Assembly (NCBI GenBank): GCA_026874595.1
Contig: CM049314.1
Coordinates: forward strand, 57,400,300 to 57,464,299
Direction: 5' to 3'
Length of the DNA stretch: 64,000 nt
DNA from: Sipunculus nudus
Taxonomy: Eukaryota; Annelida; Sipuncula; Golfingiida; Sipunculidae
The position numbers and the translations under genes were made by a program. Under the pieces are notes generated by a model. The model made no database searches and had not been told where the DNA came from. It worked only from the letters and a program-made list of their open reading frames with translations. Shown piece by piece: positions 1 through 64,000 of the stretch (positions are counted from its first letter, which is position 1; each line of letters starts with the position of its first letter).

Positions 1-1560
1 TATCTCTGTGAATTTGGGAAAGCTGCAGTACGTAGCTGTTGAATTATCGTGTGCGAAAGAAAATCAGCGATTGGGCTGTGGCGGCCATATTGGGATTCCA
101 TCAAGTCTGTAATTTGATTGGTTTTGAGCCGTCATAGGTACCAATCATCCCTGCAAATTTGGGAAAGCTGCAGAATGCTGCTGTTGAGTTATCGCGAGCG
201 AAAAAAAAAATCAGCGATTTGGCTGCAGACTTGTACCAGAAAAAAGGTCATTTTCCGTAGCGCTCCACACATGTTTGTGTTAAAAACAAGTTCTTCCGAA
301 CGCGTCAACGTTCATTGAAACTTCATTCCACGTGTATATATTCATTACATTATTACCCGTGTATCAGGCGTGTTTGTAAATACCCCCAAACCAAGTCGAA
401 CCGAATTGAATGTGCCATATTCTTTTGAAAGAAGGCTTCCCATTTGACAACTGAAAAAAAAACCTTATTTATGTAAGTTCTCCAGTCAGCACATTTTACC
501 ATATATTTAACTATACACTTTGTATCGGTTGTGCTTTATATACAACTCAGTAAGTTTCTGTCCTCACAACAGAATATTTATTGTACATAAATAATCAGAT
601 CCTTATAGCATTGAAAAGTATGTGAAGACTAAATACTTCTGGTGCTATACACTGCAGGCTACTTCTGCTTCCTACAAATCTGTAATTCGGTAAGTCTTAA
701 GCCGTGATAAGTACCAATCATCCCTGTGAATTGGGAAAGATTCAGTATGATGTTGTTGAGTTATTGCGCGCGAAAGAAATCAGCGATTGGGCTGTGGTGG
801 CCATATTGGAATTTTCACAAGTCTGTAAATCGATAGGTCTGGAGCCGTCATAGGTAACAATCATCCCTGTGAATTTTAGAAAGCTGCAGTATGTTGACGT
901 TGAGTAATCGCGCGCGAAAGAAAGTGTCACTGACAGAAGGACGGACTGACACGGTGATCATTATAGGGCACCGCTTGTCAAGCGGGGCCCTAATAAATTA
1001 TTTTTAGTGTTACAAAATATTGTGGTAAAACCCGATGTACACGTCCATGTGTGCACATAAACACGACGTGCTCGCAAATTACTATGCCCCATAACACATT
1101 TGGCACAGACTGAGACCAGAAAAAGGTCATTTTCCGTATCGCACCAGACCTGTTTGTGTTATTAACAATTTCTTCCGAACGGGTCAATGCTCATTCCACG
1201 TGTATATATTCATTACATTATTACCCGTGTATTAGGTGTGTATGTTAATACACCTAAACCAAGTCGAACCGGAATTTAACGAATTGAATGTGCCATATTC
1301 TTTTGAAAGAAGGCTTCCCATTTGACAACTGAAGAAACCCTATTTATGTAAGTTCTCCAGTCAGCACATTTTACCATTTATTTAACTATACACTTTGTAT
1401 CGGTTGTGCTTTATATACAACTCAGTAAGTTTCTGTCCTCACAACAGAATATTTATTGTACATAAATAAACAGATCCTTATAACATTGAAAAGTATGTGA
1501 AAACTAAATAATTCTGGTGCTCTACACTGCAGGCTACTTCTGCTGTATACAATCTGACAT
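1..1560. repeat. Duplicated ~880 bp repeat block with inner ~147 bp units
   Basis: The stretch 231-660 recurs at about 1107-1540 with small changes, giving two large tandem copies about 880 bp apart. Inside each copy a unit of about 147 bp, recognisable by 'gggaaagctgcagta' and 'cagcgattgggctg', is repeated (near 1-150, 150-230, 700-850 and 850-930). No open frame here looks like a protein. I read the block as a mollusc-type interspersed or tandem repeat with no gene. Confidence 0.75.
966..990. other. GC-rich hairpin at a repeat junction
   Basis: A six-base stem (ccgctt / aagcgg) with a three-base loop is extended by gggc pairing with gccc. It stands out in AT-rich DNA and follows a 'gacggactgacac' stretch. 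This arrangement resembles the end of a dispersed mollusc repeat. Its function is unknown. Confidence 0.4.
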
Positions 1561-1864
1561 GGTAAATCTAAAATATGCATGTAATGTCTCATCTTGAAAC
1601 TTATACCCTACACAGGGTGAGGTCAGTCTGATGCTTATCTGGCCATGTACTGTCCAGTGTCAAGTGTGTGACCTGGCCTTACTGCTTAGCGAATAGTATC
1701 CAAAACCTGTATGATTTCTCATTTTCAATTTCTAATTGTATCCCCATCCAAAGTCGGGACACTGGTTTAAGCACGGTCGCGCCGCCGCCGCCGAGATTTC
1801 TTTTGGACGCGGTAAATAAAAAAAAATTTCACGGATCTTTACTAAATTTGATATTTTCATAGAT
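1561..1864. other. No recognisable feature
   Basis: I see no gene here. A short gcc-rich run near 1780-1800 is the only compositional oddity. Confidence 0.5.
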
Positions 1865-2966
1865 ATGGGTGAGAGGACGAAGTCTATTTAAAATGAGGTC
1901 ATGACTTTTACTAGGAGAGTGACCTTGACCTTGAATATTTTTATTTTCGGGGAAAATCACACAAATTCTAAAATATCTTAAGAAATTTTGCATGGATTGA
2001 TCCAAAAATTAACATAACCGAAGATTTTGAATAGAGTTGTCATGTACCAGAAACTAGTGGCGCCACCTATTATCTTTTTCTTGTTTTCGTGCCCTTTAAT
2101 TCCCCCACCATTTCCACTAAAACAGTACTGTGAGCATTATAAGTCAAATACTAATGGACAGATTTCATAGATATTATGCAAATATATAGACATTTGTTAT
2201 GGGATGTTGTATATTCAAATTGGGGTCATGACCTTACCTATGAGAGTGGCCTTGACCTTGAATATTGCAATATATGGTGAAAATCGCACAAAGTCATAAA
2301 TATCTCAATAAGCGATGCATGGATTGGTCCAAAGATAAAATTGATCGAAACTCTTGGATAGTTTTGTTTTCCGCAGAAGACAGGTGGCGCCACCTGTCTC
2401 TTTCTTGTTTTCTCGCCTTTAAATACCCCATCAATGCCACTTGACAATATTGTGAGCAGTATAAGTCTAAAACTAATGGCAATTGGGCTGAAACTGTGCA
2501 TTTCCATTGATCTTGGCTACCTCCATCTTGTATTCAAGACTGGTGGCACCATCTATAAACTATTTGCCATGGTGTCCATCTGTCCATGGGCTTTTGTTGA
2601 AAATTGCTCATATCTCCGGCGAGGTTCAAGGTATTGGTCTTAAATTTGGTATGCCCACCCAGCTTGGAAAATTTTCCCGTAAACCAGACAGGTGGCGCAA
2701 CCTACCCTCCCGTTTTTGTAGAATAAATTAATGTCCTTTTTCTGAGGAGTGATATGCCCTATTGGCCTGAAATTGTGCATGTCGATTGATCTTTTATACC
2801 TCCATCTTGTATTTAAGACTGGTGGTGCTATCTGCAATCGTTTTGCCGTGGCGTCCATCTGTACATGTGCTTTGGGGGAAAATTGCTCATATCTCCGGCG
2901 TAGGGCAAGGTATGGGTCTGAAATTTGGCATGTCCTTCCATCTTGGTAAATTTTCTGGTAAACTTT
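1865..2966. repeat. Degenerate tandem repeats of about 270-340 bp
   Basis: Blocks beginning 'gtcatgac' and containing 'gaccttgaccttgaatatt' occur near 1898 and 2226. A second unit, with 'ctccatcttgtatt' and 'aattgctcatatctccggcg', occurs near 2520-2710 and again near 2800-2960. The motif 'ggtggcgccacct' recurs between them. Open frames on both strands here come from the repeats and are not taken as genes. Confidence 0.7.
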
Positions 2967-3334
2967 AACCGAGTTATATCCTGAACCTAGTATTTAGATG
3001 GTACAAAGATAGAGATAACATTGAATATAGATTAGTACATATGACAACATGTACAAACAAACATACAAATGTTCGTATGGGTTTCTAGTATAATGTAACT
3101 GTACATGCTGAAAAGTACACCAATTATTGGTTTGTCCCTACAAAATGCATTGAAACGATTTTATTCAGGTCCTCTGGAAAAAAATTGAAAAATATCATGC
3201 CATTCAAAACGCAATTATTTCCATGAATGTGCAGCTCTAGATTGACTGTGATTAATAATAAGACCGACTAAATAAGCGTATGATAATTATTTTTGCACAA
3301 GCTTTCAAGTTTATTTCACATGGAGAAATTGACA
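2967..3334. other. No recognisable feature
   Basis: This is AT-rich spacer before the acyl-CoA synthetase fragment. I see no gene and no clear repeat. Confidence 0.5.
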
Positions 3335-3640
3335 ATGAACCAGAAATGCTACATCAATACACCGTCTGTTCCTCTTCGCTACAAAACATGCTCCGACCTG
3401 TTACATCAACGGTTCTTGGCAAACCCAGAGAAAGTGGCGGAAAAGTACCCGGAGGACTTCAGGATATATGTGGTCACCTACGGCAAACTATACCAAAAGT
3501 CAGTGGAAGTTGCCACGCCCTGTGAGCCGTTGTAGTGTCGATTCCGCAATATTTGCAACATCGGACAAGAATTACTTACGTTTCTCCAGACAACAAATTG
3601 CAAGTGTTTAATACCCCAGCATGGAATTTTTGAACTACCT
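3335..3640 (+). pseudogene. Acyl-CoA synthetase 5' fragment (broken)
   Basis: From the ATG at 3335 the translation tracks the first ~60 residues of the intact synthetase at 12493. Shared features include 'LLHQRFLANPEKVA' against 'LLEERFRANPEKVA' and a matching 'SVEVA' segment. After about 3530 the frame stops. The DNA then resumes similarity to the part encoding the 'IPQHAKTGKELL' region, so roughly 100 bases have been lost and the frame destroyed. None of the AMP-binding motifs is present. Similarity to the intact gene ends near 3640, where the duplicated spacer begins. This is a dead N-terminal relic of a tandem paralogue. Confidence 0.85.
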
Positions 3641-5348
3641 AATTGATATATGAAAACTGAAAGAAAATCATAACGTTTGGGCCAATGTTCCTATTCCAAA
3701 GGTGCTGAATTGATATGCTTATATTTGTACAAATGTACGCATGCAAATATATAAAAAAAAAGAGTTCAAGAGATGGAATTTGTAACCCTAGTCCCCTTTT
3801 TAGCTCATTTTGTTTAGGTGATATGTACTTCAGCTAAATGACTCGTCATACGCCGCATTACAAACGGCAGATCTAATATGTGAACATTGGTTTTTCCGTA
3901 AATTTGTTACAGTAATGTACATCATCTGTGCTTCTAGCGTCACTTGATAAAGGACTCATAAACAATGACAGCTGTTTCATTTATTTGGTGCATCAAAGGT
4001 TGATATTATAATGCGATCTGAAAATGATTGGCAGGAAATTCAATTTCTTTGTTCCATCGGAATCACGTTACCTTTTGGCGCATATTAAATATTTCATACA
4101 AGATAATGGATATACTATTTATAATTAACTCAGCTTATTAGCTTACTGTACACTGAGATACCCTAAATGTAGCCTTTGCCTAATTTGAACAATGACAGAA
4201 TGTAAACCGCAGATAATTAACCCCGTGAATCATGAAGCCAACCATATTTTACATATTAACCAGAATTGATTACTGGGTTAATGTTATATTATTAGGCTTC
4301 ATTATCTCTAATGATTCCTATACGTGGTGCTACATGAAATAATGTCGTAGGAGAATGTTCCACTGATTATTAGCCAGGCTACCTAGATAAATATTCATAT
4401 GTAATGGATGTGAACAGACTCCCTAACTTAAATGTTTCGGTATTATCACAAGTACACAGGGATATACATTTAAACAAGGTTTATATATGAGGATGAACAG
4501 AATGTTAGAAATTATATATTATAATCAATACAAATGGAATTCTTATTTAAGAAACTGCATAACCATTTACCAACCGATAGTTTACTATACAAATGGTAGT
4601 TAGTTGATAGTTACCGATGTTCTTATTGCTTCACTTCATAGAGACTAAGGAACACATTTTTTATGAATGTTTTGTAGCAAAAACTATGTATTTTAGAATT
4701 GTGGGTTGGAGGAAATCAAATTGAGTGATAATGCCACCATTGACCTTGAACACAGTATTGTATGGAACATTTCCAATTAAGAATAACCCTTTAATAAATC
4801 ATGTGCTCCTTATATTTAAAATGTGTGTATATCAAAGTAGAAAAGAGTATAATCAGAACACAAGTAACTTAATGTCACATTTTTAAAGAAACTGAAATAT
4901 ATAGAGAAAATTGATCATATAATAACAAAACCGAAATATAAGATTACTATATATTTAGTAAAATGGGAAAAATAAGGAAAAAATTATAACATACAATAGC
5001 ATTGTAGCTTTAGTTTTGAAAGAAAAAGCAAGGGAAAATGTATTCTGTCAAGACCACTAGACTATATGTATATACTGCATGTGCAAATCACAAGGATTGA
5101 AAATTTGAAGTATAATTGGAATAATATCCAGGCAATGTGCTTTGTATAAATTGTATACATTGTATATGTTATATTTGATGTGCTTGCTTACAATTATGTG
5201 TGGAATATGTATTGTACAATTTTCCGCAATGAAATTTATTATGAAAAATAAACAATACACTACGTGGTGTTAAAATACTGAATGAATATTCATATCATGC
5301 TGCCGGAAATCTTGTTTCCTTGGGGTACAATATTTGCGGAGGGAAGCC

Positions 5349-5502
5349 AGCCTACCTAAAGCACATGAATATACCTGGAGGTAAACATAAGCAATGAAGG
5401 AACAACTAAATGGATTTAACAACCCTAGCCTACCTAAAGCACATGAATATACCTTGAGGTAAACATAAGCAATGAAGGAACAACTAAATGGATTTAACAA
5501 CG
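5349..5502. repeat. 78 bp tandem repeat, two units
   Basis: Two units with period 78 (compare 'cctacctaaagcacatgaat' at 5351 and 5429). The same pair recurs at 6150-6301. Copy B of the spacer has a single unit at about 57340-57415, so the number of units differs between duplicates. Confidence 0.85.
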
Positions 5503-5519
5503 TACAAGCTACTGTTAAA

Positions 5520-6110
5520 TAATAGGATCATTTGGATCTTATACACATTAGTTCCTACATTTATGGCAAAAAGTAATAATTTGTTTGAATGCGATATTTT
5601 TCAATGTACCGTAAGAGATACAATGTATATCCTTTTTTTCAAGAAATTCCCTTTCGTGAAAATTAAATAGGTGTTCATAAAGTTACATAATATGAGCCCA
5701 ATTATTGATATACTGACGCAATAGATAATTCAGAATCAGTTTTAGGGTTATTTCTTTGCAAATTTATGATTGAACTAGAAAAACGAACAAAATTAATGTA
5801 AAAAAGGATATTTTACAAACCTTTATTCATTGTTCCCCTTCCTAAGCAGTGTTTGTAATAATTTTTTTTTCAAACGCCTGCTATCATAAAAAATGTGAAG
5901 GCAGAAAGCTTTAGCGGACCACTTAAAATTGAATGAAAATCATATGTTCCTATTCCAAATGTGCTGAGGTGGTGTTATAAAAAATGTATAAATGTCCGCT
6001 TGCACATATATAAACAGAGACTCCCCAGACAGCGTTTGTAACCCTAGTCCCCGTAAAGCTCATTTTGTTTGGGTGATATATATATGTCAGCTAAATGACT
6101 CGTCACACGG
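5520..6110 (+). repeat. Nested duplicate of a synthetase 3' flank
   Basis: This segment matches 55160-55850, the DNA just 3' of the synthetase C-terminal fragment in copy B. Examples are 'attagttcctacattta' and 'aagaaattccctttcgt'. In copy A it lies between two copies of the 78 bp repeat pair, which suggests recombination between those repeats introduced it. I see no coding sequence. Confidence 0.75.
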
Positions 6111-6149
6111 AAGTGTTTTCTTGGGGTACAATATTTGCGGAGGGAAGCC

Positions 6150-6301
6150 AGCCTACCTAAAGCACATGAATATACCTGGAGGTAAACATAAGCAATGAAA
6201 GAAAAACTAAATGGATTTAACAACCCCAGCCTACCTAAAGCACATGAATGTACCCGGAGGTAAAATAAGCAATGAAGGAACAACTAAATGGATTTAACAA
6301 C
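6150..6301. repeat. 78 bp tandem repeat, second pair
   Basis: Two further units of the 78 bp repeat (anchors at 6152 and 6230). They lie just beyond the nested duplicate and mirror the pair at 5349-5502. Confidence 0.85.
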
Positions 6302-7394
6302 GTACAAGCTACTGCTAAATAAGCTTAGAATATGCAACCGGGCGTGTGTAGAAACACACTGTGCAGAACAGACAAAGTGCAATGGACCATAACGTGCAGC
6401 ACAGAGTAAGATTTGTCACCAGGTCGTTTTCTTGTGCTCCTCAGGTTATAGGGATAAAAAGGTCAATAGTCAAACTTATGCTTACCGGGTCAATGATTAT
6501 GCTCAATATGACGCTAAAGCACTCTTCCAAGCATCATATTCTTGTATTTTATATCGGAGAACTTCATTCAAAATCTCTTTCCTTGACCCCGAGGTAACAA
6601 TCTTAGTTAAAGTACAGTGGTTGTTTTCATATTCGTGGGGTTATGTTTCGCGTTTTCCATCTGTCCTGTGTTTCGCAGATGTTCCATTTTCGCGATCTCA
6701 CCATAGTAAAATCTTAAGCAAAGTTATCATTTATTGTGATTATATGAATTAATTATATCGAATAATATGTGCGCAGATGGATAATAATTGGGCGGGGACC
6801 CAAGGTACCATCGAACGATACTGTTCATTAATATCATACCATTTGAAAGATCTTATATTATTGAAATAACATCTTTGAACATACAAGGTGTATTAGTAAT
6901 TATCCTAAATGTCAATGACTTGACTTGCACGATGGGGCCTCTTATTCAAGGTTTTAGTTTTGCGATAATTTTCATTTCAAGATTATCGCTAATTTGAAAC
7001 CCTCGCGAAATAAAGGCAAACATAGTATTCTTATTCAAAAACTTTTGTTTTAAAAGTAATTATGGTAACAGTTTACTTCTTGATTTTGTGACGCTAATGC
7101 GTCAGATCGATTCTCAATATATTCAAGCTTCTGCATTTACAGATATGAAAAGAGAGTTAAATATGCTGTAACCTTTGTGGGCATGTTGATACAATTCAGC
7201 TGAATTAAGCTTTAGAATCATTTTCGGAAATGTGAATTCACAGCTAGAAATTCTTTTAGGAAAAAAATGAATGGTGTGAGGCCGATGTCTCTAAAATGTT
7301 ATTGACTTGTCCTATGTGTATATATTACAACAGATCTGGTATGTTCCACTCACAACACCTGTTGGCGAAGACTGACGATAAGTGCCCAATATAT

Positions 7395-8026
7395 TGTAAC
7401 ACCCGGGGGGGTGTAGCAGACGTGAGTTCGGGTTAGTTTATTTAAGTCCTAACGGCTCGGGTTGATGTATCTGCACTTGACACTCTAAGTCGCATGCATT
7501 CACAAATGAAATAAGGCAGCAGTATACATAAATACGGTTTTAATACAACTCAGCGATAACTTTCAGATGGCAGAAGTAGATGGTGAGGCGCTTTCTCACT
7601 CCGTTGCAGGCGAAGCCGGGGGCGTGGTGTCGCTCCGCTACGCACAATATCCTAAACAGTAATCCCCGTAAACGAAGGTTGGCAGAGTTATTCAATTATA
7701 TAAACTCCTATGCAGTATAGGTCATCCAAAAGTAAATGGGAATATTCCAGTTTAGAATCCCAATGGCGAGTTAATGAATCACTGCTAAGTCTGACACGAG
7801 AGCTGACCACCCTGTGAACAGACCGAGCAACACTCCACTCTCTTCTTCACACGCTCTGCGCGCGCCCTGTTTATAGGCTAAAGGGGGACGGTGACCGTCC
7901 GAGCGGTATCAGCACTACATCGCTGTTACAAGCCAGCGGACAAACCCCGCATACGTAAGTTAGATACACAGCTAACCCGGGCACCTGCAGTGTGACTGAC
8001 CCCTACGGAACCATGCATTCACTACA
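7395..8026 (+). mobile_element. Solo LTR of an LTR retrotransposon
   Basis: The element is 632 bp. It begins TGTAACACCC and ends ACTACA, the TG...CA ends expected of an LTR. It is flanked by a direct ATAT duplication (7391-7394 and 8027-8030). The paralogous spacer has no insertion at this point: 58501-58515 reads straight through. The element is richer in GC than its surroundings and contains a TATA-like 'tttataggc' near 7870. No second LTR or internal coding region is present, as expected after LTR-LTR recombination. The orientation is inferred from the TGTAACACCC end. Confidence 0.85.
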
Positions 8027-8375
8027 ATATCAACAAGCATCGGTCGCATTTCTCAAAGATAAAAAGTGAAAACAGCTCCCTTGTACTTTAGGATAAGGTT
8101 GCTGACATGTCAATTCCCCTGTACCACAAAGTAAAGATAATAATGACTGTTACCAGTTGTGAAGGAGGTACCTCTTGGCTATTCGTTGCTATATTCCAGA
8201 GCTGCGTGCAGTAGTAAGGTACCCTATGGTCCTCTTAAATTAGAATACTGAAAATAATGTCTTCACTTGAAGAATTGTATTGTGCAGTTGTAATGCTACT
8301 TTAGATAAATGTATTTAATTTTATTTTATAGGAGTGGGAATGCTGGCAAGTGTTTAAACACAAGAGTGATCACGA

Positions 8376-8725
8376 TCACCAATACAATTTCTGTATTACT
8401 TCATGTTAGTAAATTTCATCCAGCACAGACAGTTGTTTGTTATAAATAACAAATGTTCATACTTAAGGTATATTGAATATGTACGTGTTACCTATCAGGT
8501 GTATGGGTATTTGTTGATATACTAATGCTTGTTTGGATGGGTGATCCCGGTCACCAATACAATTTCTGTATTACTTCATGTTAATAAATTTCATCCAGCA
8601 CAGACGGTTGTTTGTTATGAATAACAAATGTTCATACCTAAGGTATATTGAACATGTACGTGTTACCTATCTGGTGTATTGGCATTTGTTGATATACTAA
8701 TGCTTGTTTGGATGGGTGAGTTACC
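8376..8725. repeat. 175 bp tandem duplication
   Basis: Two copies of a unit starting 'tcaccaatacaatttctg' begin at 8376 and 8551. Copy B of the spacer contains one unit (about 58848-59010), so this duplication arose after the copies separated. Confidence 0.8.
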
Positions 8726-11359
8726 TGTCAGGTGTATGGGTATTTGCTTAAGTACTAATTAACCTAATAGTTAATAATAAATTTAATACGAACATGTAGA
8801 TCAAATAAACAGGCGATATGGATTTTTTCCTGAAAAAAAACCTACCCTTTTGTCATCTCTCTGTGTTTTCAATATATAAATTTACCAATATCTCTAGGAT
8901 GTCAAATTGGTCCTAATGAATATCAATATTTCCTGTTGGTGATTCATCGTTTGGGATAATATGGAGTAGAATCCTGATGCAATTGCAGGCATTTGCGAAG
9001 GAATGTTCTCCCCGAGTCTTGTCTTTACATATGATATCATATAATATACGTTATCGTCTTCCTGTGTGCATATTCTTCAATAATCCAAACCAGGTGTGGT
9101 ACCAAAACAATATACATCGGTCCCGTTTAATTGAATATTGTATTTGTCAACCGATTTTATTCATTTAAGCGGGCTATTCAAATAATCGGGGTGTTAATTT
9201 TCAAGGTTGTAGCCGTCAGCATAACACTGTGAATTGCTATCGGATGGCTTTCTTGTTTCTCGTATAATTCAGAGGGGTCTGAATTATCTGTTTTGGAATT
9301 TTTAATTTAATGCTGTTTCAATCCTTAAGGATTCTGATTATCATAAAACATTTTATTTGTTACAACAAAAGAAATAGAGAATTACCGTGCATTCACCTGT
9401 TCTTCTATGTAATCTATGGGAAGCGATGCTGCAAAATGGCTGACAGCTTAGCGATCACGTGAATGTGTCAAAGGTCACAATGTTTAGCAAGATTCCTAAA
9501 AGATTTTGATTTTTATAACACGTATTGTCTTCTTTAATTTTAAAATTACTTTCTGCACGTTTTCCTGTTCGTGTGTGGTCTTAAAAATTGTCGTTTCCAG
9601 AAAACGTCATCCTTTACCCAGAGATCGTTTCTAATCAAAACAATTGTGAGTACGATCCTATGCAGTGTGCGTGGCTGGCTACATACCGATCACGTGAATA
9701 TGTCTATGGTCAATAAGGTGAGAGGCCACATAAGGCCAGAAAAATACAGATTCATACTTCGTATCAACTATAAAAAAAACAAACTGATACTGTTTTCCTT
9801 AGGGAAATTAATATGTATCATTGACCATATTCACTCATTGACCGTACAGGTAATACTCTCAAATACAATACCATATTTATAGCGTATCATGTGTTTATAA
9901 TAACCTATCCTGTGAAAGTTTGTCCGGTAGAGTTAACACATGAAACACACATTTAATTAAGCATGTTATCAAGGAGGGAAACCATTTGAGCCGGTGGCTC
10001 GAGTCATATCAAAGGCTAATTAGAAGAAAGAGAAATCAATGGTCCATGAGGTAATTCTTCAAACTTATCGGGCGTGCAATATTATGCGCAAAGGGTCAGT
10101 AGTCCGTGAGACCGTTGTCGCACATGAATATCCGGGAATGTCGTGCATGATGGTCTGGCATGATGATTTTACTATACATTACCCGATATATACATTGATC
10201 AGATATTCATGAAAACGGAGAATTTTATTAAGAAGACATAAAGAATGGTTTTGGTTTTCATTAACTTATACAATTAAACGGGTTTATTCGATTATACGAT
10301 ATACAGTTAAGCAGGACCGACTGTATATATGACATTTGTGTGTTACTACACGGTAAAATACAATGCGATGGCCCTGTTTAAGTAACCAAACGTGTGTAGA
10401 CATGAGACCTTGAAACACAATGTAAAGCACCCAGGGAGACGTGATATTATCTATCATGTGGTATCCCGACTCGAGCTCAGTGACAAAAAACTGCTCCACT
10501 GTGATCGTACAGTGAATATATACACGGCCAAACCACCACGCTATATGAACACATCCTAAGCAAGAACAACCGAATATAACCTTCCTGAAAGTGCTGTGGT
10601 AACAGATCCGCCGGACATCCCCTACCTAATACACGACAAAGGCAACATTTTTACGTAAGTTCTGCAGGAAATATATTGTATTTATAATATTACCTTAGAT
10701 TTCTCATGTGCTGCACGCTTCAATGTTTTATTTTTCCTTATTACCTCACGTTGTGCACATTATCATTCTGATTCAGTATCAGTTAAGCTGTCACAACCTT
10801 TACTTTCTGAGTCTATACGATATTTCGAGAATTCGTATGTACATCTCTGCTTTATCTTAATGAAAATAATACAAAGACAATGAATGCAGTAACTCGTTAT
10901 ACTGGGTTTTCTCGCGAATTTAACCCTGAATTCCTTTTCATATAACAGATGGCCGGGAAATAACTGGTCCCCGGTACACGTCTCAACCTGCCTCACGCCC
11001 TAGCATGTGGCATAAACATAACACATAACACGAATATATAACCATAGTTTTTAAATAAGAAATTCAGAGATTAGGGCAACTCGGCTTTATTCGAAATCAT
11101 GTAAACTTTTTAATTAACCGTGAAGGACACCTGAAATTAGGTCTATATTCTTCGAGTTATAGGACTCGTTTGTGCTCTTTAGACTGGGTAAAAAAAAAAT
11201 GATACAGATGTTTCAGTAACTGAGTAACTAAGGCATTGATTGTTCTGATTCTTTCCATGCATATTGATCATGGATAGTATCACAGATCCCGAAAAGTGGT
11301 TGCGCCATGTTTATTTTTGAAACGTTTTTTTCTATTTTAAGAGCTTCACATGGAGCAGA

Positions 11360-12130
11360 CTGGACGTTATCATGGCCAAAACTGTAACCCAAAACACCCA
11401 GATAGTTATACGGGGCACAGATTGTATCCATTGGCCTTAAATTTTCTAATGTAACATTTAGTGAGGTCCTCGGTAAATATGTTCTTAAAAACATGAAATA
11501 AGGTCACCCTGACCTATATTCTGCGAGCTGTTGGGATAAGCATAATTTGAGCACTCTGAAAGTCAGATACGTTCAAATTGTATCCCTCATACCAAGTAAC
11601 CATTTACTGTGAGCGTGCTTTAAAAACATTAATTGCAGCGTCCAGGGAGTCATATAGGGCAAACATTGTATCTGTTCGCTCTTGAAGTTTTTTTTTCCGG
11701 GCCGATCCTAGGAAAATCTCATTTGAAAGCTATAATTAGGTTATATTGACCAATATGCTCCAAGTTCTTGCCAAAGACATTAATTGGAGCCATTAGACAA
11801 GGTACAAAAGTTAACCGTTAGGTCGAGGTTCTGGACAAATGTTCTTGGAAACCTGAAACAAGGTTAAGGTAACCTATATTCAGCAAGCGATTAGTCATTA
11901 TGTGATGATGAGCACCCAGACAGTCAGGCAGGGTACAAAATTTTCTGTTGGACCTAGAACCTTGTAATATAATATCCATTGAGGTCTTTGGTGAATCTCC
12001 TTTGGATGTTCAATGTGACCTATATTATGTGAGCTACGAGCAGATAACCCAATTTTGAGCACCCAGAAGGGCAGATCGACAAAATTGGTAGTACTTCAAG
12101 TAGAAAATTATAACTTAACGTCTACGGAGT
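11360..12130. repeat. ~150 bp imperfect repeats upstream of the synthetase
   Basis: Degenerate units carrying 'gagcaccc..a.agtcag' and 'cctgaaa.aaggt' occur near 11395, 11550, 11783, 11910 and 12058. They also occur in copy B at 61800-62500. They end about 350 bp before the synthetase exon. They could overlap the promoter region, but no promoter element can be assigned by eye. Confidence 0.6.
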
Positions 12131-12470
12131 TCCTAAACCCTAAATTTGATAGCTGTTACCTATTTTTAAAGGACTTAGTTAAAAACTGTTATTTTGAGCA
12201 TTCTTGATGTTATTCTACCCATTGTTCAAGGTTCCTCAGCAAATATTTTTCACCGGATCATCAATAATTAATACATGATTTATTTAATGACAAATTCAGC
12301 AGAGCGTCATTGTCCTTGGACGAAGTAGTGCTTGCCAAACCAAATTATGGTGATTGTAGATCTTTTTCTAACCAATTTTAGCATTTCTGCATTCAGTTAT
12401 AGTTTGAACGTAATTAATTAATATTTATCTATTACTTATTTTAAATGAATAGATTTTCATTGAGTTTCCT

Positions 12471-12478
12471 TTTTTCAG
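12471..12478 (+). promoter_or_regulatory. 3' splice site before the synthetase start codon
   Basis: A pyrimidine-rich 'ttccttttttcag' precedes the exon carrying the ATG. This implies an intron in the 5' leader and a promoter further upstream, inside or beyond the repeat-filled spacer. Confidence 0.7.
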
Positions 12479-12492
12479 AGTGAGGATTAACA

Positions 12493-14145
12493 ATGAAGAA
12501 GAAAAGCTACACCAGTTGCCCATCACATTTTCCTTTAATCTACAAATCATGTCCTGAACTATTAGAGGAACGATTCAGAGCAAATCCAGAGAAAGTAGCA
12601 ATAAAGATATACAAGGAAAATTTGAAAGCAAGCACGCTAAGCTATGCAGAACTGTTCCAGGGGTCTCTGGAAGTTGCTGCGGCACTCCGACGACTGATTC
12701 CTGATCTCAAATGTGGTGACAAGATTGGAATCATCGGATCTAACACCACCGATCTCCACCTGAGCATACATGCTATATTCTCACTGGGAGCCGTAGTGGT
12801 GCTCATTCCACAACATGCCAAAACTGGAAAGGAATTGCTTACTTTTCTACATACAACACATTGCAAGTGCTTGGTATTTCAGCAGGATGTTGTAGATAAT
12901 TCAATTCTTGAGCCACTGCCAACACAAGGAATTAAACTTGTCGGTTATGGTGCAGGTACTGGTAAAAAGAACTTAACAGGAATAAGCCTATTAGAGGAAT
13001 CGCGAGACACTTTGATTTCATCTGAAATAAACGAAACTAAGAAGATCAAGGACGAACTTCTTCCAGACTCGGCAGCTGCTGTGTTTTTCACATCAGGTAG
13101 CACTGGAATCCCAAAGGCGGTTATTTATTCGCATTTCCAGCTGATTAACAACGTCAGTGTTTGCGGCAAACAGTTGTCATTGACCGAAAAAGACATCTTC
13201 TTCACAGAAAGGGCCACTATCCACGTGGCTCCATTCTTTGCGTCACTGTGGTTCCTGGTGTCAGACTTATTATACGTTTCATTGGATACAAATGTTAACA
13301 AAACCGATATTGAAACAATCCTTGCCATTTTAAAGAAAGAAAGGTGTACAGCAGCAATGTTATTTGGTTATTTGCTTTTTGATATATTGAAAGAAGGAGA
13401 ACGGGTAAAACCATACCTTACTTCGTTACGGGTTCTGATCACAGGCGGTCAAACCTTGAACGTTCAGACTGCAATCAACATCCAAAGGATTTTGCCAGAT
13501 ATACATTTTGCGAATGGATATGGAGCAACAGAGATTGGAAATGCTGCCGTCAACATGCAACCACTGGAAGACCAGGAATTGGGTTTCATAGGACCACCGT
13601 TGCCAAACTATGAAATGAAAATTGTAGGAGATCATGGGGAGACTTTACCCCTAGGTGAGATCGGCGAACTTCATTCAAGAAGCCTTTTGATGGCTCTCGG
13701 GTACATGCACGGAGAGGGTAGTCAAAAGATGACGTCACCAGAGGGATGGTATGCCACCGGCGACATGGCTTCAATGAACGACAGTGGTCATATCAAGATT
13801 GTTGGCAGAAAGGTTGATTTTATAAAACGTGGCGCGATTAAGATATTTCCTGCAGAGATTGAAAATATTATCTCTGAACATCCTGAAATCAGAGGTGTAC
13901 AGGTGATTGGCATCCCCGACCAACGACTTGGAGAAGAACTTTATGCATGCGTGATTCTAAAGCAGGGCAGCACAATGAAGGAGGCGGATCTGTTGGAATG
14001 GTTTGCTGGAAAATTCAAAGATTCCAAAGTTGGTGATAACAGAGCACCTAAGTTTGTAGAAATATTTGAAGACTTTCCACGTCTTCCTTCTGGAAAGATT
14101 TCTAGAAAAGAACTGAAAGTAAAAGTCAATGGACGTTTTAACTGA
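12493..14145 (+). CDS. Acyl-CoA synthetase (AMP-forming), ACSF2-like
   Basis: The enzyme should activate a fatty or other carboxylic acid to its acyl-AMP and then acyl-CoA. It has 550 residues in one exon, a normal length for the family. The adenylation motifs are intact: P-loop FFTSGSTGIPKAV at 198-210, NGYGATEIG at 341-349, GWYATGD at 418-424, the GRK...IKRG...PAEIE hinge region at 438-457, and LPSGKISRKE with the catalytic lysine at 535. A splice acceptor (tttttcag, ending 12478) lies 14 bases before the ATG, so a 5' untranslated exon lies upstream and was not located. I see no peroxisomal SKL-type end and no clear mitochondrial presequence. It is related to the fragments at 3335 and 54733. 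The substrate cannot be told from sequence. Confidence 0.95.
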   Translation: MKKKSYTSCPSHFPLIYKSCPELLEERFRANPEKVAIKIYKENLKASTLSYAELFQGSLEVAAALRRLIPDLKCGDKIGIIGSNTTDLHLSIHAIFSLGAVVVLIPQHAKTGKELLTFLHTTHCKCLVFQQDVVDNSILEPLPTQGIKLVGYGAGTGKKNLTGISLLEESRDTLISSEINETKKIKDELLPDSAAAVFFTSGSTGIPKAVIYSHFQLINNVSVCGKQLSLTEKDIFFTERATIHVAPFFASLWFLVSDLLYVSLDTNVNKTDIETILAILKKERCTAAMLFGYLLFDILKEGERVKPYLTSLRVLITGGQTLNVQTAINIQRILPDIHFANGYGATEIGNAAVNMQPLEDQELGFIGPPLPNYEMKIVGDHGETLPLGEIGELHSRSLLMALGYMHGEGSQKMTSPEGWYATGDMASMNDSGHIKIVGRKVDFIKRGAIKIFPAEIENIISEHPEIRGVQVIGIPDQRLGEELYACVILKQGSTMKEADLLEWFAGKFKDSKVGDNRAPKFVEIFEDFPRLPSGKISRKELKVKVNGRFN

Positions 14146-14364
14146 TTATTTTGTATTTTCCTGGATTTCTGAATCAAGGGTTTTATATTGATTTGTCTGT
14201 TGCATGTTTATAACATATTTTGAAATTTATAAGAAAAAAAAATGATTCTGTTTAAATGAAACAGGTGTAATCGTTTATGTTATATTGCATACACCTAAAT
14301 GACAAACTAAATCATTTGTTATTTTATATAATCTGACAAATGATTAGTTTCTGTACTTGCCTTT

Positions 14365-14370
14365 AATAAA
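14365..14370 (+). promoter_or_regulatory. Polyadenylation signal AATAAA
   Basis: A canonical AATAAA lies about 220 bases after the synthetase stop codon, a plausible 3' end for that transcript. Confidence 0.55.
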
Positions 14371-14479
14371 TGAATATAATTTTGCTGAATAAGTGTAAAG
14401 AAGGCGAATTGTGTTTGCACAAATTGATTATTATATAATTCTCATATCAAAAACGCATTATATCAAGGATATGTTATCT

Positions 14480-14832
14480 AAACAGATTAGATAGGTACTC
14501 GGTACTTTAAGCGTATACTGAATTACCTTATCGTTTACTTAGCAAAAAGGAGAAATAAGATACAAAAATATTATATATGTTCTGAAAATATAATTTATTT
14601 GATCTATTTTATCAAAACTGGATTTGTTCAGCTCTAGGAATTAGAGACAGATTAGATAGGTATTCGATACTTTAAGCGTATACTGAGTTACCTTATCGGT
14701 TACATAACAAAAGTAGAAATACGATACAAATCATATAGATGTTCTTAAGATAAAATTTGATTTATTTTATATTATACCAATAAATTAATTACACTGGATT
14801 TGTTCAGCTCTAAGATTTAGAGACAGTTCTGA
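14480..14832. repeat. ~164 bp tandem duplication
   Basis: The unit 'cagattagatagg.a.tcg' to 'ggatttgttcagctcta' occurs at about 14484 and again at about 14648. I see no gene between 14371 and 15120. Confidence 0.8.
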
Positions 14833-15119
14833 TTATTACCATATGGACCAAAGTTGATGAAGCTTCTCATAATACAACAAACTGGAAGGAATACAGTCGT
14901 GCAGGATACTCTGATGTTATGTATAATATATGCTTTATGTATCATTAATCTCAATATCTGGAGTAAAACTTTAAAGCGGAAGCTTATGTTTCTTCTTATA
15001 ATGTTCCACTACACCATAAAGATAGATCGGTTTTGAAGTATTGAGTTGGTATCCCAAAAGTATGCCAGTTATTGTCTGGTATGTATCGCATGTGTTCCTT
15101 TGTTCAGTATGAGAAAAAC

Positions 15120-15484
15120 ATTTTTTGGAGACGTGTGATCGATGGCGCTCTTTGAATGTTATATTCTGAGGAACCTACATATCTATTGACAATAACAAAC
15201 ATTGCCAATATAAATCCTAAGATATCGAGACAGTAATATACGCCGTACAAATATATTTCCACAGGCATTCCTTTAACTGAAATGGCTGAAATGAGACTGG
15301 CGACCAAAGAGGCGGCTACAGGGAACACCCCCCGTTTTCCTGTTTCTCATTAGGTATTACAAAGTGTTGTTTCCGGATTTATTTCGGATTGCATGGTAAA
15401 TTCTATGACGGCGGTAATAGCCAATGCTAAACCCAATACTAACCAGTCAACGCAGTGAAAGCCACGATGCCCATTCAAAGCCAT
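15120..15484 (-). pseudogene. SLC5-type sodium-coupled transporter fragment
   Basis: Read on the minus strand from 15484, the translation begins MALNGH and contains 'FHCVDWLVLGLALAITAVIE', the first-helix pattern of SLC5 sodium-coupled monocarboxylate/vitamin transporters. Two in-frame stops follow. The same frame then gives 'RGVFPVAASLVASLISAISV', 'GMPVEIYLYG' and a second hydrophobic stretch, matching the next SLC5 segment. Only the first two helices or so are present, against 12-14 in a full transporter. I see no downstream exons, so this is a broken N-terminal relic. Confidence 0.75.
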
Positions 15485-15960
15485 TCTTAACCCTGTGAAT
15501 AACCCACGCTCGACATATACTGACTGACAAAATCTAACATACCAGAGGCTATTGATGCATAGGTAGATAAAAAAGGCGAATATAAATGTTCGAGAATGGG
15601 AGCGAGGCGTGTAATTAATGACAAGTATTCTAAAAACTGTCTTTACTCTGGTAAAATGTGTCTTGTTTCACACCTGCGTTACTTCCAGCTAGATCTAGAT
15701 AAGTAAAAAGAATACTTTGGTGATAGGTGTTTCACTCAGTTATGATTTATTGGTACATTTCTACAATTATTGCAACGAACTTGACTTTTGCAAACTGACC
15801 AAGGGCAGATATGAATCGGAGAAAAAACCGTTCCTGAGCAACGCTTTTCAGCCAAGACAACATTATGAAGATTTAAGAGAGCTAGGTGGTAGAGTAAGCC
15901 AAAGACATAGCGATGCATGTAATGGATCTTTCTGATTATAGTAACTTATTATTAATATAT
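15485..15960. other. No recognisable gene
   Basis: A 72-codon open frame at 15717-15935 has no recognisable motif, and nothing else is visible. Confidence 0.4.
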
Positions 15961-18370
15961 ATACTAGCTGCTCCCGTAGAAAATTCACGGCCTTATCTGG
16001 TGCATATTTTTGTAATGAGCTGATAGGAACTAAACGACGCATATTTTAATCCCAGGTTTTTGCAGGAACTTTTGTCATGTGTTTCACTTTTACGATATAA
16101 AGATTAATTCTGCTAGAATTCTTCAGGAACACCCTTCCGCAAAATATCAACACAGAAAGAAAAATTATTCTATTCCAGAAATCACACAAAAATAATTTTT
16201 TTTCCGATAAACAACATAGGTTCGACAGCTCATTAGCTCGGGAAATATCGTAGATATAACGATCGTATAAAGAAGCATTCTACCGTGAAATAACATGAAA
16301 GATGCTTTGTATTAGTTGAAGCTCAGGCGATATGGTAAAACACGATGTTTATTCAGCGTAGTAAGTTGAGGGTATAGTCTAAGGCATGTTAACAGACACA
16401 TGCGTTATTTGTATACACACGCATATTTCGTTGAAGTCTCTTGTACGCAAAAGGTAAAGCTGCCAATGTGAAAAAGATAGGCCAAGAAAAATATATTCCA
16501 ACAGTATTCAATTTTTTATTTATGTACTGTAAATTGTCATGGAATAAGCAGGTCTGATGCAAAACTGACAACTCTCCCAGATAAAAAGAAAGCAGGTCGA
16601 TATATTTTGATGAAGGCATTTAGCATAGAAACCACTTCAGCCTTGGTTCGTTTCATTGACTTTCAGCAAATTAACGCAAAATGTAATGTACAGATTTTGC
16701 TAAAAATTTGTAGAGGGGTAGAGTAAAACTGCATCCGTAATCCATTACATTTTTGGAGGTAATCGGAATCACCATAATAATTTTTTTCTTCAGTGCCATA
16801 ATCATAATTCCATAAAGGAATAATTATAAGGGGCTATTTCTTTGTCCCCGAGTAGAAGCCGCCCATTCGTTTGCAGTTGTTCTGTCATTCGCCTGTTTCT
16901 AAACCATGACAATGTTTTACATAATACGTGCACATATGAACGAACGACTAATTAGTAGATCTCTAATTAGAGATTGAGGACCCTTAGACGTGTGTGCAAT
17001 CCGCCGCCCTCCCCTCCTTTCCAGGTCATCCTTTTAAAACTTTTTTCAAACAACCCATAAACCCGCCGAACTAATAAAACCATGGTTATCATGGAAAGAT
17101 ACTTCTGAATGTATAAAAATCAACATACCTGTAAACCTATTAAAGGGTGATCGTGTAAAGGGTCCACTCAACGGAAAAATGCTCCCTATAAAAAGATTCA
17201 TGTGGACATGAGTTCCGCGCTTGAATTTAAAAACTTTACTTCCTTTTGACAGAGTAAAATTCCTTAACAGGCGATATAATGGACATGGGGTCAGTAGGGA
17301 TTACAGGTCGCCTCCAGAAAAAGCGTGACAGGCGACAAATGTTTTGCTGAACATTTGTGGAGGGTAAGGGTAAAGACATATCAATAGTCCATTTCATTTT
17401 GAGGTAATAAGAATCACCACAATATATATTTTCTTATAAACCGTTATAACAGGACCATTCCTTTTTCCCCGTGTGGAAGCCACCCATTCGTATTTATTTA
17501 TTCTGCCACGCGCAAGGTGATCTCGTGTTACTAAGCATGGCAGTGTTCACACATGAAACGCATACACGTGAACACATGAATGATATTAAAGGAGATTCTG
17601 ATGGAGGTCTGTACGCCCTGACTAGAGATTCTAGTTTTTTATCAATTTAAAGATGTACTGGTGATATTTCTTCATGTTTCACCGTCCCTGCAGACAACGG
17701 ATCTTAAAAAATATATGTGACCCCCCCCCCCACCCGATTGATAATTAAGTTATGGGGCTTCTTTAAAAAAAAAAAACTTCATAAAACACATGACATGGTC
17801 GAACATTTGAAACCATGGTTATCATGGAAAGATATTTCTGAATGAATTAAAACAACATACCTGTAACCCATAAAAATTTGTCAAACGGTGGTCGTCACAT
17901 CACTGGACTCAGTGTTAAGTGTTGACCAAACTAAAAAGCCCTCGAATTGAAAGCAGAGTCATGTGGTCTTTGGATTAAACACCTTTTCTACCTTTTGAGA
18001 GAGACAATGGACTTGAGCGATCATTGGGGATTATGGTCGACCCGCGTGACCGCGCATTGCACGAAATGCCTTTTGGGCAGGACATGCGCTCTGGCCCCGG
18101 TCTTAACAGGCCAGTGAAAATCCCCGAGGCGCCCCCTGAAAAAGCGTCACAGGCGTGGAGGGCCTTGCAGCACAAAAGAAACAGGGGCATCTAATGGGGA
18201 AATATGAAATTAATAAATATTTAGCTTAATAGGACAATCCCACAAAATAAAACAAACTTGTCCTAGAAGAGCACACCACCGATACGTCTGCCGAATTTGG
18301 AGAGTCAAATCAGAACGGAAGCAAGTAAACCGTGGTCTAGAAAAACCCGAACTCCGTATTAATTATATAG
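15961..18370 (-). repeat. Large inverted duplication, left outer arm
   Basis: The reverse complement of this segment matches 44440-45928. One shared end carries 'gctgctcccgtagaaaattc' (inverted at 45900-45926). The other end carries 'acaaacttgtcctagaagag' (inverted near 44535). This arm is about 0.9 kb longer because 16630-17610 holds extra DNA with internal tandem copies; for example 'aaccatggttatcatggaaa' occurs near 17080 and 17811. It is collinear with the inner arm 18985-21420, so both belong to one duplication event. Confidence 0.85.
16389..16619 (-). CDS. Small open frame shared by the inverted arms
   Basis: The 76-codon frame shares with the frame at 45240-45563 the segments 'TCLFHDNLQY', 'NTVGIYFSWPIFFTLAA' and 'NNACVC'. 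It has one hydrophobic, membrane-like segment in the middle. I do not recognise the protein. Because the two arms are recent duplicates, a shared frame is weak evidence of coding. It could be an exon of an unknown membrane protein or chance. Confidence 0.25.
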   Translation of the reverse strand: MPSSKYIDLLSFYLGELSVLHQTCLFHDNLQYINKKLNTVGIYFSWPIFFTLAALPFAYKRLQRNMRVYTNNACVC

Positions 18371-18720
18371 GTAATACCTATTATTAAGGAATTTAGACCG
18401 GTATGTTATACAGCGTCTTTAGACCTGGTTGCTATGCACTGATTTTATACAAAACTATTATGTAGTGACTTTATACCAGACCTTTTACATCTGAGGCCAG
18501 ATGAAGGATTATCGTACATGTGGCTGCTATTATCACTGACACAGATCCGTAGCAGGATACGATGTCAGTAATGACGTATAACGTTAACAAGAGCTTACAT
18601 TGCTGTTCAGTAATGGTTATTAAACCATGTGTTCACAAACTTAATCATTAAATAACCACGATAATATGAAGTAATGCTCTACTACTTGACATGTATTGTA
18701 CTTGGCGTGAACACAAAACC
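18370..18720 (+). repeat. Dispersed repeat, copy 1
   Basis: This segment matches 24225-24560 in direct orientation ('gatacgatgtcagtaatgac', 'cacaaacttaatcattaaat'). It matches the inverted stretch near 21560-21650 in part. It sits at the junction between the outer and inner arms of the inverted duplication. Confidence 0.75.
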
Positions 18721-18984
18721 TTCGTTTGCCTGACGTGGCACGTCAAACTAGTCAGAAAATTAGAATAGTAATGTGTGGAAATAACAACATCAAATATTTT
18801 TTAGGTGTAAGTCAAAGGCCGGTGGGACTAATAAACCCTCAGCGTTGAACACACAACATAGTTAAGTTTATTCAAAGCTACAGTTCGCCATGTCGGCACA
18901 TTTACAAGTTATTTGCTAACATATTCACCAACCTGGTGATAAGTTACTATAATCAGACAGATCAAGTACATGCATCGCTATGTG

Positions 18985-19382
18985 TTTGGCCTACTTATAT
19001 TAGTTACGTATTATGTTATCACTATTTAATTCTTCAGTGTACTCTTATGTGTATTTTAAATAGTATCCATTTAGTTGTTTTACAAATTGACAAGGAAAAC
19101 ATCACCTGGATCTTCATGACATGCCAGAGCAATGCCACCTTCCGACCTCTGTAACAAAAACACGCGTCAATCTGCCATTTCCAGCTTTCCTAAAATGTCC
19201 GGATTCCTCTCTTCCTGTCAAGTACACATATATGAGCAGCCTTGATTATCTAGACTTTTACAGTTGTTTAAAAGTCTTCCTTTAGGGGTTACACATACAA
19301 CCTACAATTTAAATGTGATATCACATGCCATTTTTTCTACCAAATGAACTAAGACTATTGCATTATAGTAGTTTACCATCAA

Positions 19383-19423
<41 letters not shown>

Positions 19424-21420
19424 TGCATGTAATACGTTTGATTGAATTGAGAAAGATTCTGAGTGAATAGCATATATCCTATAATTTGTGTAATCCGTTC
19501 AATATTCTACATGGAATAAAAGACGCGATAAAGGAGCGATAACAAAAACCAAAACCAATTCTTACCTCTGTTACGATACCGGTATTCCTGAGCGAATCCT
19601 TAAAGACATTTGCCCGTATAACACGCCCACTAGCGACGTGATAAAGAACTACAGCTTGCCAGGTGCCGTCCCCAACCCGGTAGTCATAATGATATATCTT
19701 GAAATTATCTGAAAGATACATATAATGTTTTGCCATTGAAACCAAGGGATTTTTTTCAGAGATTACTTGTCATTACTTAAAATGAATTTACTTGATAAAA
19801 ATTATAAACATTTAGAAAGGTAATGAATGAATTGCACGGGTAGATGATGGGTTTTAGGGGATTTATATTGCTGCAATCCGCTATAGGTTAAAAGGCATTT
19901 TGAAACATTTAATAGGCCGAGAAGAGGGCAAGGAAATCCAATTAAATCCTCCCCCGAGTGTAAGGTCTATTTGTACTCCATAGGATGTGCCAAAACCTTA
20001 TCGATATTATTAAAAGCTTATTATACATATGACTGCTGACTATTGTTATGAAGGAAATGCAACTTTACTGCAGGAACCTGTTGTAACCGGGGTTTTACTC
20101 AGGCACAGGAAAGTTTTAGCATACGAAATGCTCAACAACACAGATTACATTTCTAGCATACGAAAGAGTTCTTCTCCCACTAACACTTCACGTAAACAAA
20201 TTATAAAGACACATCAAAAACTGTCAACAGACCAGATCCTTCTGACCAAATAACGAAATGGTAATTGCCTTCGCTGCTCGGGTTTTTGTCTTCAGCAACT
20301 AGCTTGTTTTCCCGGACATTTAGAACCAATGGCTGTCCGTTTCTCCCTGAACAGGTAAGTGTCGCCATCTCGCGACCGGAAACACCTATCATCGGCCACA
20401 CGTTAAACTAGTGCGAGAAATTTTCAACACAGATCCTATGCCTGCTGTCAAGAGTAATGAACGTGTCTGCAAAAAGTTAATTTAAATAATGATATAGGGA
20501 CTATTTTCTGGTGCCCTCAAAAACTAGATTAAACATAAGGCTATCTTGTCATCACCCAGATACATTAATTGCTTGTATATTTCTCCAAAGCAGTTATATT
20601 TCCAAATACTATTATCTAATTACAAGTGTTTTACACATGTGTTGATGACCTTCATGTGGTTAATACATCTGCAATGTTACAGTTTATTGTGAAGTGACAT
20701 TAATTTGTTGGTTAGCTGGTCAGATATTCTTTCCAATCCTAGTAGCTTAGCTGCATGGTGATCATTAATACCATTATATTGCATTATATTTACTCACCGG
20801 GCCGGGCAACAAGTTCCAATTTGACGTCACTTCCGCTTCTTCTGAAGAAGTAGAGTAAATTCTTGGGCTGAACACTCCACGTTCTATGCAAGTCGTGGCA
20901 ACCGACCTTTACGGGAAAACATTAAAACTACTCTCGACAGCCATTCATATATTACAAAAAAAGTGAAAAAAAACTTTTTCATGATGCTAAGTTATCTGAA
21001 GTTCGATTAATAACAATATATAGGTGTATTAAGATAGGTTAAGAAGAATGTTCACAGAGAGTTTATATTTTGAGGGAATAGCTAATTCGGAACAAATATG
21101 TCTCTGTTCCAAAGTGCACCTTTCAAAGTAATATCATTGATGCCAACTGTGGTATCGGTATTGGCCAACATATTAAGATGAATGGCGGGATCTAGGAACA
21201 TGCTGTTACCGAATAAAGACTTACTTACACTTTGCATTACAAATTATACAGAAATTATCATCAAATTAAAGATCTATGAACGACCTATAAAGACCTGAAA
21301 CCTATAAACGTGTTTTGAATAATTCACATTTTGTCGCCTGAGTACGCATACTGTCCTGTCACATACTGCACAAGAATCGATAATGATCGATAATAATTGG
21401 ACATCACTTCATAATTGTGT
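18985..21420 (-). pseudogene. Inverted partial copy of the unknown multi-exon gene
   Basis: This block is the reverse complement of 27373-27622 joined to 32421-34650. Four exons of the gene on the + strand recur with identical lengths: 20798-20906 (109), 20233-20466 (234), 19566-19708 (143) and 19106-19214 (109). Splice sites are conserved. The copy is dead: the 234-base exon has a TAG at 20410-20408 where the + copy has a tryptophan codon. The 19106-19214 exon has a TGA at 19169-19167 where the + copy has glycine. The first exons and the last exon of the + gene are absent. It also preserves the TTAA site (21173-21176) without the transposon. Confidence 0.8.
19385..19419. repeat. (AT)n microsatellite
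   Basis: A pure AT dinucleotide run. The equivalent run in the inverted copy is at 34170-34213. Confidence 0.95.
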
Positions 21421-22011
21421 ATATATATATATATATAAATTCTGCTCTCAATCAAACGCAAATACACAGTTTCGTATGCACACAACTGATATGATCTATA
21501 TAAGGTTACTCAAAGCAAATCTGGTACATATTTGTGGGAAAAGAAGGTTTTGTGTTCACGCCAAGTACAATACATGTCAAGTAGTAGAGCATTACTTCAT
21601 ATTATCGTGGTTATTTAATGATTAAGTTTGTGAACACATGGTTTAATGATTGATTGTGCAATCTATAAAACGATGAATGAAGTGGTCCTTTGTGGCTCAT
21701 CGGTCTTTTCCAGTGTTTTAACTGTCATTATTATTCAAATCATGACGCAGGATGACGTCCAATGGAAGGGCATCGCCTTTATCACTACCGTTTATTCTGA
21801 TCAGATGACATATATATTATGTATATCCAATGAAGAAAGTCTTGATTTGTGTAAAACTAGTTGAGGTCACACATTTCCAAGAGCCTATTCCATGCCGACT
21901 GAAGAGTATTTATAGCCCAGGCGGCGTTCGCAATTGGATTACAATTCAATTAATAAATTGAATGCTGATCGCATGTTGTTGTCAGGGCACCATTTATTGT
22001 CATATATATTT
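21421..22011. other. Dispersed repeat and spacer, no gene
   Basis: 21437-21650 is the inverted counterpart of the repeat at 24480-24680 and, in part, 62515-62565 ('cgcaaatacacagttt', 'tctgctctcaatcaaac'). The rest shows nothing I recognise. Confidence 0.6.
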
Positions 22012-22172
22012 TGCTAAGTGGAATATTAGGCAACACCCTCTATAACTATATGGAATGGCAAACCTCGATCATACACTATTACTATGCTGATTAAAAAAAC
22101 AACCTGCACCATGACCCAGTGGCATTCCGTTCAATTACATTCATGGAATTTTTCTGGGCAGTAGTTTTAGCT
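22012..22172 (+). repeat. Direct repeat, first copy
   Basis: About 160 bp, nearly identical to 22648-22811 (both contain 'atggcaaacctcgatcatac' and end 'gggcagtagttttagc'). The copies are spaced about 638 bp apart. Confidence 0.85.
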
Positions 22173-22647
22173 ATGTAATATGATATGTAATGAAATATCC
22201 AGTGTTCGGTGTGTTATGAATCTGAACCTTCCGGCGCAATACTTTCCTCTCTTTTTTTTTACAATCACAGTTGTTTTAATGAAGACAGTTTAAGTAGAGT
22301 TAAAACCTTATAGATTGTCTTAAATCTATGAATTGAAAAAAAAAAATAAATGATGGATAAAAATGAATCGATTGCTGAAATATATGAAACGACTCATTTC
22401 AGATGTATGCTCTCATGATCATGAAAACATACTTGGAGCTGAAGAGTCTCATGTCAGGTAGGTGCTCTTATGATTATGCTAATAGACATCTCAGACCCTA
22501 CAAATATGTATGTCAATATGGGTTATATCAAGAGGTCTGGGATCTAAGAGGTCATTTCATGGTAAACAATTTCAAGTACGACCCTGACAGCTCTCAATGT
22601 GCAGCTTCTTCATCACCCAAATATTTGACCCGGGGCACGTTCATTTT

Positions 22648-22811
22648 TGCTAAATGGAATACTAGGCAACACCCTCTATAACTATATGGAATGGCAAACC
22701 TCGATCATACACTATTACTATGCTGATTAAAAAAACAACAACCTGGACCATGACCCAGTGGCATTCCGTTCACTTACATTCATGGAATTTTTCTGGGCAG
22801 TAGTTTTAGCC
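22648..22811 (+). repeat. Direct repeat, second copy
   Basis: This is the second member of the pair with 22012-22172. The pair could be the ends of a small element or a local duplication. The intervening ~475 bp has no recognisable coding region. Confidence 0.85.
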
Positions 22812-22871
22812 TGATGTTAGTCCGGGGTTGGTCCGGATCACAAAATACCAGAACTTGATGAAGAGGAAGAG

Positions 22872-22873
22872 AC

Positions 22874-22906
<33 letters not shown>

Positions 22907-22945
22907 ACACATACACATACATATATATATATGTATATGTATTTA
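22872..22945. repeat. (CA)n and (AT)n microsatellite
   Basis: A run of CA dinucleotides passes into mixed TACA and AT repeats. Confidence 0.9.
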
Positions 22946-23930
22946 TGTATAAAGAATAAGTAGACAGGAGATACATTTCAATTTTCGGGCGTGGGTTACT
23001 CAGGGTTCCTCTGAATGGAGGGGGTATTTGTGGACATGGTGGTAATCTCAGAATATCACGTAGGAATTACACAGTAATTCTCTTTAAGTATTGTCACATC
23101 TTGAAAGACCATGGACGTGCTCAAATTGTCTTAATAATAACAAGCTAATCATTAGGGGAAAAACACAATAATACATTTACCGTATGTAAAAGCAATGCAC
23201 GATTTAAAGGCAATTGTAGTTTAACCATAAAAGTGTTTGATCGAAATAGAGAAAATGAAACTGATTGGGTTAATTTATGACGCTAGACATGCCTCCATGA
23301 AGGTAGTTTTGCATATGTGATGTTAATTATTTTGGGGAGCTTGAGATGACTCTTGTGATCTGTTGTTTCTGCTGTGAATTTACCATCTACAACGATAATT
23401 CTAAAAAGATACCAGAGTAAAAAATGTGTTTAGGTTTAAGAGTAAATATGGTTTGGTTCGGGGTGATAGATTAATTTTAAAACAAATATACTGATCCCTT
23501 GCAAGCAATATAATAGCATATTTATTTAGACGTTTGATCTAAGTGTTACAATTATGAATATTTAAAGTGATTATTACATGTCAAGATCATTTGAACTTCT
23601 TAAAACACTGTTTATATTATAATTAACTGAATAAATTTCTCTATTATACAGATTTTGAAAACATCAAAGGCTGATAGATATATCTATAAATATCGCTTAT
23701 TGATTCTGCCAAAGGTGGTGGACCCGGGTCATAATCATACTGATTCCTCACGTAATTTGTGGTTTGTAACGTGATTATGTATTTTCTGGTTTTCTATTCG
23801 ACTAGTTACCTGATCTACCCCTAGAGGGAACATGAAGAAGAAATAGTTTAATTGAAAAAAATAAATGAATAAACCATTGGGGAAAAAAATGCAGATATAC
23901 CCTGTGGTTACAGGAAGTGTGTTAGCTTAA
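22946..23930. other. No recognisable feature
   Basis: AT-rich spacer before the first candidate exon of the downstream gene. I see nothing in it. Confidence 0.5.
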
Positions 23931-23935
23931 ATGAC

Positions 23936-24091
23936 AATCCATCACTAATCTGATCGTGCGGGTGAGTTATTTTTGGAAACTGAACCATTGGCACGCTGAT
24001 AATATCCGGATGTTGCTACCACAGCTTGCCTCCGCACGGCTGTTAGAGCTGTCATTGAAAGCATCTGACGTCTATGTCAACAGCAAGGACT
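23936..24091 (+). other. Candidate upstream exon of the unknown gene
   Basis: An open frame reads 'NIRMLLPQLASARLLELSLK' and ends at a strong donor (GTAAGT from 24092) in phase 1. This is compatible with the proposed next exon at 25275. The 5' boundary is not clear and no start methionine is obvious. It is helical and leucine-rich but matches no family I can name. Confidence 0.35.
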
Positions 24092-24179
24092 GTAAGTGTT
24101 AATATGAAATTTTATTAATGGCTTCTTATTAGTTATCCATTTAATCATTTGTCATGATATATGATGTTCAATATATGAT

Positions 24180-24185
<6 letters not shown>

Positions 24186-24229
<44 letters not shown>
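24186..24229. repeat. (AT)n microsatellite
   Basis: A pure AT run at the edge of the dispersed repeat that follows. Confidence 0.95.
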
Positions 24230-24231
<2 letters not shown>

Positions 24232-24870
24232 CCTGTTATTCAGGAATTTAGCCCGGTGTGTTATGCAGCGACTTTAGACCTTGGTTCTATGCACTGATTT
24301 TATACAAAACTAATATGTAGTGACGACTTTAAACCTGAGGGCAGATGAAGGATTATCGTACATGCGGCTTCTTTTATCACTGACACAGACCCGTAGCAGG
24401 ATACGATGTCAGTAATGACGTATTACGTTTACAAGAGCTTACAGTGCTGTTCAGTAATGGTTATTTAATCATGTGTTCACAAACTTAATCATTAAATAAC
24501 CACGATAATATGAATTAATGCTTTAGTACTTGACATGTATTGTACTTGGCGTAATCAGATAAACTTCTTTTCCCACAAATATGTACCAGATTTGCTTTGA
24601 GTTACTTATATAGATCATATCAGTTGTGTGCATACTTAACTGTGTATTTGCGTTTGACTGAGAGCGGAATTTATATATATATACATGCATATAAAGGGCG
24701 ATTTAGGAAAATACGTCCCGAACTTTAGGGGTCAATAATTTTATCAATACTGCATGTAAATTATTGATTGTAGGTGTGTGGAAAGTTTTCTATATTTGAG
24801 ATATGTTTCTAAAATTTCATAGGTCCAAGTTTTCAATTTACAGATTAATGGAAGGAATAACTTTACATAA
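24225..24870 (+). repeat. Dispersed repeat, copy 2
   Basis: The first half matches 18370-18720. The second half, from about 24650 ('gggcgatttaggaaaatacg'), matches 62515-62795. It also contains the inverted counterpart of 21437-21650. It looks like a composite of at least two repeat families joined by an AT-rich tract. Confidence 0.75.
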
Positions 24871-25274
24871 CTGCATCAGTTTATAATATAGAAAATATTA
24901 TATACAAAATATTACGTTGTTAATACTGCTGTGCTTTACCTTCATGTAAATTTAAACGAGAGGCAGAGTGAACTCAACATATGCTATCGCGAAGCAATTT
25001 TGACTTCAGCTTTTAGATCTATCGGCCTAAGAAATATCCAAAATCCGCATTAAAGGGAAACTTCCCAGTATAACTAAGTCTTCACAAATTTTGCCTGTGA
25101 GGCTGTCTGCATCGTAGTCAAACGCATCATAGGCTGCGTCCGACCCTGAAAATCCTTAAACCTTCACCTCTGCCATGTTACATGACCTCTGGGCCTGTAA
25201 GCTCTATATATTACGTGGCGTCTGAGGCAGACAGAGAGGTGAACTACACAACACATTCAATTTGGGAGGGTAAG

Positions 25275-28200
25275 CTGACTGTCGGCCAGAAAGATGGATG
25301 TGTTCCCTGAAATGTGTGACAAAGTCACGTGCATGTGCTATCTGGCAGGTAGTATAAAAATAACTTATTCTTAATGATAAGTTATGACTTCAGCAATAAT
25401 CATAACCCCATGCATATAAAACCTGAGATAAAGAAGGCTTATCAATAACATATTCTTATCAAATGGATACTCTCACTCTCATTTAATAGATAGTGCCACC
25501 AACAGGTAGTGGACCTATCCTTAAAAAATCTGCAGCATCGCCTCTGATTCAAGGCTTTAACCTTTGGCCTTGTTCAGTTTCTTTTAATGCACATTAGCAG
25601 TTTTTTTTTGTCAACATCAAAAGATGGATTACAATCCTTCTACTGTTTTAGGTTTCTCAGTCAGATAATACCATTGCCAAGTGCTTCTGTACAGTGTTTG
25701 ATCAAGCCGTTACAACAAAAAATGCAAGTCTGTCGATCGGTTACTTCTGTGATTCATGGAGCCATGAAATGTGGGAAGGATTTTATCAAGAGCCCTGACG
25801 ACGATGATGTTGAAATGATTGTGCCGACGGAGAAGTAATTTTCACTGATTCTGCGAAAATTTTTAATAAATAGTTTATCTTGATTCGCACAATATTTTAT
25901 GTAAGCGTATAAATCTGAAGCATTTTTTTCACGTTTGTACTCTCGTACACATGCGTTTAAGAAAAAAATGAAACAAACGTGCAGCAAGTAACATTAGAAT
26001 TCCTTTGTTATTGAAATTACTTATAAAAGATTTATAACGTTTTCATTGTTGTAAATTAAACAAAAAGGGAGAGAATATAGTTTAAGCATACGATCTTGAG
26101 ATGTACGGTAGTCCATGATTTAGATATTATTTCATACAAGTGTATTTAATATGTAATAAACAAACCTTTCAACTGCAGGATTGAAGCTCCACGTGATTGT
26201 TTGGAGAGGTACACGGTGTATATGCAAGACAAGGAATCTCATCTTTACTGGGAAGCGGACGGCAATGGACAGATATTAATGACATCCCTCGACTTCGCAA
26301 ACATTAAAAAGTGTGAGTAAACGGTATAATCAATTCTATAAAAATACTAACTGTATATGAATTTTGACTTTCCTGAGAAATGGTAATATTATATGTCTTC
26401 AGATGTGACTGATTTACCCAATGTCTGTCCTCTTTCCTTTCAATAGAGCAGTTTCTGGGACCGATCCTTCCTCATTAAGATTAAATGACGAAAATGGGTA
26501 AACTTGTTTTAATATTTCTTGTCCTGATTAAAATATTCACAAAACGTTTAACCCGTTGAGACCGATGTTCACTATATCAAATGGGTAAGTCAAATATATA
26601 GAAATTTTGAAACTGAAAATATAGCATTTTAAGCGAGTGTAGGAGTACACAATGATAGAGTGATAGTGTAAGCATAAGTTGCACTTACATTGTAACATAT
26701 CATTAGTTGTCCATATTGTGAATTAATGATAATTAATGTAAAATAGTGTTCCGATAATCATCATAAACATTGGCATAACCATAATATGCAAATCCAACTT
26801 GTGTAATGGAATTTGCAACTTCTCATTTAAATGAGACGGTAAGAACTAGTTTTCAGTTGTTTTATAATGATTGTTTGTATGACACGATATCTAATGGAGC
26901 ATTAATAGTTGGCATCCGTTAGAAAGCACTGGAGGTGACTTCTTTGACTAACTTAATGACATTCTCGATCAATTTCACTTTCAAGGCATTTTTAATTTAT
27001 ACTATTGATACTATGGTTGTTTATAAAAAGTGATAAACCTATTACGTGAACTACTAACTGAACGTCGTAATATTTTAGACCGTTTTCGGCTGTTTGTCTA
27101 TCGTTACAACAAAGGTAAACATCCAGCAGTGGTGGTTATATCTACAACTGACGGGAGCAATCAGTATGTAGACATACCGAACTCACATCATAATCTTAAG
27201 TTAAAGGTAAGGCTGTCGCATTCTGTCCAAATAAACAGGTAAAAATATATGCTAAAAGATAATTTTTGGAGAGCAGTAGAATGCACCAAATTCGTACCTG
27301 GTCGTGACCAGTAAGTCGGAGATGTTTATTAAAATGTATCGACATACACCTATATTCTTTTCAATGGGTTCTTGTCACAATTATGAAGTGATGTCCAATC
27401 ATTATCGATCATTATTGATTCTTGAGCAGTATGTGACAGGAGATGTATGCGTACTAAGGCGACAAAATGTGAATTTTTCAAAACAGGTTTATAGGTTTAA
27501 GGTCTTTATAGGTCTTAATAGGTCTTTAATTTGATGATAATTTCTGTCATATTTATAATGCAAAGTGTAAATAAGACCTTATTCGGTAACATCAGGTAAC
27601 TAGATCCCGCCATTAATCTTAAAGTCCAAGTCTCAGCACGGAGGTCGATTAGTGTCATATGCCCGATTTCTATGTATCAAAACACGATGTTATGTCCATT
27701 TAACATTAATATAGCAATTTAATCAATTAATACGACAATTTGAAACTGGCGGGCCGAATACACTCCGGAAACTGCCGAAAGCCAAGGGGGAAACCGTGAC
27801 GTCACGTGTGGAAGTCGTCTCACACAAGCATCATGGCGGTGATGCAAAGAAAATAATCCGATGAAACTTCCTATGCGTAAGTGACAACCAAGCGTCCACC
27901 GACTATGGTTCAAAATAAGTTATTTCGGAAGTATGTCAGAAAGTGATTGTAGTGATGTAGAATTTGAAAATCCTTGAGATATTGAACCATTTCGATCTGA
28001 GCCATTGGCTCGACGAGGCGAGATCGAAGGAGGGTGTACCGAGTCTGACAGTGACAGCCGTGTCAACAAAGAATCCGATGAACCGTCTCGGGCGTCTATG
28101 GGAGCAGGCACCAATGACTGGTAATTATTTTATTTTACTCTTACACTGAGTACATCTCAAGTTTCTGTAATTGGGGCAGGTTGATTATTACACTGAAATA

Positions 28201-31161
28201 AATATCGCTCAACCAACGCATGTAGCACTGAATAATTTATATGACAGTCATAGGTTTTCCTGGAAAGATGGGTCCCAGCTAGCCCGTTCCTGTGATTTAT
28301 AAAAATGCCATTACTTATCAGTCAGTGGTCATATCTTGTTGATTTAAGAACCATATTGAATAAGATCCTGGAGCAAAAACCAATCTTGCAGTGTATTTAT
28401 TATCTGAAAATCTTTATTTTGAAAAAATACTGATGTACCAAATATTAAAGTTGTCGTTTGACAAGTGACTAAATGTGAATTCTCAACCTGGATGCTATTA
28501 AAATTGTAAAATTATTTTTACAATACTAATAATGATAACATTATAAAATTTATACTTTTTATTAAAAAATTAAATTTTCACTTTTATTTTTGCACATGTT
28601 ACATGCACATATATATAATTATTAAATATTAAAAAAGAATAAATTTGCAAATACTAGATATATACTAGTAATATTCAGGGGCGGATCCAGGATTTAGAAA
28701 AAGGGGGCATCTCCAGGATTTAGAAAAAAGGGGGGGTCCAACCCAGGAGGACAAATGAAAACCCTAAAAAATGGTCCTCAGGTCTGAAAAAGGGGGGGCC
28801 AGGCAGCAATTTTAGGTCTGAAGCCTTTTAAAAAAACGTTGTTTCTGATGAAAAAAAAAGGGGGGGGGTCCGGACCCCCTGGTTCCGCTTCTGATATTTA
28901 CAGATCTTTTATGCATTCCAATAGCCTTGCAAGGGTTATTGTTTTCACTCAATTCTCCGTGTGTGCAGGGGTGTCAATATAGGTAGGAGTGGGGGGGGGG
29001 GGGCAGGGATATATATCCCCCACTCTTTTTGGCAAGAAGGAAAAGAATGGTCAGTGTAATCACCCCCCCCCACACCACCACACACACACTTTTCTGAGAA
29101 TATATTATATTTTACAAATGAAATATATTAATTAATTGAATAGTATACTTTTGTTCACTTTACGATCTTATATATGCCTTTTTTCTAACTTTGATTATCC
29201 TCCCATGCCTGTCATCCCCCCTCCAACCTTGCGTATCATATCAACACCCTGCAAATCACCCCTCCCCCCATCCTTGAAGCCAGTGTGTGTGTGTGTGCAA
29301 GGTATCTTAATAATTGCATTACAGATGTTATTGCAGTTTTACATATAGATCAGTTAAGTGAAAATCTCAGGTGATTTCATTTTGGTGTAAATTCAACTCT
29401 GGGGTTAATGGTTTATGGAGTTTTATAGCTTATTTGTTTACACCTAAGGACATATGTAACCAGATGAACCTATATATGGCCATCTTTGGAGTGTAGTCAT
29501 GATGTCACTCCACATGCCAATCCCCTCAAAGGTGTCAGTAAATCTTCATACAGCAAGGCAGACCAAGTTTGTTGTTCATTGTGTTTATAGCCAAGGGCAG
29601 CTATATCCCAATGTCCAGGGGTGATTTTCAAAATAATCTCAGTGGAAAAAAAGTTCCCAGGAATAACACAGGTTAATTTACATTTCAGAACACTACCTCT
29701 GAACATAATCTTCCACTCAGGACATGCATCCCCAATCAGACACTTTTTAATTTTTCTTTAATCATCCTTTGAGATATTGACATTACTTATGATACACAGC
29801 ATGACTTTTTGTAGGAAATACAGATACACCACATTCAGGCAGCAGGTTTGATGGAACTGGGGATTCCTTGGAAGACACATCAGGATACCACTACCAGCAT
29901 GTGCAGTGAAAAGGATTGAGCAGGCATTTATGTCACATGATGGGACATAACTTTATAAAGGGTTCAGATGCCCTAGATGGAACTGATGGGTGTTCATCCT
30001 TGAGCACATTGATGATATATTAGTTGATAAGATGTAACAATGAACTTCATTATTTCAGTGCACAAGATCTTACACCACAATTATTAGAGCATATTAAATC
30101 AATTCTTGCAGTCAAATGCACACATATCCTGTATAATAGCAGTAATCAAGTTTTTACAATTACAAGATGCAGAAATGGAACCTTCAAGTCCATGTGCACA
30201 ATGTTGTGTTTGAGCTCAAGTTTACCAGCAGGCATCTGGCGAATATAAGTTTGATTCCGCCACTTCTTGTGCAGGTTACAGTTGTTGCATATCTCGCTTA
30301 CCTGGACTGCTGTTCCTTAACAAGAATCACCTGATCGTGTGTACAAGATGTGCTGTTTGGACAGATGCTAAACAACTCCATCAGTTGTGAGTGGAATAAA
30401 ATAAATTTGGCACTTGATCTTGGTGTATTTCTTCATATAAGCTAATGCTTTTGGACCATAAAGGTCCTTAAATAGGGCCACGCAGTCAAAAATATCCTCA
30501 AATCCAAACCCTGTTGCCATATTGGATATCACATTGGCCTGAAACTTATCACCCCAAATAACCTGAATGGGATCTATATTCAGAAAATTTCTAAAAGATT
30601 ACTTAGATGAGGCATTAAGAGGTTCTTAAGGTACATGTATGTGCTTGGAAGCTGCATTGGATTTGGATTTATAGGAATGATGGATGGACCAAGGACTGAT
30701 GGACAGACATCAAGGCAATTATTCTTGAGCGGAGCCTGAATAAAGTCAGTCAGCATGAACAGATTGAATAAACTTATCTCATTTTCTTTACATTATATTT
30801 ATATACTGATATAAGAAAAATCTATAATAAATATCAAATTTATAAAGATTAAATATTTAACAATAAGTTCATTGAAGGATGAATCGGTATCATAATCTTC
30901 ATCATCAGAAGGGAAGTATTCATCATCTTTATAAACTGGTGGTGCTTCATCATCATCATCATCATTATCATCTGCTTCTTCTTCTTCACTGAAGATGCTG
31001 CTATCTTCTGTATTATGGCCGACCAGAGCTTCACCAATCAGTGAGCACTGGACACCAGCATTTTTTGTGGATACATTCACTGGGCAACCTGAATTTGAAA
31101 CAATATGCCATTTTCATTGATTTCAAGGACAACTGAAAGATAACTTTTTCATTTGTAAATT

Positions 31162-31214
<53 letters not shown>

Positions 31215-34168
31215 TAACATAACTTGTCATAAGATCTGTTCACACAATATTCATAGTATTTATGCTTTATTAAAATAAAATTGTGCATGTGAAATAATAT
31301 AGGGTAAATAAGGCAAAACGTCACAACTGTAAGCATTAAATGATTATTTAAATCAGAGTGGCCACTGTAATTTGTTAACAAACAATGGGGGTTATGTACA
31401 CACCCCTTGACGCACCCCTAATTTGCTGGCTGACTGCCAGGCGATTTGGCAGGAGTGGTGGGTGTTCACAGGTTTCCCTGGAACAAAAGGGCATAATCCC
31501 AGCTTAAAAAAATGCAACAACTTTGCACTAGGCCTCGGAGTAGATTAAGCACAAAAACCGTGTTTACATGGGCGATAATAAGGTATATTCAAATCACGTA
31601 ATAATTGCTCAAAATTTAAAATATATAAATAACTTTCCCTTTTAGCAGTCAATTTACTCACAGTTATCAGGTGGAGCCCTTTTCTTGTGACCTAGCAGGC
31701 TTCACACCTTTTCCCAGCGAGTACCTCGGGCGCTTGGCGGCGTAATATTGTCCCGGCCCTTGACTGAAGTTGAAGCAAGGCTGGATCCACTCTCAGTCGG
31801 CCTTGCAGCGGGTTCTTGTGGATTTATACTCGGAATTGCCCCTTGTATCAGATCTAGTTGTTTTCTTAAATATCCGGCTTACCATTGCTGATAGTTTTTA
31901 AAATCGTCAGGAATCCGGAATTGTGCCCCATACATGACACTGGAAAGTTTTGCAAGGAGTTCCCGACCTACAATCGGCTCGTCTCTGTCTGACAGTTCCC
32001 ACTTTTTTTCCTTAAACGTACGTCTTTCGGCCAATTGTGGACGTTCACACTATCCTTGTTGGTATTATTGCATCCACTAAGAACATCTCGCTTCGTCATT
32101 TTGATACTGTGTAAGATCTACAGTGTTTGTCGAGGGGAAAAAACACGGCAGTCAAGGATGCAGACCGGCAAGACGCGGCATGTTGACCCATGTGATGTTT
32201 ACCCAGCGGTGCCACACGTGACGTCACTGAAGCCACGCCCACCGCGTATCACCGAGTGCACCTTTACACTCAGGAGCGTGATCACCGTGATGTTTCACGG
32301 ATAAAATGGAGCATAAATTCGATCTCGTTCAGCTTGAAACTGTGTTGTAAGCACTGTATTTACTTATTAAAAGGGTACATGACGCTTTTTTAACTTATAA
32401 AAGTGCATGAAACTTGGACTTTAATATTTTGGCCAATACCGAAACCACAGTTGGCATCAATGATATTACTTTGAAAGGTGCACTTTGGAAAAGAGACATA
32501 TATGTTCCGAATAAGTTATTCCCTTCAAATATAAACTCTCTGTGAACATTCTTCTTAACCAATCTTAATACACCTATAAATTGTTATTAATCGAACCCCA
32601 GATAACTTAGCATCCTGACAAAGTTTTTTTTTGCTTTCTGTTGGTAATTTTTTCAATGATAATAAATTTCTATTAAATCTAATCAATCAATAAGACCTCG
32701 GCTAATGTTTTCAAAATAACAAAACATTGGTTATTATATGAATGGCTGTCGAGAGTAGTTTTAATGAATTCCCGTAAAGGTCGGTTGTCGCGACTTGCAT
32801 AGAACGTGGAGTGTTCAACCCAAAAATTTACTCTACTTCTTCAGAAGAAGCGGAAGTGACGTCAAATTTGAACTTGTTGCCCGGCCCGGTGAGTACATAT
32901 AATGCAGTATAATGGTATTATTGTTCACCATACAGCTAAGCCACTATGATTGAAGAGAATATCTGACCTGCTAACCAAATAATAAATGTCATAATAATCT
33001 GTAACATTGCAAATGTGTTAACCACATGAAGGTCATCAACACATGTGTAAAACTCTTGTAATTAGATAATAGTATTTGGAAATATTAACTGCTTTGGCTA
33101 AATATACAAGCAGACTTTTTGCAGACACGTTCATTACTCTTGACAGCAGGCATAGGATCTGTGTTAAAAATTTCCCGCACTGGTTTAACGTGTGGCCGAT
33201 GATAGGTGTTTCCGGTCGCGAGATGGCGACACTTACCTGTTCAGGGAGAAACGGTCAGCCATTGGTTCTAAATGTCCGGGAAAACAAGCTAGTTGCTGAA
33301 GACAAAAACCCGAGCAGCGAAGGCAATTACCATTTCGTTATTTGGTCAGAAAGATCTGGTCTGTTGACAGTTTTTGATGTATCTTTATAATTTGCTTACG
33401 TGAAGTGTTAGTGGGAGAAGAACTCCTTCGTATGCTAGAAATGTAATCTTTGTTGTTAAGCATTTCGTATGCTAAAACTTTCCTGTGCCTGAGTAAAACC
33501 CCGGTTACAACAGGTTCCTGCAGTAAAGTTGCATTTCCTTCATAACAATAGTCAACAGACATATGTATAATAAGCTTTTAATAATATCGATAGGCACAGC
33601 CTTGGAATTACATATAGACCTTACACTAGGGGGAGGATTTAGTTGGTTTCCTTGCCCCCTTCTCGGCCTATTAAATGTTTTAAAATGCCTTTTAAACTAT
33701 AGCGGATTGCAGCAATATAAATCCCCTAAAACCCATCATCTACCCGTGTAATATGACATTCATTACCTTTTTAAATGTATATAATTTTTATCAAGTAAAT
33801 TCATTTTAAGTAATGACAAGTAATCTCTAAAAAAATCCCTTGGTTTCAAGGGCAAAATGTTATATGTATCTTTCAGATAACTTCCAGATATATCATTATG
33901 ACTACCGGGTTGGGGATGCCACCTGGCAAGCTGTAGTTCTTTATCACGTCGCTAGTGGGCGTGTTATACGGGCAAATGTCTTTACGTATTCGCTCAGGAA
34001 TACCGGTATCGTAACAGAGGTAGGAATTGGTTTTGGTTTTTGTTATCGCTCCTTTATCGCAAGTCTTTTTTTCCATGTATAATATTGAACGGATAACACA
34101 AATTATAGGATATATGCTATTCACTCAGAATCTTTCTCAATTCAATCAAACGTATGACATGCATATTG

Positions 34169-34215
<47 letters not shown>

Positions 34216-35160
34216 GCTTCCTTGATGGTTAACTACTATAATGCAATAGTCTTAGACAATTCATTTTGGTAGAAAAAATGGCATGTGATATCACATTTAA
34301 ATTGTAGGTTGTATGTGTAACCCCTAAAGGTGGACACGTAAACAACTATTACAGTCTTGTTTCATTAAAACATTTAAGATAATCAAGGGTGGTCATATAT
34401 GTGTACTTGGCAGGAAGAGAGTAATCCGGACGCTTTAGGAAAGCTTGAAATGGCAGATGGACGCGTGTTTTTGTTACAGAGGTCAGAAGATAGCATTACT
34501 CTGGCATGTCATGAAGATCCAGGTGATGTTTTCCTTGTCAAATTGTAAAACAACTAAATGGATATTATGTAAAATACAAATAAGAGTACACTGAAGAATT
34601 AAATAGTGATAACATATTGCGTAATAAATACACAACAGTGAATTAGTTTTGTAAATTATTATTAAATCGATACTCAATATTTAGATAATAAAAATGTAAG
34701 ATTGCAATAAAAGATAGAAAACACTGCTGGACATTGAAACTTTCAAGACATTTATATTAGTATTATTTTAGATTTTTTCAAGAGATATGTTCATAAAAGC
34801 TCTTATTGAATATTTATTACAGATATGTGGCTCGCCGTTCAATTGCAGTTACAGTCCGGCGTTCACCCGGTCATTGTGACATCAAGAACCTCACGAAACC
34901 AAAAAGCTCACTTTCAATTTACAAAGCTTCAGAGATCCAAGAGTAAGAAAAAGCGAAGGTTTCTTCAAAGAAGACACTGTGTCAGAAGATCACAATGTAT
35001 GTATGGTCATGGCTCAGTTATAAACCCATCTATTCAGGATAAGGCGCCGGTACGGTCCCAGGATTTGTTGGAAAATGGCAAAATCTCACAACAGCCGCAA
35101 TGGTGTCATGGCTATTCCTCTTTAACTCCCCGCCGTGGGGCACTTTTAGTTCGGAGTTAA
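25275..35160 (+). CDS. Unrecognised multi-exon gene (~500 residues)
   Basis: Nine exons join in phase: 25275-25348, 25661-25834, 26179-26312, 27031-27206, 32780-32888, 33125-33358, 33877-34019, 34414-34522 and 34823-35160. The acceptors of the first and fourth are weak. Exon lengths and phases fit one continuous reading frame except for one base: the C run at 25793-25795 holds one base too many, changing frame between '...FYQEP' and 'DDDDVEMIV'. The middle is beta-rich and cysteine-poor, with segments such as 'RLFVYRYNKGKHPAVVVIST' and 'TWQAVVLYHVASGRVIRANV'. The C-terminus is basic (KSKKKRRFLQRRHCVRR). I see no signal peptide or membrane helix. I do not recognise the family; a beta-trefoil-like fold is only a guess. 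A transposon lies in the 27206-32780 intron. Four exons recur, broken, at 18985-21420. Confidence 0.6.
25793..25795 (+). other. Apparent one-base frameshift in an exon
   Basis: The exon 25661-25834 is 174 bases, but phase on both sides needs 173. Removing one C of the CCC run restores a single frame. It is either a real disabling mutation or a sequencing/assembly error. Confidence 0.55.
27796..27811 (+). promoter_or_regulatory. Subterminal CRE-like palindrome, left
   Basis: GTGACGTCACGTGTGG contains the TGACGTCA palindrome recognised by CREB/ATF factors. It lies about 120 bases before the first exon of the left gene. Its exact reverse complement occurs near the right end (32212-32227), upstream of the right gene. 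Promoter use is inferred. Confidence 0.55.
28676..28893. mobile_element. 218 bp MITE nested inside the transposon
   Basis: The ends are inverted repeats: CAGGGGCGGATCCAGG, and CAGAAGCGGAACCAGG read from the right. A five-base direct ATATT duplication lies at 28671-28675 and 28894-28898. Inside are runs of G and a short internal duplication of 'ccaggatttagaaaaa'. It is non-coding. The end sequence is of a type common among non-autonomous DNA elements in marine invertebrates, but I cannot assign the superfamily. Confidence 0.8.
28975..29300. repeat. Homopolymer and low-complexity tracts
   Basis: There are G runs near 28990, C runs near 29065 and 29265, and a short (GT)n near 29286. No gene is visible. 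Confidence 0.6.
29497..29720 (-). other. Unassigned open frame inside the transposon
   Basis: A minus-strand frame of about 70 codons reads 'GDACPEWKIMFRG' and later 'ITPGHWDIAALGYKHNEQQT'. It could be a remnant of the transposase DDE region of the right-hand gene, where a 'SPGH' motif is typical. The alignment is too weak to be sure and it may be chance. Confidence 0.2.
30140..32099 (-). pseudogene. THAP / zinc-ribbon transposase-like gene, decayed
   Basis: Reading inward from the right end, an ATG at 32099 starts 'MTKRDVLSGCNNTNKDSVNV' followed by 'HNWPKDVRLRKK', resembling the first part of a THAP zinc finger. The frame then breaks at a run of seven A. An exon from the acceptor at 31089-31091 down to about 30862 encodes 'VSTKNAGVQCSLI' and a long acidic region (EEEEADDNDDDDDE). 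Near 30430 down to 30150 comes 'KFILFHSQLMELFSICPN', a one-base frameshift, then 'GTAVQVSEICNNCNLHKKW' and 'IRQMPAG', matching the zinc ribbon before the DDE domain in THAP-type transposases. The DDE core itself is not visible. Confidence 0.6.
31164..31214. repeat. (AT)n microsatellite
   Basis: A pure AT run inside an intron of the right-hand transposon gene. Confidence 0.95.
32212..32227 (-). promoter_or_regulatory. Subterminal CRE-like palindrome, right
   Basis: CCACACGTGACGTCAC is the exact reverse complement of the left site at 27796-27811. It lies about 110 bases upstream of the THAP-gene start codon. Confidence 0.55.
32425..34650 (+). repeat. Large inverted duplication, right inner arm
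   Basis: Together with 27373-27618 this matches the reverse complement of 18985-21420. The only large interruption is the TTAA transposon. It carries the intact copies of four exons of the unknown gene. Confidence 0.85.
34170..34213. repeat. (AT)n microsatellite
   Basis: A pure AT run matching the run at 19385 in the inverted copy. Confidence 0.95.
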
Positions 35161-35959
35161 ACTAAGAACTATGAACCAAGAGTAGGACATTTATAGCTAC
35201 TGATATTCATTCAATTGTCCGACACCGAGAGCAAGAAACGTGTTTAAATTTTAAATGTCACTTAAAACTGATAACATTTATGAATGGAGGCAAAATTGCA
35301 ATTGTTGCTGTAAAGCATAGCCCTTCACCACGAGGACATCCTTATAATTTTGTAGAATGTACGATTGTAATGGATCCGCCTTGATAATCGGAGACAAAGA
35401 TAGTAAGACTATAAGATATTACTGAAAATTAATGATATCACCTAGAAAAGAAAAATGATTTAAAAAATTCGGAAATATGTCTAGACAACAGTTGGGCTGA
35501 TTACGTTTTACTTGTTAGGAAATTCCCTTTTTTTAATTTTCGGACTATTACAACTACGTAACCAAGTTATTTAATTGGAATTGTGATGTGTGCTATTCGC
35601 TTCTCTGTTTATAAAATATGGTCACTCTGCTTACTTTTGGATATGATAATAAGCTCTTTAGCAAAAAATGACAAACAATAAAGTGGCGTTAGGTTGTCCC
35701 ATTAATTACTTAAACTGGCAATTGTAAGTAAATACATACTGTCTGCCTTGTAAAAAAAACAGCCAGGAAATAAGGGATGGACTTGTTTACTTACAATATA
35801 CGTGTTAGTACTGCTGTGGATGCCAATTATTCACAAGATTAGAAAAGATAAAAATGAAGTTTGTGAATATTATCTCCGTACACTAGGCTTTGACCTTAGA
35901 ACCAGGGTAAACTTTCATTGAAATGGCACTTTTACTGAATGGTCTGAAATTTTATCTTA

Positions 35960-36841
35960 AGAATTACTACTAGGTACCATAATGACAAACCCCTAAGTAT
36001 TCAACATTTCACCTAAAAACAATCCCGTAGACGTCCTGTGCAAATGGAACTTTTCTTCTAGGACGGAACTTTTAGTCCTGACCGACACTAACATCCGTGA
36101 CGATGAAGCAAGCATTAAATGTTTGAAAGGCTTAAAGTGGCTCCTGATGTGTCACAATGAAATCAAGATAAGTTATTTTGAGGAATAAAACTGCTGCTTT
36201 TAATTGAGAGAACATTCCTTTAAATCCAGAGAACAATCCTTGAAGGCAAAACACTTTTGAATTTACGTGATCTGCATACCCTGATATATTTGATATTGCG
36301 GAACAACCATATAAGTGAGTGTATTACGTCAGGTAGTACTGGTTGGATCCACGAGGTTCTGTATTTAGACTTGAGTTATAACGGCCTGGTCCTTCATCTG
36401 GATTTTGAATATTTTCCGAAATATCATTCTGTTCTTCATAATCCGCTCTTTTGTGGCTTTAGAGTCAGATCATTAGAGAAAAGATTAAGCAGGCATGTAT
36501 CAGCGGCCTGCAAAATACCACGAGAAAAGGCTAATGGCAAATCGGACATGTGTTCATATACGTTTCAAAATAAATTGAGAGCCAAAATACCGCTAAGGTG
36601 TGATCTACCTGAAAATGAACCATTAAATGAGTTATACAATCTGTATAACAACGGAACAATTGTGGTATTTGCCGTTATCGGTGGACCAGATATTCAAATA
36701 AATATGACGACACCGGACAATAACTTAAATATTTATCAGCATCCCTTTTCGAAAAAGGTGTTTTTAATTGTCACTATACCAGGGTACCATGAAGACGAGT
36801 ATATATGTTCTGAGCGGACTCAATTTAGCCGAGAAGAATGA
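35960..36841 (+). CDS. Leucine-rich-repeat / Ig-like protein, 3' part
   Basis: The open frame from about 36229 to the stop at 36841 has leucine-rich repeats ('LLNLRDLHTLIYLILRNNHI', 'VLYLDLSYNGL'). These are followed by a cysteine-bearing LRR cap (NPLFCGF...AACK...MCSY...LRCDLPE) and a stretch ending 'DEYICSERTQ' that looks like the last strand of an immunoglobulin domain. Upstream, 35990-36180 gives in another frame 'SSRTELLVLTDTNI' and 'LKGLKWLLMCHNEIK', further repeats. The two parts are separated by a short interval with a poor donor (AAGATAAGT) and an acceptor-like 'aaatccag'. An extracellular or membrane receptor is likely. No signal peptide or membrane helix is visible, so it is a fragment or a damaged gene. 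Confidence 0.5.
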
Positions 36842-37003
36842 CCAGCAAGTGAACACATGGGATTGATGCTTCTAGCTCATTTATCTCAAAGTTTAAAGAA
36901 GGGAGATTTAACGGCACCGACTTTCTGCAGGAGAAAATACTGCTCGGTATACTTTGATTAAGTGCCTTGTGAATATTGTGCCTCTGTGCAAAGGTTTTTT
37001 TTA

Positions 37004-37011
37004 AATAAAAT
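37004..37011 (+). promoter_or_regulatory. Polyadenylation signal after the LRR frame
   Basis: An AATAAA lies about 165 bases after the stop codon of the LRR/Ig-like frame, suggesting a genuine transcript end. Confidence 0.45.
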
Positions 37012-38274
37012 CCTACAACAGAAAACTATGTCCAGTTAATAAGCCTGACCAATGCTTCAACAGTTATGAATATTTTGTAATAGTTGTCATGAGTCTGGCT
37101 GTATCATTTGATTGTAGTTGTGGATATATTGTTTTCTATAATTGATATATCTTTATTTATGTTAGAATTATAAGATATCAATAAAATTTGACTGCATGCG
37201 TCTAATTTATTAATGTATACTTTATTTACCTTGATGAACATCTCCATGTATGTATGATATATGATGGTGTTGTTTTCCCCGATATAAATGATCAGGCATT
37301 GAACACCAGAATCGTTTACCAGCAGTAGATGAAAAGGCACAACAGGACTCCAGGAAGTGATTCTGGTGTGATTTTTTAAATGAAACCTTGGACACTGGAG
37401 GCAATTAATGACCTGATATGACGGTTAATTAAGGAAGATCTTCATAAATTCCAAGGAAAGTGTCACATAATTTTTCATTGTTTTAGATACATATGCAAAA
37501 ATTGTCTCCATAAATAAAGGATGTCCTGGTTGTTCTGTCTCTCTAAAGTTAGATAGAGAGAAAGTTATTGACAATGTTGATCATTATCTTCATATTTCAT
37601 AGCAGAGTGATTATGGCTTCTATGGGGCGAAGATTTCTCTTGTTTAGAACGTTGTATAATCGGATGTTAAATTATCATCTTTGTTACGGAAATATATTTA
37701 AGCAAAACTTAATCCTATCCTGTTTAAAGCGTACAAAAGACTCACTAATATTTAATCACAGTGTATTTGATGCGATGAATTACACAACAGGTATATTTAT
37801 TTTGACTCGCGACATATAGGTCAGCTTTGTTGAACAAATTTAGTCTGTCGGCTTGAAGCTTTCATTTGTCCACACCTTGAAACAATGAAAGCAAGAGCGT
37901 TCTGTATCCAGACGTGTAAGCTAGTTTGCCAGTCAATCAATGTCACAGATTATCGTGTATTTGTATTTCAGTGAAAGGGTATGTCATGTGATGTCGGTAT
38001 GTGTTACCTTTTCAGTTTAGTGTAAAGTTGATTCAACTTTTCTAATGCAACAACTCTTGAATATTTATGTACACAAGACCAGACATTTCATAGTCTCTTT
38101 ATATACAATCCGCGAACATGTATCAGGAAAGGTAGTGGAAGCGATTTTGTTATCTATGTTTGAGTTAACGGCTTATCTTATGATAAGGATCAAGATAATG
38201 AATTCAAGATACCTTAACGATATAAACACTAAGCGTCAAGGGCGCTCATTTCCCTGGCGCTAATTAAGTTAAAT
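37012..38274. other. No recognisable gene
   Basis: Several short frames (for example 37568-37819) have no motif. I see no repeat match within the window. Confidence 0.4.
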
Positions 38275-38563
38275 GCCCTCTGTGGCTCAGGGGTAGAGCG
38301 CAGGACTCAAAGCCGGGAGGTCGTGAGTTCGAATCTCAGGCGAGGCGATGAGGTTTTTCACGGTCGGCCCTACCCAGGGTGAGCGCTCTGCAGGCTTAAT
38401 GGGAGGGCCGTGCCCCACTGCCGTGTATCACTCACATACGAGTGGGTCTTCGGGGGGTTCCTCGGTGTTATGACCCAGCAATGGGGATGATTACACACCC
38501 AGGACCCGCAGGTGCGGTAGATACCGGGACTAGGTGTCATCAGGACACAAAATAAAAAAAAAA
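38275..38563 (+). mobile_element. tRNA-derived SINE, + strand copy
   Basis: It starts with a tRNA-like head: A box TGGCTCAGGGG at 38283, B box GAGTTCGAATC at 38325. A conserved body follows ('ctacccagggtgagcgct', 'caggacccgcaggtgcgg' in related form) and then an A-rich tail near 38545-38563. A second copy is at 43074-43299 on the opposite strand. The head does not close an acceptor stem, so it is not a functional tRNA gene. Confidence 0.8.
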
Positions 38564-38565
38564 TG

Positions 38566-39480
38566 ATAGGAAGCGAGTGCTACCGCCCTGTAAAGTAGTC
38601 CCAAACCAAAATGGAAACTCTGCAGATGTACATACTTAGGTTAAGAATTAGCTAAGTCAGCATTAAGAAAATGGAGGCGGTTACCTCTACAAAAAAAATA
38701 AATAAAATAATTAAGTGACACAATGGTTATTAATATAATCCTGTTTTAACCTTTTAATATTTTCGGTCTTTATATAAAAAAATCGCATATTCTCTCTAGT
38801 CTTCGGATGAAACAGACTGGCCACACATTATTTTCAATGCCCACATATTTCGGTTTATACTTTTGTATGGTAACGATTTAAACGTTCAAAAATATGAACA
38901 TGATTATTGTCATTTGTTGGACAAACAAAAATGGAGAATGCGCGGTTATAGCTGGCTGAGGTTATCCAAAAATGATTAAAAGATATCACCATGAATTTTG
39001 AAATATAGATGCCTGTTCAGTAATGATTAAATATACTTTCAGGTCAGAAAGATAATAAATTGACCCTGGTGCCTGCTCGATAGGGAGAATATAGGCTATG
39101 TTACATTTGTCACATAAACGTAACGACGATCCTTTTTATATGGCATTTGAACTTTGGTCACAAAGGTGTAAGTTTTACATTTTTATTTTGAAAGAACTTT
39201 TCTATGAATCCAGACTGAGCTGTGCCACAAATTTTCTCTGTGTGTCTTGATCAAGTTCTAGATGATTGATCTTTCCGGTATGTTTGACAGGATGTGCCCA
39301 TGATTTCATATAATACAAGACCGCGGGAATTTGAAGTAATGAATAATTCATTATGTTGGTTGTTCATTCGGATATAACTGGACATTTTCAGAGGCACAAT
39401 TTTCAGACGACAGAGTGGCTTTATTTTCACTCTGATTATTAATTACTCATCCCTAACAGTCACCCAAGTATGTCTACACT
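38566..39480. other. No recognisable feature
   Basis: AT-rich spacer with no gene or repeat that I can identify. Confidence 0.5.
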
Positions 39481-39485
39481 CCCAA

Positions 39486-39487
<2 letters not shown>

Positions 39488-39536
<49 letters not shown>

Positions 39537-39683
39537 TGAAATGTCGCTAAAAGGACACCTACTGGACCAGCCAAAGCGGTCATGTTAGCGGGTTGGTCGT
39601 ATTAGCATGAGGTTTTTATGGTCCAAAACGCGTCGTCTTTGGCGAGGTGGTCTGGATTGTTGTGGGTCTTCTGACCAGATATA

Positions 39684-39742
<59 letters not shown>
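39488..39742. repeat. Two (AT)n tracts flanking a possible MITE
   Basis: AT runs at 39488-39532 and 39690-39741 bracket about 155 bp that begins 'acagtgaaatgtcgctaaaa'. This resembles the start of pogo/Tigger-like non-autonomous elements. I could not find a matching inverted end, so the element call is weak. Confidence 0.45.
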
Positions 39743-39744
<2 letters not shown>

Positions 39745-41600
39745 AATAAATATAGATATATAAAGACTATTACAATGTCCAGATTCAGGTAAAAATATCT
39801 ATTATGACCCCGTAAATCTGCTAGGTATGATATTGCGAGATATTTACATCTAAGGCCCGTTTGGTCTTCATACAACCATGTTTTATTCATGTTTGTACCG
39901 AATAACTGAAATAATTTCTCTATTATTTAGATGAGATAGCATTAAAAAGATGATAATAACATCTATTAACATGCCTTTTTAACGAGGTTGAGCATATTTG
40001 TTACAATTCTTCCTTTCCGAACCAGGAAATATATAAAAGATAAAGCTAGGTTTGATGTTATTTGTTTCATGCCTACCCACAGTTATCTTGTTTTAGTGAA
40101 TCTAATTGCTCTAAAGACCAATGCAAAGGGTGAATTTATTGAAGGGTCATTGTTGTCCCTCACAAAGCTGTGGATCTATATGTGTTGTCAGCCATAACTT
40201 TAAAACAAAAGGGCGACAATAAATTATTGTTAAAAAAATGAATCTTCGTATAAGAATTTGATTTTTGTTTTATTAGAGGGTCCAGGATATTGGAGTATAT
40301 TGTCACACAGATTATTTTAAAAGTCGATGCAACTGGCTGAACTCAGACATACTTACACTCAAAAAAGACATGGGTTGAAAAAAAAACTATCAATATATTA
40401 AAAAAGAAGTAACGTACGTTCTCTGGAGAGGCGCTCCATGTGTACAAACACTGATGATAAACAGAAATAAGCAGAGAGTCCGTTAACTGCACTACACTGG
40501 TATCTTGTTTACACTTAGTCGTCCTGAATCCTGAAGAGACATGGAGCTCCTATTACCAACAGTGCCCCGCTAGAGTAGACTTGTTTCCCATTCGTGATAC
40601 AGTTCACGTACCACGCATAGACTTTTATTTCAGGGCGTAATCTTTCACAGCTGATGCCTCCTGAAATCATCTAGTTGTAAGTGGCAAAATATGCATCCAC
40701 ACAGCAATATATACCTCTACAGTTACGCGTTACGTGGTCTGTTCCTGGAAGCGTTACAATAGGTAATAAAACGTTACCAGTCCGTCGGGAAAATGCGATA
40801 CTCGCCCTGAAGTCCGTTACAAGGAAACCACTTTGGCCTTCCTCAGGCACAGATTATCATCGCTTTATAGACATCATAAGCTGTTTCAACTTATACACGC
40901 AGTCCTGCCCCTGGACTGCTGCTTATATCGCAAGGCTATACCTAACCTGCAACTGCGTTCACCCAGGGGTGTATTTTCTTTAACATGTTACAGTTCGTGG
41001 AATACCAAACTGTGACAAGCCGTTCCAACTGATTGAACTTTATGTGTGTTTATGTATCTTTCGTTAGTTGGTAATTTTCTGTTTCATCACAATTAAAACG
41101 ACCTGAACACTGCAACAACATTCACCTAGGGTGAATCAGGTTTGATTTAACCCTGCATTACCTGTTACCTTACGAGATCACAGATGATTGCGATACCTGA
41201 AAATATGAGCACAAATGTATTTTTTTCTGAATAAAATAGCCAGTGTGATATTCAAGTCTTTTAGGCTTATATAATGAAAGTAATGTTCAATTAATTTTCC
41301 ATCGTCATTTAAACTTTATACAAGTGTCTGTCAACCACTGCGCGCGTACTAAATGTGATTTATTTTTAAAAAAATATATTTTTTTTAATATTAAGCGTGC
41401 ATGAGTCAATACATGCTCCCGCAACAGCAAAGGGATTTTGTTTAAAGTGATATTCTTATCGGAATTTCTCAGCACGGGATGCCTCAGGACAATATAGAAT
41501 GTGCTTCATATGGATATTGAAAAATATTCAGGGATGCACTGCTTAACAACTTAAGATACACTACGAAATACATGGTAGTAGCATCATCAAGTAGAAAAAG
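39743..41600. other. No recognisable gene
   Basis: Open frames here (for example 40681-40983) lack motifs and splice context. I see nothing that I can support. Confidence 0.4.
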
Positions 41601-41604
41601 TAAA

Positions 41605-42690
41605 CACCTTTGCACAACTGGGACAACATCTGAATGAAAGGATGAACTGGGCAGAACACATTGATTAAACAATTAACAAGGCGAACAAAAAACTTGGTCT
41701 GATTTGGAAGCTAAAATGAGAGGTCCCACGCCACACAGTTGAAAACATTTACACGGCCTTCATGAAGCCAAAACATGAATATGCATGCATACTGTACAAT
41801 AACTGCGCCAAAGAACAAAGTAATCGACCAGAAGATTCCAAAGAAGAGTGGCCATTGCCTGCACTGGTGCTTTCAACAGAACAAATACAGAGGTTCCCCT
41901 TGCAGAGTTAGGATGGCCGATCCTTGAGAAGAGAAGAAAATACTTCAGCCTTGTACATATGCATAAAATCATTCATGGAGAAATACCACAGTATTTAAAA
42001 AATCTCCTTCCACCAAGACATGGGTCGCAAAGTCGATATCCCAGCAGGAGAGAAGACGACTTTGCACCGATACAAACAAACAAAGAGCCATACAACAAAT
42101 CATACATACCAGCAACAATAAGACTCTGGAACCAACTCGAGGTTCATATAAAAAAACTTTCCATACTGGGACACTTAAAAAATGCATTAAAGCATACATT
42201 ATTCCCACTGAAAAAAAATACATTACAGCACAGGCAAAGGATCAGCTGTAACAAATCATACGAGAATGAGAATGGGACTCAGCCATCTACAATATCATTT
42301 ATATCTACATCACATTACTGAAAACGGATATTGTATAAATAACTATTGTTATAATCAAAATAAAGACCCTGAACATTATTTTCTAAAATACCCGAAATAC
42401 AGTGTTGAAAGGCAGAAGATGTTGAAAAACATCATACCTTACACGAGAAGACTCAACTTAAACAAATTGACATAGATATTATACTAAATCATCCAGAGAT
42501 TTACATTATATATACATTTTATTACACATCTAACATCACTTGCAGTAACACTTTTATATACAGACTGTTACTCTACTATTGTACTAGTGCAAACCCTAAC
42601 AAATGCCTTGCGCGCTTGGGTATGCATTTAAAAGATATGTATAAAAAAAGTTACACTAATCCAATAAAGCCTTTGAATCTGAATAATCTT
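41605..42690 (+). mobile_element. LINE (CR1/Jockey-like) reverse transcriptase C-terminus
   Basis: Across frames the translation follows the end of a non-LTR retrotransposon polymerase. It reads 'LGQHLNERMNWAEHI', 'NKANKKLGLIWKLK', 'NIYTAFMKPKHEYACILYNN', then after a frameshift 'VPLAELGWPILEKRRKYFSL' in a 157-codon frame (41848-42321). Last comes a degenerate cysteine/histidine end ('LQYHLYLHHI...EHYFLKYPKY', 42266-42475). In-frame stops and shifts make it dead. The 3' end carries an AATAAA and a short 'gaatctgaat' repeat near 42665-42686, typical of such LINE tails. The 5' end is truncated. Confidence 0.85.
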
Positions 42691-43073
42691 CAGGTTTTCA
42701 CAAGAAATTGTAGTCTTTGAAGGCGCCACTAAAATCATGTGGACACTCAAATATATATGCTCGCATGGTTAGGTTTGGATGGAGATGAAAATTACACTCT
42801 CCTATAATGTCAGGTTTTCTGCTACATGTTCAGGCAAATGCTAAACTTGGCTTTATGTTCTTCTCTGAAAGACCTTCCTTATCAATTAACATCATTGTCT
42901 TGGGGGAGGGGAGGGGAGAGGTGGTGGATATAAATATGGCGAAGGAACAGTATAATTTATTTATTATATTTTTTTATGGAGGTTACAGCCTCCAATTTGT
43001 TATGCTTACTTAGATATTATAATGTTTATCTGCAGAGTTCCATTCGCGTTTCGAACTACGTGACAGGGGCTTA
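42691..43073. other. No recognisable gene
   Basis: Spacer between the LINE tail and the second SINE; a purine-rich G tract lies near 42905. Confidence 0.5.
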
Positions 43074-43299
43074 TGCTAGGTTATCCTGGTCTCAACCAGG
43101 CGCGGTGTACCACTCCTGCGGGTCCTGAGTGTGTCATCCCCACTGGTGGGTGATTACATCGAGGAACCCCGAAAGGCGCGCTCATGAAACATGACTGTGG
43201 GGGCAAAGTCCCCCCATTAAGCCGGAATGGCGCTCACCCTGGGTAGGTGCCGACTCCGGACTCTGAGTTCTGTGCTCTACCCCTGAGCCACAGAGGTAC
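43074..43299 (-). mobile_element. tRNA-derived SINE, minus strand copy
   Basis: The reverse complement starts 'cctctgtggctcaggggtag' and continues with the same body as 38275-38563 ('ctacccagggtgagcgc', 'caggacccgcagg'). The B box region is altered and part of the head is lost, so it is an older or shortened copy. Confidence 0.8.
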
Positions 43300-44439
43300 C
43301 AGTACTCTCTGCCAAAATCAGACACTAGGCATTGAGTGGGGTTATATACTGTAGTTTAAATAATTTTATTATTCTTACCCTGGTAACAAGGTATAGTTCA
43401 CGATGAGAAAAAATGGCTTTAGAATATCCTTTTAGGCAATGTTTACGTTTGTGGAGCACGAGAAAGGTTGTGATGGTGTTCTAGGTACAATCTTCAGACG
43501 GGGAGGCGGATAGTGGCAAAGTCGGAACTATGTTTTTTCCCATTTAATTGTCCCTGAAGTTCCTGTTTTAAACGTATCTCTCAGTAGGTAATTAATGGTA
43601 GTACAAGATTGCACTGAAAGAAACAAATTGGACTTTTTTTACTGTATTAATATTTTATAGAATGAGATCCTATGATTTGAAGGTTTATTCTGATTTAAAA
43701 ACTAATTCATCTAAAAAATCACTGGTCCTTCTTCCATTGACATTTCTGACATGTACCATGTCGAAGGAAAATCTGTTAAATTTTGATTTGAGCATTGTTC
43801 ATGATATTTTTTTCTTAAATCCGCCTGATGGAGGGTATATTTCTCCTAGCATATCCAGGTTAAATGTTATAAATTAGTCATTGGCCTTACCATGGAAAGA
43901 TCAGAACGTGAGCCTTTGTAAGGCAAATATGGCGAATAAATATAATCATCTGGTTTGGGTTGTTTACATAGCCAGACGTTTAGTAAAGAGCAATTTTCAT
44001 CTTATTTGTTCATGTTACTTAACCATCACAGTCAATAGACGCCGACCGCCTACTCTACCCGATTAAGTACATGCAACGTACATACATGTAAAACACACCG
44101 CCCGCTGTCGCTAGTGAGATGCCTTTTCTACCTGACTGAGCACATGTTAATTACATTTAAAACGCACTGAAACGAGAGGCCGAAAGGAGCCAGACTTATG
44201 TTGCCAGCTCCCTGTCCTTGTTCCCTGCTGTCGGCTCCCTTGCCATTTGACGTAGCATGACGTAGGTGTTCGGACTTCACGAGAAAGCTCCCAACTGATT
44301 ATATCAACCGACACGTTAAGCGATTACACTGACACAGTAAGTGAATCAATTGTCACGATGTTACTCCGGTCTTTATATCACAACATAATACCTAATTATA
44401 ATAAGATTTTTTATTTATTTTTGTTATTATAATCTGTAT
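43300..44439. other. No recognisable gene
   Basis: Short open frames at 43662 and 43881 show no motif. I see no repeat match. Confidence 0.4.
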
Positions 44440-45928
44440 AATTAATACGGAGTTGGGTTTTTTTCTAGACCACGGTTTACCTGCTTCCGTTCTGATTTGA
44501 CTCTCCGCATTCGGCCGAAGTATCGGTGGTGTGCTCTTCTAGGACAAGTTTGTTTTATTTTGCGGGATATGTCTTATTAAGCTGAATAATTAATAATTTT
44601 AATATTTCCCCATTAGGTGACCCTATTTCTTTGTGCTGCAAGGTCCTCCACACCTGTTATGCTTTTTCAGGAGGCGCCTCGGGGATTTTCACTGGCTTGT
44701 TAAGACCGGGGCCAGAGCGGATGTTCTGCCCAAAAGGCATTTCCGTGCAATATGCGGTCTCACGGGTCCACTATATTCACCTTTCATCCCCAATAAGCAT
44801 TGTAACGCCTCTAAAGGAATTTTCTCCCTCAAAAGGAAGTAAAGGTTTGTAACCCAAAGACCACATGGCTCTGCTTTCAATGCGAGGGCTTTTAGTTTGG
44901 TCAACACTGGGCACTGAGTCCAGTGATGTGTCCACCGTTTGACAAATGTTTTATGGGTTACAGGTATGTTGATTTTTATACATTAAAAAATATCTTTCCA
45001 TGATAACAATGTTTTAAAAAGTTCGGCCAAATCATGTATTTTTATGATTCCCCCCCCCCCAAAAGAAGCCCCACTACTTAATTATCATTCGGGTTGGGGA
45101 TGGGGGTGGGGGGTTCACATTTATTCGTTAAGATCCATCGTCTGTAGGGACGGTAAAACATGAAAAAAAGTATGACAAGTACATCTTAAATTGATAACAA
45201 ACTAGAATTTGTAGTCGGGGCGTACACAACAAGGCTGAAATGGTTTCTTTGCTAAATGCTTTCATCGAAATATATCAACCTGCTTTTTTTTATCTGGAAG
45301 AGTTGTCAATTTGGCATAAGACCTGCTTATTCCATGACAATTTACAGTACTTAAACCAAACATTTAATACTGTTGGTATATATTTTTCTTGGCCTATCTT
45401 TTTTACCTTGGCAGCTATACGTTTTGCGTACAAGAGTCTTAAACGACATATGCCTGTGTATGCAAATAACGCATGTGTCTGTAAACATGCCTTAGACTAT
45501 AACCCTCAACTGACTACACTGAAAAAACATCGTGTTTTACGATGTCGCCTTAGCTTCAACTAATACAAAGCATCTTTCATATACCTTCACGGTAGAATGC
45601 TTTTTTATACAATTGTTATATCTACGATATTTCCCAAGCAATGAAGCTGTCGGACCTATGTTGTTTATCGGGAGAAAAAAAATTTTTGGTGTGATTTCTG
45701 GAATAGAATAATTTTTCTTTCTATGTTGATATTTTTTTTTTTTTGGGGGGGGGGGAGGGTATTCCTGGGGAATTCTAGCAGAAGTAATCTTTATATCATA
45801 TATATGAAACACATGACAAAAGTTCCTGCAATAACCTTAGGATTAAAATATGCGTCGTTTAATTCCTATCAGCTCATTACAAATATGCATCAGACAGGGC
45901 CGTGGATTTTCCAGGGGAGCAGCTAGGA
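44440..45928 (+). repeat. Large inverted duplication, right outer arm
   Basis: Matches the reverse complement of 15961-18370, without the extra ~0.9 kb present there. It holds homopolymer C and G runs near 45050 and 45745. Confidence 0.85.
45240..45563 (+). CDS. Open frame shared by the inverted arms, longer copy
   Basis: This 107-codon frame corresponds to 16389-16619 in the other arm. It contains 'TCLFHDNLQY', a hydrophobic 'FSWPIFFTLAAIRFAYK' segment and a basic tail. I do not recognise it. It may be one exon of an unknown membrane protein or a chance frame. Confidence 0.25.
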   Translation: MVSLLNAFIEIYQPAFFYLEELSIWHKTCLFHDNLQYLNQTFNTVGIYFSWPIFFTLAAIRFAYKSLKRHMPVYANNACVCKHALDYNPQLTTLKKHRVLRCRLSFN

Positions 45929-47335
45929 ATAATTATTATTGTTATTAGTATTATTATTAATCTATCATGGAATGAGGAATTATTGCTGAAATATAAGATA
46001 TAACCTATGACTCGATTATCGTCTGGTGACAGTTTCCTATTGCTTTTGCCAGCCTTGGCATACTCACCCTAAGTAAATGCACGCGACACTTTAACTTATA
46101 TTAGATACTTGATAATCCTGAAGAAAGTTAGACTGATCTTACTTACGATCTGTTGAAGAAACATGTTGTCAGTCGATACCTATATTGAATAAGCCATGTG
46201 AATCCCATTGTTAAAAACAAAACATGACCCGCAGATTCATCCGTTGCTATCTAGTAATTCATCAAGGCCGTCAAAATACAGTAAAATTATTGTAGATGGA
46301 TAATCCATATGTTCAGCTATGTTCATCTATATGTTTATCCATAAGCTGTGGTTCTGGCATTAGTAACTCACTAGACATGAGCGTCCAGCTTCGGGTTTCA
46401 GATGTAATTTTATCATTTCTTTCCGTTGACATGTTATTTTTTTCATAAATCTAAAACATTCATGATAAAGTCGTGTTGTCTGTTCATTGCTTTAGATAAA
46501 TCACAGTTAAATTTAACGTGTTTCGGTTAAAACCGCATTATCACGATACATTTAAGGTATCATGATGCATCACTGTAAAGTAACGCAAGGTATTTGTGGG
46601 GTAACGACAGCTCACGTGTAACGCTCTAGATCCATCGCTGTGCAGACTGGCTGCTGTAGTAAACCGGAGGAGTCCTCCTTATATGGGATTAATCCATGCA
46701 GTGTGCAAAGTAGGGTATGCACAAAAATACATTCATCAAGTTGTACAAATGTATAAGAAAGTTTAATGTTTGTGAATTCATTAAAACTTAATGAACACAA
46801 GAGAAACTTTCCCCACTTTGGATCCCGCCATTGTATCTGATTTTACGGAAACACTTCAGTTAAAAATCTCGTAGTTAAAATTTTCTTCACTTAGTATGGA
46901 ACGTTGAATATATTATCTGTGGAAGACCATGTATTACCATTTTTAAGTACATGCTACTTAACGCATGCCACTTTATTGTGTCCTGGTTACGCTCTTCAGT
47001 TGGCATATACCCGAATTTTTTAAATAATGATTGTAAAATTTTAATATGCCAGGTTAAAGTGACGTATGTTACACAGATCTTTTATATTGTCCACATAGAC
47101 CAACAGTTTCATTATATGTACCCTGAAACTTTGCTATGTAATAAAATAAACAGTATACATTCTTGTAATATATTTTGAGCTTAATGATATACTTCTAGCA
47201 ACAATTAGTCAAAATCACCTTTTTTTGTACAATTTCATTTGCTTTAAATAGTATATTTTGTACTGTCTATTGTGTTATCTATCATTGTGATGAAATCATC
47301 TTCTTTTAATAGAGAGATATTAAATTTCTGGAACG
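45929..47335. other. No recognisable gene
   Basis: AT-rich spacer. Short frames lack motifs. Confidence 0.45.
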
Positions 47336-47339
47336 ATGG

Positions 47340-47720
47340 CCTCATGTCTCCGTGTTTATATGTATTGGGACGATAGTGCCTCTCTTATCAGTACATGGAA
47401 AATAATTTATTGAGCTGTTAATATCTTTGTCCATATATGCTTCGTTAGCGAAAACGTAGTCTGTTCTCCAGGCAGGAAAAGGATTACTCCGACTCCATGT
47501 AAAGGCGCTTTCATATCCATTCATTACACGCCATTATTAGCAGGGAATTTCGCACCATGTCATTAAGAGGCCCTGTTCTCTGGTTTAGACTTCTCGTTCA
47601 TTGTTATCTTTGCCTGATACAATGTCCAGAGAGTTTGCCATAACTGAATTAAAATATCCTAACACTGGTATATAATCAGAGTCAGAGTCCTGAGATGCCA
47701 TTGTATCCTGTATTCTACTG
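47340..47720 (-). mobile_element. LINE endonuclease-domain remnant
   Basis: The minus-strand translation reads 'VLGYFNSVMANSLDIVSGK', a stretch with one stop, then 'TWSRSNPFPAWRTDYVFANE' and 'NSSINYFPCTDK'. These follow the 'GDFN', 'TW.R.NP....R.DYVF' and 'TDH' motifs of the apurinic-type endonuclease of L1/Tx1-like LINEs. The catalytic GDFN is changed to GYFN and the TDH to TDK, so it is inactive. Confidence 0.7.
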
Positions 47721-48059
47721 AAGAAAATGTACATTTTCTATATTTGCACAGGGCGCATATATATTAAATATTTCTCTTATCTGCCTATGTTTCTTGTAAG
47801 CATGAGATATTAATTTTTTTGTGTTTAATTTCGTTAATAATTGTGTTTCATTATATTTTGTTTTACCTCAAACAATGACAATTTAAACTTACAATTTTAC
47901 AACTGAAGTCCACGTGTTAAACAGGTCCGTGCAACTTCAAGGCAAAATCCGTTGACATTCCATACCAATAGGCAAAGTCAGAGAAACGGAGCGTCCCTCA
48001 GCTAGGCTGGCGAATCCTACATCACATTTCGTTTCTGTTCTTATATTATGAATGAAACT

Positions 48060-49140
48060 GGTAATGTAGACTTAAGTCCAATAGCTGTAATCTGTCTTTT
48101 CAACCTGCAGGGACGTAAATTGTCCAGATGTTGTTGGCCAACAGACACTTGTGGACTTTTTCTTTCTGGTGGGCCTAGGAAACATCACAAATCACCAGAG
48201 CTGTCTGTTCTGGTTCCCCCAGCATTTAGCGTTGATGCGTGATTTACGGCACGAGGATTTCCTCGACATATTCCGCCATGGTGTCAAAAGTGCTCCAGTG
48301 ATCCGGTGAGCATGTTACGTTTCAGTTAGAAGTGAATGGGCTGTAGGTAAACATTTGTTTGTTTTGCCGGCGTAGATGAGCTGGGGCGTTAAAATGCGCC
48401 CGATTTCGTGACGGACAAGAGGAGGGGGATCTGCCGTTTGCCATCTTTCCCCGCTATGGTCACCGCTATGCAGCCTTTCTGGTCAAAGTTGATGATAAGC
48501 TCTTCAGGAATATCGCCATCCTTTGTCGCTTTATCAATGCGCTGGAGGTACTCTGCCTTGATGGAGTCGAAATCGCTTGGTAGGTGTTTGACGTCCTTAG
48601 TTGCCTTTCGCTGAACAAATCCCATACGGCGCAGCAGCGTGCGGGCCCAGCTCTTTGTGATGACAATCGGGCCTCCGTTACAAGCCAGTTGGGATGGATG
48701 TTGCTTGCGGACTGTTCCATCTGCTGCGGCCATAACCATTCTCGATGTGACGGCAGCACCATTCTCACGACATGCATTGATGTAACGTTGCACTTTAACA
48801 TTCAAGCATTCGAGCATCAAGGGTCATCCTCGCAGGCTGCGTTGAAGGTTAGTTGGCTAACTGTAGAGCTGTTTTTTTCACCTTGACGTAGCGGTCACGA
48901 ATGCTGCGTACGGTAGTCTCTGACAGCCTTTCCCCCAATAATATATGAACATATTTTTTCGCAGTTTTTGCCACACCGATCTCGACTGCAGACCGGACAA
49001 TTTTGACTCTGTCACCGGCAGAGTAGTGTCCGTACTCACCACGACGACGCTTGCTGGTAGGTGTGACAAACTCACTGGACTCGGCAGTGTTGTTTGCAGC
49101 CTCGAACAAGAGAGCATCCTATTTGGTGTCGCAGTCCTGT
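48060..49140 (-). mobile_element. pogo-like (CENP-B type) transposase remnant
   Basis: A first frame (49109-48849) has a helix-turn-helix region: 'SAGDRVKIVRSAVEIGVAKT' to 'LSETTVRSIRDRYVKVKK'. A second frame (48820-48389) has 'SWARTLLRRMGFVQRKATK', 'IPEELIINFDQKGCIAV' with the first catalytic aspartate, and 'DGKRQIPLLLSVTKSGA'. Beyond that, pieces matching 'LIYAGKTNK', 'INAKCWGNQNRQ' and the later DDE region continue to about 48060 in shifting frames. Compared with relatives, about 20 residues after the aspartate are missing. It is a pseudogene on the minus strand. I did not find terminal inverted repeats. Confidence 0.75.
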
Positions 49141-50090
49141 GGATTTGGTAGGGTGGCGAACTTTTACTGGCTTTGGTGATTTCAGCAAATTCAGGAGAGA
49201 CATCGTAGGTTATCTTGCAGAGATTTAGGCTGTAAACAAATGACGTAGTACAAAGTTGAGGTGATCGAAGTATGACTGACCAGGGCTATCAGGGGGGTGT
49301 ATTTATATTAAAGGGGCCGCGCAAGTAGTCTCTGGTACAAGTGATTGTGACAAAGCACCCCGAAAAGAGCACATCCATGCAGTGACTGCAGGTGGGTTTC
49401 ATAGTTCAGCTTCGTTTATTGTCTTCGTTTTAATGTTGTGGGTTACTCGGGATGGACGAGAGGTCCGATCAACAGTAAAGCACTGGACTTCCTTTGGGCT
49501 TCACTGGGTTTCTTCGACCTGTTTATCCATCCGTGCACAGCTTAGGGTGCATATGTCTCTAACAAATTAATCACTAGGCCAAACACGGGATGAAAAGGTA
49601 AGTTTTGTGTTGGCGATATTATGAACTTAAAAGGAGCTGTCGACATAAAATCATAATAATGTCATAAATATTTGACGTACTTCTGATTAATTTACATCCT
49701 CATTCCTGTTATTCATTAACTTTTGTTATCAATTATTTATCGTAAAGTACAATAAAAGAATAAGGGGACGATTAGCTTAGGAAGATAAATGGATTAGCGC
49801 CCATCACGGCTAATTAATCTCCGTATAGAAGGCACTGAGGGAGCATGCTATCCTTGTTTGTACAAAACTTATGATTGCGCGGGTAGCACATAGTGTAATC
49901 TGGTAATACGTAACTAAAATGAGCTGCCGATGTATATGCCGATAATAAGCTCTTTTCTATAGTATGTACGTGAAAATTTATTAAACACAATTTATAAAAA
50001 ATTCCAGTCTCTTTCCACGAAATCAATTACCCCACGATATGCTTTTAGCACAAAAACCACGAATTTTTTGGCTCAGGAAAATATCCGAAT
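49141..50090. other. No recognisable gene
   Basis: The near part may belong to the pogo-like element's flank. Nothing else is identified. Confidence 0.4.

Positions 50091-50096
<6 letters not shown>

Positions 50097-50134
<38 letters not shown>
50097..50134. repeat. (AT)n microsatellite
   Basis: A pure AT run; the YIYIYI-type frame across it is not a gene. Confidence 0.95.
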
Positions 50135-50136
<2 letters not shown>

Positions 50137-50604
50137 GATTCTCCTTATCATATACTTTTGTTTATCAAATATACATATCTTCGTATTATTAAACGTTTAT
50201 ATACATATTACTTTTTGTACTGGTTTTTTTAATTTTTCAAATATTTACTACATTTCTTATTCTTGCCTTATGTATATCTTATTGCCTACCATGTTTCTCT
50301 TGTACAATTATATGTAAGTACATCACTCATCTCTCCACCATTCCTGCTTTACTACCCTTAACTGCAACTACAATGTTGAGTTTATCCTCCTTTACATCCT
50401 TTTGTTTCTCTCTACCGGTACTTGCTGTCTGTTATACTTTTTTCCTTGTCACCTCTAACCTCATTGTATCCACATCTTTCTGTATTTTGGAAAGGTTGTT
50501 TGAAGACACTCCGTTCACTTCAACAGATCTCATCCGACCTTAGTCCGAACATAGTTCTCTGTTATTTATATTTTTCTTAATTCTTCTTCATAATAACATT
50601 GTTA

Positions 50605-50730
50605 TTGCTTGCCGGAAATCTCCGATTTCGGCAAGCTGGCTGGTCAGTCGCGGATGTCTATTTGTCTGTATGTCTGTCTGTCTGTTTGTTGCTTGCCGGA
50701 AAACTTCGATTTCGGCAAGCAGGTTAGCCG
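50605..50730. repeat. Paired hairpins at the head of a tandem array
   Basis: 'gcttgccggaaat' and 'atttcggcaagc' are inverted partners separated by a few bases. The pair occurs twice (near 50609-50636 and 50692-50721), with a 'tctgtctg' tract between. A related sequence 'ttccggcaagcg' recurs at 52569. Confidence 0.65.
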
Positions 50731-53440
50731 GTCGCGGATATCTGTTTGTTTGTTTGTTCCCTCTCTACAGGTGGCCATTTTGCGGCAATCGCTTTCAAAC
50801 TTACATAGTCGATGGAAAATTTAAAATGACAGGAGCCTATTGTTTTTGGTCAATATAGGTCAATGGTCAAGGACATCAAAAGTATACAAAACGTTTCTTC
50901 CTCATATCTTTGTCACTATGAGTCGTATCTACTTCAACAGTAGCTCATTTTAATCGTCATTCAAAGGTCTGTCTTCTGGTGTGTAGCGGACGCAATTAGC
51001 GGTTACCATGGTAACGTATTTTCGGGACAAAGTGCTGATATTTGAAAAAAAGGGGTCAGTTTTAAAGCTACAAAGGTTAGTATTTTTTTTCATCAGGGAG
51101 CATACAAGTAGTGTTATTTGATTATATTATTTCGTCAAACGAGATATTTCGAGATATCGCTTAATGATAGCCTAGATTCCACAAGTGTGCTGGAATCATT
51201 TTGAAACTGATATATCTTAAGTTTGACATAAATATCCAGAAAAGAATTTTTAATTTTTTCCGGATATGGCTGCTAGTGGGCGCTGCACTTGAACCTCCCG
51301 AACATATCTCCAAAACTACAAACATCCGTTACAGAAACTATAGCTTGGTTTCTTCATCTAGGTCTTCTCCATAACCTGGGAAAGTCATCTGGTGTAAATT
51401 TTGTGTCACTTTGTCAGTATGTCTATCTGTTTGTCAGTTCTCCTTAAATTCGCCTGCTTGCTGGTTCTTTGCCTATATATCATTCTACAGGCCACAGTTT
51501 GGAAGGAATCCTTTTCAAAATGGTACATGTTATGTCTTTCACTAAAATCTCGAAACAAATTTTCGCTAGTGGGCGCTGCACATGACTCTCCCAAACATAT
51601 AAGATTTTTTTATCCAAATCTCCATAACTATAATTCTCAATTACAGAAACTTTGGCTTAATTTCTTCCTCCGGGTCTTCTTCATAAATTGGTTATTTCAT
51701 CTTGTCTAAAGCTTGTGTCACCTTGTCTGTTTGTCAGTTGTCCTCAAAGTCGCCTGCTTGCTGGTTCTTACGTCTCACATATATCATTTTACAAGCCACA
51801 GTTTTGAAAGAATCCTTTTGAAACTGTTATATCTTATGTCATACACTAATATCTCAAAAATACTTTTTCATTTTACCGATATGGCCGCTGGGGGGGGGGG
51901 GGGGGGGGGCGCTGAACACGACCCTAAGGTTTATATCATTATATTCGCCGTATCTCCAAAACTCAAAGCCTCAGTTACATAAACTATAGCTTATTTTCTT
52001 CCTCCGAGTCTTCGTCATGATCTGGTGTAGTCATTTGGACACAATCTTGAGTTACTTTTTCAGTGTGTCCGTCTGTTTGTCAGTTGTCCTCAAATTCGCC
52101 TGCTTGCTGGTTTTTGCGTGTCACATATACCATTGTACAGACCACAGTTTTACAGGAATCCTTTTGAAACTGGTACAACTGATGTCATACGCTAGTATCT
52201 CGACAGTGTTTTTTTTTTAATTTTCGGGATATGGTTGCTAGGGGCGCTGCACTCGTACTACTGCAACATATCAGTGCTTGGCCTCTCCTCTAAAACTGTG
52301 AACTTTATTTGCACGAACTATAACTCATTTTGTTTCTATATATCTTCTCCATATATTTATCTAATCATATGTTAACTAAAATGTGCCAGTGTGTCAGGAT
52401 GTTTTTTTTCACTTTGTCAGTTGTTGTCAGCTTTGTATGCTTTCATGTTATTTTGTGTGATATATGTCATTCTAGAGTCCCTACTTCCTCGGCATTCACT
52501 CTGAAGGTCACTCAATTGATGGAAAACCGACACTTTGTATCGTCTGTCCGTCTGTCAGTCATTTCAACTTCCGGCAAGCGTTCGACCTCTAGTCTTCAGG
52601 TCGCAATTTTGCAGCAATCGCTTTCAAATTACACAGTTGATGAAAAATCTAAAATGAGAGGAGTCTGTTGTTTTTGGTCAATATAAGTCAAAGGTCAAGG
52701 TCAAGGTAATCACTAGTATGCAAACGGTTTTTTCTTCATATCTTTGTCACCGTTAGTTGTATCTACTTCAACTGTAGCTCATTTTAATCGTCATTCCAAG
52801 GCCTTTCTTCTCGGGTGTAGCTGAGTCAAATTGGCCGTAATCATGGTTATGTATTTTCGGGTAATGTCATGATATTCAAAAATAAAGGTCTTATTTTTCT
52901 AACTTTGTCAGTTTTAAAGCTAGAGAGGCCTAGTTTTCTGCATCAGCCGGTATTCAATTAGTGTTATTTGATCATATTAAAAGTCTCGCAATATCTCGTA
53001 CAATATCTCGCTCAACGAGATATTTCGAGATATCACTTAATGATAGACTAGAGTCCACAATTATGCAGAAATCATTTTAAAACTTATATATCTTATGTCT
53101 GACATTAATATCTAGAAAACGATTTTTCATTTTCCCGATATGGCTGTTAGGGAGCGCTGCACTTGAATTGCCGAACATATCAATTTTTGGAAATATCTCC
53201 AAAATTATATACCTCAGTTACAGAAACTATTTGTTGGTTGCTTCCTCTGGGTCTTCTCCATAACCTGAGAACATTATCTGATCTAAATCTTGTGTCCATT
53301 TGTCAGTATGTCTCTCTGTTTGTCAGTTGTCCTGAAATTCGCCTGCTTGCTGATTCTTGTGTCTTACATAAAGCATTCTACAGGCCACAGTTTTAAAGGA
53401 ATCCTTCTGAAACTAGTACATGTTACGTCTAGTTTGTTTT
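50731..53440 (+). repeat. Tandem array of ~300-345 bp units
   Basis: The anchor 'ttgtcagttgtcctcaaatt' or close variants start at 51431, 51731, 52077 and 53320, with a degenerate one near 52414. Each unit also has 'gccgctgggggg'/'gggcgctgcac' and 'catatctccaaaact'. A different block with 'ttgtttttggtcaatata' and 'tctttgtcac' occurs at about 50760-51180 and again at 52590-53040, giving a higher-order period of about 1.85 kb. Serine/cysteine/valine-rich open frames here are by-products of the tctg repeats. Confidence 0.8.
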
Positions 53441-53735
53441 CATTCAACACTACAGTGTTTTTCCCATTATCTTCCTATCATAATCACTCCCTCGTCCCTC
53501 GTCTTTACACGTTTCTTTCCAAACTAACCTTTCCAAATCGAAAGATCTTAACCCTGATGTCACCCACGACTCTCACGGGAGAATCCGCCCCTCCCGTTTT
53601 ACACAAAATAAGTACCTATAAAGTCCAATAAGGGTCGGTACCGGTTCTTATAATGTCAAGATTCCCCATGTGCTTTCACATGGGATTTCACTGACAATAG
53701 AGTTGACTACGCTACTTTTCGCTTGCTTGCAATTT
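53441..53735. other. No recognisable gene
   Basis: Transition from the tandem array to unique sequence; nothing identified. Confidence 0.5.
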
Positions 53736-53845
53736 GCCTTCGTGGCACAGTTGGTTACGCAGACGGCTTCTCGGCATACGGTCGGTGGTTCGAGTCTACT
53801 TCTGTCTCGATATCATTGCACGTTATTCTCTCTATATATATATGA
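53736..53845 (+). mobile_element. tRNA-like sequence, probable SINE head
   Basis: An A-box-like TGGCACAGTTGG (53743) and a B-box-like GGTTCGAGTC (53787) are correctly spaced. The expected acceptor stem does not pair, and an (AT)n tract follows, so I read it as a SINE fragment and not a tRNA gene. Confidence 0.5.
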
Positions 53846-54504
53846 TTCATGTCTCTATTTAATTCCAGATTAGCAGCTTCAGGATTACGCTAACAACGGT
53901 GATCGGGGAGTTTAGAAATGACGTAGATATATACGTCTTTATCAAAATATACGTTTGCCCCGAAAAAACTAAAACCAAAGTTTTACTCTATCCCCATCAA
54001 ATTATAGCCCTCTTTAGCTAGTTCCTTGAACCAAGATGAAGCCCGAGTTCTATAGTCCCTCCAAAATTAGATATAACGTAACCTCATCACGCCAGGAAAT
54101 CCCTTATATTTACACCAGTATGTCATTTAGGAATGAAGTTTTTATCATTCTAGTGGCTCGGGCATTTATTTTTAATAATGTACATCCTTTTAATTTCAGT
54201 TAAGATTCATATTCAGATTAACCTTCAGCTGGATTTTCCCCAAGCCATAAGTTTTACAATACACATATAAACTGTAAATATTTATATGAATTTACCTTAC
54301 ATATCACATCATTTTTTATTATGCGGGCATTAAGCAAAATCATAAAAAATCACAAACAGGCACATCCAGTATTATAGTATTAATATCTTTTATCAAATGA
54401 CTTTTATACATTATGCAGTAATTCTGAATAAATAATTAAGGACACTCAGCTTCAAATTCAAGAGTCCCTTTGAATTTGAATAATGGAAGGTGATCAGGTG
54501 ATTA
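53846..54504. other. No recognisable gene
   Basis: AT-rich spacer with no identified feature. Confidence 0.5.
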
Positions 54505-54645
54505 ATTTCCAGTACTATGTGTCAATGTGCGTGGTATCAATAATTATGTGAGAAGCAGGAAACTCTTAAGTTTGTTAACAAAACATGACATGGCTAGAGA
54601 TGCGAGTTTCATACAGGAAACTCATTCAGTAGAAAAGAGATTCAT
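54505..54645 (+). mobile_element. LINE endonuclease N-terminal fragment
   Basis: The frame reads 'VLCVNVRGINNYVRSRKLL' then 'KHDMARDASFIQETHSVEK', the opening of the LINE endonuclease domain ('NVRGL...R.K...L......I.LQETH'). It is cut off after the QETH motif, just before the synthetase fragment. It may mark the insertion that removed the rest of that gene. Confidence 0.65.
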
Positions 54646-54732
54646 TGTTTCAACAACCCATACTATTAATTTTTTTATTTTTTTTTCGTTAGGATGTCAC
54701 TCAGATAAATGCGTAGAGATGATATTCAAAGC

Positions 54733-55148
54733 AGACGTCACCTCACGGTTGGTATGCCACAGGCGACATGGCCTCGAAGAACGACATTGGTCATATCAAG
54801 ATCGAAGTCAGATATGTTGATATAATAAAACGGGCCACGATAACGATATCTCCAGCAGAAGTTGAAAATATAATTTGTGAACATCCTGATATTTCTGCCA
54901 TTCAAGCAATTGGCGTCCCCAGGGAACGACTAGGAGAAGAGCTTTACGCGTGCGTGATTCCGAAGCAGGGCAGCACGGTGAAGGAAGCAGACTTGTTGGA
55001 TTGGTTTGCTGGAAGATTCGGAGATTCCAAAGTTGGACATTACAGAGAGACGAAGTATGTGGAAATATTTGAAGATTCTCCACGTCTCCCCTCTGGAAAG
55101 ATGTCGAGAAAAGAATTGAAAGCAAATGTTCTTGCTAGTTTTAAATGA
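54733..55148 (+). pseudogene. Acyl-CoA synthetase 3' fragment
   Basis: The frame resumes at the 'GWYATGDMA' motif and runs to a stop at 55148. It closely matches residues 418-550 of the intact enzyme, including 'LGEELYACVIPKQGST' and 'RLPSGKMSRKEL' with the catalytic lysine. The A8 motif is damaged: GRK has become EVRY and the invariant glycine of KRGA is alanine (KRAT). Everything upstream, including the ATP-binding P-loop, is missing. An acceptor-like 'tttcgttag' at 54685-54693 might make it an exon, but no partner exons are seen. Its 3' flank is the duplicated spacer, copy B. Confidence 0.8.
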
Positions 55149-55616
55149 AAATTGATTTCATGTTGGGATCATGTGGATTCATCCTATACATATTAGTTCC
55201 TACATTTATTAAGTTATAATTTGTTTCCATGCAATATTTTCCAGTGTGCCGTCAGAGATACAATGAATATCATTTTTTCCCAAGAAATTCCCTTTCGTTA
55301 AAAAGAAATATGTGTTCATAATTTTACATGATATGAGCCCAATTTTTTATATACTGACGCAAAAGATAATTCAGAATCAGTTTTAGGTTTATTTCTTTAT
55401 GATTTTTAAATTTATGATTGAACTAGAAAAGCGAACAAAAATAGATGTTAAAAAAAAGGATCTATAACAAACATGTATTCATTGTTCCCCTGCTTCAGCA
55501 GAGTTTGTAATAAAATATTTTCTGTCAAATGTCTGCTATCATAAAAAATTATGAAGGCAGAGAGCTATAGCGGAGCGCCTAAAATTGAATGAAAGTCATA
55601 TGGGAAATTATAAAGA

Positions 55617-58600
55617 TTGAACTACCTAATTGATATATGAAAATTCAATGAAAATCATAACACGTAAGCTATTGTTCCTATTAAAAATGTGCTGAAGTGG
55701 TGTAATCAAATTTGTATAAATATCCGCTTGCATATATACAGGGACTCACCATATGGCGTTTGTAACCCTAGTCCCCGTATTAGCTCATTTTAATTAGGTG
55801 ATATATATGTCAGCTAAATGACTCGTCACACGGAGGTGTGCCGCATTACATACGGCAGATCTACATAGGTGAACCTTGGTTTATCCTGTAAATTTGTTAT
55901 TTTAATATACATCATCTTTGTTCGTAGCGTCACCAGACAAAGAACTCCTAAATAATGATAGCTGTTTCATTTAATTGGCGAACCAACGGTTGATATTATA
56001 ATGCGCGTTCTTTCACATTATCTGAATATAATTGGCAGGAAATTCAATTTCTTTGTTCCATCGGATCCTCTTCACGTTACCTTTTGGCGCATATTAAATA
56101 ATTCATACAAGATAATGGAAATAATATTTATACTTAACTCAGCTTATTAGCTTACTGTACACTGAGATACCCTAAATGTAGCCTTTGCCCACATTTTAAC
56201 AATGACAGAATGAAAACCGCGGATAATTAACCCCGCGAAACATTAAGCCAACCAGATTTTACATATTAACCTAAATTAATTACTGGGTTAATGTTTTATT
56301 ATAAGGCTTAATGATCTCTAATGATTCCTTTACGTGGTGCTACATGAAATAATGTCACAGGAGAATGTTCCACTGATTATTAGCCAGGCTATCTAGATAA
56401 ATATTCATATGTAATGCCTGGAACAGACTCCCTAACTAAAATGTTTCGGTATTATAACAAATACACAGGGAATATACATTTAAAACAATGTGAAAAGAAT
56501 GTTAAAAATTAAATATTATAAACAAAGGAATTCTTATTTAAGAAACTGTATAACTATTTACCAACCAATAGTCAACTATACAAATGGTAGTTAGTTGATA
56601 GTTACCGATGTTCTTATTGCTTCACCTCATAAAGACTAAGGAACACATTTTTATGAATGTTTTATAACAAAAAATATGTATTTTCGAATTGTGGGTTGGA
56701 TGAAATCAATTGGAGAGATAATGCCACCATTGCCCTTGAATACAGTTTTGTATGGAATATTTCCAATTAAGAATAACCCTTTAATAAATCATGTGCTCCT
56801 TACATTTAAAATGTGTGTATATCAAAGTAGAAAGAAGAATAATCAGAAAAAAAGTAATTTAATGTCATATTTTTAAGGAGACTGAACTATATAGTGAAAA
56901 TCGAACATATAAAAACAAAACAGAAACAAATAAGATTACTTCACATTTATTAAAATGGGAAATTAAGGAAAAAATTATAACATACAGTAGCATTGTAGCT
57001 TTAGCATTGAAAGAAAAAGCAAGGAGAAAATGTATTCTGTTAAGACCATTAGATTATATGTATATACTGCATGTGCAAATAACAAGGATTGAAAATTTGA
57101 AGTATAATTGGAATAATATCCAGGCAGTGTGCTTTGTTTAAATTGTATACATGGTATATGTTGTATTTGACGTGCTTGTTACAATTAAGTGTGGAATGTG
57201 TATTGTACATTTTTTCGCATTGAAATTTATTATAAAAAATAAACACTACACTACGTGGTTTTTAAAATACTGAATGAATATTCATATCATGCTGCCGGAA
57301 ATCTTGATTTCTTCGGGTACAATATTTGCGAATGGAAGCCAGCCTACCTAAAGCACATGAATATACCTGGAGATAAACATAAGCAATGAAGGAACAACTA
57401 AATGGCTTTAACAACGTACAGGATACTGCTAAATAAGCTTAGATTATGCAACCAGGCATGTGTAGAAACACACTGTGCAGAACAGACAAAGTGCAATGGA
57501 CCATAACGTGCAGCCCAGAGTTAGAATTGACACCAGGTCATTTTCTTGTACTCCTCAGGTAGTAGGGACAAAAAGGCTAATAGTCAAACGTAGGCTTACC
57601 GGGTCAATGATCATGCTCTATATGACGCTAAGCCACTCTTCCTAGCATCATATTCTTGTATTTTATATCAGAGAACTTCATCAGAAAATTCTTTCCTTGA
57701 CCCCGAGATAACAATCGTAGTTAAAGTCCAGTGGTCGGTTTCATATTCGTAGGGTTATAATTTCGCGTTTTCAATCTGTCCCGTGTTTCGCAAAGGTTCC
57801 ATTTTCGCGATATCACCATAATAAAATCCTACACAAAGTTATCATTTATTGTGATTATATGAATTAATTATATCGAATAATATGTGCGCAAATGGATAAT
57901 AATTGGACGGGGACCCAAAGTACCATCAAACGAAATTGTTCATTAATATCATACCATTTGAAAGATCTGATATAATTGAAATAGCAATCTGAACATACAA
58001 GGTGTATTAGTATTTTTCCTAAATGTCAATGACTTGACTTGCACGATGGAGTCTCTTATTCAAGGTTTTAGTTTTGCGATAATTCGCCTTTCAAGATTAT
58101 CGCTAATCTGAAACCCTCGCGAAATAAAGGCAACCGCAGTATTCTGATACAAAAACGATTGTTTTTTTTAATGTAACCTTGGTAACAGTTTTTTTCCTGA
58201 TTTGGTTACGCTCATGCGGCAGATCGATTCTAAATATATTCAAGTTTCTGCATCTACAGTTATGCAAAGAGGTTTAAATATGCTGTAACCTTTGTAGGCA
58301 CGTTGATACAATTTAGCTGAATTAAGCTTTAGAATCATTTTCGGAAATGTGAATTCAAAGCTAGAAATTCTTTTAGGAAAAAAAATGAATGGCGAGAGGC
58401 TGATGTCTCTATAATGTTATTGACTTGTCCTATGTGTATATATTACTACAGATCTTGTATGTTACACTCACAACACCTGTTGGCGAAGACTGACGATAAG
58501 TGCCCAATACATCAACAAGCATCGGTCGCATTTCTCAAAGATAAAAAGTGAAAACAGCTCCCTTGTACTTTAGGATAAGGTTGCTGACATGTCAATTCCC

Positions 58601-61600
58601 CTGTACCACAAAGTACAGTCAATAATGACTGTTACCAGTTGTGACGGATGTACCTCTCGGCTATTTGTTGCTATATTCTAGAGCTGTGTGCAGTAGTAAG
58701 GTACCCTATGGTCTTCTTAAATCACAATACTGAAAATAATGTCTTCAATTGGAAAATAGTATTTTGCTACTTTAGATAGATGTATTTAATTTGATTTTCA
58801 AGGAGGGGAAATGCTGGGAAGTGTTTAAATACAAGAATGATCGCGATCACCGATACAATTTATAACTTCATGTTAATAAAATTCATCCAGCACAGACGGT
58901 TGTTTGTTATGAAAACAAATGTTCATACCTAAGGTGTATTGAATATGTACGTGTTACCTATCAGGTGTATGGGTATTTGTTGATATACTAATGCTTGTTT
59001 GGATGGGTGAGTTACCTATCAGGTGTATGGGTATTTGCTTATGTACTAATGCCCATCTGGATGACTCAGTTACCTATCGCAAAACAAACCGAATAGTTAA
59101 TAATAAATTTAATACGAACATGTAGATCAAATAAACAGGCGATATACCATTTTGTCATCTCTCTGTGTTTTCAATATATAAATCTACTAATATCTCTAGG
59201 ATGTCAAATTGGTCTTGATGAATATCAATATTTCCTGTTGGTGATTCATTGTTTGGGATAATATGGAGCAGAATCCTGATGCAGTTGCAGGCATTTGCGA
59301 AGAAATGTTCTCCCCGAGTCTTTTCTTTGTATCTGTATCTTTTCCTGTGAGCATATCCTTCACGAATCCAAACCAGGTGTGGTACCAAAACAATATACAT
59401 CGGTCCCGTTTAATTGAATATCGTATTTTTCAACCGATTATATTCATTTAAGCGGGCTATTCAAATAAACGGGGTGTTAATATTCAAGGTTGTAGCCGTC
59501 AGTATAATACTGTGAATTGATATCGGATGGCTTTGTTGTTTCTCGTATTATTCAGAGGGTTCTGAATTATCTATTTTGGAATTTTTCATTTAATGCTGTT
59601 TCAATTCATTAGTTTATATAGGTTATTGATCACCTGTTAACATTTTTTTATTGATAAAAACGATCTTATTGCCAATGGCTGACAGCTTATCGATCACGTG
59701 AATATTTCAAATGTTGTCAAATGTTTAATACGATTCCTCAAGGATTCTGATTTATCATAAAACATTTCATTTGAAATAACTGTGCATTCACCTGTTCTTG
59801 TATATAATCAATAAAAAGCGATACTACAAAATGGCTGACAGCTTAGAGATCACGTGAATGTGTCAAAGGCCACGATGTTTAGCAAGATTCCTAAAAGATT
59901 TTGTTTTTTTATAACACATGTTGTCTTCTTTTTTAACTTTAAAAAAATTACTTTCTGTACGATTATCTGTTCGTGTGTGGTCTTAAAAAATTGTCGTTTC
60001 CGGAAAACATCATCCTACACCCAGAGATCGTTTCTAATCAAAACCATTGTGAGTACGATCCTATCCAGTGTGCATACCGATCACGTGAATATGTCAAAGG
60101 TCAATAAGGTGAGAGGCCACATAAGACCATGCAAAATACAGATTCGTACTTCGTATCAAGTATAAAAAAACAAACCGATACTGTTTCTCTTAGGGATTTT
60201 ATTATGAATTTTAAAACATATTCACCGATTGACAGTACAGGTAATACTCTCAAATAGAATACCATGTTTACAGCGTATCCCGTCTTTATAATGAAACCTA
60301 CCCTGTGACAGTTTGTCCGGGGAGCACGTGTAGAGTTAACGCATCAACACACATTTAATTAAGCAGGTAATCAAAGAGGAAAACCATTTGGGCTGGTGGC
60401 TCGAGTCATATCAAAGGCTTATTAGAAGAAAGAGGGGTCAATGGTCCATGAGGTAAGCCTTCAAACCTGTCGGGCGTGCAATATGAAAGGCTAATAAGCG
60501 CCCCGGGCGGTCATTAGTCCGTGAGACCGTTGTCGCACATGAATATTCGGGATTGTCGTTCATGATGGACGGATTTTACTACACATTTACCCGATATATA
60601 CATTTATCAGATATTCATAAAAACGGAGAATTTTATTAAGAAGACATAGGAACTTGTTTTGGTTTTTATTAATTTATACAATTAAACGAGATATACAATT
60701 ATACGATATACAGTTAAGCAGGACCGACTGTATATGATATTTGTGTGTTACAACACGGTAAAATACAATGCGAAGGCCCTGTTTAAGTACACAGACGTGT
60801 GTAGAAGCAGGAGACCTTGAAACAATATAAAACACCCAGGGATGCGTGATATTATACATCATGTGGAACATGACTCGAGCTCAGTGACAAAAAACTGCTC
60901 CGCTTTCAACCTGTCTGTGACGTACTGTGCATATACACACGGCCAAACCACCAAGTTACATGAACACATCTTAAGCAAGAACAACCGAATATAGCCTTCC
61001 TTAACGTGCTGTGGTAACGGATCCGCCGGACGGCACCTTCCTAACAAACAAAACAAGAAGAATTCTACGTAAGTTCTGCAGGAAATGTATTGTATTAATA
61101 GTATTACCTTATATTTCTCATGTGCTGCACGCTTCAATGTTTTCCTTCCCCTTATTACTTCACGATGTGCCGATTATCAATCTGATTCAGTATCAGTTAA
61201 GCTGTCACAACCTTTACCTTCTGAGTCAATACGATATTTCGAGCATTTGTATGTACATCTCTGCTTTATCTGAATTGAAATAATACAAAAACAATGAATG
61301 CAGTAACTCGTTATACGGGGTTTTCTCGCGAATTCAACACTGATTGGCTATGTATATAAGAAATGACCGAGAATAAATGGTCCCCGGTACACGTCTCAAC
61401 CTGCCCCACGCCCTAGCATGTGACATAAACATAACACACAACACGTTGAATAAAACTATTGTTTTTAAATAAGAAATCCAGAGATAAGGGCAACTCGGCT
61501 TTATTCGATATCATGTAAACTTTTTAATTAACCGTGAAGGACGCCTGAAATAAAGTCTATACTCTTTGATTGATAGGGCTCGTTTTTGCTCCCTAGACTA

Positions 61601-62511
61601 GTTAAAAAAAATTGATACAGATGTTTCAGTAACTGAGTAACTAATGCATTGATTGTCCTGATTCTTTCAATGCATATTAATCATGGATAGTGTCATCAGA
61701 TCCTGAATGCTGGTTGCACCATCTTTATTTTTTAAACATTTTTCCTATTTTATATACTTTACATAGAGCAGGCTAGACGTTATCATGACACAAACTGTAG
61801 CCGAAAACACCCAGATAGTTATACGAGGCACATATTGTGTACATTGGCCTTAAATTTTCTTATGTAACATTCAGTGAGGACCTCAGAAAATATGTTCTTA
61901 AAAACATGAAATTAGCTCACTCTGACCTATATTCTGCGAGCTATTGGAATAAGCATTATTTGAGCACTCCGAAAGTCAGATGCGTTCAATTTGTATCCCT
62001 CATACCAAGAATCTTCTAACGCAACATCATGGGATGTTCTGGGCAAATTTCCTTGGAAACTTGAAATTAGGTCATGATGACCTATTTTCTGCGCGCGCCT
62101 GGCCTAAAACATGATTTTAAGCACCTTGACAGCCCATCATTCCACAACTTGTATCTGTAAGCCGTGGAATCTTCTAACACGATTTGCATGTAGGTTTTTA
62201 CAAATCTTTTCAGAAACCTGAATCAAGATCGAAGTAATTATTTTCTGTAAGTTGTGGTTGAAAAACATTAATTGCGGCGTCCAGGGAGTCAAATAGGGCA
62301 AACATTTTATCTGTTCGCTCTTGAATTTTTTTTTTATTTTCGGGACGATCCTAGGAAAATCTCATTCGAAAGCTTTAATTAGGTTATGTTGACCAATATG
62401 CTCCAAATTCGTAAGTTCGCCAAAGACATAAATTGGAGCAATTAGACAGGGCACAATAGTTAACAGTAAGGTTGAGGTTCCGGACAAATGTTCTTGGAAA
62501 CCTGAAACTAT
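55617..62511 (+). repeat. Segmental duplication, copy B
   Basis: Same order and orientation as 3626-11858, without the solo LTR and with single 78 bp and 175 bp units. It ends abruptly at about 62511 inside the ~150 bp repeats, where a dispersed (AT)n-containing repeat begins, so the promoter-side end and any following synthetase are missing. No gene is visible within. Confidence 0.9.
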
Positions 62512-62559
62512 CAGTTGTGTGCATACAAAACTGTGTATTTGCGTTTGATTGAGAGCAGA

Positions 62560-62618
<59 letters not shown>

Positions 62619-62795
62619 AATAGAGGGCGATTTAGGAAAATACGTCCCGAACTTTAGGGGTTAATAATTTTATGAATACCGCATGTATATTATTGATTGT
62701 AGGTGTGTGGAAAGTTTTCTATATTCGAGATGTTTCCAAAATGTCATAGGTCCGAGTGTTCAATTTACAGATTAATGGAAGGATTAATTTTACAT
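62512..62795 (+). repeat. Dispersed repeat, copy 3
   Basis: Matches 24640-24870: 'gtgtatttgcgtttgattga', an AT tract, then 'gggcgatttaggaaaatacg'. It forms the breakpoint of duplication copy B. Confidence 0.8.
62566..62614. repeat. (AT)n microsatellite
   Basis: A pure AT run inside dispersed repeat copy 3. Confidence 0.95.
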
Positions 62796-64000
62796 AGTGA
62801 AATTTGTTATATCAATCGCTTGGTACAACATGCTTCACCCGAGGTCGGAGTCAAGTGTCATCCTGGGTCACACAAGTCATACAGGGTAAAGATGTGATGG
62901 CTTTATCGGTAAGACTTTGTCATTAAGTCTGTAAATTATAGTTTGTCATTAAGAGATTTGTCTTTTCTCAATCTGTGCTTTGATGTTTGTGTATACCCCA
63001 AGTTACTCTGAATTTTCCTCATAGACTCATGTTTACACGCATTGTCCTCGCGAGAAAGAACGTTATCTTCAGTGTAATTCTTGTTCGCCTTAGTTCTTGC
63101 AGTCCGTAGCCTACAATTCCCAGCTGGCTGATCAACAGAAACTGTTCTTTTAAAACGATTGATGACCCTATTCACATAACGTAGAATACAGCCTTTCCCT
63201 GAAAATGCTGTTACGATGAGTGCCCCTCCCCTCGCCCTCCACGAAAAAATCACTTGATCAATTCCTTATCAGCAGAGCTAAAATCAGATCTGTGCACAGA
63301 AAGGGATCGAACTCAACAGAAAGAATGTTATTTTGATTTTGCCATGAAAAGAATACAACTAGTCATCCTCGAGGATAATAAAAATCACACCTGTACCGAA
63401 TGTCCTGTATCCAGATGACACTTGGCACTGACCGCCGGGTATATCATGCAGTAACCAGCGATCGATATCATAAAAGTTATTCTTGCTGTAAATCAATAAA
63501 TTGAACTCCTGGACCAATGACATTTACAGACATATTTAAAAAATAAATAAATTGTTATATGCAATAACATTAAACACCTTAAAAAATAATTATAAAATTA
63601 TTATATATATCAGGGCTTTCAGAAAAGCGGAATTAAGCATCTGTGATGCTCAAAATGTAACTCGGAAGCTCGGATCTGGTAGTTCAAGCGGACGCGCTAA
63701 AATTCTGGCTGTTGGAGTGACAGGATCAAAGTTGGCCTTTTAGCAGTCACTGACCATTGCCGACAACCTCAGGAAATTGCCTCATTAATTGTATTACCAC
63801 CTGGCTGAGAACTGAGCCTTAGATTTCACTCTAATCAAATAATCATAAAGTGACGCAATATTTAATCATGTAATGGTATGAAATGACGTAAAATAAAAAA
63901 AAACACGAATTTACACACTGCACACACATATCGCCTGCCAGGTCGAAAGGCACTAGACGCAGTAGAATTTTGGCCTGAGCGCCCAGGACTCTTCACCTTT
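62796..64000. other. No recognisable gene
   Basis: Short frames (for example the minus-strand 62936-63253) have no recognisable motif. I see no repeat match within the window. Confidence 0.4.

Follow-up and report, generated by a model that had tools for sequence, protein, structure and literature searches.

P2X7 is an immune receptor whose C-terminal domain is of unusual origin. Passages of Kojima and Bao (2022; PMC9587614) describe the KolX proteins of Kol0 transposons as clearly similar to positions 476-595 of human P2X7 and trace P2X7 to a P2X4-like gene that became fused with KolX. The same passages give the ends of Kolobok elements as 5'-RR..YY-3', in contrast to those of piggyBac, mention a few piggyBac-type families with a KolX-like gene, and describe KolobokP as having terminal direct repeats that are long, about 450 or 660 bp, and a His-Me nuclease, not KolX. 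Kolobok domestication in Xenopus is the subject of a further paper (PMC6004289). From another direction, passages of Rump et al. (2020; PMC7016195) present the ballast (ZCD) domain as free-standing proteins across animals, term two linked markers an ancestral synteny across Metazoa and report from Ixodes a protein in which one domain is given as TAHP, which we read as THAP; the stem 'transpos' is absent from the main text of that paper. Among the matches listed by our literature search, PMC9587614 alone ties P2X7 to this kind of transposon, and it alone contains both KolX and Kolobok.

The window analysed here, a stretch of 64,000 nucleotides from Sipunculus nudus, contains an element at 27623..32420 that an earlier note had described as a complete TTAA transposon carrying a P2X7-type and a THAP-type gene. 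We read it, with a probability of about 0.92, as a non-autonomous derivative that arose from a Kol0-type Kolobok by loss of internal sequence, whose ancestor had convergent KolX and THAP/DDE transposase genes and which would itself have been moved in trans. The features on which this reading draws are the following:

20951..21419, reverse strand: inverted paralogue with an empty TTAA site at 21173-21176
27619..27622: left target-site duplication TTAA (sequence and end scan)
27623..32420: the element, 4798 bp, read as a non-autonomous Kol0-type Kolobok (ends, empty site, at least 40 genomic copies)
27623..27635, forward strand: left terminal inverted repeat, AGTCCAAGTCTCA
27933..28120, forward strand: candidate KolX first exon (frame conserved across copies; putative exon and splice site)
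29789..29974, forward strand: remnant of the KolX last exon, resembling the C-terminal part of the P2X7 ballast domain, with two in-frame stops (Pfam, tblastn)
30210..30218: junction at which a longer relative on C3 has about 6.7 kb extra (element positions 2588-2596)
30239..30316, reverse strand: remnant of the transposase zinc-finger region, ahead of the catalytic core (tblastn with an exon of locus L038, E=4.1e-5)
30799..31113, reverse strand: acidic stretch, as pointed out in the earlier note (reading frame; placed in the transposase gene by position only)
31165..31213: AT microsatellite within the element
31968..32117, reverse strand: remnant of the THAP-type N-terminus of the transposase, its frame broken here (copy L040 against the L038 THAP exon)
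32408..32420, reverse strand: right terminal inverted repeat, AGTCCAAGTTTCA
32421..32424: right target-site duplication TTAA (sequence and end scan)

The boundaries proposed earlier proved exact: TTAA adjoins the element on either side, its ends are inverted repeats, and the inverted paralogue retains an unoccupied site. When the flanks of 27623-32420 were joined, they aligned across the join with window positions 21419-20951 over 473 bp at 91% identity, and a single TTAA (21173-21176) was present at the join position, indicating that the empty site is real. The inverted repeats are short, and the termini of the element are AG..CT, which fits the 5'-RR..YY-3' pattern of Kolobok. As a separate observation, window positions 28676-28893 contain long G runs, and about 220 bp are absent at this place from copies L027, L028 and L040; this stretch is probably a later insertion.

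The copies with the same ends for which a search had been proposed do exist. The family has at least 40 copies in the 1.43-Gb genome (best 40 of 96 candidates scored; a further search behind this count scored the best 40 of 63), and the genome-wide counts are lower bounds. An end pattern was scanned against 22 loci, namely 20 copies, which include the window insertion and two segmental duplicates of it, plus L037 and L040; it matched both ends in 17 of them, one end in four and none in one. With a pattern permitting any four bases at that place, TTAA preceded 38 of 38 matched ends, six ends of the 22 loci being unmatched. Another end pattern was able to match right ends, and its last letters exclude the commonest left ends. 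Locus L046, picked up through the end pattern, was discarded, as it resembles the window element at one end only.

The mean divergence of 14 young copies was 2.4% (K2P, 0.4-3.2%); from a set of 21, two short copies were dropped before alignment, and L010, L011, L027, L028 and L040 were taken out of the 19 that were aligned. The copy in the window and two others, about 53 and 107 kb from it, have at least 500 bp of flank per side in common at 99% identity or more, so that they represent a single insertion (window, C9:57480881 and C9:57535208, spaced by 53-54 kb) multiplied by segmental duplication. The left flank of the window insertion was not found at any of 17 other loci tested. Elsewhere in the window, the frame at 12484-14145 encodes an AMP-binding enzyme (Pfam, E=5e-52), and 54723-55148 appears by eye to be a partial paralogue of it, which fits local duplication.

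The convergent arrangement of a P2X7-type and a THAP-type gene that had been described for the element is present, but as remnants only, the THAP part being seen by way of L040 and L037. By tblastn, THAP was recognisable in these older copies only (L040, E=3.8e-5 with the L038 THAP exon; L037, E=1.6e-5), and translation in all six frames with stops masked gave no Pfam match to THAP (PF05485) in the window. Tblastn with the exons of L038 and L039 as queries (E 0.01) detected none of the D1, D2, E and THAP exons in the window element; the DDD/E transposase with a C/DxxH signature that characterizes Kolobok was thus not detected there, and we class the element as a non-autonomous derivative and no more. 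A marginal tblastn match in the element (E=0.008, other strand) was taken as chance, and ten single reading frames gave weak, unrelated Pfam matches only.

On the KolX side, the last exon scored 16.3 bits (E=0.0095) against P2RX7_C (PF20478) in the six-frame search with stops masked, below the Pfam cut-off of 23.5; no other family was matched in that search. The match is real all the same, the stretch being 49-52% identical to the homologous exon of L038 (E=5.5e-16 in one search and 2.4e-19 by tblastn in another), and that exon passes the cut-off (38.3 bits). Thus, the P2X7-type gene that had been claimed for the element is borne out by a homologous last exon, but as a remnant with two stops, and the profile searches that had been suggested for both genes returned one score below the cut-off and, for THAP, nothing in the window. 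A structure sequence search with the same stretch matched no solved structure, and the Cys-rich (zinc-binding) exon of KolX was not found in the window element by tblastn with the L038 and L039 exons (E 0.01). The KolX first exon is a candidate assigned from its position and conserved frame only; an in-frame stop was present in five of the 20 loci with a readable frame (22 loci, the motif having failed on two).

The KolX last exon gave 89 matches in the genome (all 115 candidates scored). Among the 29 matches of at least 100 bits, which include three segmental duplicates on C9, 28 had stops, mostly one TGA and one TAA. The sole match without a stop belongs to L040 (C17:8746912), which was ruled out as a form with a working core, since the catalytic core is absent from it too. 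The stops are largely common across copies (19 of the 22 loci were readable with the motif used), so spread continued after the death of the gene, and spread without working genes points in turn to a transposase supplied in trans. We propose that the ancestor would have had two convergent genes, KolX, coding for a P2X7 ballast-type protein, and the THAP/DDE transposase, and that the derivative would have lost the catalytic core and the zinc-binding exon of KolX, neither of which is detectable, while its ends were kept. Related full elements would then have provided the Kolobok transposase for its spread. We regard KolX as a transposon-encoded accessory protein whose role would most likely be to help the transposase.

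An autonomous, intact Kolobok at 27623-32420 would likewise account for the exact ends and for the traces of both genes, but the lack of a catalytic-core match in the element, the stops common to its copies and a length 6.7 kb below that of the same-ended C3 relative make this highly improbable. In agreement with this, the term 'complete' used earlier does not hold in the sense of a working element, given that no D1/D2/E exon was found and both genes are broken. The assignment to Kolobok at TTAA, on the other hand, was confirmed by the TTAA duplications, the RR..YY ends and the remnant matching a Kolobok transposase exon. The duplication of TTAA would also be compatible with a piggyBac-type element carrying a KolX-like gene, a reading to which we give just as little credence as to the intact Kolobok: the AG..CT ends are RR..YY, of the Kolobok and not the piggyBac type (PMC9587614), what is left of the transposase resembles an exon from a Kolobok, the six-frame search gave no Pfam match to a piggyBac transposase, and the same-ended C3 relative supplies a Kolobok core in part.

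It is likewise very unlikely that a host P2X7-like gene was caught by chance in an unrelated transposon. The P2X7-type exons of the window family are mostly dead, as expected of passenger sequence, but the same convergent pair occurs in several Kolobok families of this genome, and KolX has been described as a standing gene of Kol0 (PMC9587614). A convergent Kolobok core was located within 10 kb of 19 of the 30 P2RX7_C matches, compared with a rough chance expectation of 0.0002 per match; the 19 are not independent and form, by eye, about ten groups of related copies. These figures derive from 30 P2RX7_C matches (all 79 candidates scored, two matches representing one locus) and 61 core matches (all 89 candidates scored), and no further P2RX7_C match among the 30 had a core within 10 kb in any other orientation. 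A THAP match was present by at least 10 of the 30, using 18 of 124 THAP matches chosen by eye as near or strong (best 150 of 213 candidates scored). The remaining 11 P2RX7_C matches had no core nearby, and at one of them there was a THAP match. Two tandem P2RX7_C matches at C5:20376724 and C5:20379063 (133 bits, one stop each, no core within 10 kb) are candidates for stranded KolX copies.

To return to the preferred reading, a non-autonomous Kol0-type derivative, Koloboks with both genes are present elsewhere in this genome. Intact copies carrying both genes, which the earlier note had proposed to look for, were not found with the ends of the window element; the L039 family, with other ends, has both. 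At L039 (C8), KolX is on one strand and the convergent transposase includes THAP (60.2 bits); its frames, when inspected by eye for the signature given in PMC9587614, show the D1, D2/DxWH and E regions. Its KolX last exon scored 29.1 bits in the genome search, above the P2RX7_C cut-off, and two KolX-side frames submitted alone, one of them in the wrong frame, gave no Pfam match. With a query from L039 (best 40 of 2497 candidates scored), identity was 100% (rounded) on C8 (the locus itself), C15 and C11, 95% on C10 and 94% on C12. Over another 471 bases at the left end, the C15 and C11 copies differed from that on C8 at one and two positions, respectively. All three are flanked by TTAA, their flanks beyond it are all different, and the ends are AGGTTATAGGAAACGAT and, inverted, AGATCATAGGAAACGAT. 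The L039 family is thus a case of recent mobility of an element bearing a P2X7-type gene.

L038 likewise has THAP (56.7 bits), the D1, D2 and DxWH motifs and the KolX last exon that passes the Pfam cut-off; this exon matched P2X7 structures weakly (E=0.013), and its Cys-rich exon did not retrieve a P2X7 structure in the structure sequence search. An open frame of the KolX class at L052 matched P2X7 structures with E=3.3e-26, and a Kolobok core match is present 4.3 kb downstream of it on the other strand.

Among longer relatives of the window element, the C3 locus (L047 with the flanking L050 and L051) is colinear with it in ten pieces of 73-87% identity and has identical termini, AGTCCAA, the flanks having decayed to TAAA and TTGA. 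This locus matched the Cys-rich and last exons of KolX, THAP, the zinc-finger and D1-side exon, and D2; neither the D1 motif itself nor the E exon was matched, and its core match contains two stops. Some of the extra 6.7 kb may have been inserted at that locus later. Because the C3 relative is decayed and gave no match to the D1 motif or the E exon, the loss in the window element is not traceable to one deletion. A more distant relative, L048 (C16), matched D1, D2, the zinc finger, E and both KolX exons, and the THAP exon was not found in the stretch examined. No same-ended autonomous partner with intact genes was found in this genome. The 8.1 kb copy L037 was rejected as the autonomous form: Pfam matched nothing in its six frames at E 0.1, and its transposase matches end before the D1 motif. 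The segment by which the 8.1 kb copies are longer contains a second THAP-like match (L037:4804-4965, E=2.6e-12), perhaps a nested element. L049 was also set aside, its blastn match being confined to element positions 1567-2512.

The suggestion that a mobile element could show how the P2X7 domain spread is upheld by L039, a Kolobok with both genes, and not by the window copy, which is defective; the link itself is already in print in passages of Kojima and Bao (2022; PMC9587614). The main conclusion has thus been published before, and what is gained here is further evidence in its favour, together with a reading of the reported synteny that can be tested. In this genome the proposed source of the P2X7 domain is seen in a recently mobile state, as three all but identical copies that carry both genes, and the dead derivatives illustrate how remnants of a P2X7-type domain spread. 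As far as our searches show, what is new is the window family, the loss of its core and the count, for this genome, of P2RX7_C matches linked to a Kolobok core. We would put at even odds the combined proposal that the free-standing P2X7-ballast genes of invertebrates are mostly transposon genes and that the synteny of Rump et al. is a Kolobok-internal gene pair, not host gene order; the markers in question would then be Kolobok transposases.

Compared with the Kol0 lineage (the Kolobok-1_XT group in passages of PMC9587614), the window element likewise has TTAA, RR..YY ends and remnants of KolX and the transposase. KolX of that lineage resembles the P2X7 ballast domain, whereas neither a transposase core nor the zinc exon of KolX is detectable in the window family. 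With KolobokP it has the superfamily in common but not the long terminal direct repeats, as the element, compared with the window, matched only itself over its full length and AT repeats. The free-standing ballast (ZCD) genes, finally, contain a domain identical in kind and are treated as host genes in passages of Rump et al. (2020; PMC7016195), whereas in this genome 19 of the 30 P2RX7_C matches adjoin a Kolobok transposase core.
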